From Granulicella sp. (lineage in GTDB: Bacteria > Acidobacteriota > Terriglobia > Terriglobales > Acidobacteriaceae), in contig JANYLK010000031.1 of assembly GCA_025357875.1 (NCBI GenBank), forward strand, positions 1 to 64,000: a stretch of DNA of 64,000 nucleotides, given 5' to 3'. Shown here piece by piece: positions 1-64,000 of the stretch; within the stretch, counting starts at the first letter, position 1, and each line of letters begins with the position of its first letter. The translations under genes and the position numbers were made by a program. The notes under the pieces are model-generated. The model did no database searches and had not been told where the DNA came from. It saw nothing but the letters and a program-made list of their open reading frames with translations.

Positions 1-119
1 AGATCTACATCGCCCTTGTACTCGGTCTCCACGCCTTTCGCATAAAACTCCCGCAGCAACGCGCCTGCTTGACGCGCGATTCCCTCCGCCACGTGCGCAA
101 ACTCAAACCGCTTCATCAT
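1..119 (-). CDS. Inositol monophosphatase family protein, N-terminal fragment
   Basis: The first 39 codons of a gene running off the left edge read MMKRFEFAHVAEGIARQAG and continue to a YKGDVD stretch. Inositol monophosphatase family enzymes (SuhB/CysQ type) have this kind of N-terminal helix followed by the K-x-D-x-D-x-VT-x-AD segment, which is cut just as it begins. The family hydrolyses sugar or inositol phosphates with Mg2+ in the cytoplasm. Two adjacent ATG codons (117-119 and 114-116) could start it. The metal-binding residues are outside the window, so the exact substrate cannot be judged. Confidence 0.7.
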   Translation of the reverse strand, partial: MMKRFEFAHVAEGIARQAGALLREFYAKGVETEYKGDVD

Positions 120-211
120 CTCGAATCCCTCACTCCCACCCTAGCACCACCAACTCGGTTGCCCCATGGCCATCCCCGGCGACCACCGCAATGCGAATGG
201 AGAAGGACCCG

Positions 212-838
212 CTACCCGCGCCGCTCGTAGTGAAAATGCAGTTCCTCTATGCTCGCTACCGGAACTCCATCCTTCATAGCCGGAATGTATATCCACTGGT
301 GCACGGTCTGTATAACCTCGTCGTCGATCGCTCGACCAAGGCCTACCAGCAGCGTCAATTCGGCAATCTTTCCATGCTCGTCAATCACCGCTTTCAGAAT
401 GACGTCTCCGGCGGTTCCTTGGGCCATAGAAGACAGACTCGGCTTCGGATAAGGGAAATACTTTTCGAGAGCAATCGTGATGTCGCCATCGCCCAAACCG
501 CTCTGGCCTGAACTCGCAACCCCACGTTCGTGTCCTGTTGGTGTCACGGTGGCGAGCTTCGCTTCATCTGCAACTGGATGCGGGCTAAGTGCCGACTTGG
601 TTTGATTCACCGCTTTGGTTGCTATCTGACTTGGCACGGATTGCGAACTTCCCGGCGAGTAATAGGTGAGTGACTGCAAACCCTCAGCCGTCCCCGGCAT
701 TTTGTAAATCGCGAATCTCGCGTAACCACGCAGGGAAACGGCAATAGCGATTACAGCCACAATGTGGATAACCACAGACAACGTGATCCCATTCCGATCT
801 CGCCAGGAAACGGTTCTGCCGGGCTGCGTCTCATCCAC
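212..838 (-). CDS. TonB-like protein (energy transducer / TonB C-terminal domain)
   Basis: A 208-residue protein with a short cytoplasmic start, one membrane segment at about residues 18-36, a Ser/Thr/Pro-containing linker, and a C-terminal domain from about 140 with the TonB pattern of a V-I-L-K-A-V-I-D-E-H-G-K strand, an 'AIDDEVIQTV' helix and a W-x-Y-x-P-A motif. TonB proteins couple the inner-membrane proton motive force to outer-membrane receptors. No ExbB/ExbD is nearby, so it may instead be one of the many orphan TonB-domain proteins of Acidobacteria. The start is GTG, chosen because GGGAGGGG lies about 7 bases upstream. It is downstream of, and on the same strand as, the VWFA gene. 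Confidence 0.75.
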   Translation of the reverse strand: MDETQPGRTVSWRDRNGITLSVVIHIVAVIAIAVSLRGYARFAIYKMPGTAEGLQSLTYYSPGSSQSVPSQIATKAVNQTKSALSPHPVADEAKLATVTPTGHERGVASSGQSGLGDGDITIALEKYFPYPKPSLSSMAQGTAGDVILKAVIDEHGKIAELTLLVGLGRAIDDEVIQTVHQWIYIPAMKDGVPVASIEELHFHYERRG

Positions 839-892
839 CGTGACACCCCTCCCAAAATTCGCTTCCCTTGATCTTAGCCGATTCGCCCAGAG

Positions 893-2023
893 TTATCGCG
901 CATCCGCGTAATATCCGGTCCGATACCGCAACGAGTAACCTTCTCGCGCTGCACTGTCCGCCAGCGACACTTTGATTCGCCGAAACGAAGTGTCGCCCCC
1001 CTGCTCGGGCGCGTAGTACCCGAGCAGATATTGCGTTCGGAGGTCGTCCGAAACGTGGCGAAACGCTGGCTCCAGGTCCAACCGGTCTTCGACGTAATAA
1101 TATTTCCCACCCGTGTCTTCGGACATCTGAATCAGCGCGTGCTCGCCGCCTGTATTCCTTCCCGCATCCGCCGCGACGGGCACGATGATGATGGAATAAA
1201 TGATCGTGCCTGCGCGCTGAGCCTCTTCAATCGCCTGCTCGTACTGCTCACCGCCATGAATTGAGTCCCCACCATCCGAGATCACAACCAGTACGCGACG
1301 CCGATTCGACGCCGGCGAAGTCGCACCAAGCCGCTGACTGGCTAAATACACAGCGTTGTAGAGTGCCGTTTCTTCGCCATGCTCCAACCGGTTAAGCCCC
1401 TGCTCCACGCGCTTTGCCTGGTTGGTGAATGGCACAATCTCGCGCACCGTATCCGCGAAGTCCATCAGGTCCAGTTCGTCTTGCTCGCGCAGAATCGCAC
1501 GAATGAAGTTCTTTGCCGCCTGCCGTTCCAGCCGGTCACTACTCAGCACCGTCTCGCTTGAATCGATAGCCAAAACGATCGACAGCGGACTAGTAGCCTC
1601 GCGTTCAAACACCGCAATCGTCTGCGGCTTGCCATCTTCGAAGAGTTGAAAGTCCCTCTTCTCGAAACTGCCGACCGGCGCCCCGTGTCCGTCCACGACA
1701 TTTAACGCGACGTTCACTAACCGAGTCCGCACCTTGATCGTCGCCACGTTGCCGCCGTTATTCACGGGCTGCGTACCCGCCTGCGCCGCCGGGCCAGCTT
1801 TTGTCAACGGGCCGGCAACCGGCTCAACCGGCGTTGAACTTGGGTGTGAAGCCCGCCGCTCAATTGGAGCGGCTTTCTGCCTGCCACTCTGCTCCGATTC
1901 CGGAGCATGTGCAGGTGTGGGCGTCACAGGCCTCGGTGCGGCCTGGGTCTCCTGCGCTGGAACCAGCGCTGCGCCAGAGGCTAAGCACAGAAAAGCCAGC
2001 ACCAATGCAGAAGCCAACTTCAT
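893..2023 (-). CDS. Secreted VWFA domain protein of the acidobacterial type
   Basis: A 376-residue protein with a signal peptide (about 1-23, ending near VPAQ), a Pro/Ala-rich linker to about 95, a beta-rich segment with 'FEDGKPQTIAVFE', and a von Willebrand A domain from about 148 to 330. The MIDAS metal site reads D154-S-S-E-T. The ending (LRYRTGYYADAR) is typical of the VWFA-related proteins abundant in Acidobacteria, whose function is unknown but probably extracytoplasmic binding. A longer frame exists, but the ATG at 2023 has a GGAGAGG site upstream, starts a clean signal peptide, and overlaps the moaE stop as ATGA, so translation is probably coupled to moaE. Confidence 0.8.
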   Translation of the reverse strand: MKLASALVLAFLCLASGAALVPAQETQAAPRPVTPTPAHAPESEQSGRQKAAPIERRASHPSSTPVEPVAGPLTKAGPAAQAGTQPVNNGGNVATIKVRTRLVNVALNVVDGHGAPVGSFEKRDFQLFEDGKPQTIAVFEREATSPLSIVLAIDSSETVLSSDRLERQAAKNFIRAILREQDELDLMDFADTVREIVPFTNQAKRVEQGLNRLEHGEETALYNAVYLASQRLGATSPASNRRRVLVVISDGGDSIHGGEQYEQAIEEAQRAGTIIYSIIIVPVAADAGRNTGGEHALIQMSEDTGGKYYYVEDRLDLEPAFRHVSDDLRTQYLLGYYAPEQGGDTSFRRIKVSLADSAAREGYSLRYRTGYYADAR

Positions 2024-2475
2024 TCCGCCGCACCTCTCCGATGCGCAACTAGGTCCTCTGGAAACGGCTCTCCATCCGCCCAGACCACGCCATCCACAAA
2101 CGTCTCCCTCTTCCAGATCGGTACTGTCTTCTTTAGCGTGTCGATCAGCCAACGACACGCATCGAATGTAGCCCCGCGGTGCGCCGAAGCCACCACAATC
2201 AGCACGCTCGTCTCGCCCACCATCAGCCGTCCAAGCCGATGAACGAGCGCAATATCGCGTACGCCGAACTTCTCGATCGCTTCGGAGGCAAGCCTGTGCA
2301 TCTGCGCCAGCGCCATCTCGCGATACGCCTCGTAGTCGAGATACAGTGTCTTCCGTCCGCGCGTGTTGTCGCGCACGATGCCGTCAAACACGCACACCGC
2401 GCCGTCGCCGCCAGCCTTGGTTCCAGCAACAATCGCATCCACGACAATCGACGCATCCACAATCTCAATCAGCAT
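2020..2475 (-). CDS. moaE: Molybdopterin synthase catalytic subunit MoaE
   Basis: A 151-residue MoaE. Family signatures are 'GAVCVFDGIVRDNTRG' (anion-binding and active-site region), 'YLDYEAYREMA', 'HRLGRLMVGETSVLIVVASAHR' in two parts, and 'KKTVPIWKRE' with the catalytic lysine. MoaE inserts two sulfurs, carried as a thiocarboxylate on MoaD, into cyclic pyranopterin monophosphate to make molybdopterin. The frame is open upstream, but the ATG at 2475 matches the family start (MLIEIVDA) and overlaps the moaD stop by 7 bases. The gene lies between moaD and the VWFA gene with overlaps at both ends, so the three are probably cotranscribed. Confidence 0.93.
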   Translation of the reverse strand: MLIEIVDASIVVDAIVAGTKAGGDGAVCVFDGIVRDNTRGRKTLYLDYEAYREMALAQMHRLASEAIEKFGVRDIALVHRLGRLMVGETSVLIVVASAHRGATFDACRWLIDTLKKTVPIWKRETFVDGVVWADGEPFPEDLVAHRRGAAE

Positions 2476-2819
2476 GACGTCCAATCTCGTCGATTGTCCA
2501 GCGCACTTGCGAGCGAAGCTAACTTTGCGCCGTGCGCGCAGCACCCGCCACTTACTGGGGGCAGCAGCGCAACCTCGTCACCGTCGCGCAGCACCGCATG
2601 CTGCGAGCTGTACTCCTGGTTCACCGCCACCGCAAGACTCCGCCAAAGTCGTTCGTCCAAGCTACGTTCCGCTGCATTTCCCATGGAATTGTTAGACGTG
2701 CGTCGAAGCAAAATACTGAGCAAATCGCCCACCGCAGCTCCGTCAGCAAGCTCTACGGCCTCATCCGAGGCACCGAACCGGTCGCGCAGCACACCAAAAT
2801 ACAGCACCATCACCCGCAT
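2469..2819 (-). CDS. moaD: MoaD-like molybdopterin synthase sulfur carrier with a C-terminal extension
   Basis: A ubiquitin-fold MoaD: 'MRVMVLYFGVLRDRFG', 'VAVNQEY', 'LRDGDEVALLPPVSGG'. In MoaD the Gly-Gly is normally the very C-terminus, adenylated by MoeB and turned into a thiocarboxylate. Here GG is followed by 24 more residues (CCAHGAKL... to WTSC) before a TGA that overlaps moaE. The codon after GG is TGC where homologues have a stop. It would need proteolytic trimming, or it carries a stop-loss mutation or sequence error. The start at 2819 fits the family; an in-frame ATG at 2864 with AGAGGGG just upstream is the alternative and would add 15 residues. Confidence 0.82.
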   Translation of the reverse strand: MRVMVLYFGVLRDRFGASDEAVELADGAAVGDLLSILLRRTSNNSMGNAAERSLDERLWRSLAVAVNQEYSSQHAVLRDGDEVALLPPVSGGCCAHGAKLASLASALDNRRDWTSC

Positions 2820-2955
2820 CGACTCAGAATACCGGTAACACGCGTAAACGCATACTTCTGCCATTACCCCTCTCTAATTCACCAGGCTGCAATATCGATT
2901 GTTGATCGAAACTCAATTCCGTCATACCGTAGCTTCACTTCGTGCCCATGCAACC

Positions 2956-3987
2956 ATGATCTCCACCCAGGCCCACTCTGACCTTCTAGCAACCTTATAT
3001 TCTGCGCCGCTTGACGATTCGCAATGGCAGGTATTCCTTACTCAACTCTGTGAGGTCACCAAATCGCGCATCGGATTCTTCCTGCGTAATGACAGCACCT
3101 TGGGCAATCGCACGCTCGCGTCCGGAGGCATGCCTGTCCCCGCTCAGGTCGAGCAGTCCTTCAAAGCCGCGCACACTTACTCCGACCCATTCCGTTAGCT
3201 TTCCTGCGCTACCCGCACGTTGGCGTAGTCGAAGGCGACAAGATTGTTCACACGACGAATTCATCGAGGCCGAGATCTATCGCGACCTCGCCTCCTCCAG
3301 TGGAATGGAGACACCACCTGCCGGGTCCTATCCGTCTCCACCCGCACGCTCGAGATCATCAGCCTGTGGCGCGGCCCAGAGAGAGCCGTGCTAGAGGAGG
3401 AACATAAGCAACTGCTGCTCCTGCTGATGCCGCACCTGAAGAATGCCCTCAGGATTCGTCACGCACTCGGCATCGCGGAGAACCGCGCCCGCAACGCAGA
3501 AGCCATGCTCGATGCCAGCGCAACCGCATCCATCCTGCTTGACGGGACCGGCCGCATCATCCACATGAACGAGGCCGCGCAGCATATCGCCATCGTGTCC
3601 GACGGTTTCTGCGTTCGCGTGGACCGTATCGTCCCCACCGACCCTCAGAGGCGCGGCGAGTTTACCGCTTTCGTCACCGCGTGCACCGCGGCCGATCTCG
3701 GTCATTCAGGAGGTGCGCCTCGCACTCGGCCGCTCCTCGCCCAAGCGTCCCTTGCAGGTCCTCATCACTCCCGTTCGCATGATCGCCAAGTATCGCGCCT
3801 CGGTCCGCGTCCTTATCCTTGCAACCGACCCCGACCGCACCGTCCACTTCCCCGATGCCATTCTGCGCCACACTTACGGCCTCACCCCCGCCGAGACCGA
3901 GATCGCGAACGCCCTGCTCACAGGCTTCTCGTTGGAAGAGATCGCCCAACTCCGCAAAGTTTCCATTGCTAAGGTAAAGACGAGAAT
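2956..3987 (+). pseudogene. LuxR-family (helix-turn-helix) regulator, frameshifted and truncated
   Basis: Similar text is spread over three frames. Frame 1 opens with MISTQAHSDLLATLYSAPLD and ends at a TAG at 3196. Frame 3 continues with FLRYPHVGVVEGDKIVH, frame 2 with EFIEAEIYRDLASSSGMET, then frame 1 with a long helix (LLLLLMPHLKNALRIRHALG) and a PAS-like segment (LLDGTGRIIHMNEAA) to about 3715, and frame 2 with 'YGLTPAETEIANALLTGFSLEEIAQLRKVS', the scaffold of a LuxR DNA-binding domain. The domain breaks off inside or just after the recognition helix and the frame runs into foreign sequence. At least four frame changes make a functional product impossible, so this is a relic of a one-component regulator. 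Confidence 0.75.
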
Positions 3988-4315
3988 TGGTCAAGAAGTC
4001 TGCAAACTCAAGGGTGCAGACGCGGACACCCTCACCTGTATTCACGGAAGGGACCTTACCTTCCAGTGCTCAGATATTGTGTCAATCAAGATTCCGCGAC
4101 GCGGACGCTCAGCGCTGATCGGCGCCGCCATAGGCGGCGGTGTTGGGACCGGCATCGGCTTTGCCGCCGGCACGACTGGCAAAGACACCTTCTTCGGCCC
4201 TAACTTTCTGCGCGGAGCAACGACCGCTATTGGCGCAGTCTTTGGCGGGGTTGTGGGCGGAGCAACGGGCGCTTTGACGGATTTCTCTCACTCAACCGTG
4301 TACAAGGCCCCGTAG
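3988..4315 (+). pseudogene. C-terminal remnant of a glycine-zipper hypothetical protein
   Basis: In the same frame as the end of the LuxR relic, the translation changes character to CKLKGADADTLTCIHGRDL, a 'CSDIVSIKIPRRGRSAL' strand, and a hydrophobic glycine-zipper tail (GAAIGGGVGTGIGFAAG and GAVFGGVVGGATG). This is the C-terminal half of a periplasmic or membrane type of acidobacterial protein in which a small beta domain precedes a glycine zipper. Its own N-terminus and signal peptide are missing. It has probably been joined to the regulator by a deletion. The boundary near 3980-3990 is my estimate from where LuxR similarity stops. Confidence 0.5.
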
Positions 4316-4435
4316 CTCAGATCCGGGTCCAACCGGACAGAGGACTTCGCCATGCACAGGCTGCTTTTCGAGATGACGCTTTTGCTAGCGCTATTCGCCC
4401 CTGCGTAAAATCCTACACAAATATGCCAACACAGC

Positions 4436-4468
4436 AAAAAGGCAGCCACATATTTCGTGGCCGCCCGT
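4436..4468 (-). terminator. Rho-independent terminator of lon
   Basis: On the minus strand a stem with arms GGC-x-GCCAC and GTGGC-x-GCC, a loop of about 7 bases, is followed directly by a run of five T (the A run at 4436-4440 on the plus strand). It lies about 20 bases past the lon stop. Confidence 0.75.
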
Positions 4469-4488
4469 TAGCTTTTCGTTTGGCACGA

Positions 4489-6939
4489 TTAGCCGACACC
4501 GCTCAGCACTTCTTCACGCACCACTTCGTCCTCAACCGCCTCGCGCGCCGAGCTCGGCAGAGCAATCGCCAGTACGTCCTCGATGTTGCTCGCGTAGTGG
4601 ATCGTCACGCCGGCCACTTGGTCAGCCGACAGATCTTCGTCCACCTGCTGTTTGCAGTCCGTCGGCAGAATCACGTCGCGCACACCGGCCCGTTTGGCCG
4701 CGAGGAACTTCTCCTTGATGCCGCCAACCGGAAGAACGTTCCCGCTCAGCGTGATCTCGCCCGTCATCGCCAGCAACGGCCGCACAGGCTTGTCCGTCAG
4801 CAACGAGACCAACGCCGTCGCCATGGTCACGCCCGCGCTCGGACCGTCTTTCGGGATCGCCCCCGCCGGCACGTGAATGTGCAAATCTGAGTCCTTCAGC
4901 AAGTCCTCATCTAACCCAAGTGATTTTGCATTCGACCGTACCCAAGTCAGCGCCGCCTGCATCGACTCTTTCATCACATCGCCGATTTGCCCGGTGATGG
5001 TAAAGGTGCCTTTGCCCTTCATGCGATTTGCCTCGATGAACAGCACGTCGCCGCCCGCAGGAGTCCACGCAAGTCCCACCGCAACGCCGGCCCGCTTTGT
5101 CCGTTCGGCAATCTCCGTGTCGACGCGCACCTTGATTCCGCCCAGAAACTCGACGATAATCTCCGGCGTAATGACCAACTTCTCAGGATTACCCTCCGCG
5201 ATGCGGCGCGCAAGCTTGCGGCAGACGGTACCGATCTGCTGTTCGAGCTTACGGACACCGGCCTCGCGCGTGTAATGCCGCGCAATCTGCGCGATGCTCT
5301 CCCGCGGAAATTCAATCAATGCCGGATCGATTCCGTTTTCTTTAATCTGTCGCGGGATCAGGTACTTGATTGCAATCGCGACCTTCTCTTCCTCCGTGTA
5401 GCCGGTCAGTTCGATGATCTCCATGCGATCCAGCAACGGCGCTGGAACCGGATCAAGCTGATTCGCCGTGCAGATGAACAGCACCTTGGACAAGTCAAAC
5501 GGCTGGTCGAGATAATTGTCGCGAAACGTATTGTTCTGCTCCGGATCGAGTACCTCCAGGAGCGCGCTCGCCGGATCACCGCGGAAATCCCGACCGAGCT
5601 TGTCAATCTCGTCCAGCATGAACACCGGATCGTTGGTCTCAACCCGCTTCAAGTTCTGAATGACCTGCCCAGGGAGCGCGCCGATGTATGTCCGGCGGTG
5701 TCCCCGCAGTTCGGCCTCGTCGTGCATTCCGCCCAGCGAGATGCGAGAGAACTTGCGTCCCAGAGCCTTCGCCACGCTGCGTCCCAGCGACGTCTTGCCT
5801 ACGCCCGGAGGCCCAACAAAGCACAGAATCGGCCCCTTCATGTCTGGCTTCAACCGCCGCACAGAAAGGTAGTCGAGAATGCGATCCTTCACTTTTTTCA
5901 GGCCATAGTGATCCTCATCGAGAATCTCCTTGGCGCGCAGAATGTCCACCTCGCCCGCCGAAGATTTGGACCACGGCAGCACCGCCAACCATTCGATATA
6001 GTTGCGCGTCAGCGAGTAGTCCGCCGCCATCGCGTTCATTCGGCTCAACCGCCCGAGCTCCTTCAGCGCATCCTTCTTCGTCTCCTCCGGCATGCCCGCA
6101 GCTTCGATCTTTTCCTTCAACTCGGCAATGTCCTTCTGCGAGTCGTCGAGGTCGCCCAACTCCTTCTGAATCGCCTTCAACTGCTCGCGCAGGTAGTAGT
6201 CGCGCTGCGAGGACTGAACCGAATCCTGAACCTCGGTCTGAATCTTGTTACGCAGTTGCTGCACCTCAAGCTCCTTCGCAAGATGCTTGTTGATGCGCTC
6301 CAACCGCGCCGAAACGTCTGGCGTCTCCAGCAACTCCTGCTTGTCGGTCGTCGTTAGGAAAGGTAGAGATGAGGCGATGAAATCAGCCAGCCGCCCCGGC
6401 TCGTCGATGTTGATCGCAATCGTTTGGAGGTCGTCGGACAACGTCGGCGAAGAACTCACAATTTGCTGAAACTGGCTCACCACGTTACGCTGCAGCGCCT
6501 CCGTCTCGGGAGACGCGACCGGCTCAATCTCCTCGACTACCTCACACTCGGCAGTCATGAAAGGGCTGACCTGGGCGAAGTCGCCAAGCCGCACACGCTC
6601 GTTGCCTTCGGTGAAGACAAACAGGCTCTGGTTCGGCATCTTAACGACTTTGTGAACGGTCGCGCGCGTGCCGATGTGGTGTAAATCCGCCGCCTGGGGC
6701 GCATCCTGCCGGGCATCGCGCTGCGCGACCACCAAGATCGTCTTCTCCTCGCCGAGCGACTGGATCAGTTGAATCGAACTTTCACGTCCGACCGTCAATG
6801 GCAGAACTGCATGCGGAAACAGGACGGTATCTCGCACCGGCAATACGGGGATCGCGCGTCCGGCGGTGGGAATTTCAGCCGGGTCGTCCGAAGATTTTTG
6901 TGCAGTCGGCTTGATTACACTTACGAAGTCGCTAGCCAT
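4489..6939 (-). CDS. lon: ATP-dependent protease Lon
   Basis: An 816-residue LonA. The N-terminal substrate domain is at about 28-220 ([19 protein letters not shown]), a coiled helical region at 220-320, and the AAA+ module has Walker A GPPGVGKT (376-383) and Walker B 'VFMLDEIDK'. The C-terminal protease domain has the Ser-Lys dyad, S701 in 'KDGPSAG' and a lysine of 'GGIKEK' at about 742-744. Lon degrades misfolded and regulatory proteins in the cytoplasm. The frame is open 29 codons further upstream, but the ATG at 6939 has AAGGA 7 bases before it and matches the family start. It stands alone with its own terminator. An exact CTTGAGT, a half-site of the HspR operator, overlaps the ribosome-binding region; see findings. 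Confidence 0.97.
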
Positions 6940-7133
6940 GGATTTATCCTTGAGTGTCTTTATAGCAGATTTTCTACATTGGATGCAGCAGCCATACCCG
7001 ACGACGCATCCTGCATTTCCACCCAACCAAATCTAAGATGCCGTTTTCGACATTCACCGTAATCGGCACTCAAGCCCTTTCACTTCAATGTTCGATCGAT
7101 GAAACGCAGAGGAGCCGCCGAAAAGATGCAACT

Positions 7134-7961
7134 TTAAGCGGCAACGTACCGCCCAAGTTCCCTCACCATCTGGCAGTGCTGTGCTAGCTGGACGAGGGCG
7201 GCATCGATCTGCGCGGCCGATTCGAACCTCAGGTCGACAAAAAACACGTACTCCCATGGCATCCCCGGCACCGGGCGCGACTCGATCTTGGTCAGGTTGA
7301 CCCCAGCCTTCGCAAACTCCTCGAGCGCCCGCACCAACGATCCCGGGCGGTGCTCGACGCTGAACGCCAGGCTCGACTTATTCGATTCCGCCACCGACAC
7401 CCACTGGCTCTCCTGCACCAGGAGATGGAACCGCGTGAAGTTCTCTCTATGGTCTTCAATCCCCGCCACCAGCAGCTCGGCACCATACTGCTGCGCAGCA
7501 AGTTCCGGAGCGATCCCAGCCGTGTCGTCCAACCCTTCCGCCATCAGGTACTTCACGCTTCCCGCCGTGTCATAGAAATTCACCACGTCGAACTGCGGGT
7601 GCGCCGCCAGCCAATGACGACATTGCGACAGCGCGACCGGGTGCGAGAGCACCCGCTTGACGTCCCCGGCCCTAACACCGGGTCGCACAATCAGGTTGTG
7701 CCTCACCCGCAGCAAACTCTCCCGCGCGATGCGGATGGGTTGGGCCAGCAGCAGATCGTAGTGTTCGGCAACCGACCCATGCAGGCTATTCTCGATCGGT
7801 AACACAGCTCCGTCAACCGCTCCGGAGACCACGCGTTCGAACACTTCAGGCGAAGTGGCGCACGCAGCAATCTTCAACTCCAAGCCCCCGGCACCTCCCA
7901 ACATCGCGAGTGCCGCCATGTGGCTGTTGGAACCCAGTTCTCCCTGAATTGCCACCCTCAC
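7134..7961 (-). CDS. pheA: Prephenate dehydratase (monofunctional, with ACT domain)
   Basis: A 275-residue protein that converts prephenate to phenylpyruvate in phenylalanine synthesis. The catalytic domain occupies about 1-185: 'RVAIQGELGSNSH', 'VDGAVLPIENSLHGSV', 'HPVALSQCRHWL', 'DTAGSVKYL', and the catalytic T-R-F in 'NFTRFHLL'. The ACT domain follows at about 195-270 with 'GSLVRALEEFAKAGVNLTKIESRP', given here as a whole region, the ESRP being the phenylalanine feedback-binding signature. No chorismate mutase domain is fused. No ATG is available: candidates are TTG at 7967 and GTG at 7961, and I prefer GTG, which gives the family start MRVAIQG. Confidence 0.93.
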   Translation of the reverse strand: MRVAIQGELGSNSHMAALAMLGGAGGLELKIAACATSPEVFERVVSGAVDGAVLPIENSLHGSVAEHYDLLLAQPIRIARESLLRVRHNLIVRPGVRAGDVKRVLSHPVALSQCRHWLAAHPQFDVVNFYDTAGSVKYLMAEGLDDTAGIAPELAAQQYGAELLVAGIEDHRENFTRFHLLVQESQWVSVAESNKSSLAFSVEHRPGSLVRALEEFAKAGVNLTKIESRPVPGMPWEYVFFVDLRFESAAQIDAALVQLAQHCQMVRELGRYVAA

Positions 7962-8113
7962 AGGCAACCCGCGCAGCTCGCAGAAAATTCATTTCTAACG
8001 TACAATTGGCAACCTCATTCCCATACCACGCAACTTATCACATGGATGGTCTGCAGTAAGTTTTTCACAGGCCTATGGCAGAAGCGATTGCCGGGCAAGT
8101 TCAGGAGAAATGT

Positions 8114-8263
8114 ATGCTTTGGACGATCACCGTTGTCTTGCTCGTGCTGTGGTTGCTTGGAGTCGTCGGCGTCTACACAATCGGATCGTGGATCCATATC
8201 CTGCTGGTCCTCGCGATCATCAGCATCATCTTCAATCTGCTTTCAGGAAGACGAGCGGTCTAG
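8114..8263 (+). CDS. Lmo0937-family small membrane protein
   Basis: A 49-residue protein made of two hydrophobic helices (LWTITVVLLVLWLLGVVGVY and HILLVLAIISIIFNLL) split by a short 'TIGSWI' turn, ending RRAV. This is the pattern of the Lmo0937/DUF5670 family, which is widespread, often stress-induced and of unknown biochemical role. The ATG at 8114 is preceded by AGGAGA at the right distance, so the longer reading from 8075 is unlikely. The next gene on the same strand is a CsbD-type stress protein, and the two may form one stress transcript. Confidence 0.8.
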   Translation: MLWTITVVLLVLWLLGVVGVYTIGSWIHILLVLAIISIIFNLLSGRRAV

Positions 8264-8356
8264 CAATTCCATTTCGGTGATTCAGCAGTTTTTTGCCTCG
8301 GACTAATTCTCTTGCTCAAGTCCGGGCCTAACCTCAGGGGTTCACAGGAGCGCGTT

Positions 8357-8665
8357 ATGAATAGCGACACTGCATCAGGAAAATTTGACGAAGTAAAGGG
8401 AAAGATCAAGCAGTCGGTCGGTGAAGCTTTTGGAGATGAAAAACTCGCAAACTCGGGTGCTGCTGATCAGGTGAAGGGCAACGTCAAGGAAGCCTGGGGC
8501 AACACCAAAGACGCAGCCCACGCTGTTGCGGACGACGCCCATGCGCAAGCGGAATCCAAAGGAACTGATGTCCGTGCGAAGATCACCTCCACGGCCCAGA
8601 ACGTAAAGAATGCAGTCAGTGAAAAAGTCGATGAGATTAAGCGTGATCATAAGCACAGCGCCTAA
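8357..8665 (+). CDS. CsbD-family stress response protein
   Basis: A 102-residue hydrophilic, lysine-, alanine- and aspartate-rich protein. It carries the CsbD motif early on (SGKFDEVKGKIKQSVGEAFG) and a second similar helix with 'DQVKGNVKEAWGNTKDAA', followed by an amphipathic tail with 'VKNAVSEKVDEIKRD'. CsbD proteins accumulate under general stress; their activity is not defined. The start is clear, with CAGGAG 7 bases before ATG 8357. A strong hairpin lies 27 bases after the stop. Confidence 0.88.
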   Translation: MNSDTASGKFDEVKGKIKQSVGEAFGDEKLANSGAADQVKGNVKEAWGNTKDAAHAVADDAHAQAESKGTDVRAKITSTAQNVKNAVSEKVDEIKRDHKHSA

Positions 8666-8691
8666 CCGTTTTGCTGTAACCAGAGTCATCT

Positions 8692-8718
8692 AAGGGTCCA
8701 CCCTCCGGGTGGGCCCTT
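8692..8718. terminator. Bidirectional hairpin terminator between csbD-like gene and ubiA-family gene
   Basis: AAGGGTCCACCC and GGGTGGGCCCTT pair over 12 positions (one G-U type mismatch) around a TCC loop. It sits between two convergent genes, two bases from the ubiA stop. The symmetric A and T ends let it serve both directions, although the T run is short. Confidence 0.65.
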
Positions 8719-8719
8719 C

Positions 8720-9586
8720 TCAGTGATGCAGTAGGACATCCGCAGCAAAGAAGCAGAAGAACGCGATGGAGATCAATCCGTTCAAGGTGAAAAAGGCAGC
8801 GTTCATCCGCCGGAGGTCGCGGGGGAAAATAATGCTGTGTTCGTACAGCAGTAGCGCGCCCACCGTAGCGACGCCGGCCATTGCGGTCGGCCCTAATCCA
8901 AACAACCGCACCAGCCAAAACAGTAGGCACAGCATACCAGCGTGCATAGCGCGCGCGATCCAGAAAGCCGGCTCTAGTCCGAACGCCTGAGGGACGCTGT
9001 TCAATCCAGCTACGCGGTCATGGTCAAAGTCCTGGCATGCGTACAGCACGTCAAAGCCTCCCACCCACAGCATGACAGCTGCTGAAAGCACGATGATCCG
9101 CGCGTCGAGCGACCCTCGTACAGCAATCCATGAGGCAGAGGGCGCGATGCCCAGTGACACCCCAAGCACCAGGTGCGACCATCGCGTGACTCGCTTCATG
9201 TAGCTATACGCCAGCAGGATGACCAGCGTAAGCGGCGCCAACTCCAGTGCCAGGCGATTTAACATGGCGGCCGCGGCCAGAAAAATTGCAGCGAATATCA
9301 CAACGAATCCCGCTACGAATCCCGTACTCAATCTCCCGGCCGGTAAAGCGCGCATCGAGGTGCGAGGGTTACCCGCGTCGAGACGCGCATCCACCAACCG
9401 GTTGAACGCCATCGCCGCAGTACGAGCCGAAACCATGCACACCACGATCCAGAACAGCACTGCCAGCCGCGGCCAGCCGCGAGCCGCCAGCACCGCCCCC
9501 GTCAGCGCAAACGGCAGCGCGAAGATCGAGTGTTCCCACTTGATCATTTCCAGCGTCAGCCGGATGTTCTTCAGCAAATTGCCCAT
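8720..9586 (-). CDS. ubiA: UbiA-family polyprenyltransferase (putative menaquinone/ubiquinone type)
   Basis: A 288-residue membrane enzyme with about eight hydrophobic segments. Two Asp-rich motifs bind the Mg2+-prenyl diphosphate: 'NRLVDARLDAGNPRT' at about 62-76 and 'YACQDFDHD' at about 183-191. The 'NPRT...RALPAGRLS' continuation is typical of the putative 4-hydroxybenzoate prenyltransferase subfamily that includes MqnP of the futalosine menaquinone pathway, so I infer that role rather than ubiquinone synthesis. No other quinone gene adjoins it. It is convergent with the CsbD-like gene. The ATG at 9586 has only a weak ribosome-binding site. Confidence 0.88.
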   Translation of the reverse strand: MGNLLKNIRLTLEMIKWEHSIFALPFALTGAVLAARGWPRLAVLFWIVVCMVSARTAAMAFNRLVDARLDAGNPRTSMRALPAGRLSTGFVAGFVVIFAAIFLAAAAMLNRLALELAPLTLVILLAYSYMKRVTRWSHLVLGVSLGIAPSASWIAVRGSLDARIIVLSAAVMLWVGGFDVLYACQDFDHDRVAGLNSVPQAFGLEPAFWIARAMHAGMLCLLFWLVRLFGLGPTAMAGVATVGALLLYEHSIIFPRDLRRMNAAFFTLNGLISIAFFCFFAADVLLHH

Positions 9587-9663
9587 AGCTCATGTTAACG
9601 GAGAAACGGCGCACAGACTGGCATAAAATCCCCCGCGTCAGTGCGCCGAATTCTCGGTTAAGC

Positions 9664-10446
9664 TTATCTTTCCGGTCTCGGTCCGGCGATCTGCAAGTTA
9701 TTAACTACGCTGAAAACTCCCGGCACCGTATTTGCCTGAATTCCCGCCACGTCGTGATCCATCTTGCTATCAACCACGCCCGCTAACGTCACGTGTCCAT
9801 TGACCACAATGATGCGAATAGGCTTCGCGGGATCCATTGCGTACCTTTGCAACTGGGGAGTTCCATAGATGACCTGTGCCAATTGCCGACGCAATCCGTC
9901 ATCCATAGGCGAAACCGGCGCGATTTCCAGGTTGTCGACTATGTCCTTTACGCCTGGCGTATTGCCAACGAGGCCAAGTGCCGAACCCTTATCAGTGGGT
10001 CCGTATACCATTCCGCCAAGCGTTACCACGCCGTTTTGTACACCTATGTTGATCGCGTTGAAAGCGGTCGTCCCGTATCCGACTCGGTCGTAGGAAAGTT
10101 CTTTCGCCAGCTTGTTGCGAAGCGCCTCATCCGCTACGGATACCCCAGCAATCTCGATCCCGTTCTCGACCGCCTTGACTTTCTTAACATGATGGACACG
10201 ACGGTCCGCGTCTTCCTTCTCTGCATACACGTTCACTGTCCCCGACAACGCTACGTTGCCGTCATGCACAGAGGCGGTTACATTCTGAAATCGTTTGTTG
10301 CCGAGAGCCTTATGCACATCCGCAGAAATTTGCGAATCGTTCGGCCCATCCGCTCTCGCTGTGCTTATGCCCCAAGGGCTGACTCCGATCAGCATAGCAC
10401 TCAGTACAATTGTGCCTGCACCGAGCAGGCCGTTTTTCGTGGACAT
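9664..10446 (-). CDS. Exported BON-domain protein with three BON repeats
   Basis: A 260-residue protein with a signal peptide (1 to about 34, ending ARADGP) and three BON domains at about 40-100, 105-170 and 185-255. Each has the pattern of a helix followed by 'G-x-V-x-L-x-G-x-V' strands (DGNVALSGTVN, NGVVTLGGMVY, NGHVTLAGVVD) and a closing 'V-x-x-V-x-N-x-L/I'. BON domains are thought to bind phospholipid, as in OsmY and DolP, so a periplasmic or outer-membrane maintenance role is likely. The longer frame is rejected because AAAGGAGAG precedes the ATG at 10446. Confidence 0.85.
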   Translation of the reverse strand: MSTKNGLLGAGTIVLSAMLIGVSPWGISTARADGPNDSQISADVHKALGNKRFQNVTASVHDGNVALSGTVNVYAEKEDADRRVHHVKKVKAVENGIEIAGVSVADEALRNKLAKELSYDRVGYGTTAFNAINIGVQNGVVTLGGMVYGPTDKGSALGLVGNTPGVKDIVDNLEIAPVSPMDDGLRRQLAQVIYGTPQLQRYAMDPAKPIRIIVVNGHVTLAGVVDSKMDHDVAGIQANTVPGVFSVVNNLQIAGPRPER

Positions 10447-10602
10447 GTAGCTCTCCTTTTTGACATCTGATCCTGTCACTTTGACAAGACATTGACGCAA
10501 CCAGCACCCTAGGTGACCATCCGATAACAACCCATTTGACGCATATACGTGCGAGAAGTTTTCTTTTTACGACAGAGCTGTTTCACACGCTCAACAGTGC
10601 CG

Positions 10603-13600
10603 TTAGTGGTATCGCCGACGTATCTTGTAAACGACGCTGAACACACCCGACTCGTCGCGCGCGACCACCAGCGATACATTCGGCGTGAGATCGTACTGCG
10701 CTTGCAACAGTTGCTGCGCTGTAGAGTTTACGTTCGTCGCGTAGGTTACGGAGAGCTGTCGCGAGAGCTGCTTCTGCACCGTGATCCGGGCCGTGGAATT
10801 GCCTAGCGTTCCGACGAATGCTGGGTCGATCTTCACCGTACCTCCGCCGAACAACTTTCCGATTCGATTGCTGACCGTAGCATTCAGCGCGCCGCCAAGC
10901 AGAGCGCTGGTAGTCGGATTTACTCCCGCCTGCACCTGCTGCTCCGAGTAAAGCTGCGCCTCTTCCTGCGTTCGCCCAAGGGCAAGCAGCGCAAAAATGT
11001 CTGCCTCACTCAATGGTGGCTCGGAGCGGTAGGTTGGCTTCAGGTTGCTCATCGTTCCTTGCAGGCCCACCGTGACGTCATACGTCTCCACCCGCGCTGT
11101 CGCGTTGATGTCGACCGTGGGATCAATTCGTACGGGATTGCTGAAATAGATGTCTCCGCGTTGCAACTCGTACTTCGTCCCGGCGAAAGTAGCGCTTCCG
11201 TCGGTAATTTGAATACGGCCAAGGATGGATGGCTCCGCAACTGTGCCGCGCACTGTCAGGTTGACGTTGCCAGCCAGCTTGGCATAAGTATTCTGGAAGT
11301 CTAATTGCGGGGAACTTGTGACATGCACATCCAGCCTGATCTTGTTCGCGGCAGAGGTAGGGTCAGGCGGCGAACTCACACCACCTGCGGACGAAAATGC
11401 CGCAAAGTCGACATCAGGGCCTACACCAAAGCGCGTAATCAATACGTTTCCGCTTAGCAGTAGGCTGTCCGGACCGCCTTGCAGTGTCAGGCTGGTATTC
11501 GCGGTGGTACTCAATCCATAGAGCCTAACGCGCACTACATCACCGATCGCCGTAAGGTTGGCATAAATCCCATTCTTATAAGTCAGGAAGCCGCCGATTT
11601 TCAACTGGCCGCCGCCCGTCGTCGCTGTGAGACTCTCCACCTGCAATCGATCTTCGTTGAAGACTAGTGTTCCGTTTATCGCGCTCAGCCCGTTCGGAAT
11701 TCCTTCCATCGCTACATTGACGTTGTCGAACTGTACCTTGCCAGTCAGCGACGGCTTCTTCATCTGGCCGCCTGCGGCGATCGTAAATTGCACCTTGCCG
11801 CTCGACAGGAGGTCGGGGTCGAACGTGTGCGCAAGCGCCACGCTGATGCTTCCGTTCGCCTTAAGGTCCAGCTTGGCGCCGTTCGGGTCAGTAGCACCGA
11901 ACGCCTGCACGGTACCGCTAATCTGCAAGTCAGTATCCTGACCTGTAATGTGAATCTGGTCGAGCGTTGCCAGTCCATTTCTCAGACTTATCCGCAACTG
12001 GCCTGCACTCTTTAGTTCGACGCCTTCAAGTTTTACATCGAAGTCGCTTAACTCCGCGTTCCCGCTCAATTTGACCGGAGTCTTCAGCGGACCACTCACA
12101 TTCACCACGCCGCCAATCGATGACTGTGCCTTCATATTCGAGGGACTGAACAGTGCAAGCGGCTTGCCGATATCCAACCCTGCAATCGTCAGCTTGGCTT
12201 GCGTCTCATAATCACCCGTCAACCGTGTCTGTCCGGACGCGTCGATCTGTGCGCCAACCAGCGTGGACTTCGCTGTGTACAGCAGCAGGTTGCCCTCGCT
12301 ATGCACATCGGCCGACATCGTGCCAATCGCCTTGCCATCCACCGTGGCTCCGGCCAGTTTCAGTGTGGCCCTCAATCCCGGTTGCTCGATCGTGCCATTC
12401 GCGTCCGCTATCAGCGTCAGCGTTCCATCGGCGTTTGGCATCGCCTTGGCAATTGTCTGAAATTTTGACAACACGAGGTTGTTGCCCTCGAGATGCGCAT
12501 GTACATGCTTAGAGGTCATATCATAGCCGCCATTGCCAGCGAGCTTTGCTCCATGCAGTACCAGCGCAACCTGACTGGCTTCGATATCCTGCCCTTTCAC
12601 GGAAAGATCGACCACGGCAGTGTCGTATGGCTCGCCATACGCAACTCCGTTGTTCAGCGAAACTTTTCCTTGACCATTCAATTTTGCGAGCGTCCCCGAC
12701 ACCTTGGCGTCGACCGATACAGTTCCCGTAATCGGATACTTCTGCTGCTGTCCCGCGATTTGGAGAACGTCCACGAAGCTTGCGTTGGCCAGCTGAACCG
12801 ACGCATCCACAATCGTTCCGTCGTCCCAAACGTACGTGGCCAGGCCCTTGCCCCCGAATGTCTTGCGAGGCTTCATGCTTCCAGCCAGATTCAACACCGC
12901 AGTCCCACGCTTAATGATAGAACTTGCTACAGCCAAACCCTCATCGATAGAGAACTCAGCATCCATCACCGCTGAATCAATTAACGTATCCAGTTCGGTG
13001 CCCAACTTGACCTCAAGGGCCGTACCCTGCAAGTGTCCCTTCACATTCAGATCTGCTGCACGGCCTTTTGCCGTTCCGTGGAAAACCAACCCGCCGTGCA
13101 GCACTACCGGAATCGCTGACGCACCCTTCTTTCCGTTCGCCTTGAAGTCCAGCGTCTGCAGCAACTGATCGAACTCTCCGAGATCGCTCACCGTCATGTC
13201 CACTTTCAAATCGGTGAGAGGATCACCCTGATTGACGCCAACGATTCCGCTTCCTTCTATCGTCGATTGCGGCGTCAGCAGAATCGCATGCTGCAAAACC
13301 ACAACCTCCCGCTTCCCATCGTAGTGGCCGACAACCTCGCCATTCACTGGAACATTGTTGATCGCGCCCTTACGCGACTTGCCCGTGGGCCGAAGCTTCA
13401 AATTTGCGGCCACTTCAACCGTGTCCGCAACATTCGCCACCGGGCCGCCCCACTCAGCCTTCACCGGTCCAGAGACTGCCGTATCGAACCCGAGGTCGGC
13501 GTAGCCCTTCGTCTCCGTGATTTCCATAATGGTGCGCAGCGGAATCGCATTCACTGTCGCAATCAGGTACGCGTGGGCCGTGACCTGCGGAATCTTTGCC

Positions 13601-15018
13601 GCCGCTACAGTCGCAGTCGGCTTTGCGCCCACCGCTACGGCAGTCTTGTTTGCTGTGGTCACCGCACCCACCACTGTTGGCGATTTCGCGGGAGCAGCCG
13701 CGGCCGTTTCGCCCAGCCAGTTCACAATACGCAACTCGCCAGCCGCGCTTCCGCCTCCCGGAAGATAGCCACTCAATGCAGTGAGAAGAAGTTCCGTGGG
13801 CGTGATGTGCAGCTCGCCGCCACCCTCGATGTCGTGCAGCCTCACATTGGAGTTCTCGTAACCCGCGCCATGCAGCTTCGCATTTCCCACCATCAGGTAT
13901 CCGGCCTTGCATCCGGGATCAGGAGGCAGTGGAACTGTACCCGGCTTCGCAGGAGTTACAGGAAGCTTTCTTCGCCAGAAACGTGGATGCGTCTGCGCCA
14001 CCACTGGAGACACCGAGCAGCTATGACCGGCGATTACTAGATCGACCCTCCCGGCCGTCAAGCCTTCCGCCCCAGTCAGCACCGTGATTTGCCTCAACTC
14101 AAGGGTTCCATCTGCCTTGATCTGCCAGTCGGGCTCCGCGAAATGATGAACCTCTCCAGTCGCGCGTAGCACCGAAGCCTTGCCTGAATCGAACTCGAAC
14201 TTCGTCAACTGTGCGGCGTCACGTCCAAGCTCCGCGTCGACGTGCAACTTCGACTGCGCCTGAGGCTGTTTGTCCATCTTGGTCCGCAGGTCATTCAGAT
14301 CGACCACGAAGCCGTATCGGTCAGTCAGACTCAAATAATCAATCCTGACATTCAAATCGCGTGCAGCTACATCGAAAGGAATTGCCCGGTCGTTGAATAA
14401 CGCAACACCATTATCCAGTCGCACTTGATTCGCTCGCAGGTCGAGCAGCGTATCCTGCAGCGATTCCGTGCTCGTGGTCGGATGTTTCGGCACAGGCTGA
14501 TTGGTCCTGCCATGCTTGTCGATGATCAGATGAACCTGCGGATGCTCGACCCTCAACATGTTCAGCCCCACGTGGGACTGCATTCCGGTTCCCGTGCTAT
14601 GGGCGAAGAAACTCCTGATTTTTAATCGGAGCTGGATCTTGTCCGCGGCGAGATATGGCGCTTCGCCCGCCCCCTCTAGTCCGTGAATCACCAAGCCATT
14701 CACCTCAATTGCCAGATGCCACAAGCTAAAGGCAACACCATGCACCTCGACCCGGCCACCGGTCGCGTTCTCTAATACGGACACAATCTCCTTACTCACG
14801 CGATGCTGGAAATCTTCGGTCGTCGAATACCAGGAGACGCCGGCGATCAGCACGATCAGCAGCACTATTACTCCAAGCAGAAACCACGCCAACTTCCGCC
14901 CCAGACGGCTTGAAGCGCTGCTATTCCTTACTGACGACACCGCAGATCTGTTCCGCGGTGTAGGATTCTCACCACCGGACGGGGTGCCGGCATTGGGCTG
15001 GTTATCGTCCATGCTCAT
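10603..15018 (-). CDS. tamB: TamB/AsmA-like translocation and assembly module protein (DUF490)
   Basis: A 1471-residue protein with an N-terminal Pro/Asn/Ser-rich cytoplasmic tail, one membrane anchor at about 44-64, an AsmA-like start ('VLENATGGRVEVHGVAF'), and then a very long periplasmic beta-rich repeat region. The conserved DUF490/TamB domain ends it, with 'PSILGRIQITDGSATFAGTKYELQRG' (as a region), 'EADIFALLALGRT' and a final 'NVSLVVARDESG'. TamB-type proteins bridge the inner and outer membranes and carry lipids or assist TamA/BamA. An Ala-rich low-complexity patch lies at about residues 440-475. The gene overlaps the surA-like stop as ATGA, has GGAGAGGAGG before its start, and belongs to the bamA-surA-tamB cluster. 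Confidence 0.92.
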   Translation of the reverse strand: MSMDDNQPNAGTPSGGENPTPRNRSAVSSVRNSSASSRLGRKLAWFLLGVIVLLIVLIAGVSWYSTTEDFQHRVSKEIVSVLENATGGRVEVHGVAFSLWHLAIEVNGLVIHGLEGAGEAPYLAADKIQLRLKIRSFFAHSTGTGMQSHVGLNMLRVEHPQVHLIIDKHGRTNQPVPKHPTTSTESLQDTLLDLRANQVRLDNGVALFNDRAIPFDVAARDLNVRIDYLSLTDRYGFVVDLNDLRTKMDKQPQAQSKLHVDAELGRDAAQLTKFEFDSGKASVLRATGEVHHFAEPDWQIKADGTLELRQITVLTGAEGLTAGRVDLVIAGHSCSVSPVVAQTHPRFWRRKLPVTPAKPGTVPLPPDPGCKAGYLMVGNAKLHGAGYENSNVRLHDIEGGGELHITPTELLLTALSGYLPGGGSAAGELRIVNWLGETAAAAPAKSPTVVGAVTTANKTAVAVGAKPTATVAAAKIPQVTAHAYLIATVNAIPLRTIMEITETKGYADLGFDTAVSGPVKAEWGGPVANVADTVEVAANLKLRPTGKSRKGAINNVPVNGEVVGHYDGKREVVVLQHAILLTPQSTIEGSGIVGVNQGDPLTDLKVDMTVSDLGEFDQLLQTLDFKANGKKGASAIPVVLHGGLVFHGTAKGRAADLNVKGHLQGTALEVKLGTELDTLIDSAVMDAEFSIDEGLAVASSIIKRGTAVLNLAGSMKPRKTFGGKGLATYVWDDGTIVDASVQLANASFVDVLQIAGQQQKYPITGTVSVDAKVSGTLAKLNGQGKVSLNNGVAYGEPYDTAVVDLSVKGQDIEASQVALVLHGAKLAGNGGYDMTSKHVHAHLEGNNLVLSKFQTIAKAMPNADGTLTLIADANGTIEQPGLRATLKLAGATVDGKAIGTMSADVHSEGNLLLYTAKSTLVGAQIDASGQTRLTGDYETQAKLTIAGLDIGKPLALFSPSNMKAQSSIGGVVNVSGPLKTPVKLSGNAELSDFDVKLEGVELKSAGQLRISLRNGLATLDQIHITGQDTDLQISGTVQAFGATDPNGAKLDLKANGSISVALAHTFDPDLLSSGKVQFTIAAGGQMKKPSLTGKVQFDNVNVAMEGIPNGLSAINGTLVFNEDRLQVESLTATTGGGQLKIGGFLTYKNGIYANLTAIGDVVRVRLYGLSTTANTSLTLQGGPDSLLLSGNVLITRFGVGPDVDFAAFSSAGGVSSPPDPTSAANKIRLDVHVTSSPQLDFQNTYAKLAGNVNLTVRGTVAEPSILGRIQITDGSATFAGTKYELQRGDIYFSNPVRIDPTVDINATARVETYDVTVGLQGTMSNLKPTYRSEPPLSEADIFALLALGRTQEEAQLYSEQQVQAGVNPTTSALLGGALNATVSNRIGKLFGGGTVKIDPAFVGTLGNSTARITVQKQLSRQLSVTYATNVNSTAQQLLQAQYDLTPNVSLVVARDESGVFSVVYKIRRRYH

Positions 15019-15803
15019 GGCGCCTCCTCTCCGGGCTTTAATATCCGCACGCTACCCTGCACGCGCAATGCTGCCAGCCAATCATCCAGAAGCGTATCCA
15101 CCCGTTGCTGCAGCAGTATCTCCTGGATCCGGTCTGCAATTGTCCCCTCCGCCGGAGCCGGAGCCTTCTCTTTCTGATACGCCGGAACTATGGTCTTGGT
15201 GTAATACTGGTCGACGTCCGCCGGCACAATACGAATGCCCATCCGGAACCGCTCCTCGATAAAGCGCAGCACTTCGATGCGCTGCCTCCAGCGCTCTGTG
15301 AGTTCGTCCAGCGTGAATCCCTGGTCTTCAACAAATTTCTTCCATCCATCTTCGGTGTCGCAGTGGTACGCCGCACACTTTGGTATCAACTTCCGCAGTG
15401 TGGCCAACTCAGCATTCACTTCAGTGTCCGTCACCGGAGGGCTCGGTTGCAGCGCCATCTGTTGGAAGATCAAAGCACGATCGATCAGTCGATCGATCAA
15501 CTTATCCCGCGAAACCGGATGAGGTTCGCTGGTTGGGTGAAACGCCGCGAAGCGCTCCTCAGCGTCCACATCGCTCTGCAGAACCAGATCACTATTAACA
15601 ATCGCAACCACGCGATCCAGGATGATTGGGTCGGCCGTCGGTGACGCCTTCCCGCTGGAATCTACTGCAGTATTAGCCAGCGGCTGGATCGCGGGCAATT
15701 GAGCACACGCAGGGATCAGCAGCAGCAGCATAATCGCCAAACTACCCACAATCCGCGACAACCGCTTCAACTGATCCGCAACCCTATGTCCCAATGCATT
15801 CAT
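15015..15803 (-). CDS. SurA-like periplasmic chaperone lacking the parvulin domain
   Basis: A 262-residue protein with a signal peptide (about 1-35, hydrophobic core 'IVGSLAIMLLLLIPACAQ') and a SurA N-terminal core beginning 'ILDRVVAIVNSDLVLQSDVD', followed by a helical bundle (SRDKLIDRLIDRALIFQQM) and a C-terminal helix returning to the fold. SurA carries unfolded outer-membrane proteins to BamA. Full SurA has one or two PPIase (parvulin) domains of about 100 residues; none is seen here, and 'YYTKTIVPAYQKE' leads directly to the last helix. This would be a chaperone without isomerase activity. It is between the bamA-like and tamB genes, two bases from the former, and overlaps tamB. Confidence 0.83.
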   Translation of the reverse strand: MNALGHRVADQLKRLSRIVGSLAIMLLLLIPACAQLPAIQPLANTAVDSSGKASPTADPIILDRVVAIVNSDLVLQSDVDAEERFAAFHPTSEPHPVSRDKLIDRLIDRALIFQQMALQPSPPVTDTEVNAELATLRKLIPKCAAYHCDTEDGWKKFVEDQGFTLDELTERWRQRIEVLRFIEERFRMGIRIVPADVDQYYTKTIVPAYQKEKAPAPAEGTIADRIQEILLQQRVDTLLDDWLAALRVQGSVRILKPGEEAP

Positions 15804-15805
15804 GC

Positions 15806-18800
15806 TTAGAACGCCTGTCCAATACTGAAGAAGAAGTTGAAGTGCCCCACCTGACCCTCATACGGCTTCGCGTTGTTGAAGTCGTAAATAACCGGATATA
15901 CCGGCGGATTTAGGTTGTAACTGAAATCGACACGAATAGGGCCGACCGCCGTCTTATACCGAGCGCCGACCCCAATTGCATGTGAAAAATAGTTAAAGTT
16001 GCAAGTTCCAAACGGAAACGCCTTCGTCACTGCCACATTCGCGCATGTCGACTGGTCTGGTTGATGAAAATGCGTAAAGCTGGGGAACATATCCGAGACA
16101 TGCGCGAAGGCATTTCCCATGTCGTGGAAGATGACGAAGTTCACGCTGTCTCCAACAATCGGAAGCGTCGGCGCGGGCAGCCGAAGCTCCGTGTTGTTGA
16201 TGAAGACCGCACTGCCACCCACTGGAAAGCCCGTCTGCAGGTCGCGAGGTCCCGCATCATTGATGCCAAATCCGCGGTGCGAAGTCGCGCCTCCGGCATA
16301 CAGTCGCTCGGGCAGAGGCACTGCGTTGCAGCCCGCGTTCGTGTCCAGAAGGACGCCAATACAGCTTGGACTGCCCACGTTCGGGTTTGAACCAAAGGGA
16401 ATTTCAAATCCGATGCGCGTATTCCGAGCCAGCACATACTTATGTTTTCCAAACATATAATATGTGGCGTTGGTCACGTCCGTCCGGTTGAAACTCACCT
16501 GCGAACCGAACGCCGAACCTGCGAAGAACTCCTGCACCGACGTGTACGATCCCCGCTCCGCGTCCAGCGGACTGGGATCTCTGGTGTCGTGAAACCATGT
16601 GATCCCTGGACCGCCGACTCGCACCGGCTGCGACAGTTGTGGAATCAGGTTGAACGATACCTGTAGGGTTCCAGGGTTAACCGCTACTCTGCGAAACTCA
16701 AAGTTATAGATGAACGTGTCGGCCCGCTTCACCTTCTGCGTGATGCGATAGTCCGCCTGCAGCGTCGATGCCTGAAACGTAGAAATATTCTGCACGTTCG
16801 AGTAGCCGCCCGACACGCTCATCGAAAGCCTGTCCTTGCCGAACAGATGAGGATTCTGAAAAGTCAGCGTAGCCACCTCTTCCAGCAACCCGTAGCTCGC
16901 ATGCAGCGTCAGCGAGTTGTCCGTTCCGCGCAGATTGATCCGGCTTACGTCCACCGAGACTCGAGGGCTCACACCCGTTTTGCCGTTTTGCGAATACGCC
17001 GCATTCGGAGGCAAGCCAAGTGAAATAGCCGTTGCTGCATTGAGCACGCCCTTTTTGGGAGTGCCTGTCTGCGCCTCCAGTCCGAACCCATACGTCACGT
17101 CCCATCGCCGCGCTTCGGTCAATTGCAGCAACACGTTCTTCAGCGAATCGTCTCCGTCCGGATTTTGAACCGCCGTGTTCACCTGGTTGAACAACGCAAG
17201 GTCATACAGCCTCCGCTGCGTGTCCAGCAGTGCGCTCTGATCAAGAGGCTCCCCGGCATGAACCTTCACCCGTCTCGCCACAACCGCCGGCTTGGTATGG
17301 ACGATCCCCGTCAGCAGAACCTTGTCCACGAAGACCTGCTGGCCTTCCGAGACATTCAGCGCCACATTGGTCTTGTGTGTCTCTCCGTCCTCTACTTGCT
17401 GCTTGACCTCAATTCTCACCTGCGCAAATCCGTGACTCAGATAATAGCCAAGGATTGCGTCACGATCGCCGGACAAAGTGATCAACGAGTAGGGCTGGCC
17501 CTCCTCCGAGTTCAGTAACGCCTTTACGTCCTTCTCGCGGCTTCTATCTACTCCATCGAATTTCACCGTGCCAAACTTCTGCTGAGGCCCTTCCGTCACC
17601 GTAACCTTCACATCGATCTGAGCGACCTTCAGTGGCTTTCCGGATGGCGACACATCCACATCTTTAGGTGTCGATGCGATTGAGGCTCCGATAAATCCAT
17701 TCGCACGATATAGCCCTAGAATTGACGCCTCATCTGACCTCATTAAAGCCGGAGAATAGCGTCCGTTCCGCAAATACAGGTCGGCCTTCTGCACTCGCAT
17801 CCGTTCCTTCAACAAATCAGTCTCAAAGTACTTATTGCCAGCGATCATTACCGATTTAACCTTGTGTTTGATGCCCTTATCGACTGCATACACTACGTGT
17901 TCCGACGGCGTGTCTTCGCCAATCACCCTCACCGTCACCGTAGCGTCAAAATAGCCGGCCTGAAAGAGGTAATCTTTGATGTTGAAGGTACCTTCGTTCA
18001 GCAGATCGTTGTCAATCGTTCCTTCCTCGTAAATTGGCACAAGAAGTTGGAGGCGACTCTTAGAAAGCTTCACCCCTTCAACCGAAACCTTCACCAACGG
18101 CCCCTGATTCGCGTTAAAGTCGTAATCCACCTGCTTCCGCGGCGGGCTATAAGTCTGCTTCCGAAGTGATGTTGTCGCCTCCAGTCGGTCCTTCTTCTCA
18201 TACTGCGCGCGCAGTCGGGTCAGCGCATTGCTGACCGTATCGCGGTTCACTTTGGTACCCTGCATCAGCTTTCCCCTCTTACGAATCTCAGCGACCGTCA
18301 GTCCGGGGTAGTCGCCTGCCAGCGTAATCTGGCCAACCCGCGCCTGAGGCCCAATGTTCACCGAGTAGGTAGCGTTCACTTGCCCTCCAGCCTCATCTAC
18401 CGTCGTCGTCGCAGTGATCGTCGGCTGAAAATACCCGCTGCTTTCAAGCGACTGCCGAACCCCTTCCGTTCCCGCTGAAATCATCGACTGCGTGAATTGC
18501 GTTCCCGGCTGCAGCTTAGTCGCGTATTCCAGTAGCGAGGCCAGCCGCTCCTGCTTTACTCCGATAATCTGCACGCGGCCGACAAAGTAGCGCGCTTTCC
18601 CCATGTAGACCAGCGTCACGCCGTCGCCCACGCGCCTGCCACTCACGCTGATGTCGCGATATTTTCCGCTCGCGAACAGCTTGCGTACACTCGAGGTCAC
18701 CTTCGCCGGGTCGAGCGCGTGGCCCACCTGCTGCGGAAGCTGCGCTGGCAGCGGGTCCTTCGGGTCGAAGCTGACGCCTTGAAATTCGATGTTCTCAACG

Positions 18801-19261
18801 CGCAGACCCTTCCACGCGGAAAGACTTTGCTTTGCCACAGCGACCGACTTTGCCTCATCAGTAGCCTGCGTCGTCGCCACGGCCTGCACCGACGGGCTGG
18901 CTGACGTCACCTTACCCGGAGGCGACGACGCGTTTGGTGGAGCTGTTGAAGGCGGCCCCGATTGAGCGCCATTGGCAGTGCCGAGGTTGGCAGGCGTGGG
19001 CGTTTTCACGTCTTCGCTGGACGCGGAGGGGGTGCCGGGCATGGATTGCCCGTACGCATCCACGATGCCGCCCAGCCCTGCGCATATGACCAGAAGTACA
19101 GCTGCAAATCCACAAGCCGCCGCACAACCACGCCGGATGTGCACATCCCGCACGTCACGCGCGCTGGTTAGGACGACCCTTCCAGTCACTACTTCTAATG
19201 AAACACCCAACGAACTGTCCTCTGGCTCTTGCCGGATACTGTGACTCTGCGAAACACCCAT
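15806..19261 (-). CDS. BamA/TamA-type outer membrane assembly protein with several POTRA domains
   Basis: An Omp85 protein of about 1151 residues. It begins with a basic stretch and one hydrophobic export segment, a Pro/Ser/Thr-rich linker, then at least five POTRA units (for example 'VENIEFQGVSF', 'KVSVEGVKLS', 'HKVKSVMIAGNKYF', 'KFGTVKFDGVDRS', 'FVDKVLLTGIVHT') and a 16-strand type barrel with 'RLYAGGATSHRGFG', the conserved lid-loop R-G-F-G. The protein ends in phenylalanine (IGQAF), the usual outer-membrane signature. It folds or inserts outer-membrane proteins, probably with the SurA-like and TamB genes next to it. The start is uncertain: ATG 19261 lacks a good ribosome-binding site, and the frame is open to 19390. 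Confidence 0.9.
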   Translation of the reverse strand: MGVSQSHSIRQEPEDSSLGVSLEVVTGRVVLTSARDVRDVHIRRGCAAACGFAAVLLVICAGLGGIVDAYGQSMPGTPSASSEDVKTPTPANLGTANGAQSGPPSTAPPNASSPPGKVTSASPSVQAVATTQATDEAKSVAVAKQSLSAWKGLRVENIEFQGVSFDPKDPLPAQLPQQVGHALDPAKVTSSVRKLFASGKYRDISVSGRRVGDGVTLVYMGKARYFVGRVQIIGVKQERLASLLEYATKLQPGTQFTQSMISAGTEGVRQSLESSGYFQPTITATTTVDEAGGQVNATYSVNIGPQARVGQITLAGDYPGLTVAEIRKRGKLMQGTKVNRDTVSNALTRLRAQYEKKDRLEATTSLRKQTYSPPRKQVDYDFNANQGPLVKVSVEGVKLSKSRLQLLVPIYEEGTIDNDLLNEGTFNIKDYLFQAGYFDATVTVRVIGEDTPSEHVVYAVDKGIKHKVKSVMIAGNKYFETDLLKERMRVQKADLYLRNGRYSPALMRSDEASILGLYRANGFIGASIASTPKDVDVSPSGKPLKVAQIDVKVTVTEGPQQKFGTVKFDGVDRSREKDVKALLNSEEGQPYSLITLSGDRDAILGYYLSHGFAQVRIEVKQQVEDGETHKTNVALNVSEGQQVFVDKVLLTGIVHTKPAVVARRVKVHAGEPLDQSALLDTQRRLYDLALFNQVNTAVQNPDGDDSLKNVLLQLTEARRWDVTYGFGLEAQTGTPKKGVLNAATAISLGLPPNAAYSQNGKTGVSPRVSVDVSRINLRGTDNSLTLHASYGLLEEVATLTFQNPHLFGKDRLSMSVSGGYSNVQNISTFQASTLQADYRITQKVKRADTFIYNFEFRRVAVNPGTLQVSFNLIPQLSQPVRVGGPGITWFHDTRDPSPLDAERGSYTSVQEFFAGSAFGSQVSFNRTDVTNATYYMFGKHKYVLARNTRIGFEIPFGSNPNVGSPSCIGVLLDTNAGCNAVPLPERLYAGGATSHRGFGINDAGPRDLQTGFPVGGSAVFINNTELRLPAPTLPIVGDSVNFVIFHDMGNAFAHVSDMFPSFTHFHQPDQSTCANVAVTKAFPFGTCNFNYFSHAIGVGARYKTAVGPIRVDFSYNLNPPVYPVIYDFNNAKPYEGQVGHFNFFFSIGQAF

Positions 19262-19473
19262 CGCAAACGGACGGACCGCAAACTTATCTTTAAATGAGGG
19301 TCCACAAAGTAGCGGCCCCTGCCTCTGACTGTTGCAACGGTTGGATGCAGAAAAATTGGCAAATGCTAGCCCGCAGAAACACCAGGCCACAAATCCCTAT
19401 ACTACGAAGAACGATGCGTTTAGACGAATACGATAAAGCACAAACACCGGCTTTGAAGGAAAACAAGTCGCCG

Positions 19474-20616
19474 ATGTCCCAAATTGCCGCCCCGATCGAC
19501 GATAAGGAGCGATATTCGCGCCAGATCCTCTTCGCCGGTATCGGCGACGTCGGCCAGCAGCTACTCGCCCGGTCGCACGTCGCCATCATTGGCTGCGGAG
19601 CTATGGGTGCGGCCTCTGCCTCCCTGCTCGCACGCGCAGGCATCGCCACCCTCACCCTCATCGACCGCGATTTCGTTGAGCCCTCAAACCTCCAGCGCCA
19701 AATTCTTTTCGATGAAGCCGACGCCCGCGATGGCTTGCCCAAAGCCGAAGCAGCCCGCCGCCACATCGCCCGCTTCAACTCCAACGTCACCGTCCACGCC
19801 CACATCGCCGACCTAGTCCCCGGCAACATTGCCGAACTTCTCTCAAACCCGAGCTCCGGCGCCCAGGCCACCACCGCCCCCCCGGTCGAGATCATTCTCG
19901 ACGCCACCGACAACTTCGAGACCCGCTACCTCATTAACGACTTCGCCGTCCAGCAAGGCAAGCCGTGGATCTACGCGGCCGCCATAGGCGCCTACGCCGC
20001 TACCATGAACATCCTTCCTGCGTCTTCCCTCGAACTCCGAACCTCGAACCCCGAACCTTACCCACCCACCGCCTGCCTGGCCTGCATCTTCCCCAAGCCG
20101 CCATCCGGTAACGTGGACACCTGCGACACCGCAGGCATCCTTTCCACCGCCGTCAACCTGGCAGCCTCCATCCAGGTCACGGAAGCGCTGAAGTTCCTCA
20201 CCGGCCAGCCTCATCTCATGCGCCGCACGCTACTATCCTTCGACCTTTGGAGCGCAGCGGAGAACGGGCACATTGAAAGGTCCGAGATCGCAACCGGAAC
20301 TCCGCGCCACGACTGCGAGGTCTGCGCCCAGCGATCCTTCACTCATCTTGCCGGCGACAATCGCGCACATATCACTCTGTGTGGTCGCGATTCCGTCCAG
20401 ATACACGAACACCATCGCGCGGTCGACTTCGCCGCCATGCGCACCCGACTCGAAACCCACGCCGACATCCACGACCTGCGCTCCAACGACCTGCTCCTCC
20501 GATTTCGCCGCGGAGCCCTCACCCTCACCCTGTTCGCAGACGGCCGTGCCATCGTCCAGGGCACCACGGACATCACTGTCGCGCGCTCGCTTTACGCTCG
20601 CTTCGTCGGCGCATAA
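19474..20616 (+). CDS. ThiF/MoeB/HesA-family adenylyltransferase
   Basis: An E1-like enzyme of about 380 residues that adenylates the C-terminal glycine of MoaD/ThiS-type carriers. It has a Rossmann 'VAIIGCGAMGAA', 'LIDRDFVEPSNLQRQILF' with the ATP-contacting Asp and Arg, 'ILDATDNFETRYLINDF', two CxxC pairs for zinc ('CLAC' and 'CEVC') and a Cys in 'VDTCDTAGI' at the usual catalytic position. There is no rhodanese domain; a 70-residue beta-rich C-terminal domain follows instead. MoeB activity toward the MoaD in this window is possible but unproven. A short CGAACC-repeat tract inserts about ten residues before CLAC. A start at 19414 is an alternative. Confidence 0.85.
   Translation: MSQIAAPIDDKERYSRQILFAGIGDVGQQLLARSHVAIIGCGAMGAASASLLARAGIATLTLIDRDFVEPSNLQRQILFDEADARDGLPKAEAARRHIARFNSNVTVHAHIADLVPGNIAELLSNPSSGAQATTAPPVEIILDATDNFETRYLINDFAVQQGKPWIYAAAIGAYAATMNILPASSLELRTSNPEPYPPTACLACIFPKPPSGNVDTCDTAGILSTAVNLAASIQVTEALKFLTGQPHLMRRTLLSFDLWSAAENGHIERSEIATGTPRHDCEVCAQRSFTHLAGDNRAHITLCGRDSVQIHEHHRAVDFAAMRTRLETHADIHDLRSNDLLLRFRRGALTLTLFADGRAIVQGTTDITVARSLYARFVGA
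20029..20058. repeat. CGAACC-type microrepeat inside the ThiF-like gene
   Basis: Four near-copies of CGAACC/CGAACT lie in about 30 bases and encode a Ser-Leu-Glu-Leu-Arg-Thr-Ser-Asn-Pro-Glu-Pro insert. Related CGAACCT words occur between genes at 24916-24937 and near 60080-60092. Confidence 0.5.
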
Positions 20617-20760
20617 TTTCGCGTTCCTTCCTACTAAACACCGCGTCTCAGACACAACCTTTTACACCATCTAAACCTCCAACCTCTTTAACGGATCACC
20701 CCGCAAATATGCTATAGAATCAAGTAGGTCCGGCGATCCGTTTCCCCGGAGCCATAACGA

Positions 20761-21432
20761 ATGAATTCCGAAGGCCAGCTGATGACGCAAGTTCCACCCG
20801 CAAAACCCAACCCTGGGCTGTTCAAGCGCAATCCACCCATAGCCGGGGAGGCAGAGGCCATTGAAGCCGCCAAGAATGGCGACGCAGAGGCATTTTCGAA
20901 GCTCTATACCCTGCACAAACGCCGCGTCTATACCCTCTGCCTGCGCATGCTCGGCAACGTCTCCGAAGCCGAGGACATGACCCAGGAGGCTTTCCTTCAC
21001 CTCTTCCGCAAACTCGGCAGCTTCCGCGGCGAGTCCGCCTTCTCCACCTGGCTGCATCGCCTTACCGTCAACCTCGTACTGATGCAATTGCGCAAGAAGG
21101 GCCTCAACCTCGTCTCGCTCGAAGAGACCATCAATCCTTCGGAAGAAGACGCACCCAAGCGCGACTTTGGCAGCCGCGACCCTGTCCTGACCGGCTCGGT
21201 CGACCGCGTAGCCCTCGAGCGTGCCGTCGCCTCGTTACCCCCCGGCTACCGCATGGTCTTTGTCCTGCATGACGTCGAGGGTTTCGAGCATAATGAGATT
21301 GCCACCATGCTCGATTGCTCAACAGGAAACAGCAAGTCCCAGCTGCACAAGGCTCGCCTCAGGCTTCGAGAACTACTCCGTCATCCGGCCGAGTTGCCCC
21401 TGCCAGACGTGACCGCGGAGGTTACGAAATGA
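20761..21432 (+). CDS. ECF (RpoE-type) RNA polymerase sigma factor
   Basis: A 223-residue group 4 sigma factor. Region 2 runs from '[21 protein letters not shown]' with '[35 protein letters not shown]' (read as one region), covering -10 recognition. Region 4 includes '[24 protein letters not shown]' and the recognition helix '[21 protein letters not shown]'. It redirects RNA polymerase to stress or envelope promoters. The next gene overlaps its stop as ATGA and looks like its anti-sigma partner. A second ATG seven codons in (20782) is also possible. Confidence 0.92.
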
Positions 21433-21752
21433 GCGAGCTAGGCAGAATCAACTTCGACACCCTCAAACCTGAAGAGTTTGAGAACATACTCCCGGAACTC
21501 TTTTCCAGGGGTGATGGCAAGGTCAGCCATGATCCCGAGCTGAAAGACTTCCTCGCTCGCAACCCTGACTGCGCAGCTCTGGTCAATGACCTTGAAACCA
21601 TCGCTGAAACTGCGCGTAGCCTTTTCGCGCCCAGTGGCGATCCCAGCGACAAAGTCTGGAGCAATATCCAGAACAAGCTTCGTGAAGAATCTGAGCACGA
21701 CGCCGCCAAGGTCTCCCGTGAGCTACCCAACGGTCTACCGGATGTCGACTAA
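21429..21752 (+). CDS. Putative anti-sigma factor paired with the ECF sigma gene
   Basis: A 107-residue acidic, soluble-looking protein. It starts on the ATGA overlap with the sigma gene, so the two are translationally coupled, the classic arrangement of an ECF sigma and its regulator. Visible content: an N-terminal helix with '[19 protein letters not shown]', a '[23 protein letters not shown]' helical region and a C-terminal '[12 protein letters not shown]'. It lacks the HxxxCxxC zinc motif and has no membrane segment, so it would act in the cytoplasm if it binds sigma. The role is inferred from context and from the 'NP-x-C-x-x-L-x-x-DL' anti-sigma-like stretch. Confidence 0.65.
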
Positions 21753-21934
21753 TTTTCTTGAATTTTGCTTCCACCTTAGAGTAATTTCGATTTTCAGAAT
21801 GAATACGCGTTTGCACCAATCCGGCTACTTTACCTATCCCTGCCTTTGGTGGCAGGGTGCTGGTCAGTCGGCCGTGCGAGTATCTCTGAATCGATAAAAC
21901 ACAATCTCCTTCAGAGCATTTGCCACTTCCAATG

Positions 21935-21967
21935 AGCCGCGACCCACAAAGGTCGCGGCTTCCGTTT
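21935..21967 (+). terminator. Terminator-like hairpin after the sigma/anti-sigma pair
   Basis: A perfect 10-bp stem, AGCCGCGACC with GGTCGCGGCT, encloses the loop CACAAA and is followed by TCCGTTTGT, a weak T-rich tail. It is 180 bases after the anti-sigma stop. Confidence 0.6.
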
Positions 21968-22038
21968 GTATACATGTTTCTTATTCCCCCACTTTGTTTT
22001 CATTCTGACTCGCTTCGTTTGCCATTCCGACCCACTCT

Positions 22039-22074
22039 GTTGTCATTCTCAGCACGGCGAAGAGCCCGTACTTG
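22039..22074 (+). repeat. Dispersed TGTCATTC-type repeat, copy 1
   Basis: Reads TTGTCATTCTCAGCACGGCG then AAGAGCCCGTACTT. It resembles copies at 22103, 27224, 28005 and 43464 in the order GTCATTC, GCG/GCGAAG, AATC or AGCC. Confidence 0.55.
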
Positions 22075-22102
22075 ACCTTGCTATTGTCTGTCCTTCAATT
22101 TC

Positions 22103-22145
22103 TTTGTTTGCCATTCGGTAGCGCAGCGAAGGAATCTGCTTTTCG
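22103..22145 (+). repeat. Dispersed TGTCATTC-type repeat, copy 2
   Basis: TTTGTTTGCCATTCGGTAGC is followed by GCAGCGAAGGAATCTGCTTT. It is the closest partner of the copy between dnaJ and grpE (27224). Confidence 0.6.
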
Positions 22146-22181
22146 CCCCGCCGCACCCGTTGTACCTTCAAAGGAGTCGCA

Positions 22182-22793
22182 ATGAACGTACAGAACGCCG
22201 AATTGACCCACACCCATCCCGTGCCAAATGCACCCGCCCATCTACGCCGCCTTGTCCTTACCGGCTTCATGGGTGCCGGCAAGACGACCGTTGGCCGGCT
22301 TCTGGCCACCCGCATCGGATGGAACTTCCTCGACCTTGACACCTACATCGAATCGCGCACCGGCCTATCCGTCGCTGCCATCTTCGCCGTCCACGGCGAG
22401 ACGTGCTTCCGCCAACTTGAGTCTGAGGCTCTCGCGTCCGCGCTCGGCCGCCGCCACATCGTCCTCGCCCTCGGAGGAGGGACCCCAGAAGTCCTCACCA
22501 ACCGCCTCCTGCTCGACCAGACGCCTGCTACGGAAACCATCTTCCTCGATGCGCCATTCCCCGTCCTCTTAAACCGCTGCATGCTGCAAGCGGTCAACCC
22601 CAGCTATACCGCCCCTGCTGGACAAGCACGCCCAGTCTTGGCCGACCCTGCCGCGGCCGAAGCCCGGTTCCTGGTACGTCAGCCTCTGTATCGTCGCCTC
22701 TCACAACACACAATCGACACCGCCTCCCTTACTACAGAAGAAACAGTCGCCACCATTCTCACTCATCTCAATGCGACTCCGCCTCACCGTTGA
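22182..22793 (+). CDS. aroK: Shikimate kinase
   Basis: A 203-residue shikimate kinase, which phosphorylates shikimate in aromatic amino acid synthesis. It has a P-loop 'GFMGAGKTTVG', the substrate motifs 'FLDLDTYIE' (Asp-x-Asp), 'GETCFRQLE' with the shikimate-contacting Arg, 'LALGGGTPE' (GGG motif) and a lid region with 'RPVLADP' and 'RQPLYRRLS'. Slightly longer than usual because of about 20 extra N-terminal residues. AAAGGAG lies 7 bases before the ATG. Its 3' end overlaps a convergent small gene by 26 bases. pheA in the same window serves the same pathway but is not linked to it. Confidence 0.95.
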   Translation: MNVQNAELTHTHPVPNAPAHLRRLVLTGFMGAGKTTVGRLLATRIGWNFLDLDTYIESRTGLSVAAIFAVHGETCFRQLESEALASALGRRHIVLALGGGTPEVLTNRLLLDQTPATETIFLDAPFPVLLNRCMLQAVNPSYTAPAGQARPVLADPAAAEARFLVRQPLYRRLSQHTIDTASLTTEETVATILTHLNATPPHR

Positions 22794-23037
22794 TCGCGTT
22801 TAAAGCGCGGATGGATTCGCCTTCTGGATCCCTGGAGAGCAGGTCAAATCGAACGTGAAACATACCCGCGAACGCTTCTGCGCTCACACCCGCAGAGAAC
22901 AGTTCCTGCACCAACGCCATCTGCTGGGCTTTATATTCCTTATTCAGCACAATTTTAACAATGAAGTCGCTTTGTGCGCCCATACCTCGGCGAACGGGAT
23001 ACCCTCTCGGCTTAATGGCTAAACTTCGTTTAGCCAT
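22768..23037 (-). CDS. Small hypothetical protein whose start lies in a hairpin
   Basis: An 89-residue basic-then-acidic protein that I do not recognise. It starts MAKRSLAIKPRGYPVRRG, has a central amphipathic 'IVLNKEYKAQQMALVQELFSAG' helix and ends with GEAESH. The frame is clean and has a GAGGGT site 5-8 bases before the ATG. Codons 1 to 7 form a 10-bp perfect inverted repeat (23015-23024 with 23028-23037), so the start codon would be buried in mRNA structure. An internal Met (codon 19) could be the real start, with the hairpin as leader. It overlaps the end of aroK tail to tail. It may be a real gene, but support is only from its frame and ribosome-binding site. Confidence 0.5.
   Translation of the reverse strand: MAKRSLAIKPRGYPVRRGMGAQSDFIVKIVLNKEYKAQQMALVQELFSAGVSAEAFAGMFHVRFDLLSRDPEGESIRALNAINGEAESH
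23015..23037 (-). promoter_or_regulatory. Perfect 10-bp hairpin covering a start codon
   Basis: ATGGCTAAAC and GTTTAGCCAT are exact reverse complements around a 3-base loop, with the ATG of the 89-residue gene as the first three bases of the stem. Folding would hide the start codon. It may equally be the palindromic site of a DNA-binding protein. Confidence 0.55.
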
Positions 23038-23142
23038 GACTGACCCTCACACTTAGACTGTATGACTGAGATTACTGTTCTGCCCGTAAACGTGAACCAT
23101 AAAGCAGCACTGTTTCCGAAGGCGCAGTAAACTGTAAAGCTG

Positions 23143-24297
23143 TTGATTTTGCATCCAACTGCCAGAACTCAGGAGAACTTTCTGCCGCAACCAACATCCG
23201 CATGGAACTCAAATTCGCAGACCAACGCCGTCCGAAGCCACATCCTTTTTGCCTTCGGTGCCGTCCTTGCGCTCGCGCTCGCCTGGCGACTGCGCGACGT
23301 CCTCATCCTCATCTACGTCAGCGCCCTCTTCGCCGTTGTCCTGACACCCGTCGTCGATAGCATTGTTATGTTCGAGATACGAGGCGGCCGCCGCATCACC
23401 CGCGCCCCCGCGATTGCCCTTTTGCTAGGAGCGGTCTTCCTCGTCCTCGGTCTTTTATTCGCCTTCAGCTTGCCGCCCGTCATTCGCGATATGCACCAGT
23501 TCGGGGAAGACCTGCCCGCCCGTATTCCAGGGATTGTGGCCCGGCTCAAACATCTGCCGCTGGCCGACAAGCTCGGCGATGACGCTGTCACGCAAAAGGC
23601 TGAAGGCGCGCTCTCTACCACAACCGAATACCTCTTCTCCTCCTTCCCCACTTTGCTTGGCGGCATCTTCGACCTGCTAACCGCCGTGATCCTCTGCGTT
23701 TACTTCATGATCGAGGGCAACCAGGCGTACCAGTGGTTTATGTCGCTCTTCCCCGTGCTGGATCGACTTCGGCTTGCCGTTACGCTTGAGAAAGCGGAAA
23801 TCCGCATGAGCAAATGGCTATTTGGCCAGGGCCTGTTGATGCTGATTCTGGCCGTCTGCAGCATCATTGCTTTCGGGCTCCTCCACGTTCGCTACTTCTT
23901 CCTGCTTGGCGTACTTATGGGCCTGATGAACATAATCCCCATCGCCGGAGGAGTTATTACCATCCTCATCGTCGGCCTGGTAGCCGCGCTCGATTCCTGG
24001 AGCAAAATGGCCGGCGTCTTTGCCTTCTACCTCATCTACGTCAACATTGAAAACGCGTACCTCACTCCGCGAATCATGCGCTCCAGCGTCAACCTCATGG
24101 GCCTTACCGTGCTTATCGCCCTGATCGCAGGCACTGCACTCGCTGGAGTCGTCGGAGCCCTTGTCGCAGTTCCCACCGCTGCCCTTATCTCCGTCCTCAT
24201 TCAGGAATACTTCGTTCAGAAAGACGCTGGCAGCAACTCCGCAGTTCCAGACGAAGATCCGCCAAATGCCGCCATCTTAACCTCGGAGACGAACTAG
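23143..24297 (+). CDS. AI-2E family (PerM-like) membrane transporter
   Basis: A 384-residue protein with about eight hydrophobic helices in the family layout: two or three at the N-terminus ('HILFAFGAVLALALAWRLRDVLI'-type region), a soluble middle part (about 105-165), and a C-terminal group with 'VRYFFLLGVLMGLMNIIPIAGG' as core, the hallmark N-I-I-P-x-x-G, and 'TPRIMRSSVNLMGLTVLIAL'. The family includes autoinducer-2 exporters and sodium/proton antiporters, so the substrate is open. No ATG exists before the conserved region; TTG at 23143 is the most likely start, with TTG 23149 next. It is separated by 105 bases from the divergent small gene. Confidence 0.85.
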   Translation: MILHPTARTQENFLPQPTSAWNSNSQTNAVRSHILFAFGAVLALALAWRLRDVLILIYVSALFAVVLTPVVDSIVMFEIRGGRRITRAPAIALLLGAVFLVLGLLFAFSLPPVIRDMHQFGEDLPARIPGIVARLKHLPLADKLGDDAVTQKAEGALSTTTEYLFSSFPTLLGGIFDLLTAVILCVYFMIEGNQAYQWFMSLFPVLDRLRLAVTLEKAEIRMSKWLFGQGLLMLILAVCSIIAFGLLHVRYFFLLGVLMGLMNIIPIAGGVITILIVGLVAALDSWSKMAGVFAFYLIYVNIENAYLTPRIMRSSVNLMGLTVLIALIAGTALAGVVGALVAVPTAALISVLIQEYFVQKDAGSNSAVPDEDPPNAAILTSETN

Positions 24298-24345
24298 GCC
24301 TCCCGATCAGATCTCTGCAACCGCCCCTGCTATCCTGAAAACTTC

Positions 24346-24906
24346 ATGTCGGAACTTAACTTTTCGCAATCCGAACGGCGCAGCTTCCTCGGCCCTTTGA
24401 TCATCGCAATCGCTGTCCTCGGTACAGGTCTCGCCGCCGTCTACCTATACTTGCCCCGCCGCGCCGCCGACCTGACCATCACCCATATCGCCATCCTGCC
24501 CACCCACACGGTCTTCAAGAATGACTCCAAGCTCGTCGGTCACAAGGACGAGTCACAGGACGACCTCTACGTCCTCGCCACCGTCCGCATCGATGACCGA
24601 CTCCACGTTCCACTCTTCCTCAGCGACATCACTGCAACTCTCACCACCGCCGACGACGCTGTCGTCACCACCAGCGCTATCCAAAACAGCGACCTCGACA
24701 ACCTTTACATCACCTTCCCGGCGCTCAAGCCACTCGCCAGCGCCCCACTTCTGCGCGAGTCTACCATCCAGCCCGGAGGTCACGCCGAAGGCATGGCGCT
24801 CCTTCACTTCCCAGTTACCGAAGCCGACTGGAACAATCGCAAATCTGCCACAGTCACCATCGGCTTTTACCACCAAGGCCAGTTCACCGTAACCATCCCG
24901 AAGTAG
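24346..24906 (+). CDS. Hypothetical membrane-anchored protein
   Basis: A 186-residue protein with one N-terminal anchor (about 16-36, LGPLIIAIAVLGTGLAAVYLYL) and an exported beta-rich domain with 'YVLATVRIDDRLHVPLFLSDITATL' in its middle, 'YITFPALKPL', and a final 'TVTIGFYHQGQFTVTIPK'. The domain looks like an immunoglobulin-like accessory fold, but I cannot name the family. It is 48 bases behind the AI-2E transporter and 35 bases before rsmE, so the three probably share a transcript. Confidence 0.7.
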   Translation: MSELNFSQSERRSFLGPLIIAIAVLGTGLAAVYLYLPRRAADLTITHIAILPTHTVFKNDSKLVGHKDESQDDLYVLATVRIDDRLHVPLFLSDITATLTTADDAVVTTSAIQNSDLDNLYITFPALKPLASAPLLRESTIQPGGHAEGMALLHFPVTEADWNNRKSATVTIGFYHQGQFTVTIPK

Positions 24907-24941
24907 TAACCCCCTCGAACCTAGTACTTCGAACCTGCCTT

Positions 24942-25784
24942 ATGACCCGTCGCCGCTGGATTGCCGACACCTGGTCGCCTCAAATTGGCCACCCCACCCA
25001 AGCCGCCCTCACTGGGGAGCAGGCCGCCCATCTAAGCCGCGCCCTCCGCGCCCAGCCCGGCCAAATCTACGACATCGTCGCCAACGGGTTCCTCCACCGC
25101 GCCGAAATCACCACCGTCTCCGACAGCGAAGTGGCCTTCATCCTGCACGAAGAACTGGAAGCTGACGCCGCCCTCCCCATTCATCTCCTGTTGGCCGTCT
25201 TTAAGTTCGATCACTTCGAGTGGGCCATCGAAAAAGCCACCGAGCTCGGAGTCGCACGTATCACGCCCATCATCGCCCGGCGCACCGAAAAGCATCTCGC
25301 CCTCGCCTCCGCGAAGAGAGTAGACCGCTGGCGTCGCATCGCTCTCGAGTCCTCCAAGCAATCCCGCCGCACCGACATCCCCGTAATCGCCAACCCCACT
25401 CCTTTAGCCGCCGCCCTCGCCCGCGAAACCGCGCCGATGCGCATCCTCCTCAGCGAAACCGAGCAATCCCTAACCCTAACCGCCGCGCTCACCACGTCGA
25501 TCGCAAATGTCCGGGTGCCCCATCCATCGCAGCCTCACCGCGATGGGTGGGATGCAGAAGGTTCGCTCACCACAAGCCCGGGTGCCCCACATTTCGCTTC
25601 TGAGGTAAGGGATCGGTGCGCCACTAATCTCGCCCTAGCCATCGGTCCCGAAGGCGGCTGGACTCCGGAAGAAATGTCCCTCTTCTCCCAGCAGCAATGG
25701 ACCCACGTCACTTTGGGCCCGCGCATCCTCCGCGCCGAAACCGCCGCCATCGCCGCCATCGCGATCGCTGCGGCGTTGTTCTAA
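24942..25784 (+). CDS. rsmE: 16S rRNA (uracil-1498-N3)-methyltransferase RsmE carrying a repeat insertion
   Basis: A 280-residue SPOUT methyltransferase that modifies U1498 of 16S rRNA. The N-terminal PUA-like domain has 'LTGEQAAHLSRALRAQPG', the SPOUT part 'KFDHFEWAIEKATELGV' and 'ALESSKQSRRTDIP', and the knot with SAM-binding loops 'LALAIGPEGGWTPEE' and 'LGPRILRAETAAIAA'. Between about residues 189 and 223 an alien stretch (RVPHPSQPHRDGWDAEGS and SPGAPHFAS) is encoded by a palindromic repeat, which lengthens the protein without breaking the frame. It falls in the loop before the knot, so activity may survive. Confidence 0.92.
   Translation: MTRRRWIADTWSPQIGHPTQAALTGEQAAHLSRALRAQPGQIYDIVANGFLHRAEITTVSDSEVAFILHEELEADAALPIHLLLAVFKFDHFEWAIEKATELGVARITPIIARRTEKHLALASAKRVDRWRRIALESSKQSRRTDIPVIANPTPLAAALARETAPMRILLSETEQSLTLTAALTTSIANVRVPHPSQPHRDGWDAEGSLTTSPGAPHFASEVRDRCATNLALAIGPEGGWTPEEMSLFSQQQWTHVTLGPRILRAETAAIAAIAIAAALF
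25511..25615 (+). repeat. Palindromic repeat block inserted in frame in rsmE
   Basis: CCGGGTGCCCCA occurs twice (25511-25522 and 25578-25589). After the first copy, CCCATCCATCGC (25519-25530) pairs with GCGATGGGTGGG (25540-25551), 11 of 12 positions plus one G-T, around a 9-base loop. The block resembles REP-like dispersed elements and encodes residues without RsmE similarity. Confidence 0.75.
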
Positions 25785-26032
25785 TCCTGTGAGTCAAACC
25801 CATCTTTCTCGCGCTTTGCGATCACGAATCCGACAACCGCAATTATCGCGCCAAGAACGGCAACCCAAGGATGATACCGAGTCAAGATCTAAGCAGCTTG
25901 AGCTCGGGTCTCCCACCTGGAATGCTGGCAGGCGCCAATCCCAAAGCAAAATAGATACAGGCCTGCGATACCGAGCCAGACTGCGCGAATCCGCTTTCTG
26001 TTGGAATCCCTCAGGTCAGCAGGGCGTTTCAT
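25781..26032 (-). pseudogene. dnaJ-coupled small two-helix membrane ORF interrupted by an in-frame TAG
   Basis: The ATG at 26032 overlaps the dnaJ stop as TAATG. It reads MKRPADLRDSNRKRIRAVWL, a hydrophobic helix (LGIAGLYLFCFGIGAC) and ends at TAG (25889-25891) after 47 codons. The same frame then continues without any other stop for 35 codons with a second helix (HPWVAVLGAIIAVVGFVIAKRE) to a TAG at 25781 that overlaps the end of rsmE. Either a 47-residue protein plus noncoding remainder, or an 83-codon two-helix gene split by one nonsense mutation. The translational coupling to dnaJ favours that at least the first part is made. Family not recognised. Confidence 0.55.
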
Positions 26033-27165
26033 TAGCTAAATATATCCTTCATCTTCGCAAACAGACTCCGACTGGTAGGAGTATTCTCCACCAGCATCGT
26101 CTCGCTCAATTGCCGCAGCAACTCCTTCTGCGTCTTAGTCAGCTTCGACGGTGTAGCCACGCGAATCTCCACAATCAGATCTCCCTTGCCATGCTCATTC
26201 AAATGCGGCACGCCCTTCGCCCGCAGTTTGAACTCGCGCCCACTCTGCGTGCCCTCGGGAATCTTGATCGTCGCCGGCCCTTCCAACGTCTCGATCTGCA
26301 ACTCTGTCCCCAGCGCTGCCTGCGGAAACGAAATCGGGATCATGCAATGAAGATCATCGCCATCGCGCTCGAAGAACTTGTGTGCCTTCACGCTTAGCAC
26401 CACATAAAGATCGCCCGAAGGCCCGCCAAATCTCCCCGCCTCGCCCTCGCCCTGGTAGCGAATCCGCGTGTCCTGCTCCACGCCCGCCGGCACCTTCACC
26501 AGGATCTCGTGCTTCTTCGCCTGCAAGCCCTCGCCATGGCACGCCGCGCATGGATCGGATATAGTCGTCCCCGTCCCGCCGCAGCGCACACAAGTCTTCG
26601 CCACCGAAAAAAATCCCTGCTGAAACCGTACCTGCCCGCGCCCGCCGCATCCCGAGCACGTCGCAGGAGACTTGCCATTCGCACTGCCCGTCCCGCTGCA
26701 GGTATCGCAAGCCTCCTGCCGCCGGATGCTGATCTCCTTCTCCGTCCCGAAGACCGCCTGCTCAAACTCAAGCGTCAGGTCGTAGCGCAGATCACGCCCA
26801 CGCTGCACACGCGAAGCTTTCCGCGTGCCGCCCATGTTGAACATCTCGCCGAATAAATCCCCGAAGATGTCCCCTAGATCCTGCGCCCCGCCAAACGGAC
26901 TTCCGCCAGCAGGCGCGCCACCTTGAAATGCTGCATGACCATACCGGTCATACGCCGCGCGCTTCTCCGGATCGCTCAGCACCTGGTACGCCTCGCTGCA
27001 CGTCTTGAACTGCTCCTCGGCCTCAGGATTGTTGGGGTTCCGGTCCGGGTGATACTGCATCGCAAGCCTGCGGTAGCTAGTCTTCAGCTCCTGGTCATTC
27101 GCCTCCCGCGAAACCTCCAACACCTCATAAAAATCGGCTTTACTCACGTTTGCTGTTGCACTCAT
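26032..27165 (-). CDS. dnaJ: Chaperone protein DnaJ
   Basis: A 377-residue Hsp40 co-chaperone that stimulates DnaK ATPase. The J domain (about 9-75) has the essential HPD in 'YHPDRNPNN'. A Gly-rich segment follows (GGAPAGGSPFGG), then four CxxCxGxG zinc repeats (CDTCSGTG, CSGCGGRG, CVRCGGTG, CAACHGEG) at about 147-210, and the C-terminal substrate-binding sheets ('VPAGVEQDTRIRYQGEGEAG', 'LNEHGKGDLIVEI'). The gene is third in hrcA-grpE-dnaJ. A second dnaJ-type gene is at 49960. Confidence 0.96.
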   Translation of the reverse strand: MSATANVSKADFYEVLEVSREANDQELKTSYRRLAMQYHPDRNPNNPEAEEQFKTCSEAYQVLSDPEKRAAYDRYGHAAFQGGAPAGGSPFGGAQDLGDIFGDLFGEMFNMGGTRKASRVQRGRDLRYDLTLEFEQAVFGTEKEISIRRQEACDTCSGTGSANGKSPATCSGCGGRGQVRFQQGFFSVAKTCVRCGGTGTTISDPCAACHGEGLQAKKHEILVKVPAGVEQDTRIRYQGEGEAGRFGGPSGDLYVVLSVKAHKFFERDGDDLHCMIPISFPQAALGTELQIETLEGPATIKIPEGTQSGREFKLRAKGVPHLNEHGKGDLIVEIRVATPSKLTKTQKELLRQLSETMLVENTPTSRSLFAKMKDIFS

Positions 27166-27223
27166 CTCTTAAGAAGTCTCCACCCTTGTTCGATCTACCG
27201 CCATTATCTGATTTATCGTTCAG

Positions 27224-27270
27224 TTTGTTTGTCATTCCGTAGCGCGCTAGAGGAATCTACTTCTGTCTTG
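27224..27270 (+). repeat. Dispersed TGTCATTC-type repeat, copy 3 (dnaJ-grpE gap)
   Basis: TTTGTTTGTCATTCCGTAGC then GCGCTAGAGGAATCTACTTC, in the 113-base gap between grpE and dnaJ. Nearly the same as the copy at 22103. It would be transcribed within the heat-shock operon. Confidence 0.6.
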
Positions 27271-27278
27271 GCATTAAC

Positions 27279-27953
27279 CTACTCTGCCACCTGCGCCCCA
27301 TTGCTTGCAATCCGCACCAGCGCCGGACGCAGTAGTTTATCGCGAATCTTGTACCCGCGCCGTATCTCTTCCAGCACTTGGTGATCGGGAAACTCAGTCG
27401 TTTCGATGCTCCCCAAAGCCTCATGGATTCTGGGGTCGAACTGAGCTCCCGCCGTCTCAATCACTTGCACATTCAATCCACGCAGGGCCTCTTCCATCTG
27501 CTTCAGAATCAGTTCCACTCCAGCGCGTAGTTGCTCCAGCGTTCCATCCGACTTCAGCGCCAGTTGAAAGTTGTCCATCACACCCAGAAACGGCTCAACC
27601 GCATTCTGCACTGCATAATCCCGCAAGTCCGCCCGCTCTTTCACATCGCGTCTGCGCGCATTCTCAAACTCCGCCTGCAACCGCGCTAGCCGATCCAGCA
27701 ACTGATCCCGCTCGCCGCGCACCTGCTCCAACTCCGCCCTCAACGACACAACCGGATCGGCACTTCCCTCCCCACCGGCATTGGTCGTGTCCGAACCTCC
27801 CACCTGCGAGGCATCCAGTTCCGACTCGTTCTCCTCAGTTCCCTGCACCATCGCCTCCTCTGCCATCTCGTCGCCAATTCCTGTGGAACTGCCGTCTCTA
27901 CTATTGTTGCCGATTCCAGCCCATCGCGCGACTTTCTCCCACTCCCCAGCCAT
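27279..27953 (-). CDS. grpE: Nucleotide exchange factor GrpE
   Basis: A 224-residue GrpE, which releases ADP from DnaK. It has an acidic disordered N-terminus to about 70, a long coiled helix ('LRAELEQVRGERDQLLDRLARLQAEFENARRR' as a region, about 75-110), then 'VEPFLGVMDNFQLAL' and the beta domain with 'GAQFDPRIHEALGSIET' and 'RRGYKIRDKLLRPALVRIA'. Longer than the usual 190 residues because of the acidic start; GAGGGCGAG precedes the ATG at 27953, but ATG 27866 would also give a normal GrpE. It is located between hrcA and dnaJ. Confidence 0.95.
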   Translation of the reverse strand: MAGEWEKVARWAGIGNNSRDGSSTGIGDEMAEEAMVQGTEENESELDASQVGGSDTTNAGGEGSADPVVSLRAELEQVRGERDQLLDRLARLQAEFENARRRDVKERADLRDYAVQNAVEPFLGVMDNFQLALKSDGTLEQLRAGVELILKQMEEALRGLNVQVIETAGAQFDPRIHEALGSIETTEFPDHQVLEEIRRGYKIRDKLLRPALVRIASNGAQVAE

Positions 27954-28004
27954 CTCGCCCTCTCATTCGTTCCTGTTTTGTTATCATGCCGACCAAACCA
28001 GACG

Positions 28005-28063
28005 CCTGTCATACTGCCCCTGAGCGAAGCCGAAGGAGAAGAATCCCCGTATTTCGCCTTTAC
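28005..28063 (+). repeat. Dispersed TGTCAT-type repeat, copy 4 (grpE-hrcA gap)
   Basis: CTGTCATACTGCCCCTGAGC, GAAGCCGAAGGAGAAGAATC, then CCCGTATTTCGCCTTTACAC. Its 3' half (AAGAATCCCCG-ATTTCG-CTTT) is almost identical to the copy inside the ArnT-type gene at 43464. Confidence 0.6.
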
Positions 28064-28075
28064 ACCCCCGGCCCC

Positions 28076-29197
28076 TCACGCCGTAGGATGCAGCATCCGC
28101 TCAAACACCTGAGCAATATAACTCACCGCATTCATCGTGTTCTCGTAATGAATCCGCTTTGGGCCAATTACGCCAACAGTTCCGCGACCATCCCCAGCCA
28201 TCCTTGCCGGAGCCGCGATCAGCACCAGCCCTGCCAGCTCCGGCGAATGCTCCTCCAGATCGAAGATGACCCGCACGCTCTCCTGTTTCGCATCGATATA
28301 CGCGTCCAGCAGCTCCACCAACCTCTGCTTCGCCTCCAGTGCTGCCAGCACCTCGCGCAACCGAGCCATGTCTTCCGCCGTCCCGACTCCGCGTCTGCCC
28401 AGCAAATTCGCCACACCTTCCATGTAGACCGTCTGCACTCCCGGCTCGCCCTCCGGAACCGCACCCGCCCATAGCCGCTCCACCGAAGTCAGGAGTTGCT
28501 GATACTCGCTGCGCTCCTGCTCCACCAACCTGCCAATCTCCGCCCTCACCCGCTCAATGCTCCATCCGCGAAAGTGCTCATTGAGAAAGTTCGCCGCAAT
28601 CTCTAACTCCTGCGTCGTAACATCCCCACTCGGGATCCCGTCCAGCGCCAGTACCCGATCCCGCACCAGGCCCGACTTGGTCACGACCACCGCCAGCACT
28701 CGCCCCTTGCCTAGCCGCGAAAAATGCACATGCTCCAGCGTGTCTCCGCCGGCCACCAGCGCCATCGCCACCCCCACCCCACTCGACACGGTGGCCAGTA
28801 CATGGCTGGTTCGCTCCAGCATCGCCTGCGTCCCTGATACCCCCGCAAAACTGGAATCAATTTGCGACTCAATCCTGCCCCGCGCGCCACTCCCGCTCAG
28901 CAAGCCGCCGCGGCCCATCCCAGCCTCGCCGCTCAATCGTTCTACATACATCCGAAACGCCCGCGCCGTCGGCACCCGGCCCGCCGAAGTATGCGGCTGC
29001 TCCAGCAGCCCCTCATTCGCCAGCTCCGCCATCTCATTCCGCACCGTAGCCGAACTCAGCCCCGCGCCGAGCCCGCCACTCGCCTGCACCCGCGCAATAG
29101 TGCCGGAACCCACCGGCTCGCCCGTCTCAATATAGTTCTCCACGATGGCCGTCAGGATCGCCCACTGCCGCGCTGTAATCCGCTCTGCCTCCGCCAT
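28076..29197 (-). CDS. hrcA: Heat-inducible transcription repressor HrcA
   Basis: A 373-residue HrcA, the repressor that binds CIRCE operators and is folded by GroEL. The winged-helix N-terminus is 'LTAIVENYIETGEPVGSGTI' with 'GLSSATVRNEMAELANEGLLEQPHTSAGRVPT' (region), the GAF-like middle has 'AMALVAGG', and the end has 'GTVGVIGPKRIHYENTMNAVSYI'. The ATG at 29197 is preferred over 29212 because GAGGTGG lies 8 bases ahead of it. It heads the hrcA-grpE-dnaJ cluster. I found no clear CIRCE (TTAGCACTC-N9-GAGTGCTAA) in the short upstream region. Confidence 0.95.
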   Translation of the reverse strand: MAEAERITARQWAILTAIVENYIETGEPVGSGTIARVQASGGLGAGLSSATVRNEMAELANEGLLEQPHTSAGRVPTARAFRMYVERLSGEAGMGRGGLLSGSGARGRIESQIDSSFAGVSGTQAMLERTSHVLATVSSGVGVAMALVAGGDTLEHVHFSRLGKGRVLAVVVTKSGLVRDRVLALDGIPSGDVTTQELEIAANFLNEHFRGWSIERVRAEIGRLVEQERSEYQQLLTSVERLWAGAVPEGEPGVQTVYMEGVANLLGRRGVGTAEDMARLREVLAALEAKQRLVELLDAYIDAKQESVRVIFDLEEHSPELAGLVLIAAPARMAGDGRGTVGVIGPKRIHYENTMNAVSYIAQVFERMLHPTA

Positions 29198-29265
29198 CCC
29201 ACACCACCTCATAACCAGTTTATTCCATCCGTCAAGCCGGCCGCCCCTGTGTGATAGTACAAGTC

Positions 29266-30864
29266 ATGTTCAGTTCGATTCTTCGGCGGCTTTCATTCGT
29301 TGCTATCGGTTTCTCTGCGGCTTCATCTTCCCTATCTCTTGGAGCTCAACCGCTGCCGACTTCTTCCCGGACGATCGTCGTTAATGTCAAAGATTCGACG
29401 GGGCCGGTAGATCGCTTCTTCGATTTGTCAGTTGGCTCTGATTATCCAGGCACCCTGATCCGCGATGACAGCCAGGCCCAGCTCAAGCTCACCGTGGACG
29501 AACTCGGCTTTCGCTATATCCGTTTTCATGCGATCTTTCACGACGTGTTGGGAACTGTGCGAATCGAAGATGGCAAGACTGTCTACAACTGGTCTAAGGT
29601 CGACCAACTCTACGACGACTTGCTGACGCGGCACATCAAGCCGTTTATCGAGCTCAGTTTCACGCCGAAGGCGCTTGCCACGTCGCGGAACAGCATTTTT
29701 TATTGGAACGGCAACACATCGCACCCAAAACCGGACGGATGGCACGACCTGGTCGATGGTTTTATCCGGCATATCGAGCAGCGCTACGGAAAGGACGGGG
29801 TGCAGACATGGTTTTTCGAAGTCTGGAACGAGCCCAACCTCTCCGGCTTTTGGGAAGGTGGCGATCAGAAAGCCTACTTTGAGCTCTACGATCTGACTGC
29901 GAAGACTATCAAGTCGATTGACCCCGCGCTGCGGGTTGGAGGACCGAGCACTGCCGGTGCGGCATGGGTACCCGAGTTCCTCGCGCACGTGAAGCAGAGC
30001 GGCACTCCCGTCGACTTCGTGACAACCCACACCTATGGCGTTGAGGGAGGTTTCCTCGACGAAAACGGACAGAAGGACACAAAACTTTCCGCGTCCCCTG
30101 ACGCCATAACCGCTGACGTGCGGCATGTTCGTGAGCAGATTTCGGCCTCGGCATTTCCGGGTCTTCCGCTGTACTTTACCGAGTGGAGCACAAGCTACAC
30201 GCCGCGCGACTCGGTGCACGATTCCTATATCAGCTCGCCCTATATCCTGACCAAACTCAAAGCCAGTCAAGGATTGCTGCAAGGTATGAGCTACTGGACC
30301 TACACCGATCTCTTCGAAGAACCGGGTCCGCCGTCGGCGCCGTTTCAAGGAGGCTTCGGACTACTTAACCCGCAAGGCATTCGCAAGCCGGCGTTCTTCG
30401 CCTACAAATACCTTCACGCACTCCAGGGCGAAAGCCTCCGGACGAGCGATCCGCACGCAATGATGTCCTCCCAAGGCGGAAATGTAACAGCGGTGATTTG
30501 GGACTTCGAGCAACCAGACCAGAAGGTGAGCAACCGGTCCTTCTACACAAAGCTGATTCCTGCTCACGTAGCTACGCCCGTGCAGTTGCATATAACCCAT
30601 CTTGTGCCCAGCACTCCCTATCGTCTGGAGGTACACCGCGCCGGGTACCACGCAAACGATGCTTATTCTGCATACATCGAGATGGGCTCTCCCAAAGAAA
30701 TAAGCCCCGCACAAATTGCGCACCTGAATGCGCTGACCCGTGACCTACCGCAGCTAGACAAGGTGATGCGAAGCGGCCTGGCAGGCACCATCGAGTTTAC
30801 CGTGCCGATGAACAGCAACGACATTGTGCTCGTTGTGCTGAAACGAATTCGCAGAAACAATTGA
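29266..30864 (+). CDS. Secreted glycoside hydrolase family 39 (beta-xylosidase-like)
   Basis: A 532-residue protein with a signal peptide (about 1-28, ending SLGAQ) and a GH39 (beta/alpha)8 barrel. The acid/base is E189 in 'VWNEPNLSGFW' and the nucleophile E306 in 'YFTEWSTSY', the two clan GH-A positions. Other family stretches are 'GFRYIRFHAIFHD', 'PFIELSFTPKALA', 'GGPSTAG' and 'YWTYTDLFEE'. A C-terminal beta sandwich follows. It probably releases xylose or related sugars from plant polysaccharides in the periplasm or outside the cell. It is 70 bases before the GH105-like gene. The ATG at 29266 lacks a strong ribosome-binding site; GTG 29251 is the alternative. Confidence 0.88.
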   Translation: MFSSILRRLSFVAIGFSAASSSLSLGAQPLPTSSRTIVVNVKDSTGPVDRFFDLSVGSDYPGTLIRDDSQAQLKLTVDELGFRYIRFHAIFHDVLGTVRIEDGKTVYNWSKVDQLYDDLLTRHIKPFIELSFTPKALATSRNSIFYWNGNTSHPKPDGWHDLVDGFIRHIEQRYGKDGVQTWFFEVWNEPNLSGFWEGGDQKAYFELYDLTAKTIKSIDPALRVGGPSTAGAAWVPEFLAHVKQSGTPVDFVTTHTYGVEGGFLDENGQKDTKLSASPDAITADVRHVREQISASAFPGLPLYFTEWSTSYTPRDSVHDSYISSPYILTKLKASQGLLQGMSYWTYTDLFEEPGPPSAPFQGGFGLLNPQGIRKPAFFAYKYLHALQGESLRTSDPHAMMSSQGGNVTAVIWDFEQPDQKVSNRSFYTKLIPAHVATPVQLHITHLVPSTPYRLEVHRAGYHANDAYSAYIEMGSPKEISPAQIAHLNALTRDLPQLDKVMRSGLAGTIEFTVPMNSNDIVLVVLKRIRRNN

Positions 30865-30934
30865 AGACCATGTAACCAGTTCACCCCCAAAGCGATATGC
30901 TGGACGGCAACTTGGGATTCGTGAGGAATGAAGC

Positions 30935-33034
30935 GTGAAATTGGCAATGGGTCTCGTAGCAACCGTTATCTTCGGATGTGCAACAGGAGTTCTCGCACAA
31001 AAAGAAATTGTGCAAAACCTCGCAGCGCCAATATCGCCCGCCCAGAAGATGGCCGCGACTGCCATCCGGCAATGGCCTGCCGGCGTCGTCTCCACCACCG
31101 GCGCTCCCGGGAAGTGGGCTTACGAGGAAGGCGTCCTGCTCGACGGCATAGCCGCCGAATGGCACACCACCGCCAACGGAGACGACTTCACCTACATTAA
31201 GGCCGCGGTCGACAAATACGTCACCGACGACGGCGCAATCACCGGCTACAAAACCGAGGGCCATACCCTCGACGACATCGAGATGGGCCGCGCCGTCTTG
31301 CTCGTCTACCGTGTCACCCAGCAGGAGAAATACGCCAAGGCCGCGAAGTTCCTTGAAGACCAGCTGGCCCTCCAGCCCCGCACCGCCAGCGGCGGTTACT
31401 GGCATAAACAGATTTACCCGAACCAGATGTGGCTCGATGGCGCCTACATGGCCGAGCCCTTCCGCGCAGCCTACGCCCAAACCTTCCAGCAGCCGCAGGA
31501 CTTTGACGATATCGCCAAGCAGCTCTTGTTGATGTATGAGCATATGCGCGATCCAAGCACCGGTTTGCTGCGGCATGGGTGGGACGAGTCCAAGGCGATG
31601 GCATGGGCGGATAAGAAAATTGGTTTGAGCCCAGAGGCCTGGGGGCGAGCGGAGGGTTGGTACTGCATGGCCCTGGTTGACGTGCTCGACTGGTTCCCAG
31701 GAAACCATCTCCAAAGAGCGAAGTTAGTGGCCGCACTGGAACAGACACTGAAGGACGTGATGCAGTACCAAGATCTTTCGACGGGCCTTTGGTGGCAGGT
31801 GATGGACCAAGGTCCGAACGTAGTTGGAACGATTGGGCCCGCGGGGAAGATGCAGTACAAGACACGGCATCCGGCAAAAGAGGGGAACTATCTTGAGGCA
31901 TCGGCGAGTGCAATGTTCATCTATTCAATCGCAAAGAGCGTGAGGATGGGATATCTCCCTCAGGTCTACGAGGAAGATGCGCAACAAGGATGGGCAACTT
32001 ATCAAAAGCGATTCGTAACCTACAACCCCGACGGCACGCTGACTCTCCACGGTACGGTCAAGGTCGGGGGGCTCGGCGGCATGCCCTACCGCGCAGGCAC
32101 CTTTGACTACTACATTCACGAACCAGTTGTCGATCAGGACGCGAAAGGTGTCGGAGCGTTCCTGCTCGCCGGCTCCGAGATGGAGCAGTCTTCAATTGAA
32201 ACGCCGGGGCAGGGACTGACAAGTTATCAGATCGCCGGTCCAATAGCCCTCTCGAAGAAACAGGTAACCGCGCAAGGCGTCAGGGTACAGGATGTGAAGG
32301 ATGTGAGAGGTAAGGGCGTCACTGCGCTGGTCGACGCCTGGTTCAACTCTCAAACCCGTAAAACTGCCCTCGGCCAGACCGAGCTCTTTCACTACAAGTG
32401 GAACGATGACTCCAACAACGGCTATTCCTTCTTCGGCCGCGCCCTGCAACGGTACGGCGCCAGCCTCGCAGAACTGACCATTGCCCCCACAAGCGCCGCC
32501 CTAGCGCAGGCGCAGGTCTACATCGTCGCCTCGCCCGACATCCCCGCCAAGAATCCCAATCCGCACTACATGGACGATGCAAGCGGCGCTGCAATCGAAG
32601 CGTGGGTTAAGGCAGGCGGTGTCCTCTTACTCTTCTCCAACGACCGCGACAACACTGAGTTCACCTACTTCAACACGCTCAGCGAACGCTTCGGCATCCA
32701 CTTCAATCCAGTCCTGTCCCACCACGTCATCGAGCCCGACCACTCGACCGGCGAGGTCGTCATTCCGCCCGGCACCGGAATCTTCGGGGAAGGCTTCACG
32801 GCTTACATGAAGGACACGTCCACCATCACCACGAGCGGTCCAGCAAGGTCACTTGTCACTGATCACGGCGACGTGATGATCGCCCTTGCCCACGTCGGCA
32901 AAGGCACCGTCCTTGCCATCACCGATCCGTGGTTCTACAACGAGTACGCCGACGGGCGCAAGATGGGACAGTACAAAGGTTTCGAAGCAGCGCAGGATGT
33001 CGCAGAATGGGCCGTCCATCAGGCCCGAAGATGA
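30935..33034 (+). CDS. Secreted GH105-like unsaturated glycuronyl hydrolase with an extra C-terminal domain
   Basis: A 699-residue protein with a signal peptide (1 to about 21) and an (alpha/alpha)6 barrel of the YteR/YesR type at about 30-400: 'WAYEEGVLLDGI', 'GHTLDDIEMGRA' with the catalytic Asp region, 'QIYPNQMWLDGAYMAEPF', 'AWGRAEGWYCMAL' and 'GNYLEASASAMFIYSIAKSV'. This family removes unsaturated uronic acids from rhamnogalacturonan fragments. The last 270 residues form a second domain resembling a glutamine-amidotransferase-like fold ('SNNGYSFFGRALQRYGA', 'WVKAGGVLLLFSNDRDN', 'HVGKGTVLAITDPWFYNEY'). Starts with GTG (AGGA at 30924). Probably cotranscribed with the GH39 gene. Confidence 0.85.
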   Translation: MKLAMGLVATVIFGCATGVLAQKEIVQNLAAPISPAQKMAATAIRQWPAGVVSTTGAPGKWAYEEGVLLDGIAAEWHTTANGDDFTYIKAAVDKYVTDDGAITGYKTEGHTLDDIEMGRAVLLVYRVTQQEKYAKAAKFLEDQLALQPRTASGGYWHKQIYPNQMWLDGAYMAEPFRAAYAQTFQQPQDFDDIAKQLLLMYEHMRDPSTGLLRHGWDESKAMAWADKKIGLSPEAWGRAEGWYCMALVDVLDWFPGNHLQRAKLVAALEQTLKDVMQYQDLSTGLWWQVMDQGPNVVGTIGPAGKMQYKTRHPAKEGNYLEASASAMFIYSIAKSVRMGYLPQVYEEDAQQGWATYQKRFVTYNPDGTLTLHGTVKVGGLGGMPYRAGTFDYYIHEPVVDQDAKGVGAFLLAGSEMEQSSIETPGQGLTSYQIAGPIALSKKQVTAQGVRVQDVKDVRGKGVTALVDAWFNSQTRKTALGQTELFHYKWNDDSNNGYSFFGRALQRYGASLAELTIAPTSAALAQAQVYIVASPDIPAKNPNPHYMDDASGAAIEAWVKAGGVLLLFSNDRDNTEFTYFNTLSERFGIHFNPVLSHHVIEPDHSTGEVVIPPGTGIFGEGFTAYMKDTSTITTSGPARSLVTDHGDVMIALAHVGKGTVLAITDPWFYNEYADGRKMGQYKGFEAAQDVAEWAVHQARR

Positions 33035-33048
33035 AGTGCCGCGCTTCG

Positions 33049-33366
33049 CTAAACGTCAGGGAAAACCGAAGCACGCAATTCAGCGATCAAACGGGTCAGA
33101 CGCGCAGCGTCCGGGTTCGCGCCGCCAAGCATTACTTCAATCTCGCGCGCAATCCGAGTGCCCTCGTCGTAGCCATACATGCCCAGCGAACCGGCGAGTT
33201 TGTGCGCGCTGCTCATCCCCGCGCTGCGCACTTCCGCGTTCAACAAACCCGATTTTGCAGCCGCCGCAGCCTCATCCAGGGTCGCGAAACGCTCCTCCAC
33301 AATTGGGCGAATGCGCACCCAAAGCGTAGCGAGCAACGTTGCAGTCTTGTCTACCGCGTCGGCCAA
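33049..33366 (-). CDS. Histidine phosphotransfer (Hpt) domain protein
   Basis: A 105-residue four-helix Hpt protein. The phosphorylated histidine is H55 in 'SSAHKLAGSLGMYGY', followed by 'TRIAREIEVML', the usual helix pair. It would shuttle phosphate between receiver domains. It follows the receiver gene on the same strand with an 8-base gap; the start is probably TTG 33366, since no ATG or GTG precedes the domain. With the hybrid kinase (33780-35522) and the receiver it forms a likely His-Asp-His-Asp relay. Confidence 0.82.
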   Translation of the reverse strand: MADAVDKTATLLATLWVRIRPIVEERFATLDEAAAAAKSGLLNAEVRSAGMSSAHKLAGSLGMYGYDEGTRIAREIEVMLGGANPDAARLTRLIAELRASVFPDV

Positions 33367-33374
33367 AGTGCTTG

Positions 33375-33755
33375 TTAGTCCTTCCAGCCCAGCGCGTCCG
33401 AGATCTGCGAAGCTAATGTCAGCGGATCGAACGGCTTGAACAGAACGCCGGCAACTCCAAGTCCCGCAAACCGCCGCTGGTCCACACCCTGAACTTTGGC
33501 CGTGAGCAGAATTACCGGAATCCCAGCAATCTCCGGAATCTTTTGCATATTGCGAAATGTCGTCGGTCCGTCCATCCCCGGCATCATCACATCCATCAGG
33601 ATGGCATGCGGCCGGTGTTTAGGATCGCCCGCCGCCCGTATCCCATCTGCACCGCAACATGCGGTTACGATGTCCCAGCCGGCCGTCGCTTCAAGCGAGA
33701 GTGCCGCTACTTCGCGGATGTCATCTTCGTCGTCAATAATCAGAATCTGGCGCAT
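33375..33755 (-). CDS. Single-domain response regulator (CheY-like receiver)
   Basis: A 126-residue receiver without output domain. It has an acidic pocket D8-D9-E10 in 'ILIIDDEDDIREVA', the phosphoacceptor D55 in 'AILMDVMMPGMDG', the conserved Thr in 'VILLTAKVQG' and the Lys in 'VLFKPFDP'. It is located between the hybrid kinase gene (24 bases upstream) and the Hpt gene, so it is probably the terminal or intermediate receiver of that relay. Confidence 0.9.
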   Translation of the reverse strand: MRQILIIDDEDDIREVAALSLEATAGWDIVTACCGADGIRAAGDPKHRPHAILMDVMMPGMDGPTTFRNMQKIPEIAGIPVILLTAKVQGVDQRRFAGLGVAGVLFKPFDPLTLASQISDALGWKD

Positions 33756-33779
33756 TACTTATATGAGTCTCTCATGATG

Positions 33780-35522
33780 TTAGGTAATCGCCATTGGGTT
33801 TCGTAGCCGCTGGACCATCGCAAGTACAAGTTGCTCTACCTCTTGAGGCTGGACGTTTGCCTTGTTAAGGAATTCTGTCGGGCCCAAACGAAGCTTGAGC
33901 ATTTCCACTTCAGATATCTCCCGACCAGAGTAAACCACAAGAGGCAGCGCCGCCAGACCCGGCTGACGGCGAAGCCAATCAACCAGCGAGAAACCATCGC
34001 CATCAGGCAGTGTAAGGTCGAGGATCAAAAGGTCGGGAGCACCGAGAAGACAGCGATCCACTGCTTGTTGAAGCGTGGTGGCGTGGTCAATTCGAACGCC
34101 TGTCTTCTGAAAGCCGGCAAGAATCATTTGAGCAAAATCCTGGTCATGTTCAACCAGCAGGATGTGGCCCGAGCCATCCCTGGTGCGAAGAACACGTCCG
34201 ATCTCCGCGAGCAGCAGATTCTCGCTGAACGGCTTTTGTACCCAGCCCTGCGAGCGGGCAGCTTGCGCAGGGCGATCCGTAGGCGGGATGACGCTCAGGA
34301 CAACGACGGGAATAGCGGCCGTTGCGGGCGTATTTCGCAACTTTTCCAGCGTCTCCCAACCGCTCAGCCCGGGCATGTAGAGGTCCAGCAAAATCGCGGA
34401 AATGGCCTGCGTTGAGGCGGGTTTTCTGTTTCCATTCGCCGGTGCCGTGTGCCTCTGGGCAATGGCAAGTACTTCTTCGCCGCTGCTTGCTTCCAAAATG
34501 TCGTATCCATGCTGGCGAAGCTGCTCCGCAACCACCACACGTATTCCAGGGTCGTCGTCGCACACCAGAATCAGGCCGTCGCCACGCTCGGCCGCCACCT
34601 CAGTCATGCCTGGGGAAGCAGCATCGGAGGCCCGCGCCGACCGTGAAAGTTGCACCCAGAGCGTCGTTCCAGGCCCGGCTTTGTTGGGTTGGGCCCAGAT
34701 CGCTCCTCCGTGTTGCTGGATGATGCTGCGGCAGATCGCCAACCCGAGTCCTGTTCCTCCCTTCTTGCTGGAATCGGAGGACTCAACCTGCTGAAAGCGA
34801 TCGAAGACCGCCTCCATCTTATCCACGGGAATACCGCGGCCCTGATCGACAACCTTGACCAGCAGCGAATTTGGATTCGAGTCGATCTGGACCGAAATAG
34901 TCGAACCAGCCGGAGAAAATTTGATGGCGTTCGACAACAGGTTGGTTAGAACCTGCAGGATTCGGTCGGAGTCTGCGTCGAAGTAGATGGAGTCACGCGG
35001 AGCATCGCTGATCAGCTCCACCTTGATCCCTGCACCGTCAGCCACAGTAGACATGGTGTCGACCGCTTCGTGGGCCAGGTCATACATCGAACAGCGCCGC
35101 AACTTCAGCGGTGCGCGGCCAGATTCCATGCGCTCAAGATCAAGTATGTCATTGATCAGACGGATCAGCCGCTCGGTGTTGCTGGAAGCGATGCGGAGCA
35201 GGTTCTGCGCTTTTGGATCGACGTTGCCCAGCAATCCCGCAGAGAGAAGCCCGAGGGCACCACGAATGCTGGTAAGCGGAGTACGCAATTCGTGGGAGAC
35301 GGTGGAGATGAACTCATCTTTGACCGAATCCAGGTCGGAGCGCATCGCGAGCTTGCTCTTCTGTTGCTCCGCATATTCGCGGCTGCGCTGAAGAGCTTCC
35401 TTCAGCTCCTCGATCGAGCTCCGTTGCTGTCGGCTTTGTGCAGCGAGCCTCAGCGCAAGAGCGCCTACCAGGAAGAGGCTCACCAACAGCAACCCGGAAA
35501 AAATCGTTGGAAGGACCATCAT
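33780..35522 (-). CDS. Hybrid sensor histidine kinase with two receiver domains
   Basis: A 580-residue kinase with one membrane helix (about 5-27) and almost no periplasmic part, a coiled linker (30-68), HisKA with H77 in 'STVSHELRTPLTSI', and HATPase with 'NLLSNAIKF', 'VVDQGRGIP' and 'GGTGLGLAICRSII'. Two receivers follow: one from about 317 ('LVCDDDPGI', 'ILLDLYMPGLSGW', 'VQKPFSENLL') and one from about 450 ('ILLVEHDQDF', 'LLILDLTLPDGDGFS', with an atypical 'EFLNKANV' end). The lack of a sensing domain suggests it senses through the membrane or a partner. The genes for a receiver and an Hpt follow directly. Confidence 0.92.
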   Translation of the reverse strand: MMVLPTIFSGLLLVSLFLVGALALRLAAQSRQQRSSIEELKEALQRSREYAEQQKSKLAMRSDLDSVKDEFISTVSHELRTPLTSIRGALGLLSAGLLGNVDPKAQNLLRIASSNTERLIRLINDILDLERMESGRAPLKLRRCSMYDLAHEAVDTMSTVADGAGIKVELISDAPRDSIYFDADSDRILQVLTNLLSNAIKFSPAGSTISVQIDSNPNSLLVKVVDQGRGIPVDKMEAVFDRFQQVESSDSSKKGGTGLGLAICRSIIQQHGGAIWAQPNKAGPGTTLWVQLSRSARASDAASPGMTEVAAERGDGLILVCDDDPGIRVVVAEQLRQHGYDILEASSGEEVLAIAQRHTAPANGNRKPASTQAISAILLDLYMPGLSGWETLEKLRNTPATAAIPVVVLSVIPPTDRPAQAARSQGWVQKPFSENLLLAEIGRVLRTRDGSGHILLVEHDQDFAQMILAGFQKTGVRIDHATTLQQAVDRCLLGAPDLLILDLTLPDGDGFSLVDWLRRQPGLAALPLVVYSGREISEVEMLKLRLGPTEFLNKANVQPQEVEQLVLAMVQRLRNPMAIT

Positions 35523-35630
35523 CGACGATTGCCTATCGTACCGCTTAAGTCGACGCTGAGAAAAGAAAATGAATCAGTCGGATCAGTCAGATGATATCGC
35601 AACAAACGATCAGGTGATAGCAACATGCGA

Positions 35631-36704
35631 TCAGGCGGACACTGGTTCGACAATTTGGCTAAGAATCTCGGTCCAGTTCTTCTCTTTACGAGCGTGCGCA
35701 GCCTTCTTGTGGAAGACGTATCCGGCGATCAGCGGAAGGGCCAAAGTGGCCTCGGCGTAAACCATCTGCTCGAAGGTGGTGTCGACTTTGCCCCACGAAC
35801 TGGCCTCTTTCAGAGTCGATCCGGAAAGAGCGCCGTCCCGGGAATCGGCGACCGTAACCTGGATCGCATACTTGTGCATTGGCGCATCAACGCCCAGAAT
35901 CTCAGCCGCGACGACAATGTCCTGGGCGAAGTTTTTGGGAACGCCGCCGCCGATCATGAGCAGGCCGGTGGTCGGGTTGGCAATCTTCAACTGGGTCAGC
36001 TCGTAGAAATCCTTAGCCGAGTCGATCGAGACCATTGGCTTGCCACGGCGAGCGTGTTGATGGGCAACGAAACCGAAGCCCGCCGAGCAATCCGAAAACG
36101 CTGGGCAGAAGATCGGAACTCCTTTCTGATACGCCGCTAAGATGATGGAGTCAGGGTTGCCATTTGCGGGGGTGCGGCCATTGGCTTCGAGGTAGGCGCC
36201 GAACTCGCGGATAATCTCGCGTGAACTGTAAGGGCGCGGCGCCAGCGAATTGATGATCTTCTCGGTAGTGTCGTCGCAGATGCGCAGTTCTTCTTCGTCG
36301 ATGAAGGTGTCGTAGATTCGGTCGATCATCAGCTCGCGCAGGTCGCCGTCTCCGTTGCCGTACTTGTACTCGTCGCCGGCGATATAGTGGCGAAAGCCAA
36401 GCGCCTCGAAAAAGTCCTGGTCGACGATATTCGCGCCAGTTGAAACGATGGCGTCGACCATATTGTTGCGGATCAGGTCGACGAAGAGCTTTTGCAATCC
36501 GGCGGAAATGAGCGAACCTGCGAGACACAGAATGACTCCGCAGTCAGTGTCGCGCAGCATGATCTCGTAAATCGAAGCGGCGCGTGCGGTGTCGCGCGAA
36601 GTGTAGGCCATCGAGGCCATGGCATCGACCAGGGGGACAACGTTGTGCTGCGAAATATCAATGTGCTGAACGGGCGTGGTGAGAAGTTCTTTTTTAGTAG
36701 GCAT
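35631..36704 (-). CDS. Deoxyhypusine synthase-family protein
   Basis: A 357-residue member of the deoxyhypusine synthase family, NAD+-dependent enzymes that move an aminobutyl group from spermidine. Visible signatures are 'AGSLISAGLQKLFVDLI', 'DAIVSTGANIVDQDFFEALG', 'GVPIFCPAFSDCSAGFG', 'GLLMIGGGVPKNFAQDI', and 'TLKEASSWGKV' with the catalytic lysine at K306. Bacteria lack eIF5A, so such homologues are thought to make homospermidine or other polyamines or to have unknown targets. No other polyamine gene is in this window. The ATG at 36704 is preferred to the GTG at 36710. Confidence 0.87.
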   Translation of the reverse strand: MPTKKELLTTPVQHIDISQHNVVPLVDAMASMAYTSRDTARAASIYEIMLRDTDCGVILCLAGSLISAGLQKLFVDLIRNNMVDAIVSTGANIVDQDFFEALGFRHYIAGDEYKYGNGDGDLRELMIDRIYDTFIDEEELRICDDTTEKIINSLAPRPYSSREIIREFGAYLEANGRTPANGNPDSIILAAYQKGVPIFCPAFSDCSAGFGFVAHQHARRGKPMVSIDSAKDFYELTQLKIANPTTGLLMIGGGVPKNFAQDIVVAAEILGVDAPMHKYAIQVTVADSRDGALSGSTLKEASSWGKVDTTFEQMVYAEATLALPLIAGYVFHKKAAHARKEKNWTEILSQIVEPVSA

Positions 36705-36792
36705 GATCACTTTTTAGTTTATCGCGAGGGCCGCTGACGCGTGGTCGGGATCTGCGAATTAGTAGAATTTTCATCTATCGCCTCCTCGTCCA

Positions 36793-37451
36793 AGGGCAGG
36801 AGACAATTTGGCCGAGCGGCTGTGGTCAAGTTGGAGCACGACGGCAATATCGAGGTGTCACCGGCAAGCCTGCGTATGCGAGACGCCACTGTAAACACAT
36901 GCATCAAATGGAACTATGGCGTTTAGGACAGCCAGATTTCAGGGCCAAGCCTACTGCGGTCGGAGCGCTATGACATCTCGCGAAGTCAGATTCTCCGGTT
37001 GCCGCAAGCCAGATGAAGCTGATGCTGCAAGCGCTGCTAGCCGACCGATTCCAACTCAGCTTCCATCGCGACAACAAGGACATGAAAGTCTTCGCTCTGA
37101 TCGTGGCCAGGAGCGGCCCAAGCTTCATGCAGCGGCGGGTGACGGCAATTTCACCCATGACAATACGGCGGTGAGCACGATCGCAAAGTCGATGGCGATG
37201 CGCGAGTTCGCGGACTTCCTCTCCGGTCGGGTGGAGACGTCGGCCGTAGACAAAACTGGGTTGGAGGGGAGGTACGATTTCACGCTGGATTTCATCTCCT
37301 AGCTGCAGCTAGACCGTCAAACAAAAATCGATGACTTCCTCGGAGTCATGCAGGCTGCGAAGGTGAACCCGGGTTGAAGCTTGAGCCGCAAAAAAAGCAG
37401 ACGGTTGAGGTTCTGGCCGTAGACCATGTGAAGAAACCATCGGAGAACTAG
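36793..37451 (+). pseudogene. TIGR03435-family protein, decayed
   Basis: Pieces of the acidobacterial TIGR03435 family follow each other in order but in different frames: 'ASLRMRDATVNTCIKWNYGV' then a TAG, 'DSQISGPS', 'SERYDI', 'LMLQALLADRFQLSFHRDNK' with 'MKVFALIVARSGP', 'KLHAAAGDGNFTHDN' with 'MREFADFLSGRVETSAVDKT' and 'GLEGRYDFTLDFIS' followed by TAG, and finally 'GLKLEPQKKQTVEVLAVDHV' to the natural TAG at 37449. At least three frame changes and two nonsense codons. The N-terminal start and signal peptide are lost, so the left boundary is approximate. Its end overlaps the anSME stop by four bases. Confidence 0.8.
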
Positions 37452-38815
37452 GAGCGATCGCGGCCATGGCAGTACTTGGTTTTGCGTCCGCTACCGCAGG
37501 GGCAAGGCTCGTTGCGGCCAACTTTGGCGGTCTCAGCTTTCCACTTCGCGTCTTCGATGACGTACCAGCGCATTATTTGGGCGGGCGGACGATTGGATTC
37601 GAGCAGCTCGGCCATCAAGCGCATCGGCTCCGCCACATGTCGAAAGAACTTCTTGTAGCCGGCGCATAGGTAGTTCAGGCCGGGCTCGCCATCGGGCGTC
37701 GAAATGAAACGGTCTTTGGGACAGCCTCCGTTGCAGGCGTATAGGACCTCGCATTCACGACAATACTTCGGCAGCGTGGTCTGCTTGTCGGCACCAAACT
37801 TGCGCTGCCTGGCCGATGCCACGAGGTCGACCATTTGCGATTCGCGAATATTGCCTAGCTTAAAATCCGGCTCGACGTAGTGGTCGCAGGAGTAGAGATC
37901 GCCGGTATGCTCCAGCGCCACCGCGTCGCCGCACGTCGGCGAGAAGACACACAGCGAGTACTGCCCGACATGTGCGCCAAGGGTGGTGTCGAACAGTTGG
38001 ACGTAGACCTTACCTACATCACTGCGCACCCATTCGTCGAAAATGCCGATGAGGAACCTGCCGAGTTGTTCAGATTGAACCGAGCGTTGAGTAACACGTT
38101 TGCCGGACTGAACGTAAAGCGGTCGCGAATCAGTTCCGCGCAGGCCCCAACCAATGTTGGCGAGCGGAATGAGATTGGCATCTCCACGCTCCACGATCGG
38201 AATAAACTGCATGACTCGTGCTCCTAGGCCATCGCGAAAGAAGCGATAGATCTCAATCGCGTGCTCCACGTTGCCGCTGTGGACCGTGCAGAGGATGTTG
38301 CATTTGACCTCTTGCGTTTTGAGAAATTTCCAGCCACACATTACCCGGTCGAAGGTGCCGCGGCCGCCTTTGTCGACGCGGTAGATGTCGTGCAGTTGGC
38401 GCGGCCCGTCGATACTGAGTCCTACCAGAAAATTATGCTGTTTGAAGAACGCGCACCATTCGTCGTCGAGGCGTGTGCCGTTGGTCTGGATGGTGTGCTC
38501 GACGCTCTGGCCGGGCCTGCGATACTTTTCGACCAGTTCCATCGACCGGCGGAAGAAGTCGAGATCCATCAACGTCGGTTCGCCGCCCTGCCACGCGATG
38601 CTGACTTGCGCGGGCTGCGATTCCAGCAGCTGGCGGATGTATAGCTCCAGCAGATCGTCAGCCATTCGGAAATCGCTGTCCGGGTAGAGCGCCTGTTTGG
38701 AAAGGAAGAAGCAGTACTTGCAGTCGAGATTGCACACCGCTCCAGTCGGCTTCGCCAGCACGTGAAAATAGCGCGGCGACTGCGTGGTGGTCGATGGTGA
38801 ATTTGGTGCTTGCAT
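37448..38815 (-). CDS. Radical SAM anaerobic sulfatase-maturating-type enzyme with SEC-C motif
   Basis: A 455-residue radical SAM/SPASM protein. The cluster motif is C28-x3-C32-x2-C35 in 'GAVCNLDCKYCFF'. Then come 'SIAWQGGEPTLM', 'HTIQTNGTRLDDEWC', 'GLSIDGPRQLHD', and the SPASM cysteines in 'CVFSPTCGDA', 'YSCDHYVEP' and 'YCRECEVLYACNGGCPKDRF'. This matches anSME, which converts Cys or Ser of sulfatases to formylglycine. The last 20 residues are a SEC-C zinc motif (GRNEPCPCGSGRKTKYCHG), seen in a subset of these enzymes. No sulfatase gene is in the window, so its client must be elsewhere. Confidence 0.9.
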   Translation of the reverse strand: MQAPNSPSTTTQSPRYFHVLAKPTGAVCNLDCKYCFFLSKQALYPDSDFRMADDLLELYIRQLLESQPAQVSIAWQGGEPTLMDLDFFRRSMELVEKYRRPGQSVEHTIQTNGTRLDDEWCAFFKQHNFLVGLSIDGPRQLHDIYRVDKGGRGTFDRVMCGWKFLKTQEVKCNILCTVHSGNVEHAIEIYRFFRDGLGARVMQFIPIVERGDANLIPLANIGWGLRGTDSRPLYVQSGKRVTQRSVQSEQLGRFLIGIFDEWVRSDVGKVYVQLFDTTLGAHVGQYSLCVFSPTCGDAVALEHTGDLYSCDHYVEPDFKLGNIRESQMVDLVASARQRKFGADKQTTLPKYCRECEVLYACNGGCPKDRFISTPDGEPGLNYLCAGYKKFFRHVAEPMRLMAELLESNRPPAQIMRWYVIEDAKWKAETAKVGRNEPCPCGSGRKTKYCHGRDRS

Positions 38816-38878
38816 ATGAATCGTTGCGTGCCCCTAACTTATCACGCGACGGGCGAAGGTTTGCAGCATCTAAGTCTG

Positions 38879-39754
38879 ATGGGAGGTAGGACTACACAAT
38901 TCGCCGCTCCAGCAGAAGCCGCCAGCCCAGTTGCGCTGTGGCACTTGCTTTCGTTGGACGCACCCTCCGTCGCTGCAGTCTGGGTGTGGTTTATCGCGAG
39001 ATCGAGTCACATCAGCCTTCCGCGGGCGGTGCCTGTGGCGATGGCAATCGCAGTGTGGATGTTGTACGCGGCTGACCGCTTGCTTGACGCCCGCGGGTTG
39101 GAGACGGGGCGTACGGGACCGGATGAACTGAAAGCGCGACACCTGTTTCATTATCGCCATCGTCGCTTATTTCGAGGGGGAATTGCGCTGGCGGCAGTGG
39201 CGCTGGTGACGCTCTTGCCGCGCCTCGATGCTCGGGCGATGCGGCTGTACCTGATCGAAGGGGGGCTGTTGTTGGTGTGGTTTATCATCTTGCACGCAAC
39301 GAGCGGCGCGCACCGCCTGCCGAAGGAGATCGCAGTCGGCATATTTTTTTCAGCCGCAATTTTTACTCCCTGCGTTGCGCGAGAGCCTCACTTACGGGCG
39401 TCACTGCTGCCGGCCGCTCTGCTGTTTGGAGTTCTATGCAGCTTGAACTGCGTGTTCATTTATGCGTGGGAACATAAAGGACTTGCCCAAGCGAATGCGC
39501 TGCGGGCTCACGTCACAACGTGTGTCGCTGTGGCACACCTGAACGCGCTGTCTATTGCTGCTGTGGCCGGCGCAATTGTAATTCTCTTATTCGGATCGAC
39601 TCCGGCAAAGCCCGCTGCGGCAGCGTGCGCGTTGGCCGTTGGAGTCCTTCTTGCACTCCATTGCAACTATCACGAGCTCTCACGGAACGATCTGCGCGCC
39701 GCGGCTGACATGGCACTGCTCACTCCGGTTCTACTGCTTCCATTTCTGCGATGA
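38879..39754 (+). CDS. UbiA-like polytopic membrane protein
   Basis: A protein of about 291 residues with seven or eight hydrophobic helices. It has an Asp motif at the position of the first UbiA motif ('MLYAADRLLDARG') and 'HRLPKEIAVGIFFSAAI', a stretch common in UbiA-like proteins of soil bacteria. The second Asp motif is not obvious, 'HELSRNDLRAAADMALL' being the nearest candidate. A prenyltransferase-like role is inferred only. The frame opens at 38810, but the ATG at 38816 shares the palindrome CATATG with the opposite anSME start, so I favour ATG 38879. The stop overlaps the following methyltransferase start as ATGATG, suggesting the two work together. Confidence 0.65.
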   Translation: MGGRTTQFAAPAEAASPVALWHLLSLDAPSVAAVWVWFIARSSHISLPRAVPVAMAIAVWMLYAADRLLDARGLETGRTGPDELKARHLFHYRHRRLFRGGIALAAVALVTLLPRLDARAMRLYLIEGGLLLVWFIILHATSGAHRLPKEIAVGIFFSAAIFTPCVAREPHLRASLLPAALLFGVLCSLNCVFIYAWEHKGLAQANALRAHVTTCVAVAHLNALSIAAVAGAIVILLFGSTPAKPAAAACALAVGVLLALHCNYHELSRNDLRAAADMALLTPVLLLPFLR

Positions 39755-40563
39755 TGCCACGGGGACAACGAGCCGCAAACTTCGACCGGGTTGCGCGATG
39801 GTACCAGTGGATGGAGTATCTCAGCTTTGGGCGGTCGCTTGAGCGCTGCCGGAACTATTTCCTGCCGCGACTTGTATCCTGCCGTAGCGCTCTGCTGCTG
39901 GGTGATGGAGATGGCCGCTTTATGGCGCGCCTGCTCTTGAGCAATCCGGAAATCACCGCCGATGCAGTTGACACAAGCGCTGCGATGCTGAGGTTGATTG
40001 AAAGGCGTGCTAACGTCTCAGTCAAAGATGCCTATACCAGGCTGCGTATCCACCACCACAGCGCGTTAGCTTTTGATCCAGATCGCCCCTACGACCTCAT
40101 CGTCACGCACTTCTTTCTGGATTGCCTTACGCAGTATGAGGTGGATCTCCTTGCTATCCGCGTGGCCAAGTGTATGCGCCCCGGAGGACTGTGGCTCGTC
40201 TCCGAATTTCACATCCCTCGTGGATATATGCACTGGCCGGCGCGCTGCACAATATCGATGCTCTACATCGCTTTTAGGCTGTTGACTGATCTGCGCACCA
40301 AAGTGTTGCCCAACCATGCTGGCTCACTTGCGGCCGCAAGTTTCACGCTCATCGCACAGCAACTTTGGCTTGGCGGCCTCCTCAGCAGCGAGATCTGGGA
40401 GTACACTCCTGCCATGCTGCCTCCGCAAAAGCCAAAGATCGTCGCCATTCCCGATCCCGTCCCCGCCCCTGAGCCGGCCAGCCCGTCGCTGCCCGAGCCT
40501 GACCCCGGTGTATTCCACCACGAACCTGCGCGGGATGTGCCGATAAACAAGCCGGGCCAGTAG
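39751..40563 (+). CDS. Class I SAM-dependent methyltransferase
   Basis: A 270-residue methyltransferase: 'NFDRVARWYQWMEYLSFG', a Gly-rich motif I variant 'SALLLGDGDGRF', 'ADAVDTSAAML' (motif II acidic residue), 'YDLIVTHFFLDCLTQ' and 'RPGGLWLVSEFHIP'. The layout resembles ubiquinone/menaquinone or tocopherol-type methyltransferases. The last 50 residues are a Pro-rich tail (VPAPEPASPSLPEPDPG) not needed for the fold. It overlaps the UbiA-like gene, a pairing reminiscent of a prenylation step followed by methylation; this is inference from the neighbourhood. Confidence 0.82.
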   Translation: MMPRGQRAANFDRVARWYQWMEYLSFGRSLERCRNYFLPRLVSCRSALLLGDGDGRFMARLLLSNPEITADAVDTSAAMLRLIERRANVSVKDAYTRLRIHHHSALAFDPDRPYDLIVTHFFLDCLTQYEVDLLAIRVAKCMRPGGLWLVSEFHIPRGYMHWPARCTISMLYIAFRLLTDLRTKVLPNHAGSLAAASFTLIAQQLWLGGLLSSEIWEYTPAMLPPQKPKIVAIPDPVPAPEPASPSLPEPDPGVFHHEPARDVPINKPGQ

Positions 40564-40615
40564 AGCGTCATTCCTCCGTTTCAAAAATGCGGCTGACCTA
40601 CAATATCTGGAGCTT

Positions 40616-41173
40616 ATGAATATTTACATCCTTCGACACGCAAGTGCCGGTCTAAGGCGCGTCAACCCTATCCTCGATCGCAAGCGTCCGCTCGACAAAG
40701 AGGGTAAGCGTCATTGCCTGCAACTGGCGCATGTCCTGAACGCAATGAAGCTACAGTTCGACGTGGTGATCTCGAGCCCCCTCAAGCGCTCTCTGCAGAC
40801 CGCATCGCTGGTGGGAACGGAGACCGGATACGAGGCGAAGATTGTTCAATCGGCGGCGCTGGCACCGGAGGCCAACTTCGCCCAATTCCAAAAACTGCTC
40901 AAGGAATTTGAGGAGTTCGAGAACGTGCTGCTGGTAGGACACAACCCTAACCTTACGGGATTCGTGGGATCGCTTCTCGTCCCAGCGCCTAAGCTTTCCG
41001 GCGTGGCCTCGGAGGGTGGCCTGGTTCAGGTGCGTCTGCGCAAGGGCTCTCTGGCGCGGCTAAATATGACCCACGGTCCGGCGAGTCTGCAATGGCTGCT
41101 CGATCCGCGCACCATCCGTGCGCTCTACGCCACGTCGACGGCCAAGTCGCGCCCGAAAACTTCGCGGAAGTAG
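40616..41173 (+). CDS. sixA: Phosphohistidine phosphatase SixA
   Basis: A 185-residue histidine phosphatase with the 'IYILRHASAG' catalytic RHA motif (His-9 region), 'VVISSPLKRSLQTA' with the second Arg, and 'NVLLVGHNPNLTGFV' with the second catalytic His. SixA removes phosphate from Hpt histidines, as in ArcB, and from phosphotransferase systems. The phosphorelay with an Hpt protein is 5 kb away and could be a target, which is inference. A 20-residue basic tail (STAKSRPKTSRK) is longer than usual. The 3' end overlaps the convergent ppx gene by 49 bases. Confidence 0.88.
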   Translation: MNIYILRHASAGLRRVNPILDRKRPLDKEGKRHCLQLAHVLNAMKLQFDVVISSPLKRSLQTASLVGTETGYEAKIVQSAALAPEANFAQFQKLLKEFEEFENVLLVGHNPNLTGFVGSLLVPAPKLSGVASEGGLVQVRLRKGSLARLNMTHGPASLQWLLDPRTIRALYATSTAKSRPKTSRK

Positions 41174-42699
41174 GCCGCTTCTTTCTTCAGCGACCACGCT
41201 TCCAGTTCGGCGCCCCCGCGCCCAGGAACCAGCTCCAGCACCACGCGCTTCGGGTAGACGCGCGTTCGCATGCGCACTGCGGCACTGGCGCGATCCTGGT
41301 TCAGCGCGACCGCAAGCCGGAGCAGCGTTACGGCCCGCAGCACGTTGATATGTTCTTCGGCGGGAACCGCACGCATCACCTTGTCCATGGCGTCCGGCCA
41401 GCTCTTGCCCAGGTAGCGCGCGATGGAGCTGACGATGGCACGCTGCTCCGGCGAGAAGCCGAAGATTTCGGAATTCGCGATGATGTACTGAGCGTGGCGA
41501 TGGTGGCCCTGATGGTTCATATACTTGCCAACGTCCTGCATCATGGCCGCGGACTCAAGCCAGAGACGATACTCCGGCGGAAGCTCGTGCACACGCAGCA
41601 ACTCGTCGTAGAGCTGGACCACGTGTTCGCGGATCGGCTCGGCCTTGCGCTGATCGACTCCATAACGGCGGCACACTTCAAGCACACCGGCCCAGCGCTC
41701 GGTCTCCATCTTGCGGTGAACCGACGCGCGCAAATCGACTTCCGCGAGCATTTGCTCCAGGATTCCGTTGCCCAGGCCGAGCGGCGAATAACGGAATTCT
41801 TTCAGGTTGAGCTTTTCCAGCAGGTGCGAGTAAACGAGCGCGCCGCCTACCACGATCTCCGAGCGCCGCGGCCCTATGCCGTGTACCGACGCGCGCTGAG
41901 CGTTGTTCATCTTCGCCAATTTCTCAGCAAGTCGGCGAATATCTTCCATCTTCGCGATCATCGGCCCGCTAGGCTTCACGCGTGTAGCGCGTTTCGCCGC
42001 GCTCTTTTTGCCGGCCACCTTTGGGGTCGGAGCCAGGACCACACTCGCCTCGACCAGCGCGGCCGCCGTTCCCGAGGTCGCGATCACCAGGCTCACGCGC
42101 GGAATTCCCATCTTCCGCTCAACGCGGCGCAACTCGCGGTCGATGTATTGCTTCAGGCGGGCGATGTCCTGCTTCTCGGGAGGATCGGTGCGCAAAAATT
42201 CCTGCTGTAATCGCACCGCGCCCAGAGGTAGACTCACCATCTCGCGAATGCGGCCCTGATCGGAGAGCGTAATCTCGCAGCTTCCGCCGCCTAGATCGAT
42301 GAGCAGGCATCGACCCTTGGCGCCGGGCTCCAGCGTCACCACGCCGAGATGGATCAGCCGGCCCTCCTCTAGACCGGAAATCACTTCAACCTGCCATCCC
42401 GTCGCAGACTTTACCCAAGCCGTGAAGGCGGCCGCATTGCGCGCATCGCGCATGGCGCTGGTAGCAACCACCCGCACCTTGTCGACCACATGCAGTTGCA
42501 CGGCCCTTTGAAATCGCTTGAGAGCGCGGATGGTATTGGCCATCGCATCCGGCGAGATGACGCCGGTCTGGAAGACGCTCTCGCCCAGGCGAACAACCTC
42601 ACGATCTTCATGCAACGTCTTCAGGCGATGCTGCTGTACCGACGCGATCTTCAGGCGAACGGAGTTGGAACCGATATCGATAGCAGCGAACGTAGGCAT
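41125..42699 (-). CDS. ppx: Ppx/GppA exopolyphosphatase with HD-like C-terminal domain
   Basis: A 524-residue Ppx/GppA phosphatase that degrades polyphosphate or pppGpp. It has the ASKHA ATP-grasp 'AAIDIGSNSVRLKIA', 'VVATSAMRDARN', 'VISGLEEGRLIHLGV' with the catalytic Glu, 'CLLIDLGGGSCEITL', 'LPLGAVRLQQEF' and 'RRSEIVVGGALV'. The helical C-terminal part from about 325 has 'MMQDVGKYMNHQGHHRHAQYIIANSEIFGF' as region, an HD-like metal motif. An insert of Lys/Ala-rich residues (PKVAGKKSAAKRATRVK) occurs near 230. The overlap with sixA (phosphate signalling) is convergent. Confidence 0.92.
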   Translation of the reverse strand: MPTFAAIDIGSNSVRLKIASVQQHRLKTLHEDREVVRLGESVFQTGVISPDAMANTIRALKRFQRAVQLHVVDKVRVVATSAMRDARNAAAFTAWVKSATGWQVEVISGLEEGRLIHLGVVTLEPGAKGRCLLIDLGGGSCEITLSDQGRIREMVSLPLGAVRLQQEFLRTDPPEKQDIARLKQYIDRELRRVERKMGIPRVSLVIATSGTAAALVEASVVLAPTPKVAGKKSAAKRATRVKPSGPMIAKMEDIRRLAEKLAKMNNAQRASVHGIGPRRSEIVVGGALVYSHLLEKLNLKEFRYSPLGLGNGILEQMLAEVDLRASVHRKMETERWAGVLEVCRRYGVDQRKAEPIREHVVQLYDELLRVHELPPEYRLWLESAAMMQDVGKYMNHQGHHRHAQYIIANSEIFGFSPEQRAIVSSIARYLGKSWPDAMDKVMRAVPAEEHINVLRAVTLLRLAVALNQDRASAAVRMRTRVYPKRVVLELVPGRGGAELEAWSLKKEAAYFREVFGRDLAVDVA

Positions 42700-42932
42700 G
42701 ATTCACGCATCTTTCGTGGTTGATGTTGTCTGGAAGTTTTGAGCCGATCGCGGAGAATATTTCCCGCACACAAGTCACGATACAACGCCCGCAGGATCGC
42801 CGCGTATCAATTTGCCGGTCGAACACGCGACGAAACCCGGTTGCCATATGCCGGCGTTGCAGCACTCGATCCAAAGAGCATAAGGCGACCGCAGCATTGC
42901 GTCCACGTATGCTGATAGAGCAAGCAAGTTCC

Positions 42933-45101
42933 ATGACTCTTATCGCCTCCCCCGAACCCGCGAGCATCTCCCGCGGTGCCAAGCAATCGCGGCACGTGCG
43001 CGTCCTATCCCTGTTGGGAGCGCTATGGCTTGCTTTGTTCTTCGCTTCGCTGTTCTCGCCGCCGGTGATGGACGACGCTGACGGCACCCATGCGAACGCC
43101 GCGCGCCAGATGGCCCTCTCCGGGGATTGGGTGACCATGCGCGTGAACAACGTGCGCTATCTGGAAAAAGCGCCGCTCCCTTACTGGATCGCCGCGGCCA
43201 GCTTCCGGCTATTCGGCTTCAACACGTTCGCGACACACCTTCCGCAAGCACTCGCCGTGCTGCTGCTAATGCTGCTGGGATTCCGCTGGGCCAGGGAGGC
43301 ATTCGGTGAACGCGCCTCGCTCTACACCAGCCTCGCCGTACTCACCTCCGCGGGCGTCTTCCTATTCACGCGCGTTTTAATCCCGGACGTGCTGCTCTCG
43401 CTCTTGCTTGCCGTTGCGCTGTACTGCTTCCTGCATGCGCTCCAACTCAGCCCCCACCAAGACGCTGTCATTCCAGGCACAGCGAAGAATCCCCGCATTT
43501 CGTCTTTGTCGACGACCACTCCCTTCGCATACTTAATGTGGACGGCGCTTGCCTTGGCGGTTCTCACAAAGGGACTAGTAGCACTCGTCTTTGTGCCAGG
43601 TACGGCAATTGTCTACCTGACGCTGACTGGCGAGGCGCGCAACTGGCGACGGCTCAAGCCATTTGCTGGAGGTCTGCTCTTCCTCGCCATCGCTGCACCG
43701 TGGCATATCCTCGCTGGCCTGCGTAACACCGGAGGCATGAACGGCCACGGCTTCTTCTGGTTCTACTTCATCAACGAGCATGTCCTCCGCTTCCTAGGTC
43801 GACGCATTCCGCGAGACTATAACAAGCTGCCTTCGTACCTCTATTGGAGCCTCCACCTCGTCTGGCTCTTTCCATGGGCGTTGTTTGCGTCGCTGTTGTT
43901 GAGCCGCGCACGGTCTGCAATGAGAAGATCTAACTCACTGCAACCCGTACTCATAACCAAGACTTTAGGTTCTCTTTGGTTCATCGCGGGGATAGTCTTC
44001 GTTGCGGGTACGGTGAGGGACTTTGCCCATGCCCCGATGACTTTGACATACTCACTCATCTTCCTCGGAGCAATCCTACTTACGCTTATCAGCCGACGCA
44101 GAACATATCATCCGCACGGACCCATACTGCATTTAGTCGACCTGCGTTCCCGCACGACCTTGCTACTCTCCCTCTTCTCAATAATCGTTCTTCTCTTTTT
44201 CTCTCTTTCCACCAATCAGGAGTACTACACCTTCCCCACCTATCTGCCGCTGCTAATGCTGGTCGCGGCCGTCTTGGCCCGCGCAGAAGCCACGTATGAC
44301 CACGATAAGTCTTCCCGACGCTGTATCACCAGCGCGCATGCTGCCTTCACGTTCCTCGGCGTTCTCATCGCCGCCGCACTCACCTATGGGCTCTGGACTT
44401 CGCGCCACCTCGCCCGCGTGCCGAACGTCGGCGATCTGCTTGCGCATCGCGGCGTCGGCCACTACACGCTGTCGATGTCGAGCCTCTTCGACCTCACTGG
44501 CCCGAGTTTCGCCGCGCTGCGCCTGCCCGCTATCCTTGCACTCCTAGCCTTCGCGCTCGGCCCTGCGATCGCCTGGGTGTTGCGAACGCAGCGGCGCCAC
44601 CTCGCCGCAACAACAGCCTTCGCATTGACCTCGGCCGTGTTCCTCATCGCAGCACACATCGCGCTCGTTCGCTTTGCGCCGATGCTGTCTTCCCAGGACT
44701 TCGCCGAACGCATCCAGCAACTCGAAGCCAGCGGAGCCATCTCGCGCGACAGCACGCTTCTGCTTTTTGGCGACCAGGCCTACGGCTCATCGATCCCCTT
44801 CTACCTCAATCGACCGCTCAACCGTCCCGCACTGCTGGTTGATGGCCGCTCGTCCTCGATGCTGTTCGGCTCGACGTTCCCTGACGCGAAAGGGTTGTTC
44901 CTCACGCCTTCGGAATTACTCGCCGAGTGGGGAAGCGGCCCCCGCAAGCTAATGTTTGTTCCAATCGAACGCCGCGACAACGCGGACCGCCTGCTCGGCA
45001 CACGCGCCATCCTGATCCAGGAGACAGCCGGAAAAGTACTCCTCACCGATAGGCCTCTGGACCGTCCTTTGCCACCGTCGATAGACTCTACCCCTAAGTA
45101 A
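42933..45101 (+). CDS. ArnT/PMT-type membrane glycosyltransferase carrying a repeat-derived insert
   Basis: About 722 residues with 11-13 hydrophobic helices. The family motifs are 'PVMDDADGTHANAARQM' (D-x-D/E first loop), 'YLEKAPLPYW', 'LALAVLTKGLVALVFVPG', 'APWHILAGLR' and 'FSLSTNQEYYTFPTYLPLLML'. ArnT-type enzymes move sugars from undecaprenyl phosphate to lipid A or other acceptors in the periplasm. Residues about 178-195 (DAVIPGTAKNPRISSLST) are encoded by a dispersed repeat and lie in a loop. The start is uncertain: ATG 42933 or 42909; the frame is open from 42720. Followed 18 bases later by a paralogue. Confidence 0.85.
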   Translation: MTLIASPEPASISRGAKQSRHVRVLSLLGALWLALFFASLFSPPVMDDADGTHANAARQMALSGDWVTMRVNNVRYLEKAPLPYWIAAASFRLFGFNTFATHLPQALAVLLLMLLGFRWAREAFGERASLYTSLAVLTSAGVFLFTRVLIPDVLLSLLLAVALYCFLHALQLSPHQDAVIPGTAKNPRISSLSTTTPFAYLMWTALALAVLTKGLVALVFVPGTAIVYLTLTGEARNWRRLKPFAGGLLFLAIAAPWHILAGLRNTGGMNGHGFFWFYFINEHVLRFLGRRIPRDYNKLPSYLYWSLHLVWLFPWALFASLLLSRARSAMRRSNSLQPVLITKTLGSLWFIAGIVFVAGTVRDFAHAPMTLTYSLIFLGAILLTLISRRRTYHPHGPILHLVDLRSRTTLLLSLFSIIVLLFFSLSTNQEYYTFPTYLPLLMLVAAVLARAEATYDHDKSSRRCITSAHAAFTFLGVLIAAALTYGLWTSRHLARVPNVGDLLAHRGVGHYTLSMSSLFDLTGPSFAALRLPAILALLAFALGPAIAWVLRTQRRHLAATTAFALTSAVFLIAAHIALVRFAPMLSSQDFAERIQQLEASGAISRDSTLLLFGDQAYGSSIPFYLNRPLNRPALLVDGRSSSMLFGSTFPDAKGLFLTPSELLAEWGSGPRKLMFVPIERRDNADRLLGTRAILIQETAGKVLLTDRPLDRPLPPSIDSTPK
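43464..43510 (+). repeat. Dispersed TGTCATTC-type repeat inside the first ArnT-type gene
   Basis: CTGTCATTCCAGGCACAGCG, AAGAATCCCCGCATTTCGTC, then TTTGTC. The 3' half is nearly identical to the grpE-hrcA gap copy. It keeps the reading frame of the host gene. Confidence 0.65.
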
Positions 45102-45119
45102 AGGTGAGACCCGCTAGCC

Positions 45120-47072
45120 TTGAGCACCACGAACCAATTCTCGCGCCCACTACACGAGCCCGATGTCGAGCCGTCCGGAGGAACGCGTCTTAACAATGCC
45201 GAACCTCGGCGTCCGTATACGGGTTGGAATCCGCGCTCGGTTTGCATGATCGTCGGAGCGTGGCTCATCCTGCACATCGGCTGCATGTTCACGCCTGGCC
45301 TGCTGGATGACGTCGACTCGGTCTACATCGAAATCGCGCGAGAGATGCTGAAGCGTCACGATTACGTGACTCCGTACATCGATGGCATCCGCTTCTTCGA
45401 TAAGCCACCGCTGATGTACTGGCTCGCCGCAGGATCGATGCATCTCTTCGGCGTGCACGACTGGGCCGGTAGACTGCCGCTTGCATTGCTCACGCTGGCG
45501 CTGCTGCTCGCGATCTACGCGCTTGGCCTGCGGCTCTTTGCGGCTGTCTCGCCTGCCGCCCATCCCGACCGTGGTGCGCTCTACTCCGCACTAGCGCTGG
45601 CTACCTGCATCGGGCCTTATCTTTACACGCGCTTTTATATTCCCGACATTGTCGTCGCTCTGTGGATGACGCTTGCAGTGCATACATTCCTCATCGCGCT
45701 CGAACGCATTGTCGAACGCCGATCTGCCTTGCTGCCCTGCATTGCTTTCGCTGCCGTGACAGCACTAAACCTGCTGACAAAGGGCTTCATCGGCGTCGTC
45801 TTTCCGTTTGCGTTCGTACTGATCTACCTTGCGCTGAATCGCCAGCTAAAACTTCTTTTTCAATTTCACCTCGTCAAGTCCCTGCTGGTGTTCGTCGCGA
45901 TTGCCGCGCCGTGGCACATCCTCGCCACGCTGCGCAATCCACCCATCGCGCTTCCGGCCGGGCTCGGCCTGCCCGCGCACGGAGGTTGGGCCTGGTTCTA
46001 TCTCTACAACGAACACATCGCCCGCTTTCTTTCGCGCCGCATTCCGCATGACTACGGCCAGGTGCCTATCCCGCTCTTCTGGCTGCTCGCCGCCATTTGG
46101 ATCTTTCCCTGGACGGCATTCATTCCCGGCGCAATCAACCGGCACATACATAACATCCGCGCACGCGCAGATATTTCGGCCCGACAGCACGAAGCGGCGC
46201 TCGCACTGCTGCTATGGGCAGGGCTTGTGCTCGGATTCTTCACCCTATCCGCTCGCCAGGAGTACTACTCGCTGCCCGCGCTGCCCGCGCTTGCTCTGAT
46301 GGCTGGTGGACTGCTTGCTTGCGCCGACCGCGACCGATTAGACTCAGCCGCCCGCAGCGCGCGTGCCTGGCATCGCTGGCTGCTGGTGCCGGTCGGGTCT
46401 CTCTGCGCCGCTATTGCTTTCTTCTTCGCCATCACTGCGCCGCACACTAATCCACGCACCGACATTGCCGCGCTGCTCGCGCAGGGCGGGGCCTATAACC
46501 TCTCGCTCGGCCACGTCTTCGATCTGACAGGCCGCGCAATGGGACTTTTTCGCGGCCCGCTTATCATCGTCGGCTTCAGCATGATCGTCATCGGTCCAGC
46601 TACTTACCTGCTGCGCCGGAGCGGTCGCACGTACGCGGCAAACCTCTGCCTGGTCGCTGCCTCAGCGGGTCTTCTGCTCTGCATGCACGAGGGCCTGGTG
46701 CGCTTCTATCCCACGCTTGGATCGCTGTCCCTGGCCAATGCGATTCTTGCGGAACAGAAGAAGAATCCGCAACCGTCCGACCTTATCCTCATCGACGGCG
46801 AACTCACCTCTGGTTCAACATTGCTGTTCTACACGCAGCAACCTGTGCATCTGGTCAATGGCCGCATCAACGGACCCTGGTACGGCAGTTTCTGGCCTGA
46901 CGCGCCGCCGGTGATCGAGACCGATGCCACGCTGAACCAGCATTGGGCCAGTCCTCAACGCATCTTCCTGCTCACATACCATCCAGACATACGCACGCCT
47001 GACCTCTTGCGCTTCGGCCAGGTACATGTGCTTGCCTCGTCCGGAGGCAAGTCCATCCTCACCAATCAATAG
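45120..47072 (+). CDS. ArnT/PMT-type membrane glycosyltransferase (second copy)
   Basis: A 650-residue polytopic enzyme related to the gene before it, with the same motif series: 'PGLLDDVDSVYIEIAREML', 'FFDKPPLMYWLAAG', 'ALNLLTKGFIGVVFPFAF', 'APWHILATLRNPP', 'YLYNEHIARFLSRRIPHDYG' and 'LSARQEYYSLPALPALALM'. The periplasmic C-terminal part ends 'SSGGKSILTNQ'. Probably transfers a lipid-linked sugar to a lipid; acceptor unknown. The start appears to be TTG 45120 with AAAGGTGAG ten bases before; the first ATG (45246) would cut into the first helix. The two transferases and hpnI (convergent, 11 bases away) form a glycolipid block. Confidence 0.88.
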   Translation: MSTTNQFSRPLHEPDVEPSGGTRLNNAEPRRPYTGWNPRSVCMIVGAWLILHIGCMFTPGLLDDVDSVYIEIAREMLKRHDYVTPYIDGIRFFDKPPLMYWLAAGSMHLFGVHDWAGRLPLALLTLALLLAIYALGLRLFAAVSPAAHPDRGALYSALALATCIGPYLYTRFYIPDIVVALWMTLAVHTFLIALERIVERRSALLPCIAFAAVTALNLLTKGFIGVVFPFAFVLIYLALNRQLKLLFQFHLVKSLLVFVAIAAPWHILATLRNPPIALPAGLGLPAHGGWAWFYLYNEHIARFLSRRIPHDYGQVPIPLFWLLAAIWIFPWTAFIPGAINRHIHNIRARADISARQHEAALALLLWAGLVLGFFTLSARQEYYSLPALPALALMAGGLLACADRDRLDSAARSARAWHRWLLVPVGSLCAAIAFFFAITAPHTNPRTDIAALLAQGGAYNLSLGHVFDLTGRAMGLFRGPLIIVGFSMIVIGPATYLLRRSGRTYAANLCLVAASAGLLLCMHEGLVRFYPTLGSLSLANAILAEQKKNPQPSDLILIDGELTSGSTLLFYTQQPVHLVNGRINGPWYGSFWPDAPPVIETDATLNQHWASPQRIFLLTYHPDIRTPDLLRFGQVHVLASSGGKSILTNQ

Positions 47073-47083
47073 TCAGGTTACTC

Positions 47084-48316
47084 TCATTGCACGGGCGCAT
47101 CGGGAAGCTTTCCACCCGGCGAGTTCGCGTCCGGCTTTTGCTTATGAGTGACGGGTTCGAAACGCCCGCCGACACCCAGCGAATAGGCCCCTCCGTGGTA
47201 CTGCATCCTGTCGCCAATATAGCTGGCTACCCACACCGCAAAGCCCAGCAGATCGCGCAGTGGGTAAATCAAAGTTGGCTTGCCCGCCTGCTCGTCTTCG
47301 AGCGCCCACAGCACAACCGCCGCCATCATCCAGCGATTAACGCATGTCCCAAGTAACCACATCAGACCGAGCGCAGGATGGCCAGCGATCAATCCCCACA
47401 TCAGGCCGAGCACGCCGAACGGGATCGCGTAGGTCAGCCCCGTCCCCAAATGGCCTGCCGGACGCGACCTACGCGTGCTCTTCATCCAACGCAGCTGGTC
47501 ACTAAACGAGGCTCGAAAGCCTTGCGGAAGCACCATCAGTCGAACTACGTAATTCGCCATGCGCACGCCGTAGCCCTGCGCCGCGAGCCTCTGTCCGAGA
47601 ACAAAGTCTTCAGCGTAATACTGGCCCAGGTCCTCATATCCCCCAGCCTTCAGGAACGCCTCACGGCGGAGAACCATGCTGACGCCAAGCGCGAAGTGCG
47701 TTCCGCCCTCCAGCATGTCGGCGACAAAGATTCCACCCGACATTTCAACGCTCTTACCCACCGCGTCGATTTGTGCGGCGAATCCGCCCGAGGTTCGCCC
47801 CACATAAAGGCACGAGGCCAGGTCGCGATGATGATCCGCCAGTTCGCTTACGCAGCGCCTGAGATAGTCCGGCGTCACCCGCGCGTCGGCATCGCTGGTG
47901 ACCAGCGTCTCATAGGCCGCCGCTTCCGCCAGCGCGGCCATCGACCACATCTTCGCATTGGGAAAGCGCGGCTCTCCGCAGGTGAGGAACCGTGCGCGAA
48001 TCTCGGGATAGCCGGCCGCAATCCGCTGCGCCATCTGCAATCCTGCGTCGCTCGCATGGCGTGCACAGAACACTAATTCGTACTCGGGGTAGTCCAGTTC
48101 GAAAAAGCGCCTGAGGTTTTCTTCTAGGTCCGGCTCAGTCCCGTGCAGCGGCTTCAACACGCTGATTGGAGGCAGAAGGACTCCTGGCGTGCGTTCTTCA
48201 CGTCGCTTGCGGCGCGCAAAACGGATTGCCCCAACCAGCACCATCCCGCAATAAATCGTTGACGTCACCGTGCCGGCGAGCGCGCTATAGAACAGCATCC
48301 GCAGAAACAAACTCAT
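47084..48316 (-). CDS. hpnI: HpnI-type glycosyltransferase (bacteriohopanetetrol glucosamine / ceramide glucosyltransferase-like)
   Basis: A 410-residue family 2/21 glycosyltransferase. N-terminal membrane helix (about 8-32), 'PPISVLKPLHGTEPDLEENLRRFF', which is the family hallmark, 'VFCARHASDAG', the D-x-D type 'LVTSDADARV', 'YYAEDFVLGQRLAAQGYGV' and the Q/RxxRW element 'QLRWMKSTRRSRP', then four or five C-terminal helices. HpnI adds N-acetylglucosamine to hopanoids; related proteins make glucosylceramide. A 25-residue Pro/Lys-rich tail follows. Starts at ATG with AAAGGTGAG ahead. No other hpn gene is visible. Confidence 0.85.
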   Translation of the reverse strand: MSLFLRMLFYSALAGTVTSTIYCGMVLVGAIRFARRKRREERTPGVLLPPISVLKPLHGTEPDLEENLRRFFELDYPEYELVFCARHASDAGLQMAQRIAAGYPEIRARFLTCGEPRFPNAKMWSMAALAEAAAYETLVTSDADARVTPDYLRRCVSELADHHRDLASCLYVGRTSGGFAAQIDAVGKSVEMSGGIFVADMLEGGTHFALGVSMVLRREAFLKAGGYEDLGQYYAEDFVLGQRLAAQGYGVRMANYVVRLMVLPQGFRASFSDQLRWMKSTRRSRPAGHLGTGLTYAIPFGVLGLMWGLIAGHPALGLMWLLGTCVNRWMMAAVVLWALEDEQAGKPTLIYPLRDLLGFAVWVASYIGDRMQYHGGAYSLGVGGRFEPVTHKQKPDANSPGGKLPDAPVQ

Positions 48317-48417
48317 CTCACCTTTTCAACCCAGCCAGTGTCGCGAATCCGACGCCGCCTGCCTCCAGTGTAGAACATCGCACTTGAGATCAGCGAAGTG
48401 CAACGCTCGCCTACACA

Positions 48418-48879
48418 CTACCTGACTTTTGGAGTCTTCGGGCTTTTGGCAGTAACGACCGCACTCTTTGGCAGGGGTGGTTTGCCGGACGCGACGACCC
48501 TATGGGGAACAATGGCTGGACGCGGCATCGGCACCAGTCCTGCACCTGGCTGCTGCTGCTGCTGCATTCGCGCCAGCATTTCAGTCCGTACATAATCCAC
48601 GAAACCCTGCATCTGCCGGTTCATCTCCTCCATGCGCTCGCGCATCTGCAACACGATCGCAATGCCGGCGATGTTTACACCAAGATCCCGCGCAAGATTG
48701 AGAATGAACTCCAGTCGTTCTAAATCCTCATCGGTGTAGAGCCGCGTATTGCCGTCGGAGCGACTGGGCAGCAACAAACCCTCGCGCTCATAGAGTCGCA
48801 GCGTCTGCGGATGAATCTCATACATCTCGGCCACCGCCGAGATCATGTACGCGCCCTTCGACTTTCGCTTCGTCGCCAT
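48418..48879 (-). CDS. hspR: MerR-family heat-shock regulator HspR
   Basis: A 153-residue MerR-type regulator. The DNA-binding part reads 'AYMISAVAEMYEIHPQTLRLYEREGLLLPSRSDGNTRLYTDEDLERL' as a region (about 10-58), which is the HspR form, followed by 'ILNLARDLGVNIAGIAIVLQM' and a coiled coil. A Gln run and a basic Pro/Lys tail follow. HspR represses dnaK-type operons through HAIR sites (CTTGAGT-N7-ACTCAAG) with DnaK as co-repressor. dnaJ and dnaK genes 1-5 kb away on the same strand are plausible targets, but I see no complete HAIR. ATG 48879 is supported by GAGGCGA. Confidence 0.87.
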   Translation of the reverse strand: MATKRKSKGAYMISAVAEMYEIHPQTLRLYEREGLLLPSRSDGNTRLYTDEDLERLEFILNLARDLGVNIAGIAIVLQMRERMEEMNRQMQGFVDYVRTEMLARMQQQQQPGAGLVPMPRPAIVPHRVVASGKPPLPKSAVVTAKSPKTPKVR

Positions 48880-48947
48880 AAATCGTCGCCTCGAACTATC
48901 GCCCAAGCATACCGCGAGCAGGCAGCGATGTGCATCCAGATTAGTCT

Positions 48948-49963
48948 ATGTTCCACTCACGCAAATCTCCTGTCCTCGCCGCTGCGGGCGTCGCAGTAGC
49001 CGGGGCCGCTGTAGTCGACGCCGTCGCATCAGTCGGTGCCACTGCATTCGCTATCCGGGCTCTACGTAGTCAGCCTTTTCCTGATGATGCCGTGGTGCTC
49101 ATTACCGGTGGATCGCGCGGTCTAGGGCTGGCCATCGCCTCACGCTTTGCTGGCCGGCCTGTCCGCCTCGTCCTTGCCGCGCGCAATCGCGACGAACTCG
49201 AGCGTGCGCCGGCCACGTTCCTGGATCGGACCCCAACCTCCGGCCTGAAGATTTCTATCTCGTCGCTGCGGACCTCAGCCACCAGTCCGAATGTAGCCGT
49301 CTGGTTGCGGAGACGCTTGCCCGCTTCGGCCACATCGACGTGCTTGTGAATAACGCCGGCATTATCGAGATCGGTCCAGTCGAAGCCCAGACAACGGAAG
49401 CTTTCGAACGCTGCCTCAAAGTCAATTTCCTTGCGTCCGTCTACACAATCTGAGCGGCTCTGCCCTACCTTCGCTCGCAGGCTCCACTTTCCGGGTGGAA
49501 TCGACACGCCGCCATCGTCAACATCGCCAGCATAGGAGGCAAATTCGCAGTGCCGCACATGCTTCCGTATTCGACGAGCAAGTTCGCGCTGGTCGGCTTC
49601 TCAAAAGAACTGTATGTTGAACTCCGCCACAAGGGCATTCACGTCACGACCGTGTGTCCGGGCCTGATGCGCCCCGGCGGAGAAGACCACGCGGAATTCG
49701 TGGGTAACGCGGAAGCCGAACGCGCATGGTTCAACCTCGCCGCCAAGACACCAGGAATTGCAACGACGGCGGAACACTCCGCCAATTGCATCTACTCCGC
49801 TGTAGCCGCAGGTCGCGCCAAAATTACGATCACGCCGCAGGCCTGGTTGAATGCCCGCACGGCTGGACTGTTGCTAGGATCTACGCAATTCGCGGCGAGC
49901 CTGGGAAATCATTTCATATTGCCAGCCTCACCCGATAACTCAAAATCTAACGAGTTCGATTAG
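48948..49963 (+). pseudogene. Short-chain dehydrogenase/reductase, broken by one frameshift and one TGA
   Basis: Frame 3 gives an N-terminal helix and the cofactor motif '[19 protein letters not shown]' up to 'RNRDELERA'. Near 49210-49235 the homology moves to frame 2: '[20 protein letters not shown]', '[20 protein letters not shown]' and 'FLASVYTI', where a TGA (49451-49453) stands at the position of an expected Trp. The same frame goes on to 'AALPYLRSQ', 'YSTSKFALVGFSKELYVEL' with the Y-x3-K catalytic pair, and the normal end at 49963. Without the two lesions it would be a complete SDR of about 335 residues. The end overlaps dnaJ2 by four bases. Confidence 0.85.
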
Positions 49964-51204
49964 ACCTCTGCCAGCAACTCCGCACGTGGATCTTCGGGGT
50001 TCAGCTTCGCCAGCTCGCGGAGTATCTCCTTAGACCGCTCATCCTGAACCTTGGGCACCACAATTTTCACTTCGACGATCTCGTCTCCACGCAGACCCTC
50101 CCGCAAGGCGCTGGGTACGCCCTTCTCGCGCAGCCGAAGCTTCTGGCCGGTCTGAGTTCCTGGAGGAATTTTCAATTGCGTCCGACCGCCGCCGTCATGC
50201 GTGTCGATGGTCGGCACTTCAATCTTCGCGCCCAGCGCGGCTTCGGTCATCGTAACTGGAACGGTTACATGAATATCGTCGCCTACGCGCGCAAACACTG
50301 GGTGCGTCCCCACCTTAACAATCAGGAAAAGGTCGCCCGCCGACCCGCCGTCCGTGCCTGCATTTCCCTTCCCTGCAAGCCGAATCCTCTGGCCATCGCG
50401 CGTGCCCGCCTTGATGCGAAACTCCAGCGGCTCCCGCCTGGTTACCACGCCTTCGCCGTCGCAGATCGCGCATCCGCTCTGCACCTTGCCGGTGCCATTG
50501 CAGCGTGGACACTGGATATTAAACTTCATTCGGCCGCCCATTTGGGTTACCTGGCCAGTGCCAGTGCATTCAGGACACTCGGAGCTACCGCCGGTGGTCG
50601 ACTTGCCTTTGCATGTTGGACACGTCTCCTGCCGCTGAATGTCCAGCCGCGCCACACCACCGCGCACCGCCGACCAGAAGTCCACGCTCACCTGATATTC
50701 GAGATCAGTGCCGGGCCGCGACCCACGAGCCTTCTGCCCGCCTGAAAACATCCCGCCAAAGATGTCTTTGAAACTTCCTCCGAAGCCGCTGCTCGCCGGT
50801 TCCTGCGCTCCGCCACGACCACGGCCTCCACCTTGGAAGCCCGAGAAGTCGAAGCCGCCAAAGTCGAATGGAACTTCCTGCCCGCCTCGCGCGCCCGGCC
50901 TCGCGCCCCCGCCTGCGAATCCCCCTCCGCCGTATCCTCCACGCGCGGCAGCTTCGGCTGCAGCCGGATCGATGTTGTCAGAATAGAAACCGAGCTGGTC
51001 GTAAATCTTGCGCTTCTTCTCGTCGCTTAGAACATCGTTGGCTTCAGAGATTTCCTTAAACTTCTCTTCCGACTTCTTGTCGTTCGGGTTCACATCGGGG
51101 TGATATTTGCGCGCAAGTTTGCGGAAAGCCTTACGAATTTCGTCCGAGGTCGCCGCCTTCTTCACGCCAAGCGTACTGTAGTAGTCCTTTGTCTGTGTCG
51201 CCAT
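49960..51204 (-). CDS. dnaJ: DnaJ-type chaperone, second copy, very glycine-rich linker
   Basis: A 414-residue DnaJ. J domain 5-70 with HPD in '[10 protein letters not shown]'. The linker (about 85-155) is unusually long and Gly/Phe-rich ([20 protein letters not shown] and [19 protein letters not shown]). Four zinc repeats follow ([32 protein letters not shown]), and the substrate sheets end '[19 protein letters not shown]'. The first zinc repeat lacks the final Gly. It belongs with dnaK 1 kb upstream on the same strand. A strong hairpin at 51247 separates it from the small genes. Confidence 0.94.
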
Positions 51205-51246
51205 TTACGTTCTTGCGCCTCTAAATACCACTCACCTGCACACTCT

Positions 51247-51276
51247 AAAAAAGGCGCGGCCTAAGCCGCGCCTTTT
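51247..51276 (-). terminator. Perfect hairpin terminator between the small gene and dnaJ2
   Basis: AAAAGGCGCGGC and GCCGCGCCTTTT are exact reverse complements around CTAA. On the minus strand the stem is followed by a run of six T, so it ends transcription of the small genes about 40 bases after the 51318 stop and shields dnaJ2. Confidence 0.85.
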
Positions 51277-51317
51277 CCATAAACCGATCATTCCAGCATT
51301 CTTTATACGCACAGCAG

Positions 51318-51488
51318 TCAGTTCCAAACCTGCCGCGCATCAATGGCCTCGATGGAAATCGTTTGATCCGGCTCCATCTGCCGCATCCGGTTCATAAACT
51401 GCTCGGCCTCCTCGCGCGTATCAAACATCATCCGGTTATACAACTGTCCGGCGCGAACCTGGTCACACCGCCACATCGTCTCTGTCAT
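51318..51488 (-). CDS. Small hypothetical protein, paralogue A of a tandem pair
   Basis: A 56-residue protein starting MTETMWRCDQVRAGQLYNRM and ending EAIDARQVWN. A GGAGG site is 8 bases before its ATG, and the terminator follows the stop. It aligns over its full length with the 57-residue protein at 51752-51925: M-T-x-x...W-x-C-x-Q, a central helix with E-E/Q-A-x-x-F/Y, M-x-P-D and the identical last three residues V-W-N. The family is not one I can name. The pattern (W, C, M-rich middle, beta ending) suggests a single small alpha/beta fold, perhaps a regulator or adaptor of the neighbouring chaperones; that is inference. Confidence 0.75.
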   Translation of the reverse strand: MTETMWRCDQVRAGQLYNRMMFDTREEAEQFMNRMRQMEPDQTISIEAIDARQVWN

Positions 51489-51751
51489 AAGCTTCGCCTC
51501 CAGAAATCCGATTGAGTTCCAGGTTCTGTTATCCAGCTCTTTTGTCCAGCTATCTGCTCAGCATTTCCGCTTCAGATGCGTCGTGACTTCAAAGAGTTTT
51601 CAGGCAAACAGGGCAGGCATCTCCACAAAGTAACTTCTCGTTTTTGTTTGATCCAATGTCTCACGTCCAGTTCGCACTTCACAGCTTAACCAGTCCAATA
51701 CCTGTGGGGAACCAGCCTGAATTCCCCCAACGCGAATTTCCTTGCCGACAG

Positions 51752-51925
51752 CTAATTCCATACATGCTGTATCGGCATCGGCTCGATCTTGAATACGAGG
51801 TCGGGAGACATTCCGGCAAGTTTACGCACATACTCGCGCGCCTGCTGTTCACTCATGAATACGTTCTGCTCTTTCACCTTGCCGCCTAGCCACTGCTCGC
51901 ACATCCAAACCGTCTGTTGCGTCAT
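51752..51925 (-). CDS. Small hypothetical protein, paralogue B of a tandem pair
   Basis: A 57-residue protein starting MTQQTVWMCEQWLGGKVKEQ, with a helix 'SEQQAREYVRKLAGMSPDLV' and ending PMPIQHVWN. AGGAGGTGG precedes the ATG at 51925, which is why I reject the longer reading from 51997. Roughly one third identical to paralogue A 263 bases downstream, with the same length and the same VWN end. It is 150 bases after dnaK, beyond a hairpin, so it may have its own promoter. Function unknown. Confidence 0.75.
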   Translation of the reverse strand: MTQQTVWMCEQWLGGKVKEQNVFMSEQQAREYVRKLAGMSPDLVFKIEPMPIQHVWN

Positions 51926-51978
51926 GCCACCACCTCCTGAGTCCTTAGACCTGAACCTCAAACCTTGGACTCTATACA

Positions 51979-52012
51979 AGAAGAGCGCTCCGACCACCGC
52001 GAGCGCCCTTCC
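51979..52012 (-). terminator. Hairpin terminator after dnaK
   Basis: AAGAGCGCTC and GAGCGCCCTT form a 10-bp stem with one mismatch around a 10-base loop. On the minus strand the arm ends CTCTT and a T-rich CTTGTAT follows. It lies 64 bases past the dnaK stop. Confidence 0.6.
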
Positions 52013-52075
52013 CCATCGCCTTACTTATTGGATGCGGGACCGGCCTGCTGCGACTGCAACCGATCCCGCTATCCT

Positions 52076-53992
52076 TTACTTCTCTACGTCCACGTACTCC
52101 GCGTCAATCACACCTTCGTCCTTCTTTGCCTCTTCATGCGTCTCTGCAGTACCCTCAGCCGGCGCGCCTTCTGCCGGAGGAGCAGCTGCAGCCGCCTTGT
52201 ACATCGCTTCGGCCAGCTTGTGGCTGGCAGCAGTTAGATGGTCCTTCGAGCTAATCAGCTCAGTCGCACTCGGATCGCCCGAAAGCGTTGTCTTAGCCTC
52301 GGCCAGCGCAGTCTCAACTTCAGTCTTGTCCGCCTCAGCCACCTTGTCGCCCGAGTCCTTCAGCATCTTCTCGACGTTGTAAACCAGCGAGTCGAGCCCG
52401 TTCTTCGCCTCCACCTTATCGCGCTGCTCCTTGTCCTCGGCCGCGTGAGATTCGGCGTCCTTCGCCATCCGCTCAACCTCTTCCTTGCTTAGACCTGAAG
52501 AACTGGTAATGGTGATCTTCGCGTCCTTGCCGGTGGCGTTATCCTTCGCCGTCACGTTCAGGATGCCGTTGGCGTCGATGTCGAACGTCACCGCAATCTG
52601 CGGAACGCCACGCGGAGCAGTCGGAATCCCGCCCAGCTTGAACTTACCCAGCGTGCGATTCTGCGCTGCCATCGGGCGCTCGCCCTGCATCACGTGTACC
52701 TCAACCTCGGTCTGGTTATCCGCCGCCGTCGAGAACGTCTCCGTCTTCTTCGTTGGAATGGTCGTGTTGCGCGCGATCATGCTTGTCGCCACGCCGCCCA
52801 TCGTCTCGATAGAGAGCGTCAGCGGAGTCACGTCAAGCAGCAGCAGGTCCTTTACATCGCCCGCTAGAACGCCCGCCTGAACCGCCGCGCCAATCGCGAC
52901 AACTTCATCCGGATTGACGCCCTTGTGAGGCTCCTTGCCGAACAGCTTCTTCACTAATTCCTGAATCGCCGGCATCCTCGTCTGTCCGCCAACCAGCACT
53001 ACCTCGTCTATCTTCGACGCATCGATACCGGCATCCTTCAACGCCTGCTTCGACGGCCCAACCGACTTCTGCAGCAGATCGTCGACCAGGGATTCAAGCT
53101 TCGCGCGGGTCAGGTTGCGCACTAGATGCTTTGGGCCACTCGCATCGGCAGTGATGAAGGGGAGGTTAATCTCCGACTCCTGTGCCGTCGAAAGCTCGAT
53201 CTTCGCCTTCTCAGCCGCATCCTTCAGACGCTGTAGCGCCATCTCATTGCCCTTGGCATGCAGATCGAGGCCGGTATCTGATTTGAACTCGCCAATCAGC
53301 CAATCCACGATGCGCTGGTCGAGATTGTCGCCGCCAAGGTGTGTGTCACCATTAGTCGATTTGACCTCGATGACGCCTTCGCCAACTTCAAGGATGGAGA
53401 TATCGAACGTTCCGCCGCCGAAGTCATACACAGCAATGGTTTCGTCCTTCTTCTTGTCCAGCCCATACGCGAGCGCTGCCGCCGTCGGCTCGTTCACAAT
53501 ACGCTTGACGTCGAGGCCCGCAATCTTGCCAGCGTCCTTGGTCGCCTGCCGCTGCGCGTCGTTGAAGTACGCAGGCACGGTGATGACCGCTTCAGTCACA
53601 GACTGGCCGAGATAGTCCTCCGCCGCCTTCTTCAGCTTCTGCAGGATCATCGCCGAAATCTCCGGCGCCGTGTACTCCTTGCCCTGAGCCATCACGCCGA
53701 CGTTATCGCCCTTCGAGACGACCTTGTAAGGCACCATCTTCAATTCATCGCCAACCTCGTTCATCCGGCGTCCCATGAACCGCTTGATCGAATAAACCGT
53801 GTTCTCGGGGTTGGTAATCGCCTGCCGCTTGGCTACAGTGCCGACCAGCCGTTCGCCGCTCTTGGTAAACGCGACAATTGACGGCGTGGTGCGTCCACCC
53901 TCCTCATTCGCAATGACTTTCGGCTCGCCGCCTTCCATCACCGCGACGCAGCTGTTGGTCGTACCCAGATCAATTCCAATAATCTTTCCCAT
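52076..53992 (-). CDS. dnaK: Chaperone protein DnaK (Hsp70)
   Basis: A 638-residue Hsp70. Nucleotide-binding domain 1 to about 385: '[19 protein letters not shown]', '[16 protein letters not shown]', '[14 protein letters not shown]', '[14 protein letters not shown]'. Linker '[19 protein letters not shown]', substrate domain with '[19 protein letters not shown]', and a lid. The C-terminus is an Ala/Pro-rich tail ending EYVDVEK rather than the common EEVDKK. The ATG at 53992 has GAGGAGC before it; the five extra codons to 54007 are unlikely. dnaJ2, hspR and the tandem small genes lie downstream on the same strand. Confidence 0.97.
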
Positions 53993-54270
53993 ATCCCTGC
54001 TCCTCAACCCAGAATTTGTTCTAAACCCCTGAAAACCGCGCTTTAAACTGTCGGCGTACGCCTGTGTTTTACAATTCCCAACTTATCCAGTCTCACATAT
54101 GAGTCACTTACTGTCAACCTATCTGATGCAATTGATATAGCTAAGGATGCTATTGATTGGATTTGCTGGGTCGCGATAATTTTCACGAAATGGCAATTAG
54201 GGCTTCACTGAACTGGCTGCCTGGATAGGCAATATTCCACGGCCATCCTCTCGGCATCCGCTGCTCGAAA

Positions 54271-55545
54271 TCAAGCCCCGACGGCGACTTCATCCGCAAT
54301 GCGTGGCTTTTGCATTAAGAAATATGCCAGCAGCAGCGCTCCCCCCACCCCGCCTACGACCGCTTCGACGCCGACCAGGCCACGCGCTCCCCATTTATCG
54401 CCACCCCATCCATCCAGCAACAGCATGTACTGTACCGGCACATTACCCAACGAGTTGATGATGCTGTACCGCCCGCTCCCGCTCTTGCCCGAGTGCCCGA
54501 GAAACTCCAGCACTACCGCGGTAAACATCGCGTAGCAAGTCCCTATGGTGAACAAATACAGTGTTACACCCAAATAGTAGGTTGAGGATCGCATCGGTCC
54601 CAGCCAGAGAACAAACAACGCGGCGCAATTGACCAGCGACACAATCATGTACATGGTGCTGCTGCGCAATTTCGTGGGTAGCAGGGCTGCCGCAGCAGAG
54701 CCGCCTGCCATTAGCAAGCCACCCAGCAAACCGTTCATCCATGCCACGCTGTCGCCGCTCACGCCGTATTGGCGTGCGACACCACTCAGCAATCCAATCG
54801 CCGCGCCGCTCGCCATTGGAAACACCATGCAAGCCGTGTACGGCACTGCTTCCCAGCGAAAGAAGGTCGTCTTACACTCGCTCCAGATTCGTCGCATGGT
54901 TCCTGCAAAGGTTCCAACGGAGATCGTCTCCTGGGGTGGAGCGGCGAGAGCGAACAATGCCGGAATCCCAATCAGCGCCGCCGCCGTCAGCCCCAGTACA
55001 TCGTGATTAGCTCTAGAACTGAGCCACACCAAAACCCAGGCTGCCAGCGCGCCAAACCCAAGTGATCCGGCCTGATAAAAGCTGCTCGCTATGCGACGCG
55101 GCTTTTCCGCTCGCATCGCACCCATCATCCCACCGCAGCTCGACACCACCAGTTGGCTGCAGATCGCGCTCAGCAACATCAAAATCAGCGTGCCTTGAGA
55201 GGACAGCGCTTTTTGATGAAACGCCGCAGCCATCAGCACCGCGGCCACCAGTCCGCCAACCAACAACCACGTTCGCCGCCGGACGAAGAAATCCGTAATG
55301 GGGCTCCAAAGGAAGTAGAGAAAAGTCGGCAAACTTAACAAGGCAATCAAGTGCGATTGTCGTCCGCTGCCAATCCCCTGAACGCTCAGAAGGTATGCCA
55401 GCACACCGCCCTGGATGACTCCGTTGGCTACCACCGCCGACGGCGCAATCAGCAACCCGAAGATCCATGGCCGCTCGTTCCCTGCCCTGCCTCCTGAAGA
55501 CGGCTCGAGCAGAACCTCCGCGCCCACTGCCTCGATCTCATTCAT
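54271..55545 (-). CDS. MFS transporter (AmpG/PAT-like)
   Basis: A 424-residue permease with 12 hydrophobic segments. 'LLSLPTFLYFLWSPITDFFVRRRTWLLVGGL' (region, about 70-100) has the MFS loop 2-3 with R-R-R, and the second half opens with a long cytoplasmic loop near 'MRRIWSECKTTFFRWEAVPY'. The arrangement resembles AmpG and acetyl-CoA/PAT-type transporters, some of which take up muropeptides; the substrate is not readable. Single gene; 278 bases without a gene separate it from dnaK upstream sequence. Confidence 0.82.
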   Translation of the reverse strand: MNEIEAVGAEVLLEPSSGGRAGNERPWIFGLLIAPSAVVANGVIQGGVLAYLLSVQGIGSGRQSHLIALLSLPTFLYFLWSPITDFFVRRRTWLLVGGLVAAVLMAAAFHQKALSSQGTLILMLLSAICSQLVVSSCGGMMGAMRAEKPRRIASSFYQAGSLGFGALAAWVLVWLSSRANHDVLGLTAAALIGIPALFALAAPPQETISVGTFAGTMRRIWSECKTTFFRWEAVPYTACMVFPMASGAAIGLLSGVARQYGVSGDSVAWMNGLLGGLLMAGGSAAAALLPTKLRSSTMYMIVSLVNCAALFVLWLGPMRSSTYYLGVTLYLFTIGTCYAMFTAVVLEFLGHSGKSGSGRYSIINSLGNVPVQYMLLLDGWGGDKWGARGLVGVEAVVGGVGGALLLAYFLMQKPRIADEVAVGA

Positions 55546-55742
55546 CCCCAGAATCTACCACGCCATTCCGCAAATCCGCATCCACGCTCCCCACCTATTG
55601 CGTTGATTTCGATGGAGATTGACGCGCCGCCTCCGCATTCACGCCGCCCACGCGCGTGCCATAATGCATCTTCGACCCTCTTTCGAGCCTCTATATCCTT
55701 ACAGTCTCGAATCCCCTCCCAAAAAGGAGCCTTCTCAGCCGC

Positions 55743-57329
55743 ATGGCATCGACCGCCATTGCCCCACCCGATCAGTCGGCCGAATCTGCGGCCGGCGTCA
55801 ACCCATGGCTTATCGCCATGGCGGTCATGCTCGCAACCTTCATGGAGGTGCTCGACACCGCGATCGCGTCAGTCGCGCTCCCGTACATCGCAGGATCACT
55901 CTCGGCCACGACCGACGAAGCCACCTGGGTGCTGACCAGCTATCTGGTCGCGAACGCCATCATCCTGCCCGCCAGCAACTGGTTCTCACTCAGATTCGGA
56001 CGCAAGCGCTTCCTCATGACTTGCGTGGCGATCTTCACCGTCTCCAGCTTCGCCTGCGGAGCCGCTCCCTCGCTCATCTTCCTGCTGATCGCCCGCGTGG
56101 TTCAAGGCGCTGGCGGCGGAGCACTTCAGCCGATATCGCAGGCCATCCTGCTGGAATCCTTCCCGCCCGCCAAACGCGGAGCTGCCATGGCTGTCTTCGC
56201 CTTCGGAGTCGTGGTCGCACCAGTCCTTGGCCCCACGCTCGGCGGTTGGCTCACCGACACTTATTCCTGGCGCTACGCCTTCTACATCAACATCCCCATC
56301 GGCCTGCTCGCGCTGTTCATGATCAACCGCTTCGTCCACGATCCCGACTACATCAAGAACGCCAAGGTTGCTCCCTTCGACAACATAGGCTTCGGCGCAC
56401 TGGTGCTGTGGACGGGCTTACTACAGGTGGTGCTCGACAAAGGCCAGGAGGACGACTGGTTCGGCGCTGTGTGGATTCGCATTGCAGTCTTCTTCCTGGT
56501 CGCCAGCTTCGTCTATTTCTGCTGGCACTCGTGGACCAGGAGGGACACGCTGGTCGACCTGAAGGTCTTTAAAGACCGCAACTTCCGCATCGGCTGCATC
56601 TTGATTTTTCTCTTCGGAATAGGCATCTACTCGACCATCACGGTGCTTCCGCTCTTCTACCAGGAACTGCTCGGCTATACGGCTTTCACAGCGGGCCTGG
56701 TGGTCGCACCGCGGGGCATCGGTGCCATCTGCGGCATGCCTATCATCGGATACCTCTCCGGTAAGGTGGACGCCCGCTACCTGCTGACCTTCGGATTCTT
56801 TACATTCGGCCTCACTACGCTCTACTTCGGCAACGTCACCTTTGACCTATCCCCGACTACGCTGTTGATTCCCATTCTGATCACCGGCTTCGGACTCTCG
56901 TTTGTTTTCGTTCCCATCTCGACGGCGGCCTATGGCACGTTGCGCAACACCCAGATCGGCAACGCGTCCGGGGTCTTCAACCTAATGCGCAACGTAGGCG
57001 GATCGATCGGTATTTCCATTGCCCAAACCCTGCTCACGCGCCGCACAAGGGTCCACCAGAATGAGATCATCAATTCCGTTCCGCAGACCGGGCAGCAATT
57101 TCAGAACTCGCTCAGCCAGGCACAGCATGCGCTGAGCAACACGGTTGGACCTGCCAACACCCTCCACCCAGCTCAGGCAGTTCTTTATCAGCAACTCAGT
57201 CGCCAAGCCGCGATCTGGTCGTTCGTCGATGTCTTCCGATGGCTGTCGCTACTGTGCTTCATCTGCGTCGGCGTCGTTTGGACCTTCCGCAAGGTCAAGC
57301 CCGGCAAACCAGCGGCCGGCGCACACTAG
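55743..57329 (+). CDS. DHA2-family (EmrB/QacA-type) multidrug efflux MFS transporter
   Basis: A 528-residue drug/proton antiporter with 14 hydrophobic segments. Motif C-like and family stretches are 'ATFMEVLDTAIASVALPYIAG', 'DEATWVLTSYLVANAIILPAS', 'FGRKRFLMTCVAIFTVSSFACG', 'RVVQGAGGGALQPISQAIL' and 'GVVVAPVLGPTLGGWLTD'. The last loop before helix 14 is long and Gln/Asn-rich. EmrB normally works with an EmrA adaptor and an outer-membrane channel; neither is next to it. AAGGAG lies about 15 bases before the ATG, a long spacing. Confidence 0.9.
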   Translation: MASTAIAPPDQSAESAAGVNPWLIAMAVMLATFMEVLDTAIASVALPYIAGSLSATTDEATWVLTSYLVANAIILPASNWFSLRFGRKRFLMTCVAIFTVSSFACGAAPSLIFLLIARVVQGAGGGALQPISQAILLESFPPAKRGAAMAVFAFGVVVAPVLGPTLGGWLTDTYSWRYAFYINIPIGLLALFMINRFVHDPDYIKNAKVAPFDNIGFGALVLWTGLLQVVLDKGQEDDWFGAVWIRIAVFFLVASFVYFCWHSWTRRDTLVDLKVFKDRNFRIGCILIFLFGIGIYSTITVLPLFYQELLGYTAFTAGLVVAPRGIGAICGMPIIGYLSGKVDARYLLTFGFFTFGLTTLYFGNVTFDLSPTTLLIPILITGFGLSFVFVPISTAAYGTLRNTQIGNASGVFNLMRNVGGSIGISIAQTLLTRRTRVHQNEIINSVPQTGQQFQNSLSQAQHALSNTVGPANTLHPAQAVLYQQLSRQAAIWSFVDVFRWLSLLCFICVGVVWTFRKVKPGKPAAGAH

Positions 57330-57432
57330 AATCTGTCAGATTCACGGAACTGGCCACGCTTTCTCGCCACGCTCAAGTGCCATTTCACCAGCGCGGCCCG
57401 GCACGACACTCCACACAAGAAAAGTTTTGCCA

Positions 57433-57729
57433 TGTCCAATCTCTTCGTGCACCTCGAGCTCAATACTCCTGACCTCGCCGGAGCCAAAGAGTTCTAAGCT
57501 GCCATGTTCGGCTGAACCTAGACCGACAAGGATATGGGCGATATTTGAATTTACTGCACCTTCCGGCTTGACACTGGTCCCGGCGGTGGCATGTATTCCA
57601 TGCCAGGATCGCCCACTTTCTGACTGCCTTACATCGGCGTCGAAGGATTAAAGACCGCGACCGAGAAGGCCGGTGTCCTCGTCGACCCCACCGGCACCAC
57701 CATCCCATCTTTAAGGCCACACCGCCTAA
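57433..57729 (+). pseudogene. VOC/glyoxalase-family gene with five in-frame stop codons
   Basis: A single frame reads like a VOC (glyoxalase/bleomycin resistance) protein: 'MSNLFVHLELNTPDLAGAKEF', stop, 'AAMFG', stop, T, stop, 'TDKDMGDI', stop, 'IYCTFRLDTGPGGGMYSMPG', 'SPTF', stop, 'LPYIGVEGLKTATEKAGVLV' and 'DPTGTTIPSL'. The stops are TAA, TGA, TAG, TGA and TGA, mostly where family members have aromatic residues (FY, GW, FW). There are no frameshifts, but a part of the C-terminal half seems deleted between GVLV and DPTG. The ATG at 57433 is where the family begins. Plainly nonfunctional under the standard code. Confidence 0.8.
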
Positions 57730-57804
57730 TCACCAGCGCGGGTTTTGATCGAATCGCAGAGTCTGCGATATAGTGGCGTCTAGCCGAGAATCGGTCAAAC
57801 CCCA

Positions 57805-58716
57805 ATGAGCGAAATGTGGCAAATCAAATGCATAAAGGACAGCGTAAAGGCGGTCCTCCCTTTTCAGCACCAGATGAGGCGTCTCAAAGACGAGATGCTT
57901 GGGTACACTCGGGAGCCAGACAAGGATCGCAGCACAATCCGCGATGGTATGGTACTCATCGAATGGATTGGAAGTGTTGCGGATGCAATCGTGCTCGAGA
58001 TTGGAAGCGGCTGGCAGCCAATGATCCCAATCCTGTTCTCGCTTGCGGGCGCCAAAGTCTTTTTGACCGACATGTACCCGCTCATGCGCCCTGAGACATT
58101 TCGGGCGGCGCTGGATGCCATTCGCGAAAATCGGGACGAAATCATCGCGCGGATTCACCTTAGTCCGGACGCGCTCGACCACGCTGTGCGACCATGCCGC
58201 GATGAAGAGATGGAGCGGCGACTCGCAGAGTTGCGCCTTGTATATCTCGCACCATGCGACTGCCGCAGCCTCGCGATTGAGCCCGGAGCGATCGATGTCG
58301 TAATGTCACGCGCAGTTCTTGAGCACATCCACCCAAATGTTATCGAAGGCATCTTCCGTGAAGCATACCGCCTGCTTCGCCCGGGCGGGATCACGCTGCA
58401 CCTTGTCGATCATTCCGACCACTGGTCGCATCGGGACAAGCGCATCAATGCGGTCAACTTCCTGCGCTATCCAGATTGGTTGTTCAGGCTCACATGCATC
58501 AATCCGCAGGACTATCAGAACCGTCTCCGCCATAGTCAGTACCGAACATTGTTGGAATCGACCGGCTTTATCATCAAGTCTGAGGAGCGCTCAGTAGACC
58601 CGCAATGCTTATCATCGCTTTCCAATATGCCGATCACCCCGAAATTCCGCTATTTCGAGGCCGAAGATCTCGCAACCGTTAATAGCATTCTGCTCGCTAA
58701 GGCAGGTCGAGGCTAA
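57805..58716 (+). CDS. Class I SAM-dependent methyltransferase
   Basis: A 303-residue methyltransferase. Motif I is 'DAIVLEIGSGWQPMIPILFS' with E-x-G-x-G, motif II 'KVFLTDMYPL', then 'GAIDVVMSRAVLEHIHPNVI' and 'LLRPGGITLHLVDHSDHWSH', a Methyltransf_11/23 pattern, and a conserved-looking 'NAVNFLRYPDWLFRL' found in methyltransferases of polysaccharide clusters. The acceptor is unknown. It stands alone between two gene relics with an upstream gap of 75 bases. Start ATG 57805, no strong ribosome-binding site seen. Confidence 0.8.
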   Translation: MSEMWQIKCIKDSVKAVLPFQHQMRRLKDEMLGYTREPDKDRSTIRDGMVLIEWIGSVADAIVLEIGSGWQPMIPILFSLAGAKVFLTDMYPLMRPETFRAALDAIRENRDEIIARIHLSPDALDHAVRPCRDEEMERRLAELRLVYLAPCDCRSLAIEPGAIDVVMSRAVLEHIHPNVIEGIFREAYRLLRPGGITLHLVDHSDHWSHRDKRINAVNFLRYPDWLFRLTCINPQDYQNRLRHSQYRTLLESTGFIIKSEERSVDPQCLSSLSNMPITPKFRYFEAEDLATVNSILLAKAGRG

Positions 58717-58759
58717 ACGCAAGCTCGACCGGCTTCGAGTCAGTCGAGCAGGATCGGAG

Positions 58760-59065
58760 TTACTCCTTCTGACTCGCCACAAAATCCTGCATCACGGCTT
58801 TACGTATAAGATCCGGCGGAAATAGTCTCTGCGCCAGTAGGAAGTCATGAGACTTTTCTGATTGAACTTCGTACCCAGCGCAGCCTCAGTGTCCTTGCGT
58901 AGTTGGAGTAGCTTTATGTAACCGTAAAAGTAGCTATTTACATGGCCGGAAGATCGAAAGGTAAACCGCTCTACCTTCTCAGCAGCAAACGCGTGACTCA
59001 ACACCACATCGTTCTCCAGCACCTTATACGTATCCGCCGGAATTACCTTGCCCGACTATGTTCAG
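58760..59065 (-). pseudogene. DUF885-family protein, C-terminal remnant
   Basis: Minus-strand text matches the end of DUF885 proteins: 'IPADTYKVLENDVVLSHAFA', 'SSGHVNSYFYGYIKLLQLRK' and 'DTEAALGTKFNQKS' in one frame, then 'HDFLLAQRLFPPDLIRKAVM' with 'QDFVASQKE' and TAA at 58760-58762 in the next frame. One frameshift near 58855 and loss of about 80 percent of the gene. These proteins are secreted, metallopeptidase-like and of unknown function. The left end of the old gene is replaced by the pilin cluster at about 59065. Confidence 0.7.
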
Positions 59066-59134
59066 GGTCAAGACGCGCGCGCGCATCGTAGCGAGCCTTG
59101 CTAAATGCAGGCGGGCCAACGCAACTTTGCAATT

Positions 59135-60052
59135 CTACGGTTTTGTCGGCGGTGTCCCGCCCGTTGGCGTCGCGCCCCCGTTGTTACCCAGAGGGTTGGA
59201 GTTCGATCCATTTGGGGATCCGAGGCTTCCCGGGGTCGTACCAAGAGAACCCGCGCCCACCGATCCCGGGCCGGCGTTTAGGGCAGCCGCGGCCTTCAGT
59301 TTTTCAATCCTCGGATCGTATAAAAATTCCCAGGTGTCGTACGAGGTCTGCTCGTTCACCACGAGCAATGAGGGACCAGACGCGCTGCTGCCCACGCCCA
59401 TGAATGGCCCAATCGATCCGGGCAGGCCTGAACCTATCTGAGCCGCAGGACCAGACGCAGTCCCAAATGAGTTTCCCGCGGTCGTCGCATTGCCAGGATT
59501 TGTTGGTGAGGATGTCACGCTCGTCCCGTTGGTGCCGGAAAACCCCGGGCTCCCTGCGGTTCCAACTCCACCAGGAGTTCCCTGCGCCGTAGTCTGCCCG
59601 CCAATCCCCGGCGACTGCATGCCCGCGACCGACCCCAGACCCGTGGTCGCCAGCCCGGCTAGCGGTTCGCCGAAGAACGCCCTCGGTATCGTCTTATTCT
59701 GACCCACCGGAATTAGCCGATAGTCTGCCTTGCCAGTCAGTGGATCCACATACCGCTGCCTGAGATATCGAATGTGATTCGTATTCTCCAACTGCTCGAT
59801 CGATCCTGGATAGCGATTGCCATTCTTCGGAAAGAACTTGCGAATCGCTCGCACGTATTGGTTGGCCCGGCGCGCCGATTCCACTTCGCGATCCCGATGC
59901 AGGCTGAACGCCGCCTTCGACGCGGCCACGCCCAGGAACAGCAGGATGATCGCAATTGCCACCATTAAGCCGAGCAGCATGAACCCCTGCTCGCCGGCCC
60001 GCACCGGTCGCTCCGCCTCGCACCTACGAATCTGAGCCGTGTCTTTTCTCAT
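59135..60052 (-). CDS. Type II/IV pseudopilin-like protein with a long Gly/Ser/Thr tail
   Basis: A 305-residue protein. Prepilin signature at about 20-45: 'GEQGFMLLGLMVAIAIILLF', cleavage expected between G and F. Then 'NQYVRAIRKFFPKNGNRYPG', 'LRQRYVDPLTGKADYRLIP', a pilin-like domain as in GspG-type proteins, followed by a low-complexity stretch of about 110 residues (Gly, Thr, Ser, Asn, e.g. GTPGGVGTAGSPGFSGTNG), a 'YDTWEFLYDPRIEKL' patch and another Gly/Asn/Pro tail. Last gene of the gspE-pilMNO-like cluster, about 50 bases after the PilP-like gene. Confidence 0.78.
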   Translation of the reverse strand: MRKDTAQIRRCEAERPVRAGEQGFMLLGLMVAIAIILLFLGVAASKAAFSLHRDREVESARRANQYVRAIRKFFPKNGNRYPGSIEQLENTNHIRYLRQRYVDPLTGKADYRLIPVGQNKTIPRAFFGEPLAGLATTGLGSVAGMQSPGIGGQTTAQGTPGGVGTAGSPGFSGTNGTSVTSSPTNPGNATTAGNSFGTASGPAAQIGSGLPGSIGPFMGVGSSASGPSLLVVNEQTSYDTWEFLYDPRIEKLKAAAALNAGPGSVGAGSLGTTPGSLGSPNGSNSNPLGNNGGATPTGGTPPTKP

Positions 60053-60105
60053 CGTTCACCAGCAACGGATTGCACTCCTCGCACCACGAACCTCGTAGCT
60101 CGAAA

Positions 60106-60744
60106 TCAGTTCGCAAGCAAAGGAAGCGTCTGCTTGTTATTGTTCTGCATGTCTTCTACTTGAATGGCCTTCGCATCGATGGTGATCACGCGGTAGCGCC
60201 GCAGCACAATATCGCCGGCCGAGGCGACGTACACAATCTCATCGTGCAGCAGAAATGCCTGCCGGTTCCCGTTCGCACTGGTCTGGGTACCGAAGAACTT
60301 CAAGTCGATCGGAGGAGGCGGCGGAGGAGGAGGTGGAGGAGGGCAATTCGGCGGGCAAGGAATTACGGGCGACAGCTTCGCCCGCGCCATCGCGATGGGC
60401 TTCGGAATCACTACAGGCGGCGCCGAATTCGCCGAGAAAATATTTCGCCCACTGCCGGAGTAGACAACTGACTCGCTTACCAGCATCGCATCCATGTGCA
60501 GGGTCGGGTCGAGCCCGGCTGAGGTCTTCCCTACTGTCCTCGCGGTCGGGCCAACAGCTTTGTCCGCAACCGCCGTGTCACCCTCCGATGTAACCGGTGC
60601 GTTGACGATCGCGAGAGAAGGCGCAGGCGGCGGAGTACCTCCACCAAATAGTTCTTCATACAAGAAGACGCACGCGCCAAGCGCACACACACCGAGTACT
60701 CCAGCCAGAATTCTTTGTCGGCGATTGTCGGCAATCGTCTTCAT
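60106..60744 (-). CDS. PilP/GspC-like periplasmic protein with a polyproline run
   Basis: A 212-residue protein with one membrane anchor (about 11-30), a linker, a segment 'GRNIFSANSAPPVVIPKP', eleven consecutive prolines, and a small beta domain 'IDLKFFGTQTSANGNRQAFLLHDEIVYVASAGDIVLRRYRVI' (region) that matches the homology domain of GspC/PilP: 'L-x-G-x-x...G-x-x-V...GD-x-x'. Such proteins link the inner-membrane platform to the secretin. Its ATG overlaps the PilO-like stop as ATGA, so it is in the same operon. Proline run and small size are unusual. Confidence 0.7.
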   Translation of the reverse strand: MKTIADNRRQRILAGVLGVCALGACVFLYEELFGGGTPPPAPSLAIVNAPVTSEGDTAVADKAVGPTARTVGKTSAGLDPTLHMDAMLVSESVVYSGSGRNIFSANSAPPVVIPKPIAMARAKLSPVIPCPPNCPPPPPPPPPPPIDLKFFGTQTSANGNRQAFLLHDEIVYVASAGDIVLRRYRVITIDAKAIQVEDMQNNNKQTLPLLAN

Positions 60745-61424
60745 CGCGCGGTCCCTCCAATCGCCGTCGTCTCCACATCCAACCCCGCCGAAGTTTCATT
60801 CGCGGTAAGGCCTTGCGATCCTTCCGGCCGCAGGAATGTGGTCAGGCGCAGACGTAGGTTGACCGTTCCGCTCTGCTGCCCGGTCAGCGTGACCGCGTTA
60901 ATGACGAAGAACATTCTGTCGCGTTCCAGCAAATTCAACATCAGCATCAAGGGTCTGTAGTCACCGCTCAGCGTGGCGTCCATGTGGTCCGCCGACAGCT
61001 CACCCTGCGACTTGGCCAATACGGTCACAGGCGTGTATTGGACTCGTACCAGCCGCACTCCGGCACGCTTCGTCAGCGCGCCCAACTCGGTAAGCACTTC
61101 GGAGTGCGATGCTGGCAGGCGCTCCCGGTAGAACAGATCCGACTCCTCTGTAGCCGTCGCCAACTTCGCATCCAAACCACGCAGAGGCACTGCCGCAATC
61201 TCTGCAGTCTTTAACTCAATCCGCTGCTCCGCCATCGCGTCCGCGTTGTACTTGCTCGACGCATGCCAGAGGAACGCCATCTGCGCCAATATGTAAATGT
61301 TCACCAGCGCGAGCAGTCCCACGCCCGCCCAGTGCAGGTTCAACGGAGCCAGCCAATTTCGCATCGGCGCCGTTCCATTGCCATTCGCGGCCTTTGCCTT
61401 CGACAACAGTGTCATGGCACTCAC
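60741..61424 (-). CDS. pilO: PilO-like pilus/secretion assembly protein
   Basis: A 227-residue bitopic protein with a cytoplasmic N-terminus, one helix (about 33-53, 'WAGVGLLALVNIYILAQMAFL'), a coiled segment, and a ferredoxin-like domain with 'TELGALTKRAGVRLVRVQYTP' and 'GDYRPLMLMLNLLERDRMFFVINAVTLTG'. The order behind PilM and PilN identifies it more than the sequence does. Start GTG 61424 overlaps the PilN stop as GTGA; ATG 61415 three codons in is the alternative. Confidence 0.8.
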   Translation of the reverse strand: MSAMTLLSKAKAANGNGTAPMRNWLAPLNLHWAGVGLLALVNIYILAQMAFLWHASSKYNADAMAEQRIELKTAEIAAVPLRGLDAKLATATEESDLFYRERLPASHSEVLTELGALTKRAGVRLVRVQYTPVTVLAKSQGELSADHMDATLSGDYRPLMLMLNLLERDRMFFVINAVTLTGQQSGTVNLRLRLTTFLRPEGSQGLTANETSAGLDVETTAIGGTAR

Positions 61425-62182
61425 TGGACACCTCGCTTGGTCACTGCTTTGCCAGTGTTTTCGGATGGACCAGAGGTCGCAGCTTTGCGGACTGTATCAG
61501 CAGGCCTGCGCGCGGCCCCCCGCATCATCGCTGGCGAGTCTTCTTGCCGCAGAGCCCTTCGCTTTTCCAATGTCGCCTTATCCACCGCCAGCAGCGGATT
61601 GTATCCACTGAGAATTTCGAACTCGACACCGCCAGGAACTCCCATCTGGGCAACCGTCATACTGCTGGGCTCACGCGTCTGCGCCGTTTCATTCGCGGGA
61701 CGAGGCGACAGAAAGCGCTCACTTCGTTCGAGGTTGCGCACAAATTGAACCACTCGCTCCCGCTCCCCATTAACTCGCAGACGAATGCTGACATTGTGGT
61801 CGGCAGTAATAACAGGCTCGATGCTGGTTATCTGTACACCGGGAGGCAGCACTCGCTCCAGGTCCATCATCACCGACGTCCAGCTGAAACTCTTGGTAGC
61901 AAATAAATCGTTAAGGAACAGCGACCGGTCTAGAACCGCGCGGTTTTGCGGCTCACGCATTCGTAATTCATTGTTCTTTCGCTCGGTCTCCAACGCCGCA
62001 GTTTGAGACTTCAAGATGTCCATCTGCGCCTGCGCGGCCTGCGCTCGCACATTTAGGAAGTGAAGCCAGATCCCCAGCGCAAGCGCCGTCACCGCGAGCG
62101 CCGCCATTACCAACCGAAGCCGTGCAAACAGAGGGCGCAGTTCAACAAACGGACGCGTCGCAAGATTGATTGAGATACGCAT
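61421..62182 (-). CDS. pilN: PilN-like pilus/secretion assembly protein
   Basis: A 253-residue bitopic protein. The N-terminal 'MRISINLATRPFVELRPLF' is the conserved cytoplasmic peptide of PilN (I-N-L-x-x-x-P) that docks into PilM, followed by a helix (about 24-45), coiled coil and a domain with 'WTSVMMDLERVLPPGVQITSIEP'. A low-complexity basic C-terminus follows. The ATG abuts the PilM stop (TGAATG). PilN and PilO form a heterodimer in the inner-membrane alignment complex. Confidence 0.88.
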   Translation of the reverse strand: MRISINLATRPFVELRPLFARLRLVMAALAVTALALGIWLHFLNVRAQAAQAQMDILKSQTAALETERKNNELRMREPQNRAVLDRSLFLNDLFATKSFSWTSVMMDLERVLPPGVQITSIEPVITADHNVSIRLRVNGERERVVQFVRNLERSERFLSPRPANETAQTREPSSMTVAQMGVPGGVEFEILSGYNPLLAVDKATLEKRRALRQEDSPAMMRGAARRPADTVRKAATSGPSENTGKAVTKRGVQ

Positions 62183-63361
62183 TCAGTTCGCCAGGGCCCC
62201 CCGCACGCCCGCCAGCCAGCCTAGCGGGACTCCGCCAGGCTGCCCGGCCGATCCCGTTCCCGCGCCCAGCATCTGCCGTTCAACCATCTCTTGCACGGCA
62301 ACCGTGCCCATCCCGATGTACACCTCGTCGAGCACTGCCATCAGCGCGTCGGCACCCATAGGACCGGCCGATAGTACTACCGCCGGCGCCGTCTGTAGGG
62401 TGTCCTCGAAATATGCTGCAGCCACGCTCACTGCCTGCGCCACCTCGCTCGAGGGCGACTCCAGGCTGGCCTCAATAACGGTTTCAACCGCATTCACTGG
62501 CACCTGCGCCGCTACAACCGGCGCACGAGTTCCCGCCGCTGCCAATCGGGCTGCGATAGCCGCTATGCTGCTGTCCGAAGTCTGCTCGTTGACCGGCACT
62601 ACAGGCGGATCGTCCGTCCGCACCAACCCGTGCGGATCCGCGCCCAAATCCACAGTCCGGTGCAGCAGCAGCGAATTGCCCTTCACAATCGCCGTGGTCA
62701 CGCCCTCACTCCCAGCGTTGACAACCAGCAGCGGGATCTCGCCTTCGCTAAGCCCAGCTAGCGCTGCAAGCGTGCTTGGCAGGACTGCGCCCGGCTCGAA
62801 TCCAGCCTCTCGCACCACGTTCTCGTAGTCCGCCAAAACCTCGCGCGGCATCGCGACCGCGATCACCTGCACAATGCCCTTCGACGTTCCCGTGATTTGA
62901 TAGCTCACCGCTGCGTCGTCGGCGTCGAACGGAAGCAATTTCTTAAGTCGGAAGCGCACAACCGGCAGCGCCTCATCAGCTTTCGCCGGAAGCTCATCGA
63001 AGTCCAGCAGCAGTACGCGGACAGCTGAATCCGGCACAATGAGAGTGACCTCACGCGTCTTCAAAACCACCGCTTCGAGCGCACTCCGCACCGCCTCAAC
63101 AAGCTTCGTGCGACCTGCCGCGCTGGCTCCTATACCGCCGATTATTCCATTCGCCGCAGAGTTGCCGTCCTCGCTCGCCACCGTCACGCCGGCTTCGCCC
63201 GTGCGCAGGTGAGGCACCGCGACTCCATCCTGCAGCTTCACCCGCGACACCGCCGACAGAACCGCCGAAGCGTCTTCAGCCCGCGCCGCCACAATGCCTT
63301 CGGCCCGTACCTCACACGCCAGCCGCGGCCGCGTCCCTATCGTTCTCGGCAAAATTTCCAT
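62183..63361 (-). CDS. pilM: PilM-like actin-fold assembly ATPase
   Basis: A 392-residue cytoplasmic protein of the PilM/GspL cytoplasmic type. It has an actin-like layout, 'EVTLIVPDSAVRVLLLDFDELP', 'RFRLKKLLPFDADDAAVSYQ', 'PREVLADYENVVREAGFEPGAV' and 'LLVVNAGSEGVTTAIVKGNSLLLHRTVDLG', the last matching the phosphate-2 strand pair. PilM binds the PilN N-terminal peptide and the assembly ATPase. The first 90 residues (RPRLACEVRAEGIVAARAED) are more divergent. It lies six bases behind the small membrane gene and precedes pilN. Confidence 0.85.
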   Translation of the reverse strand: MEILPRTIGTRPRLACEVRAEGIVAARAEDASAVLSAVSRVKLQDGVAVPHLRTGEAGVTVASEDGNSAANGIIGGIGASAAGRTKLVEAVRSALEAVVLKTREVTLIVPDSAVRVLLLDFDELPAKADEALPVVRFRLKKLLPFDADDAAVSYQITGTSKGIVQVIAVAMPREVLADYENVVREAGFEPGAVLPSTLAALAGLSEGEIPLLVVNAGSEGVTTAIVKGNSLLLHRTVDLGADPHGLVRTDDPPVVPVNEQTSDSSIAAIAARLAAAGTRAPVVAAQVPVNAVETVIEASLESPSSEVAQAVSVAAAYFEDTLQTAPAVVLSAGPMGADALMAVLDEVYIGMGTVAVQEMVERQMLGAGTGSAGQPGGVPLGWLAGVRGALAN

Positions 63362-63367
63362 TCAGTC

Positions 63368-63559
63368 CTAGACTACCTTCCGCCCAGGTAGAGCGCCGCT
63401 GTTTTTTCCAATGATTGCTTTCACAATGAAACCGGTCAACACCGCTAGCCCTGCAATAACACTTAGTTGACTAACCGCGTCGACAAAAAGATCGGCTTTC
63501 CAACCAAACAAACCGCCCTGCTCGCTGTCAATCTCCGGTTTATTCGGGAGATCTGCCAT
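63368..63559 (-). CDS. Small single-helix membrane protein between gspE and pilM
   Basis: A 63-residue protein: 'MADLPNKPEIDSEQGGLFGW', 'KADLFVDAVSQLSVIAGLAV' and a helix from about 30 to 50 ending 'FIVKAIIGKNSGALPGRKVV'. The gaps to its neighbours are only 3 and 6 bases, so it is a real operon member. I do not recognise a family. Its position in an assembly-platform operon suggests a small inner-membrane subunit. Confidence 0.7.
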   Translation of the reverse strand: MADLPNKPEIDSEQGGLFGWKADLFVDAVSQLSVIAGLAVLTGFIVKAIIGKNSGALPGRKVV

Positions 63560-63562
63560 TCG

Positions 63563-64000
63563 CTATCTTCCCGCCTCAATAAACGTAACCTTATTGATCT
63601 CCTTCAGTGTAGTTACCCCCTGCCTCACCCGCTCGATCGCCGAATCGCGCAGGAAGCTCATGCCCTTCTCCTTCGCCTTCTTGCGAATCTCGCTGCCCGG
63701 CTTCTTCGCCAGCAGCATCTCACGAATCTCATCGTCCAGCTCCAGCAGTTCGTGAATCGCCGACCGGCCGCGGAACCCAGTCCCGGCGCACTCCAGACAT
63801 CCAACACCCTCGCGGAACTTGAATCCTTGCCACTCAGCCGGCTCCAGTCCGCTCGCAATCAGTTCCGCGTCGGAATAATGCACATCGCGGACGCAAAACT
63901 CGCACACCGTCCGCACCAGCCGCTGCGCCAGAATGCAGTTCAGCGCCGAGACAAAGTTGTAAGGCTCAACGCCCATGTTCAAGAACCGCCCCAGCACATC
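63563..64000 (-). CDS. GspE/PilB-type secretion ATPase, C-terminal part
   Basis: The last 145 codons of a traffic ATPase running off the right edge. It starts inside the ATPase core ('GRFLNMGVEPYNFVSALNCILAQRLVRT' region), then the zinc-binding tetracysteine 'CEFC...CLEC', 'GFRGRSAIHELLELDDEIREML' and 'GMSFLRDSAIERVRQGVTTLKEINKV', all typical GspE/PilB ends. This ATPase powers pseudopilus or pilus assembly. Walker motifs are outside the window. Confidence 0.93.
   Translation of the reverse strand, partial: DVLGRFLNMGVEPYNFVSALNCILAQRLVRTVCEFCVRDVHYSDAELIASGLEPAEWQGFKFREGVGCLECAGTGFRGRSAIHELLELDDEIREMLLAKKPGSEIRKKAKEKGMSFLRDSAIERVRQGVTTLKEINKVTFIEAGR

Follow-up and report, generated by a model that had tools for sequence, protein, structure and literature searches.

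A pair of small genes behind dnaK appears to represent a new protein family of Acidobacteriaceae, possibly accessory to the DnaK chaperone system

Two small genes of a Granulicella genome, here called cpA and cpB, are in our reading old paralogues of a new small-protein family whose members are accessories of the DnaK chaperone system in Acidobacteriaceae, and we give this reading about even chances of being right. DnaK is among the best-studied proteins, and to our knowledge new families of small DnaK partners are rare. A tiny uncharacterised gene behind dnaK is a hint that a helper or regulator of protein folding has been overlooked, in this case in a bacterial group that is common in soils. 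The names cpA and cpB, and fam2 and fam3 for two other families found at the same site, were coined in this analysis; cp denotes the family of cpA and cpB, and the window is the whole stretch of 64,000 nucleotides that was analysed.

All window features cited here lie on the minus strand. In the order of that strand, dnaK (52076–53992) is followed by cpB (51752–51925; type B, 57 aa, MTQQTVWMCEQW...IQHVWN), cpA (51318–51488; type A, 56 aa, MTETMWRCDQV...ARQVWN), a perfect inverted repeat with a T run (51249–51276), dnaJ (49960–51204) and a gene for an HspR-like MerR repressor (48418–48906). The dnaK and dnaJ genes were assigned by Pfam/NCBIfam profile matches; the MerR gene scored 99.8 bits with the HspR model, below its cut-off of 105. 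The two cp genes were assigned by homology and by alignment of the pair, cpB also by its place in a tree. A preliminary description of this DNA had proposed two tiny paralogous genes between dnaK and dnaJ, with strong ribosome-binding sites and a terminator beside dnaJ. This layout is borne out: inspection showed GGAGG in front of cpA and AGGAGG in front of cpB, and the terminator corresponds to the repeat at 51249–51276. The remark in the same description that one of the genes is too short for the usual gene callers is probably wrong, since common callers accept about 30 codons.

Judged by their sequences, cpA and cpB are true paralogues. BLASTP aligned them with 15 of 54 residues identical (28%; E=3e-12 for that single comparison), and the shared W-x-C-x-Q, M-x-P-D and VWN-stop motifs that had been described for the pair are indeed common to both. 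A search of the window's own genome for cp found just these two copies. In a tree of cp sequences, all 21 type-B proteins fell on one side of a branch with support 100/100 (80 of 99 sequences after removal of near-identical ones, 56 columns, midpoint root, most inner forks weak). Their sources are genomes of the window's genus that have two copies, and the genus g48, in which each genome gave a single cp match. Because the type-B copies form one group with this support, the split between cpA and cpB is old and not a recent tandem duplication. The earlier notion of a duplicated micro-family has to be amended: the split is old, and 22 of the 36 positive genomes of the genus have one match, the other 14 having two or more. 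That different lineages have lost one or the other copy suggests that the roles of cpA and cpB overlap. In one locus (L019, genome G008), cpB is frameshifted (about 1989–2158) and cpA is intact.

A search with a two-sequence profile was positive for cp in 36 of the 37 genomes sampled from the window's genus, the sole negative being a genome that is 63% complete (G004); a weak partial match away from dnaK in G020 (34 residues, E 0.008) was counted as chance. Among 250 genomes drawn from Acidobacteriaceae, 85 were positive, from 20 of 79 genera. In a sample of 297 genomes from the phylum, where in many genomes the best 21–22 first-look candidates were scored for each of the three families, at least 22 carried cp, at least four fam3 and at least one fam2, and all of the positives were Acidobacteriaceae. 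Named records with cp include Granulicella, Edaphobacter, Acidipila, Silvibacterium, Paracidobacterium and Acidobacterium. Two loci titled Rhodanobacteraceae (L123, L124) show typical Acidobacteriaceae cp-dnaJ regions, L124 with dnaK as well, and are probably mislabelled bins.

The first set of loci yielded 100 distinct cp homologues. Not counted among them are three second-stretch rows of about 1 bit (L008, L032, L124), two sequences that lack the W-x-C string (L088, L062) and three for which no start codon lies within the permitted range (L044, L066, L068). A broad Shine-Dalgarno-like string precedes 97 of the 100 genes, and the core GGAG/GAGG/AGGA precedes 87. The proteins end in Trp-Asn in 99 cases, the exception being the frameshifted copy in L019, and all of 33 further cp sequences end in the same way. 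Median dN/dS, calculated with a simple Nei-Gojobori script and without saturated pairs, was 0.157 for type A (68 sequences; 765 of 2278 pairs saturated and dropped) and 0.176 for type B (23 sequences; 127 of 253 pairs comparable, 106 unsaturated). The cp genes are under purifying selection, and these data show cpA and cpB to be real, selected protein genes.

The position of cp is nearly constant. The regions of all 85 positive family genomes were examined, three of them via named contigs whose coordinates are identical (L092, L096, L106), and in 83 cp lies on the same strand less than 700 bp behind dnaK; where a genome has two copies, cpB was counted as the first. The preliminary description implied that homologues should lie near chaperone genes in other genomes, and the association turned out stronger than claimed. 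If distinct genes from the first locus set are counted, 93 of 99 cp genes lie 88–385 bp from dnaK. The other six, with too little upstream sequence, are one gene at a contig edge and five second copies in short loci; longer loci of these five show dnaK and cpB upstream. The genes for dnaJ and hspR follow cp at variable distance, often kilobases away and with other genes in between; hspR was seen downstream in 15 of the 20 loci L056–L075. Two genomes depart from the rule. One has a gap of 958 bp between dnaK and cp (G301), and the other (G224, locus L327) has no dnaK within about 9 kb upstream of cp, with dnaJ and hspR downstream as usual. The link between cp and dnaK is therefore very strong and not absolute. 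In the latter locus the upstream frames at 9671–19001 look ParB-like and relaxase-like by eye, so that cp and dnaK may have been separated there by an insertion of mobile DNA.

A protein of about 300 residues that starts MPEGNEIHRWAERH, and by eye resembles Nei/MutM DNA glycosylases, is encoded close to cp in four relatives; its gene lies between cpB and cpA in two of them (L073, 4891–5778; L075, 6296–7210) and between cp and dnaJ in the other two (L128, 7995–8897; L327, 7306–8220). Outside the family, we looked at eight loci, four from another family of the order and four from other families of the class. In seven of them dnaJ begins less than 200 bp after dnaK, and in the eighth (L164) about 450 bp separate the two genes and contain a frame of 71 codons.

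Inspection of the sequence 3' of dnaK in cp-negative genomes led to two more families of small proteins. The first, fam2 (consensus MKQYLVVK...LIQEVGxA), is present in 19 of the 250 family genomes, from 5 genera, and the second, fam3 (MQFEVNGQ.YFL...RIPVYVD), in 71 genomes from 30 genera (loci with either: L144, L145, L148, L149, L151, L157, L158, L168–L186, L188–L217, L290–L326). All 19 fam2 genomes have the gene on the same strand less than 700 bp behind dnaK, as do 70 of the 71 fam3 genomes, the last (G092) having it at 1016 bp. Two weak partial matches away from dnaK were left out as chance, one to fam2 (G216, 25 residues, E 8e-4) and one to fam3 within a frame of 299 residues (G142, E 3e-4); partial fam3 matches in G117 and G074 are second matches. 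Together, cp, fam2 and fam3 occur in 175 of 250 genomes and 55 of 79 genera, with no genus in common (the genus sets were compared by eye), and in 172 of the 175 genomes such a gene lies within 700 bp of dnaK.

Searches against known families gave no match for fam2 or fam3 (Pfam for two fam2 members). An hhalign comparison of fam2 with cp gave a probability of 86.6 (E 4.5e-6, 28 of 57 columns), and the fam2 model (pLDDT 82) has a strand-strand-helix-strand layout with the elements in the same order as in cp; fam2 is thus probably a distant relative of cp. An hhalign comparison of fam3 with cp found no similarity. Both families have C-terminal tails of their own, VGxA in fam2 and an Asn as last residue in fam3 (15 of 23 aligned members).

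Twenty-four genera have none of the three families. The end of dnaK is readable in 16 of them, and in five of these (L152, L156, L220, L223, L224) dnaJ begins less than 300 bp after dnaK, which implies that these genera can do without such a gene; the others have different sequence at this place. For the remaining eight genera no complete main dnaK was found, probably in part owing to the assemblies. With chances that we put a little below even, Acidobacteriaceae would keep a dedicated site for a small DnaK partner at which at least two unrelated families have replaced one another, each modulating Hsp70 in a lineage-specific manner and having a C-terminal tail of its own. If this is true, the alternation of cp, fam2 and fam3 would be a natural replacement series for what Hsp70 needs beyond DnaJ and GrpE.

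The same observations can be turned the other way. The cp proteins might be general stress proteins unrelated to DnaK biochemistry that merely use the strong transcription of dnaK, and a site that is also taken by fam3, with no detectable similarity to cp, would suit this explanation, as would the genome that has cp away from dnaK and the hairpins behind dnaK, which suggest attenuated read-through. We consider it unlikely, since a stress gene that is useful anywhere should have changed its place more often, whereas 83 of 85 genomes keep cp within 700 bp of dnaK and the search of the window's own genome found two copies only.

The hairpins were found with a home-made scan for a hairpin with a T-rich tail, which was positive in 54 of 85 distinct intergenic sequences between dnaK and cp, compared with 2% of base-shuffled ones; for fam2 and fam3 it was positive in 6 of 20 and 14 of 29 sequences. 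In the window, a terminator-like hairpin with a weak T tail lies between dnaK and cpB (51980–52013). A stricter generic scan of 51150–52150 reported no terminator and no sigma-70-like promoter; it passed over even the repeat at 51249–51276, probably because the stem of that repeat runs into its T run. Given the hairpins in 54 of 85 sequences, transcription of cp together with dnaK is not certain, and cp may be supplied either by read-through from dnaK or by a promoter of its own.

Two features of the leaders could suggest that the conserved entity is a nucleic-acid element, an attenuator or a 3' RNA of dnaK, with the open frames incidental. The 153-base leader between dnaK and cpB (51926–52078) gave three hairpins when folded (z -5.3 compared with shuffled sequences), of which the last adjoins the cpB ribosome-binding site on its 5' side, and a 17-nt element, AACCTGGAACTCAATCG (51509–51525), lies 5' of the cpA ribosome-binding site and hardly varies among most type-A genes of the genus. 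We find this explanation hardly credible in view of a dN/dS of about 0.16–0.18, the Trp-Asn end in 99 of 100 proteins and the Shine-Dalgarno-like strings in front of 97 of 100 genes. The 17-nt element was exact in 25 and present with at most two mismatches in 36 of the 100 distinct cp genes, all of type A. In 20 chosen leaders of the genus, 15 of its 17 bases are invariant and the flanking bases vary. A search of four genomes, with up to two mismatches, found a single match in front of cpA in every genome, and two of the genomes had three more matches between them, each with two mismatches; the element thus has the appearance of a cis-acting site that is almost confined to cpA. A search for an RNA structure of the element found none (3 pairs and no covariation), and Rfam gave nothing at gathering score on the window. 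We also considered that the element might encode an in-frame N-terminal extension; this was dropped because the distance to the start codon varies (-35 to -39 for exact copies) and the frame is not kept.

The dnaK promoter block of the window (TTGACA...ACTCATATGTGAGACT, 54085–54117) is strongly conserved among relatives (TTGACA...GTGACTCAAGGTGAGA, with ACTCA-type repeats). These repeats presumably resemble HspR operators, and the promoter is perhaps under HspR control. The cp proteins could then act on the repressor loop, in which HspR works with DnaK as helper, and not on folding itself. Such a role would be in keeping with the conserved repeats, with hspR downstream in 15 of 20 loci, with the genome in which cp retains dnaJ and hspR downstream while dnaK is gone from its side, and with Helicobacter, where the parts of the source available to us report that the chaperone CbpA modulates HspR (PMC7074700). 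We nevertheless judge it rather improbable, as the tight link is to dnaK, with dnaJ and hspR at variable and often kilobase distances, and as the HspR repeat of Streptomyces has no match at this locus including the dnaK promoter (4 matches with up to three mismatches in the window, 1.9 expected).

We next turn to the proteins themselves. An AlphaFold2 model of cp based on 71 homologues (pLDDT 90.6, pTM 0.71) predicts a compact beta-beta-alpha-beta fold with strands at residues 4–12, 15–22 and 43–50, a helix at 25–38 and a short C-terminal helix at 51–54; the proteins are small and probably cytosolic. Eight residues are invariant in the 71 aligned members (W6, C8, G14, F22, A28, P40, W55 and N56), and the strand with W-x-C-x-Q hardly varies. 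The invariant C8 might indicate a redox or metal sensor built on this residue. That seems very improbable to us, because it is the single conserved cysteine and is replaced by Phe in L088 and by Tyr in L062, both outside the 71-member alignment.

Profile searches of cp against Pfam, NCBIfam, PHROG and PDB sequences gave no match above cut-off, weak ones at best, which agrees with the preliminary view of an unrecognised family. DUF406/YiiS, in which a short F-x-T-x-E-E-A-x-x-F stretch resembles cp, and other weak profile matches were far below the curated cut-offs or had E >0.01. Foldseek with the cp model returned 0 matches against PDB at E<=0.001. The best VIA-align match, to the PII-like SbtB (Z 6.1), is inside the range that the tool calls common, and we do not claim membership in that family; the structural search gave no match pointing to a function. 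In the open-access literature (titles and abstract openings among the matches listed, subscription papers being mostly outside), no description of cp was apparent, and the available passages of an omics study of Granulicella WH15 (PMC7074687) make no mention of the cp genes. By these sequence comparisons, cp is an undescribed protein family of Acidobacteriaceae.

A DnaK-linked role of cp is well supported by position. Its constant location, mostly single copy and mutual exclusion with the other small families together point to a partner of DnaK, from which we infer a function as cofactor or stress regulator, as had been suggested. Such a protein would be produced together with DnaK, either because transcription passes the hairpin that follows dnaK or because cp has its own promoter. 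The cp domain might then bind DnaK or the DnaK-DnaJ pair through the face of the W-x-C-x-Q strand and the Trp-Asn tail, and once bound it could tune the ATPase or client cycle of the chaperone, which would feed back on HspR too. The roles of cpA and cpB probably overlapped, because different lineages kept A only or B only, and the presence of fam2 or fam3 at the same site elsewhere suggests a recurrent need for a small partner matched to DnaK. Against a partner of DnaK, it should be considered that position can persist by shared transcription without physical contact, that hairpins separate dnaK and cp in 54 of 85 sequences, that cp stands apart from dnaK in one genome (G224), and that the small gene is dispensable in five genera.

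The proposed accessory role can be compared with known systems. Actinobacterial operons have the order dnaK-grpE-dnaJ-hspR, where the GrpE gene follows dnaK and holds the interval before dnaJ, as cp does here. The cp proteins are far shorter than GrpE, and neither the pair nor 26 members match Pfam GrpE. A role as GrpE substitute was dropped, as the window itself has a GrpE gene (27306–27758), the sole one detected in the genome, at some 24 kb from dnaK. No match to the Pfam DnaJ domain was found in cpA, cpB or the 26 members either. A second comparison is offered by cbpM, which adjoins cbpA. In E. coli, CbpM is, according to the parts of the source available, a small regulator of the DnaK co-chaperone CbpA (PMC4063869), and the parallel with the presumed role of cp would be a functional one: CbpM is MerR-like and binds the J-domain of CbpA, whereas cp is a 56-residue protein encoded beside dnaK with a predicted strand-strand-helix-strand fold, and the NCBIfam CbpM model did not match cpA, cpB or 26 cp members. 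The third is Ruc (Rv0991c), described in the available parts of its source as a small redox-regulated chaperone that is co-regulated with the hsp60 and hsp70 genes, passes clients to the Hsp70 system, and has an N-terminal domain with four zinc-ligand cysteines and a disordered tail (PMC7448276). As a small protein that works with the DnaK system, Ruc may have a counterpart in cp. In contrast to Ruc, cp has at most one conserved cysteine (71 members) and is predicted to be folded throughout. The cp family is a member of neither CbpM nor Ruc, and these two are its nearest functional parallels.
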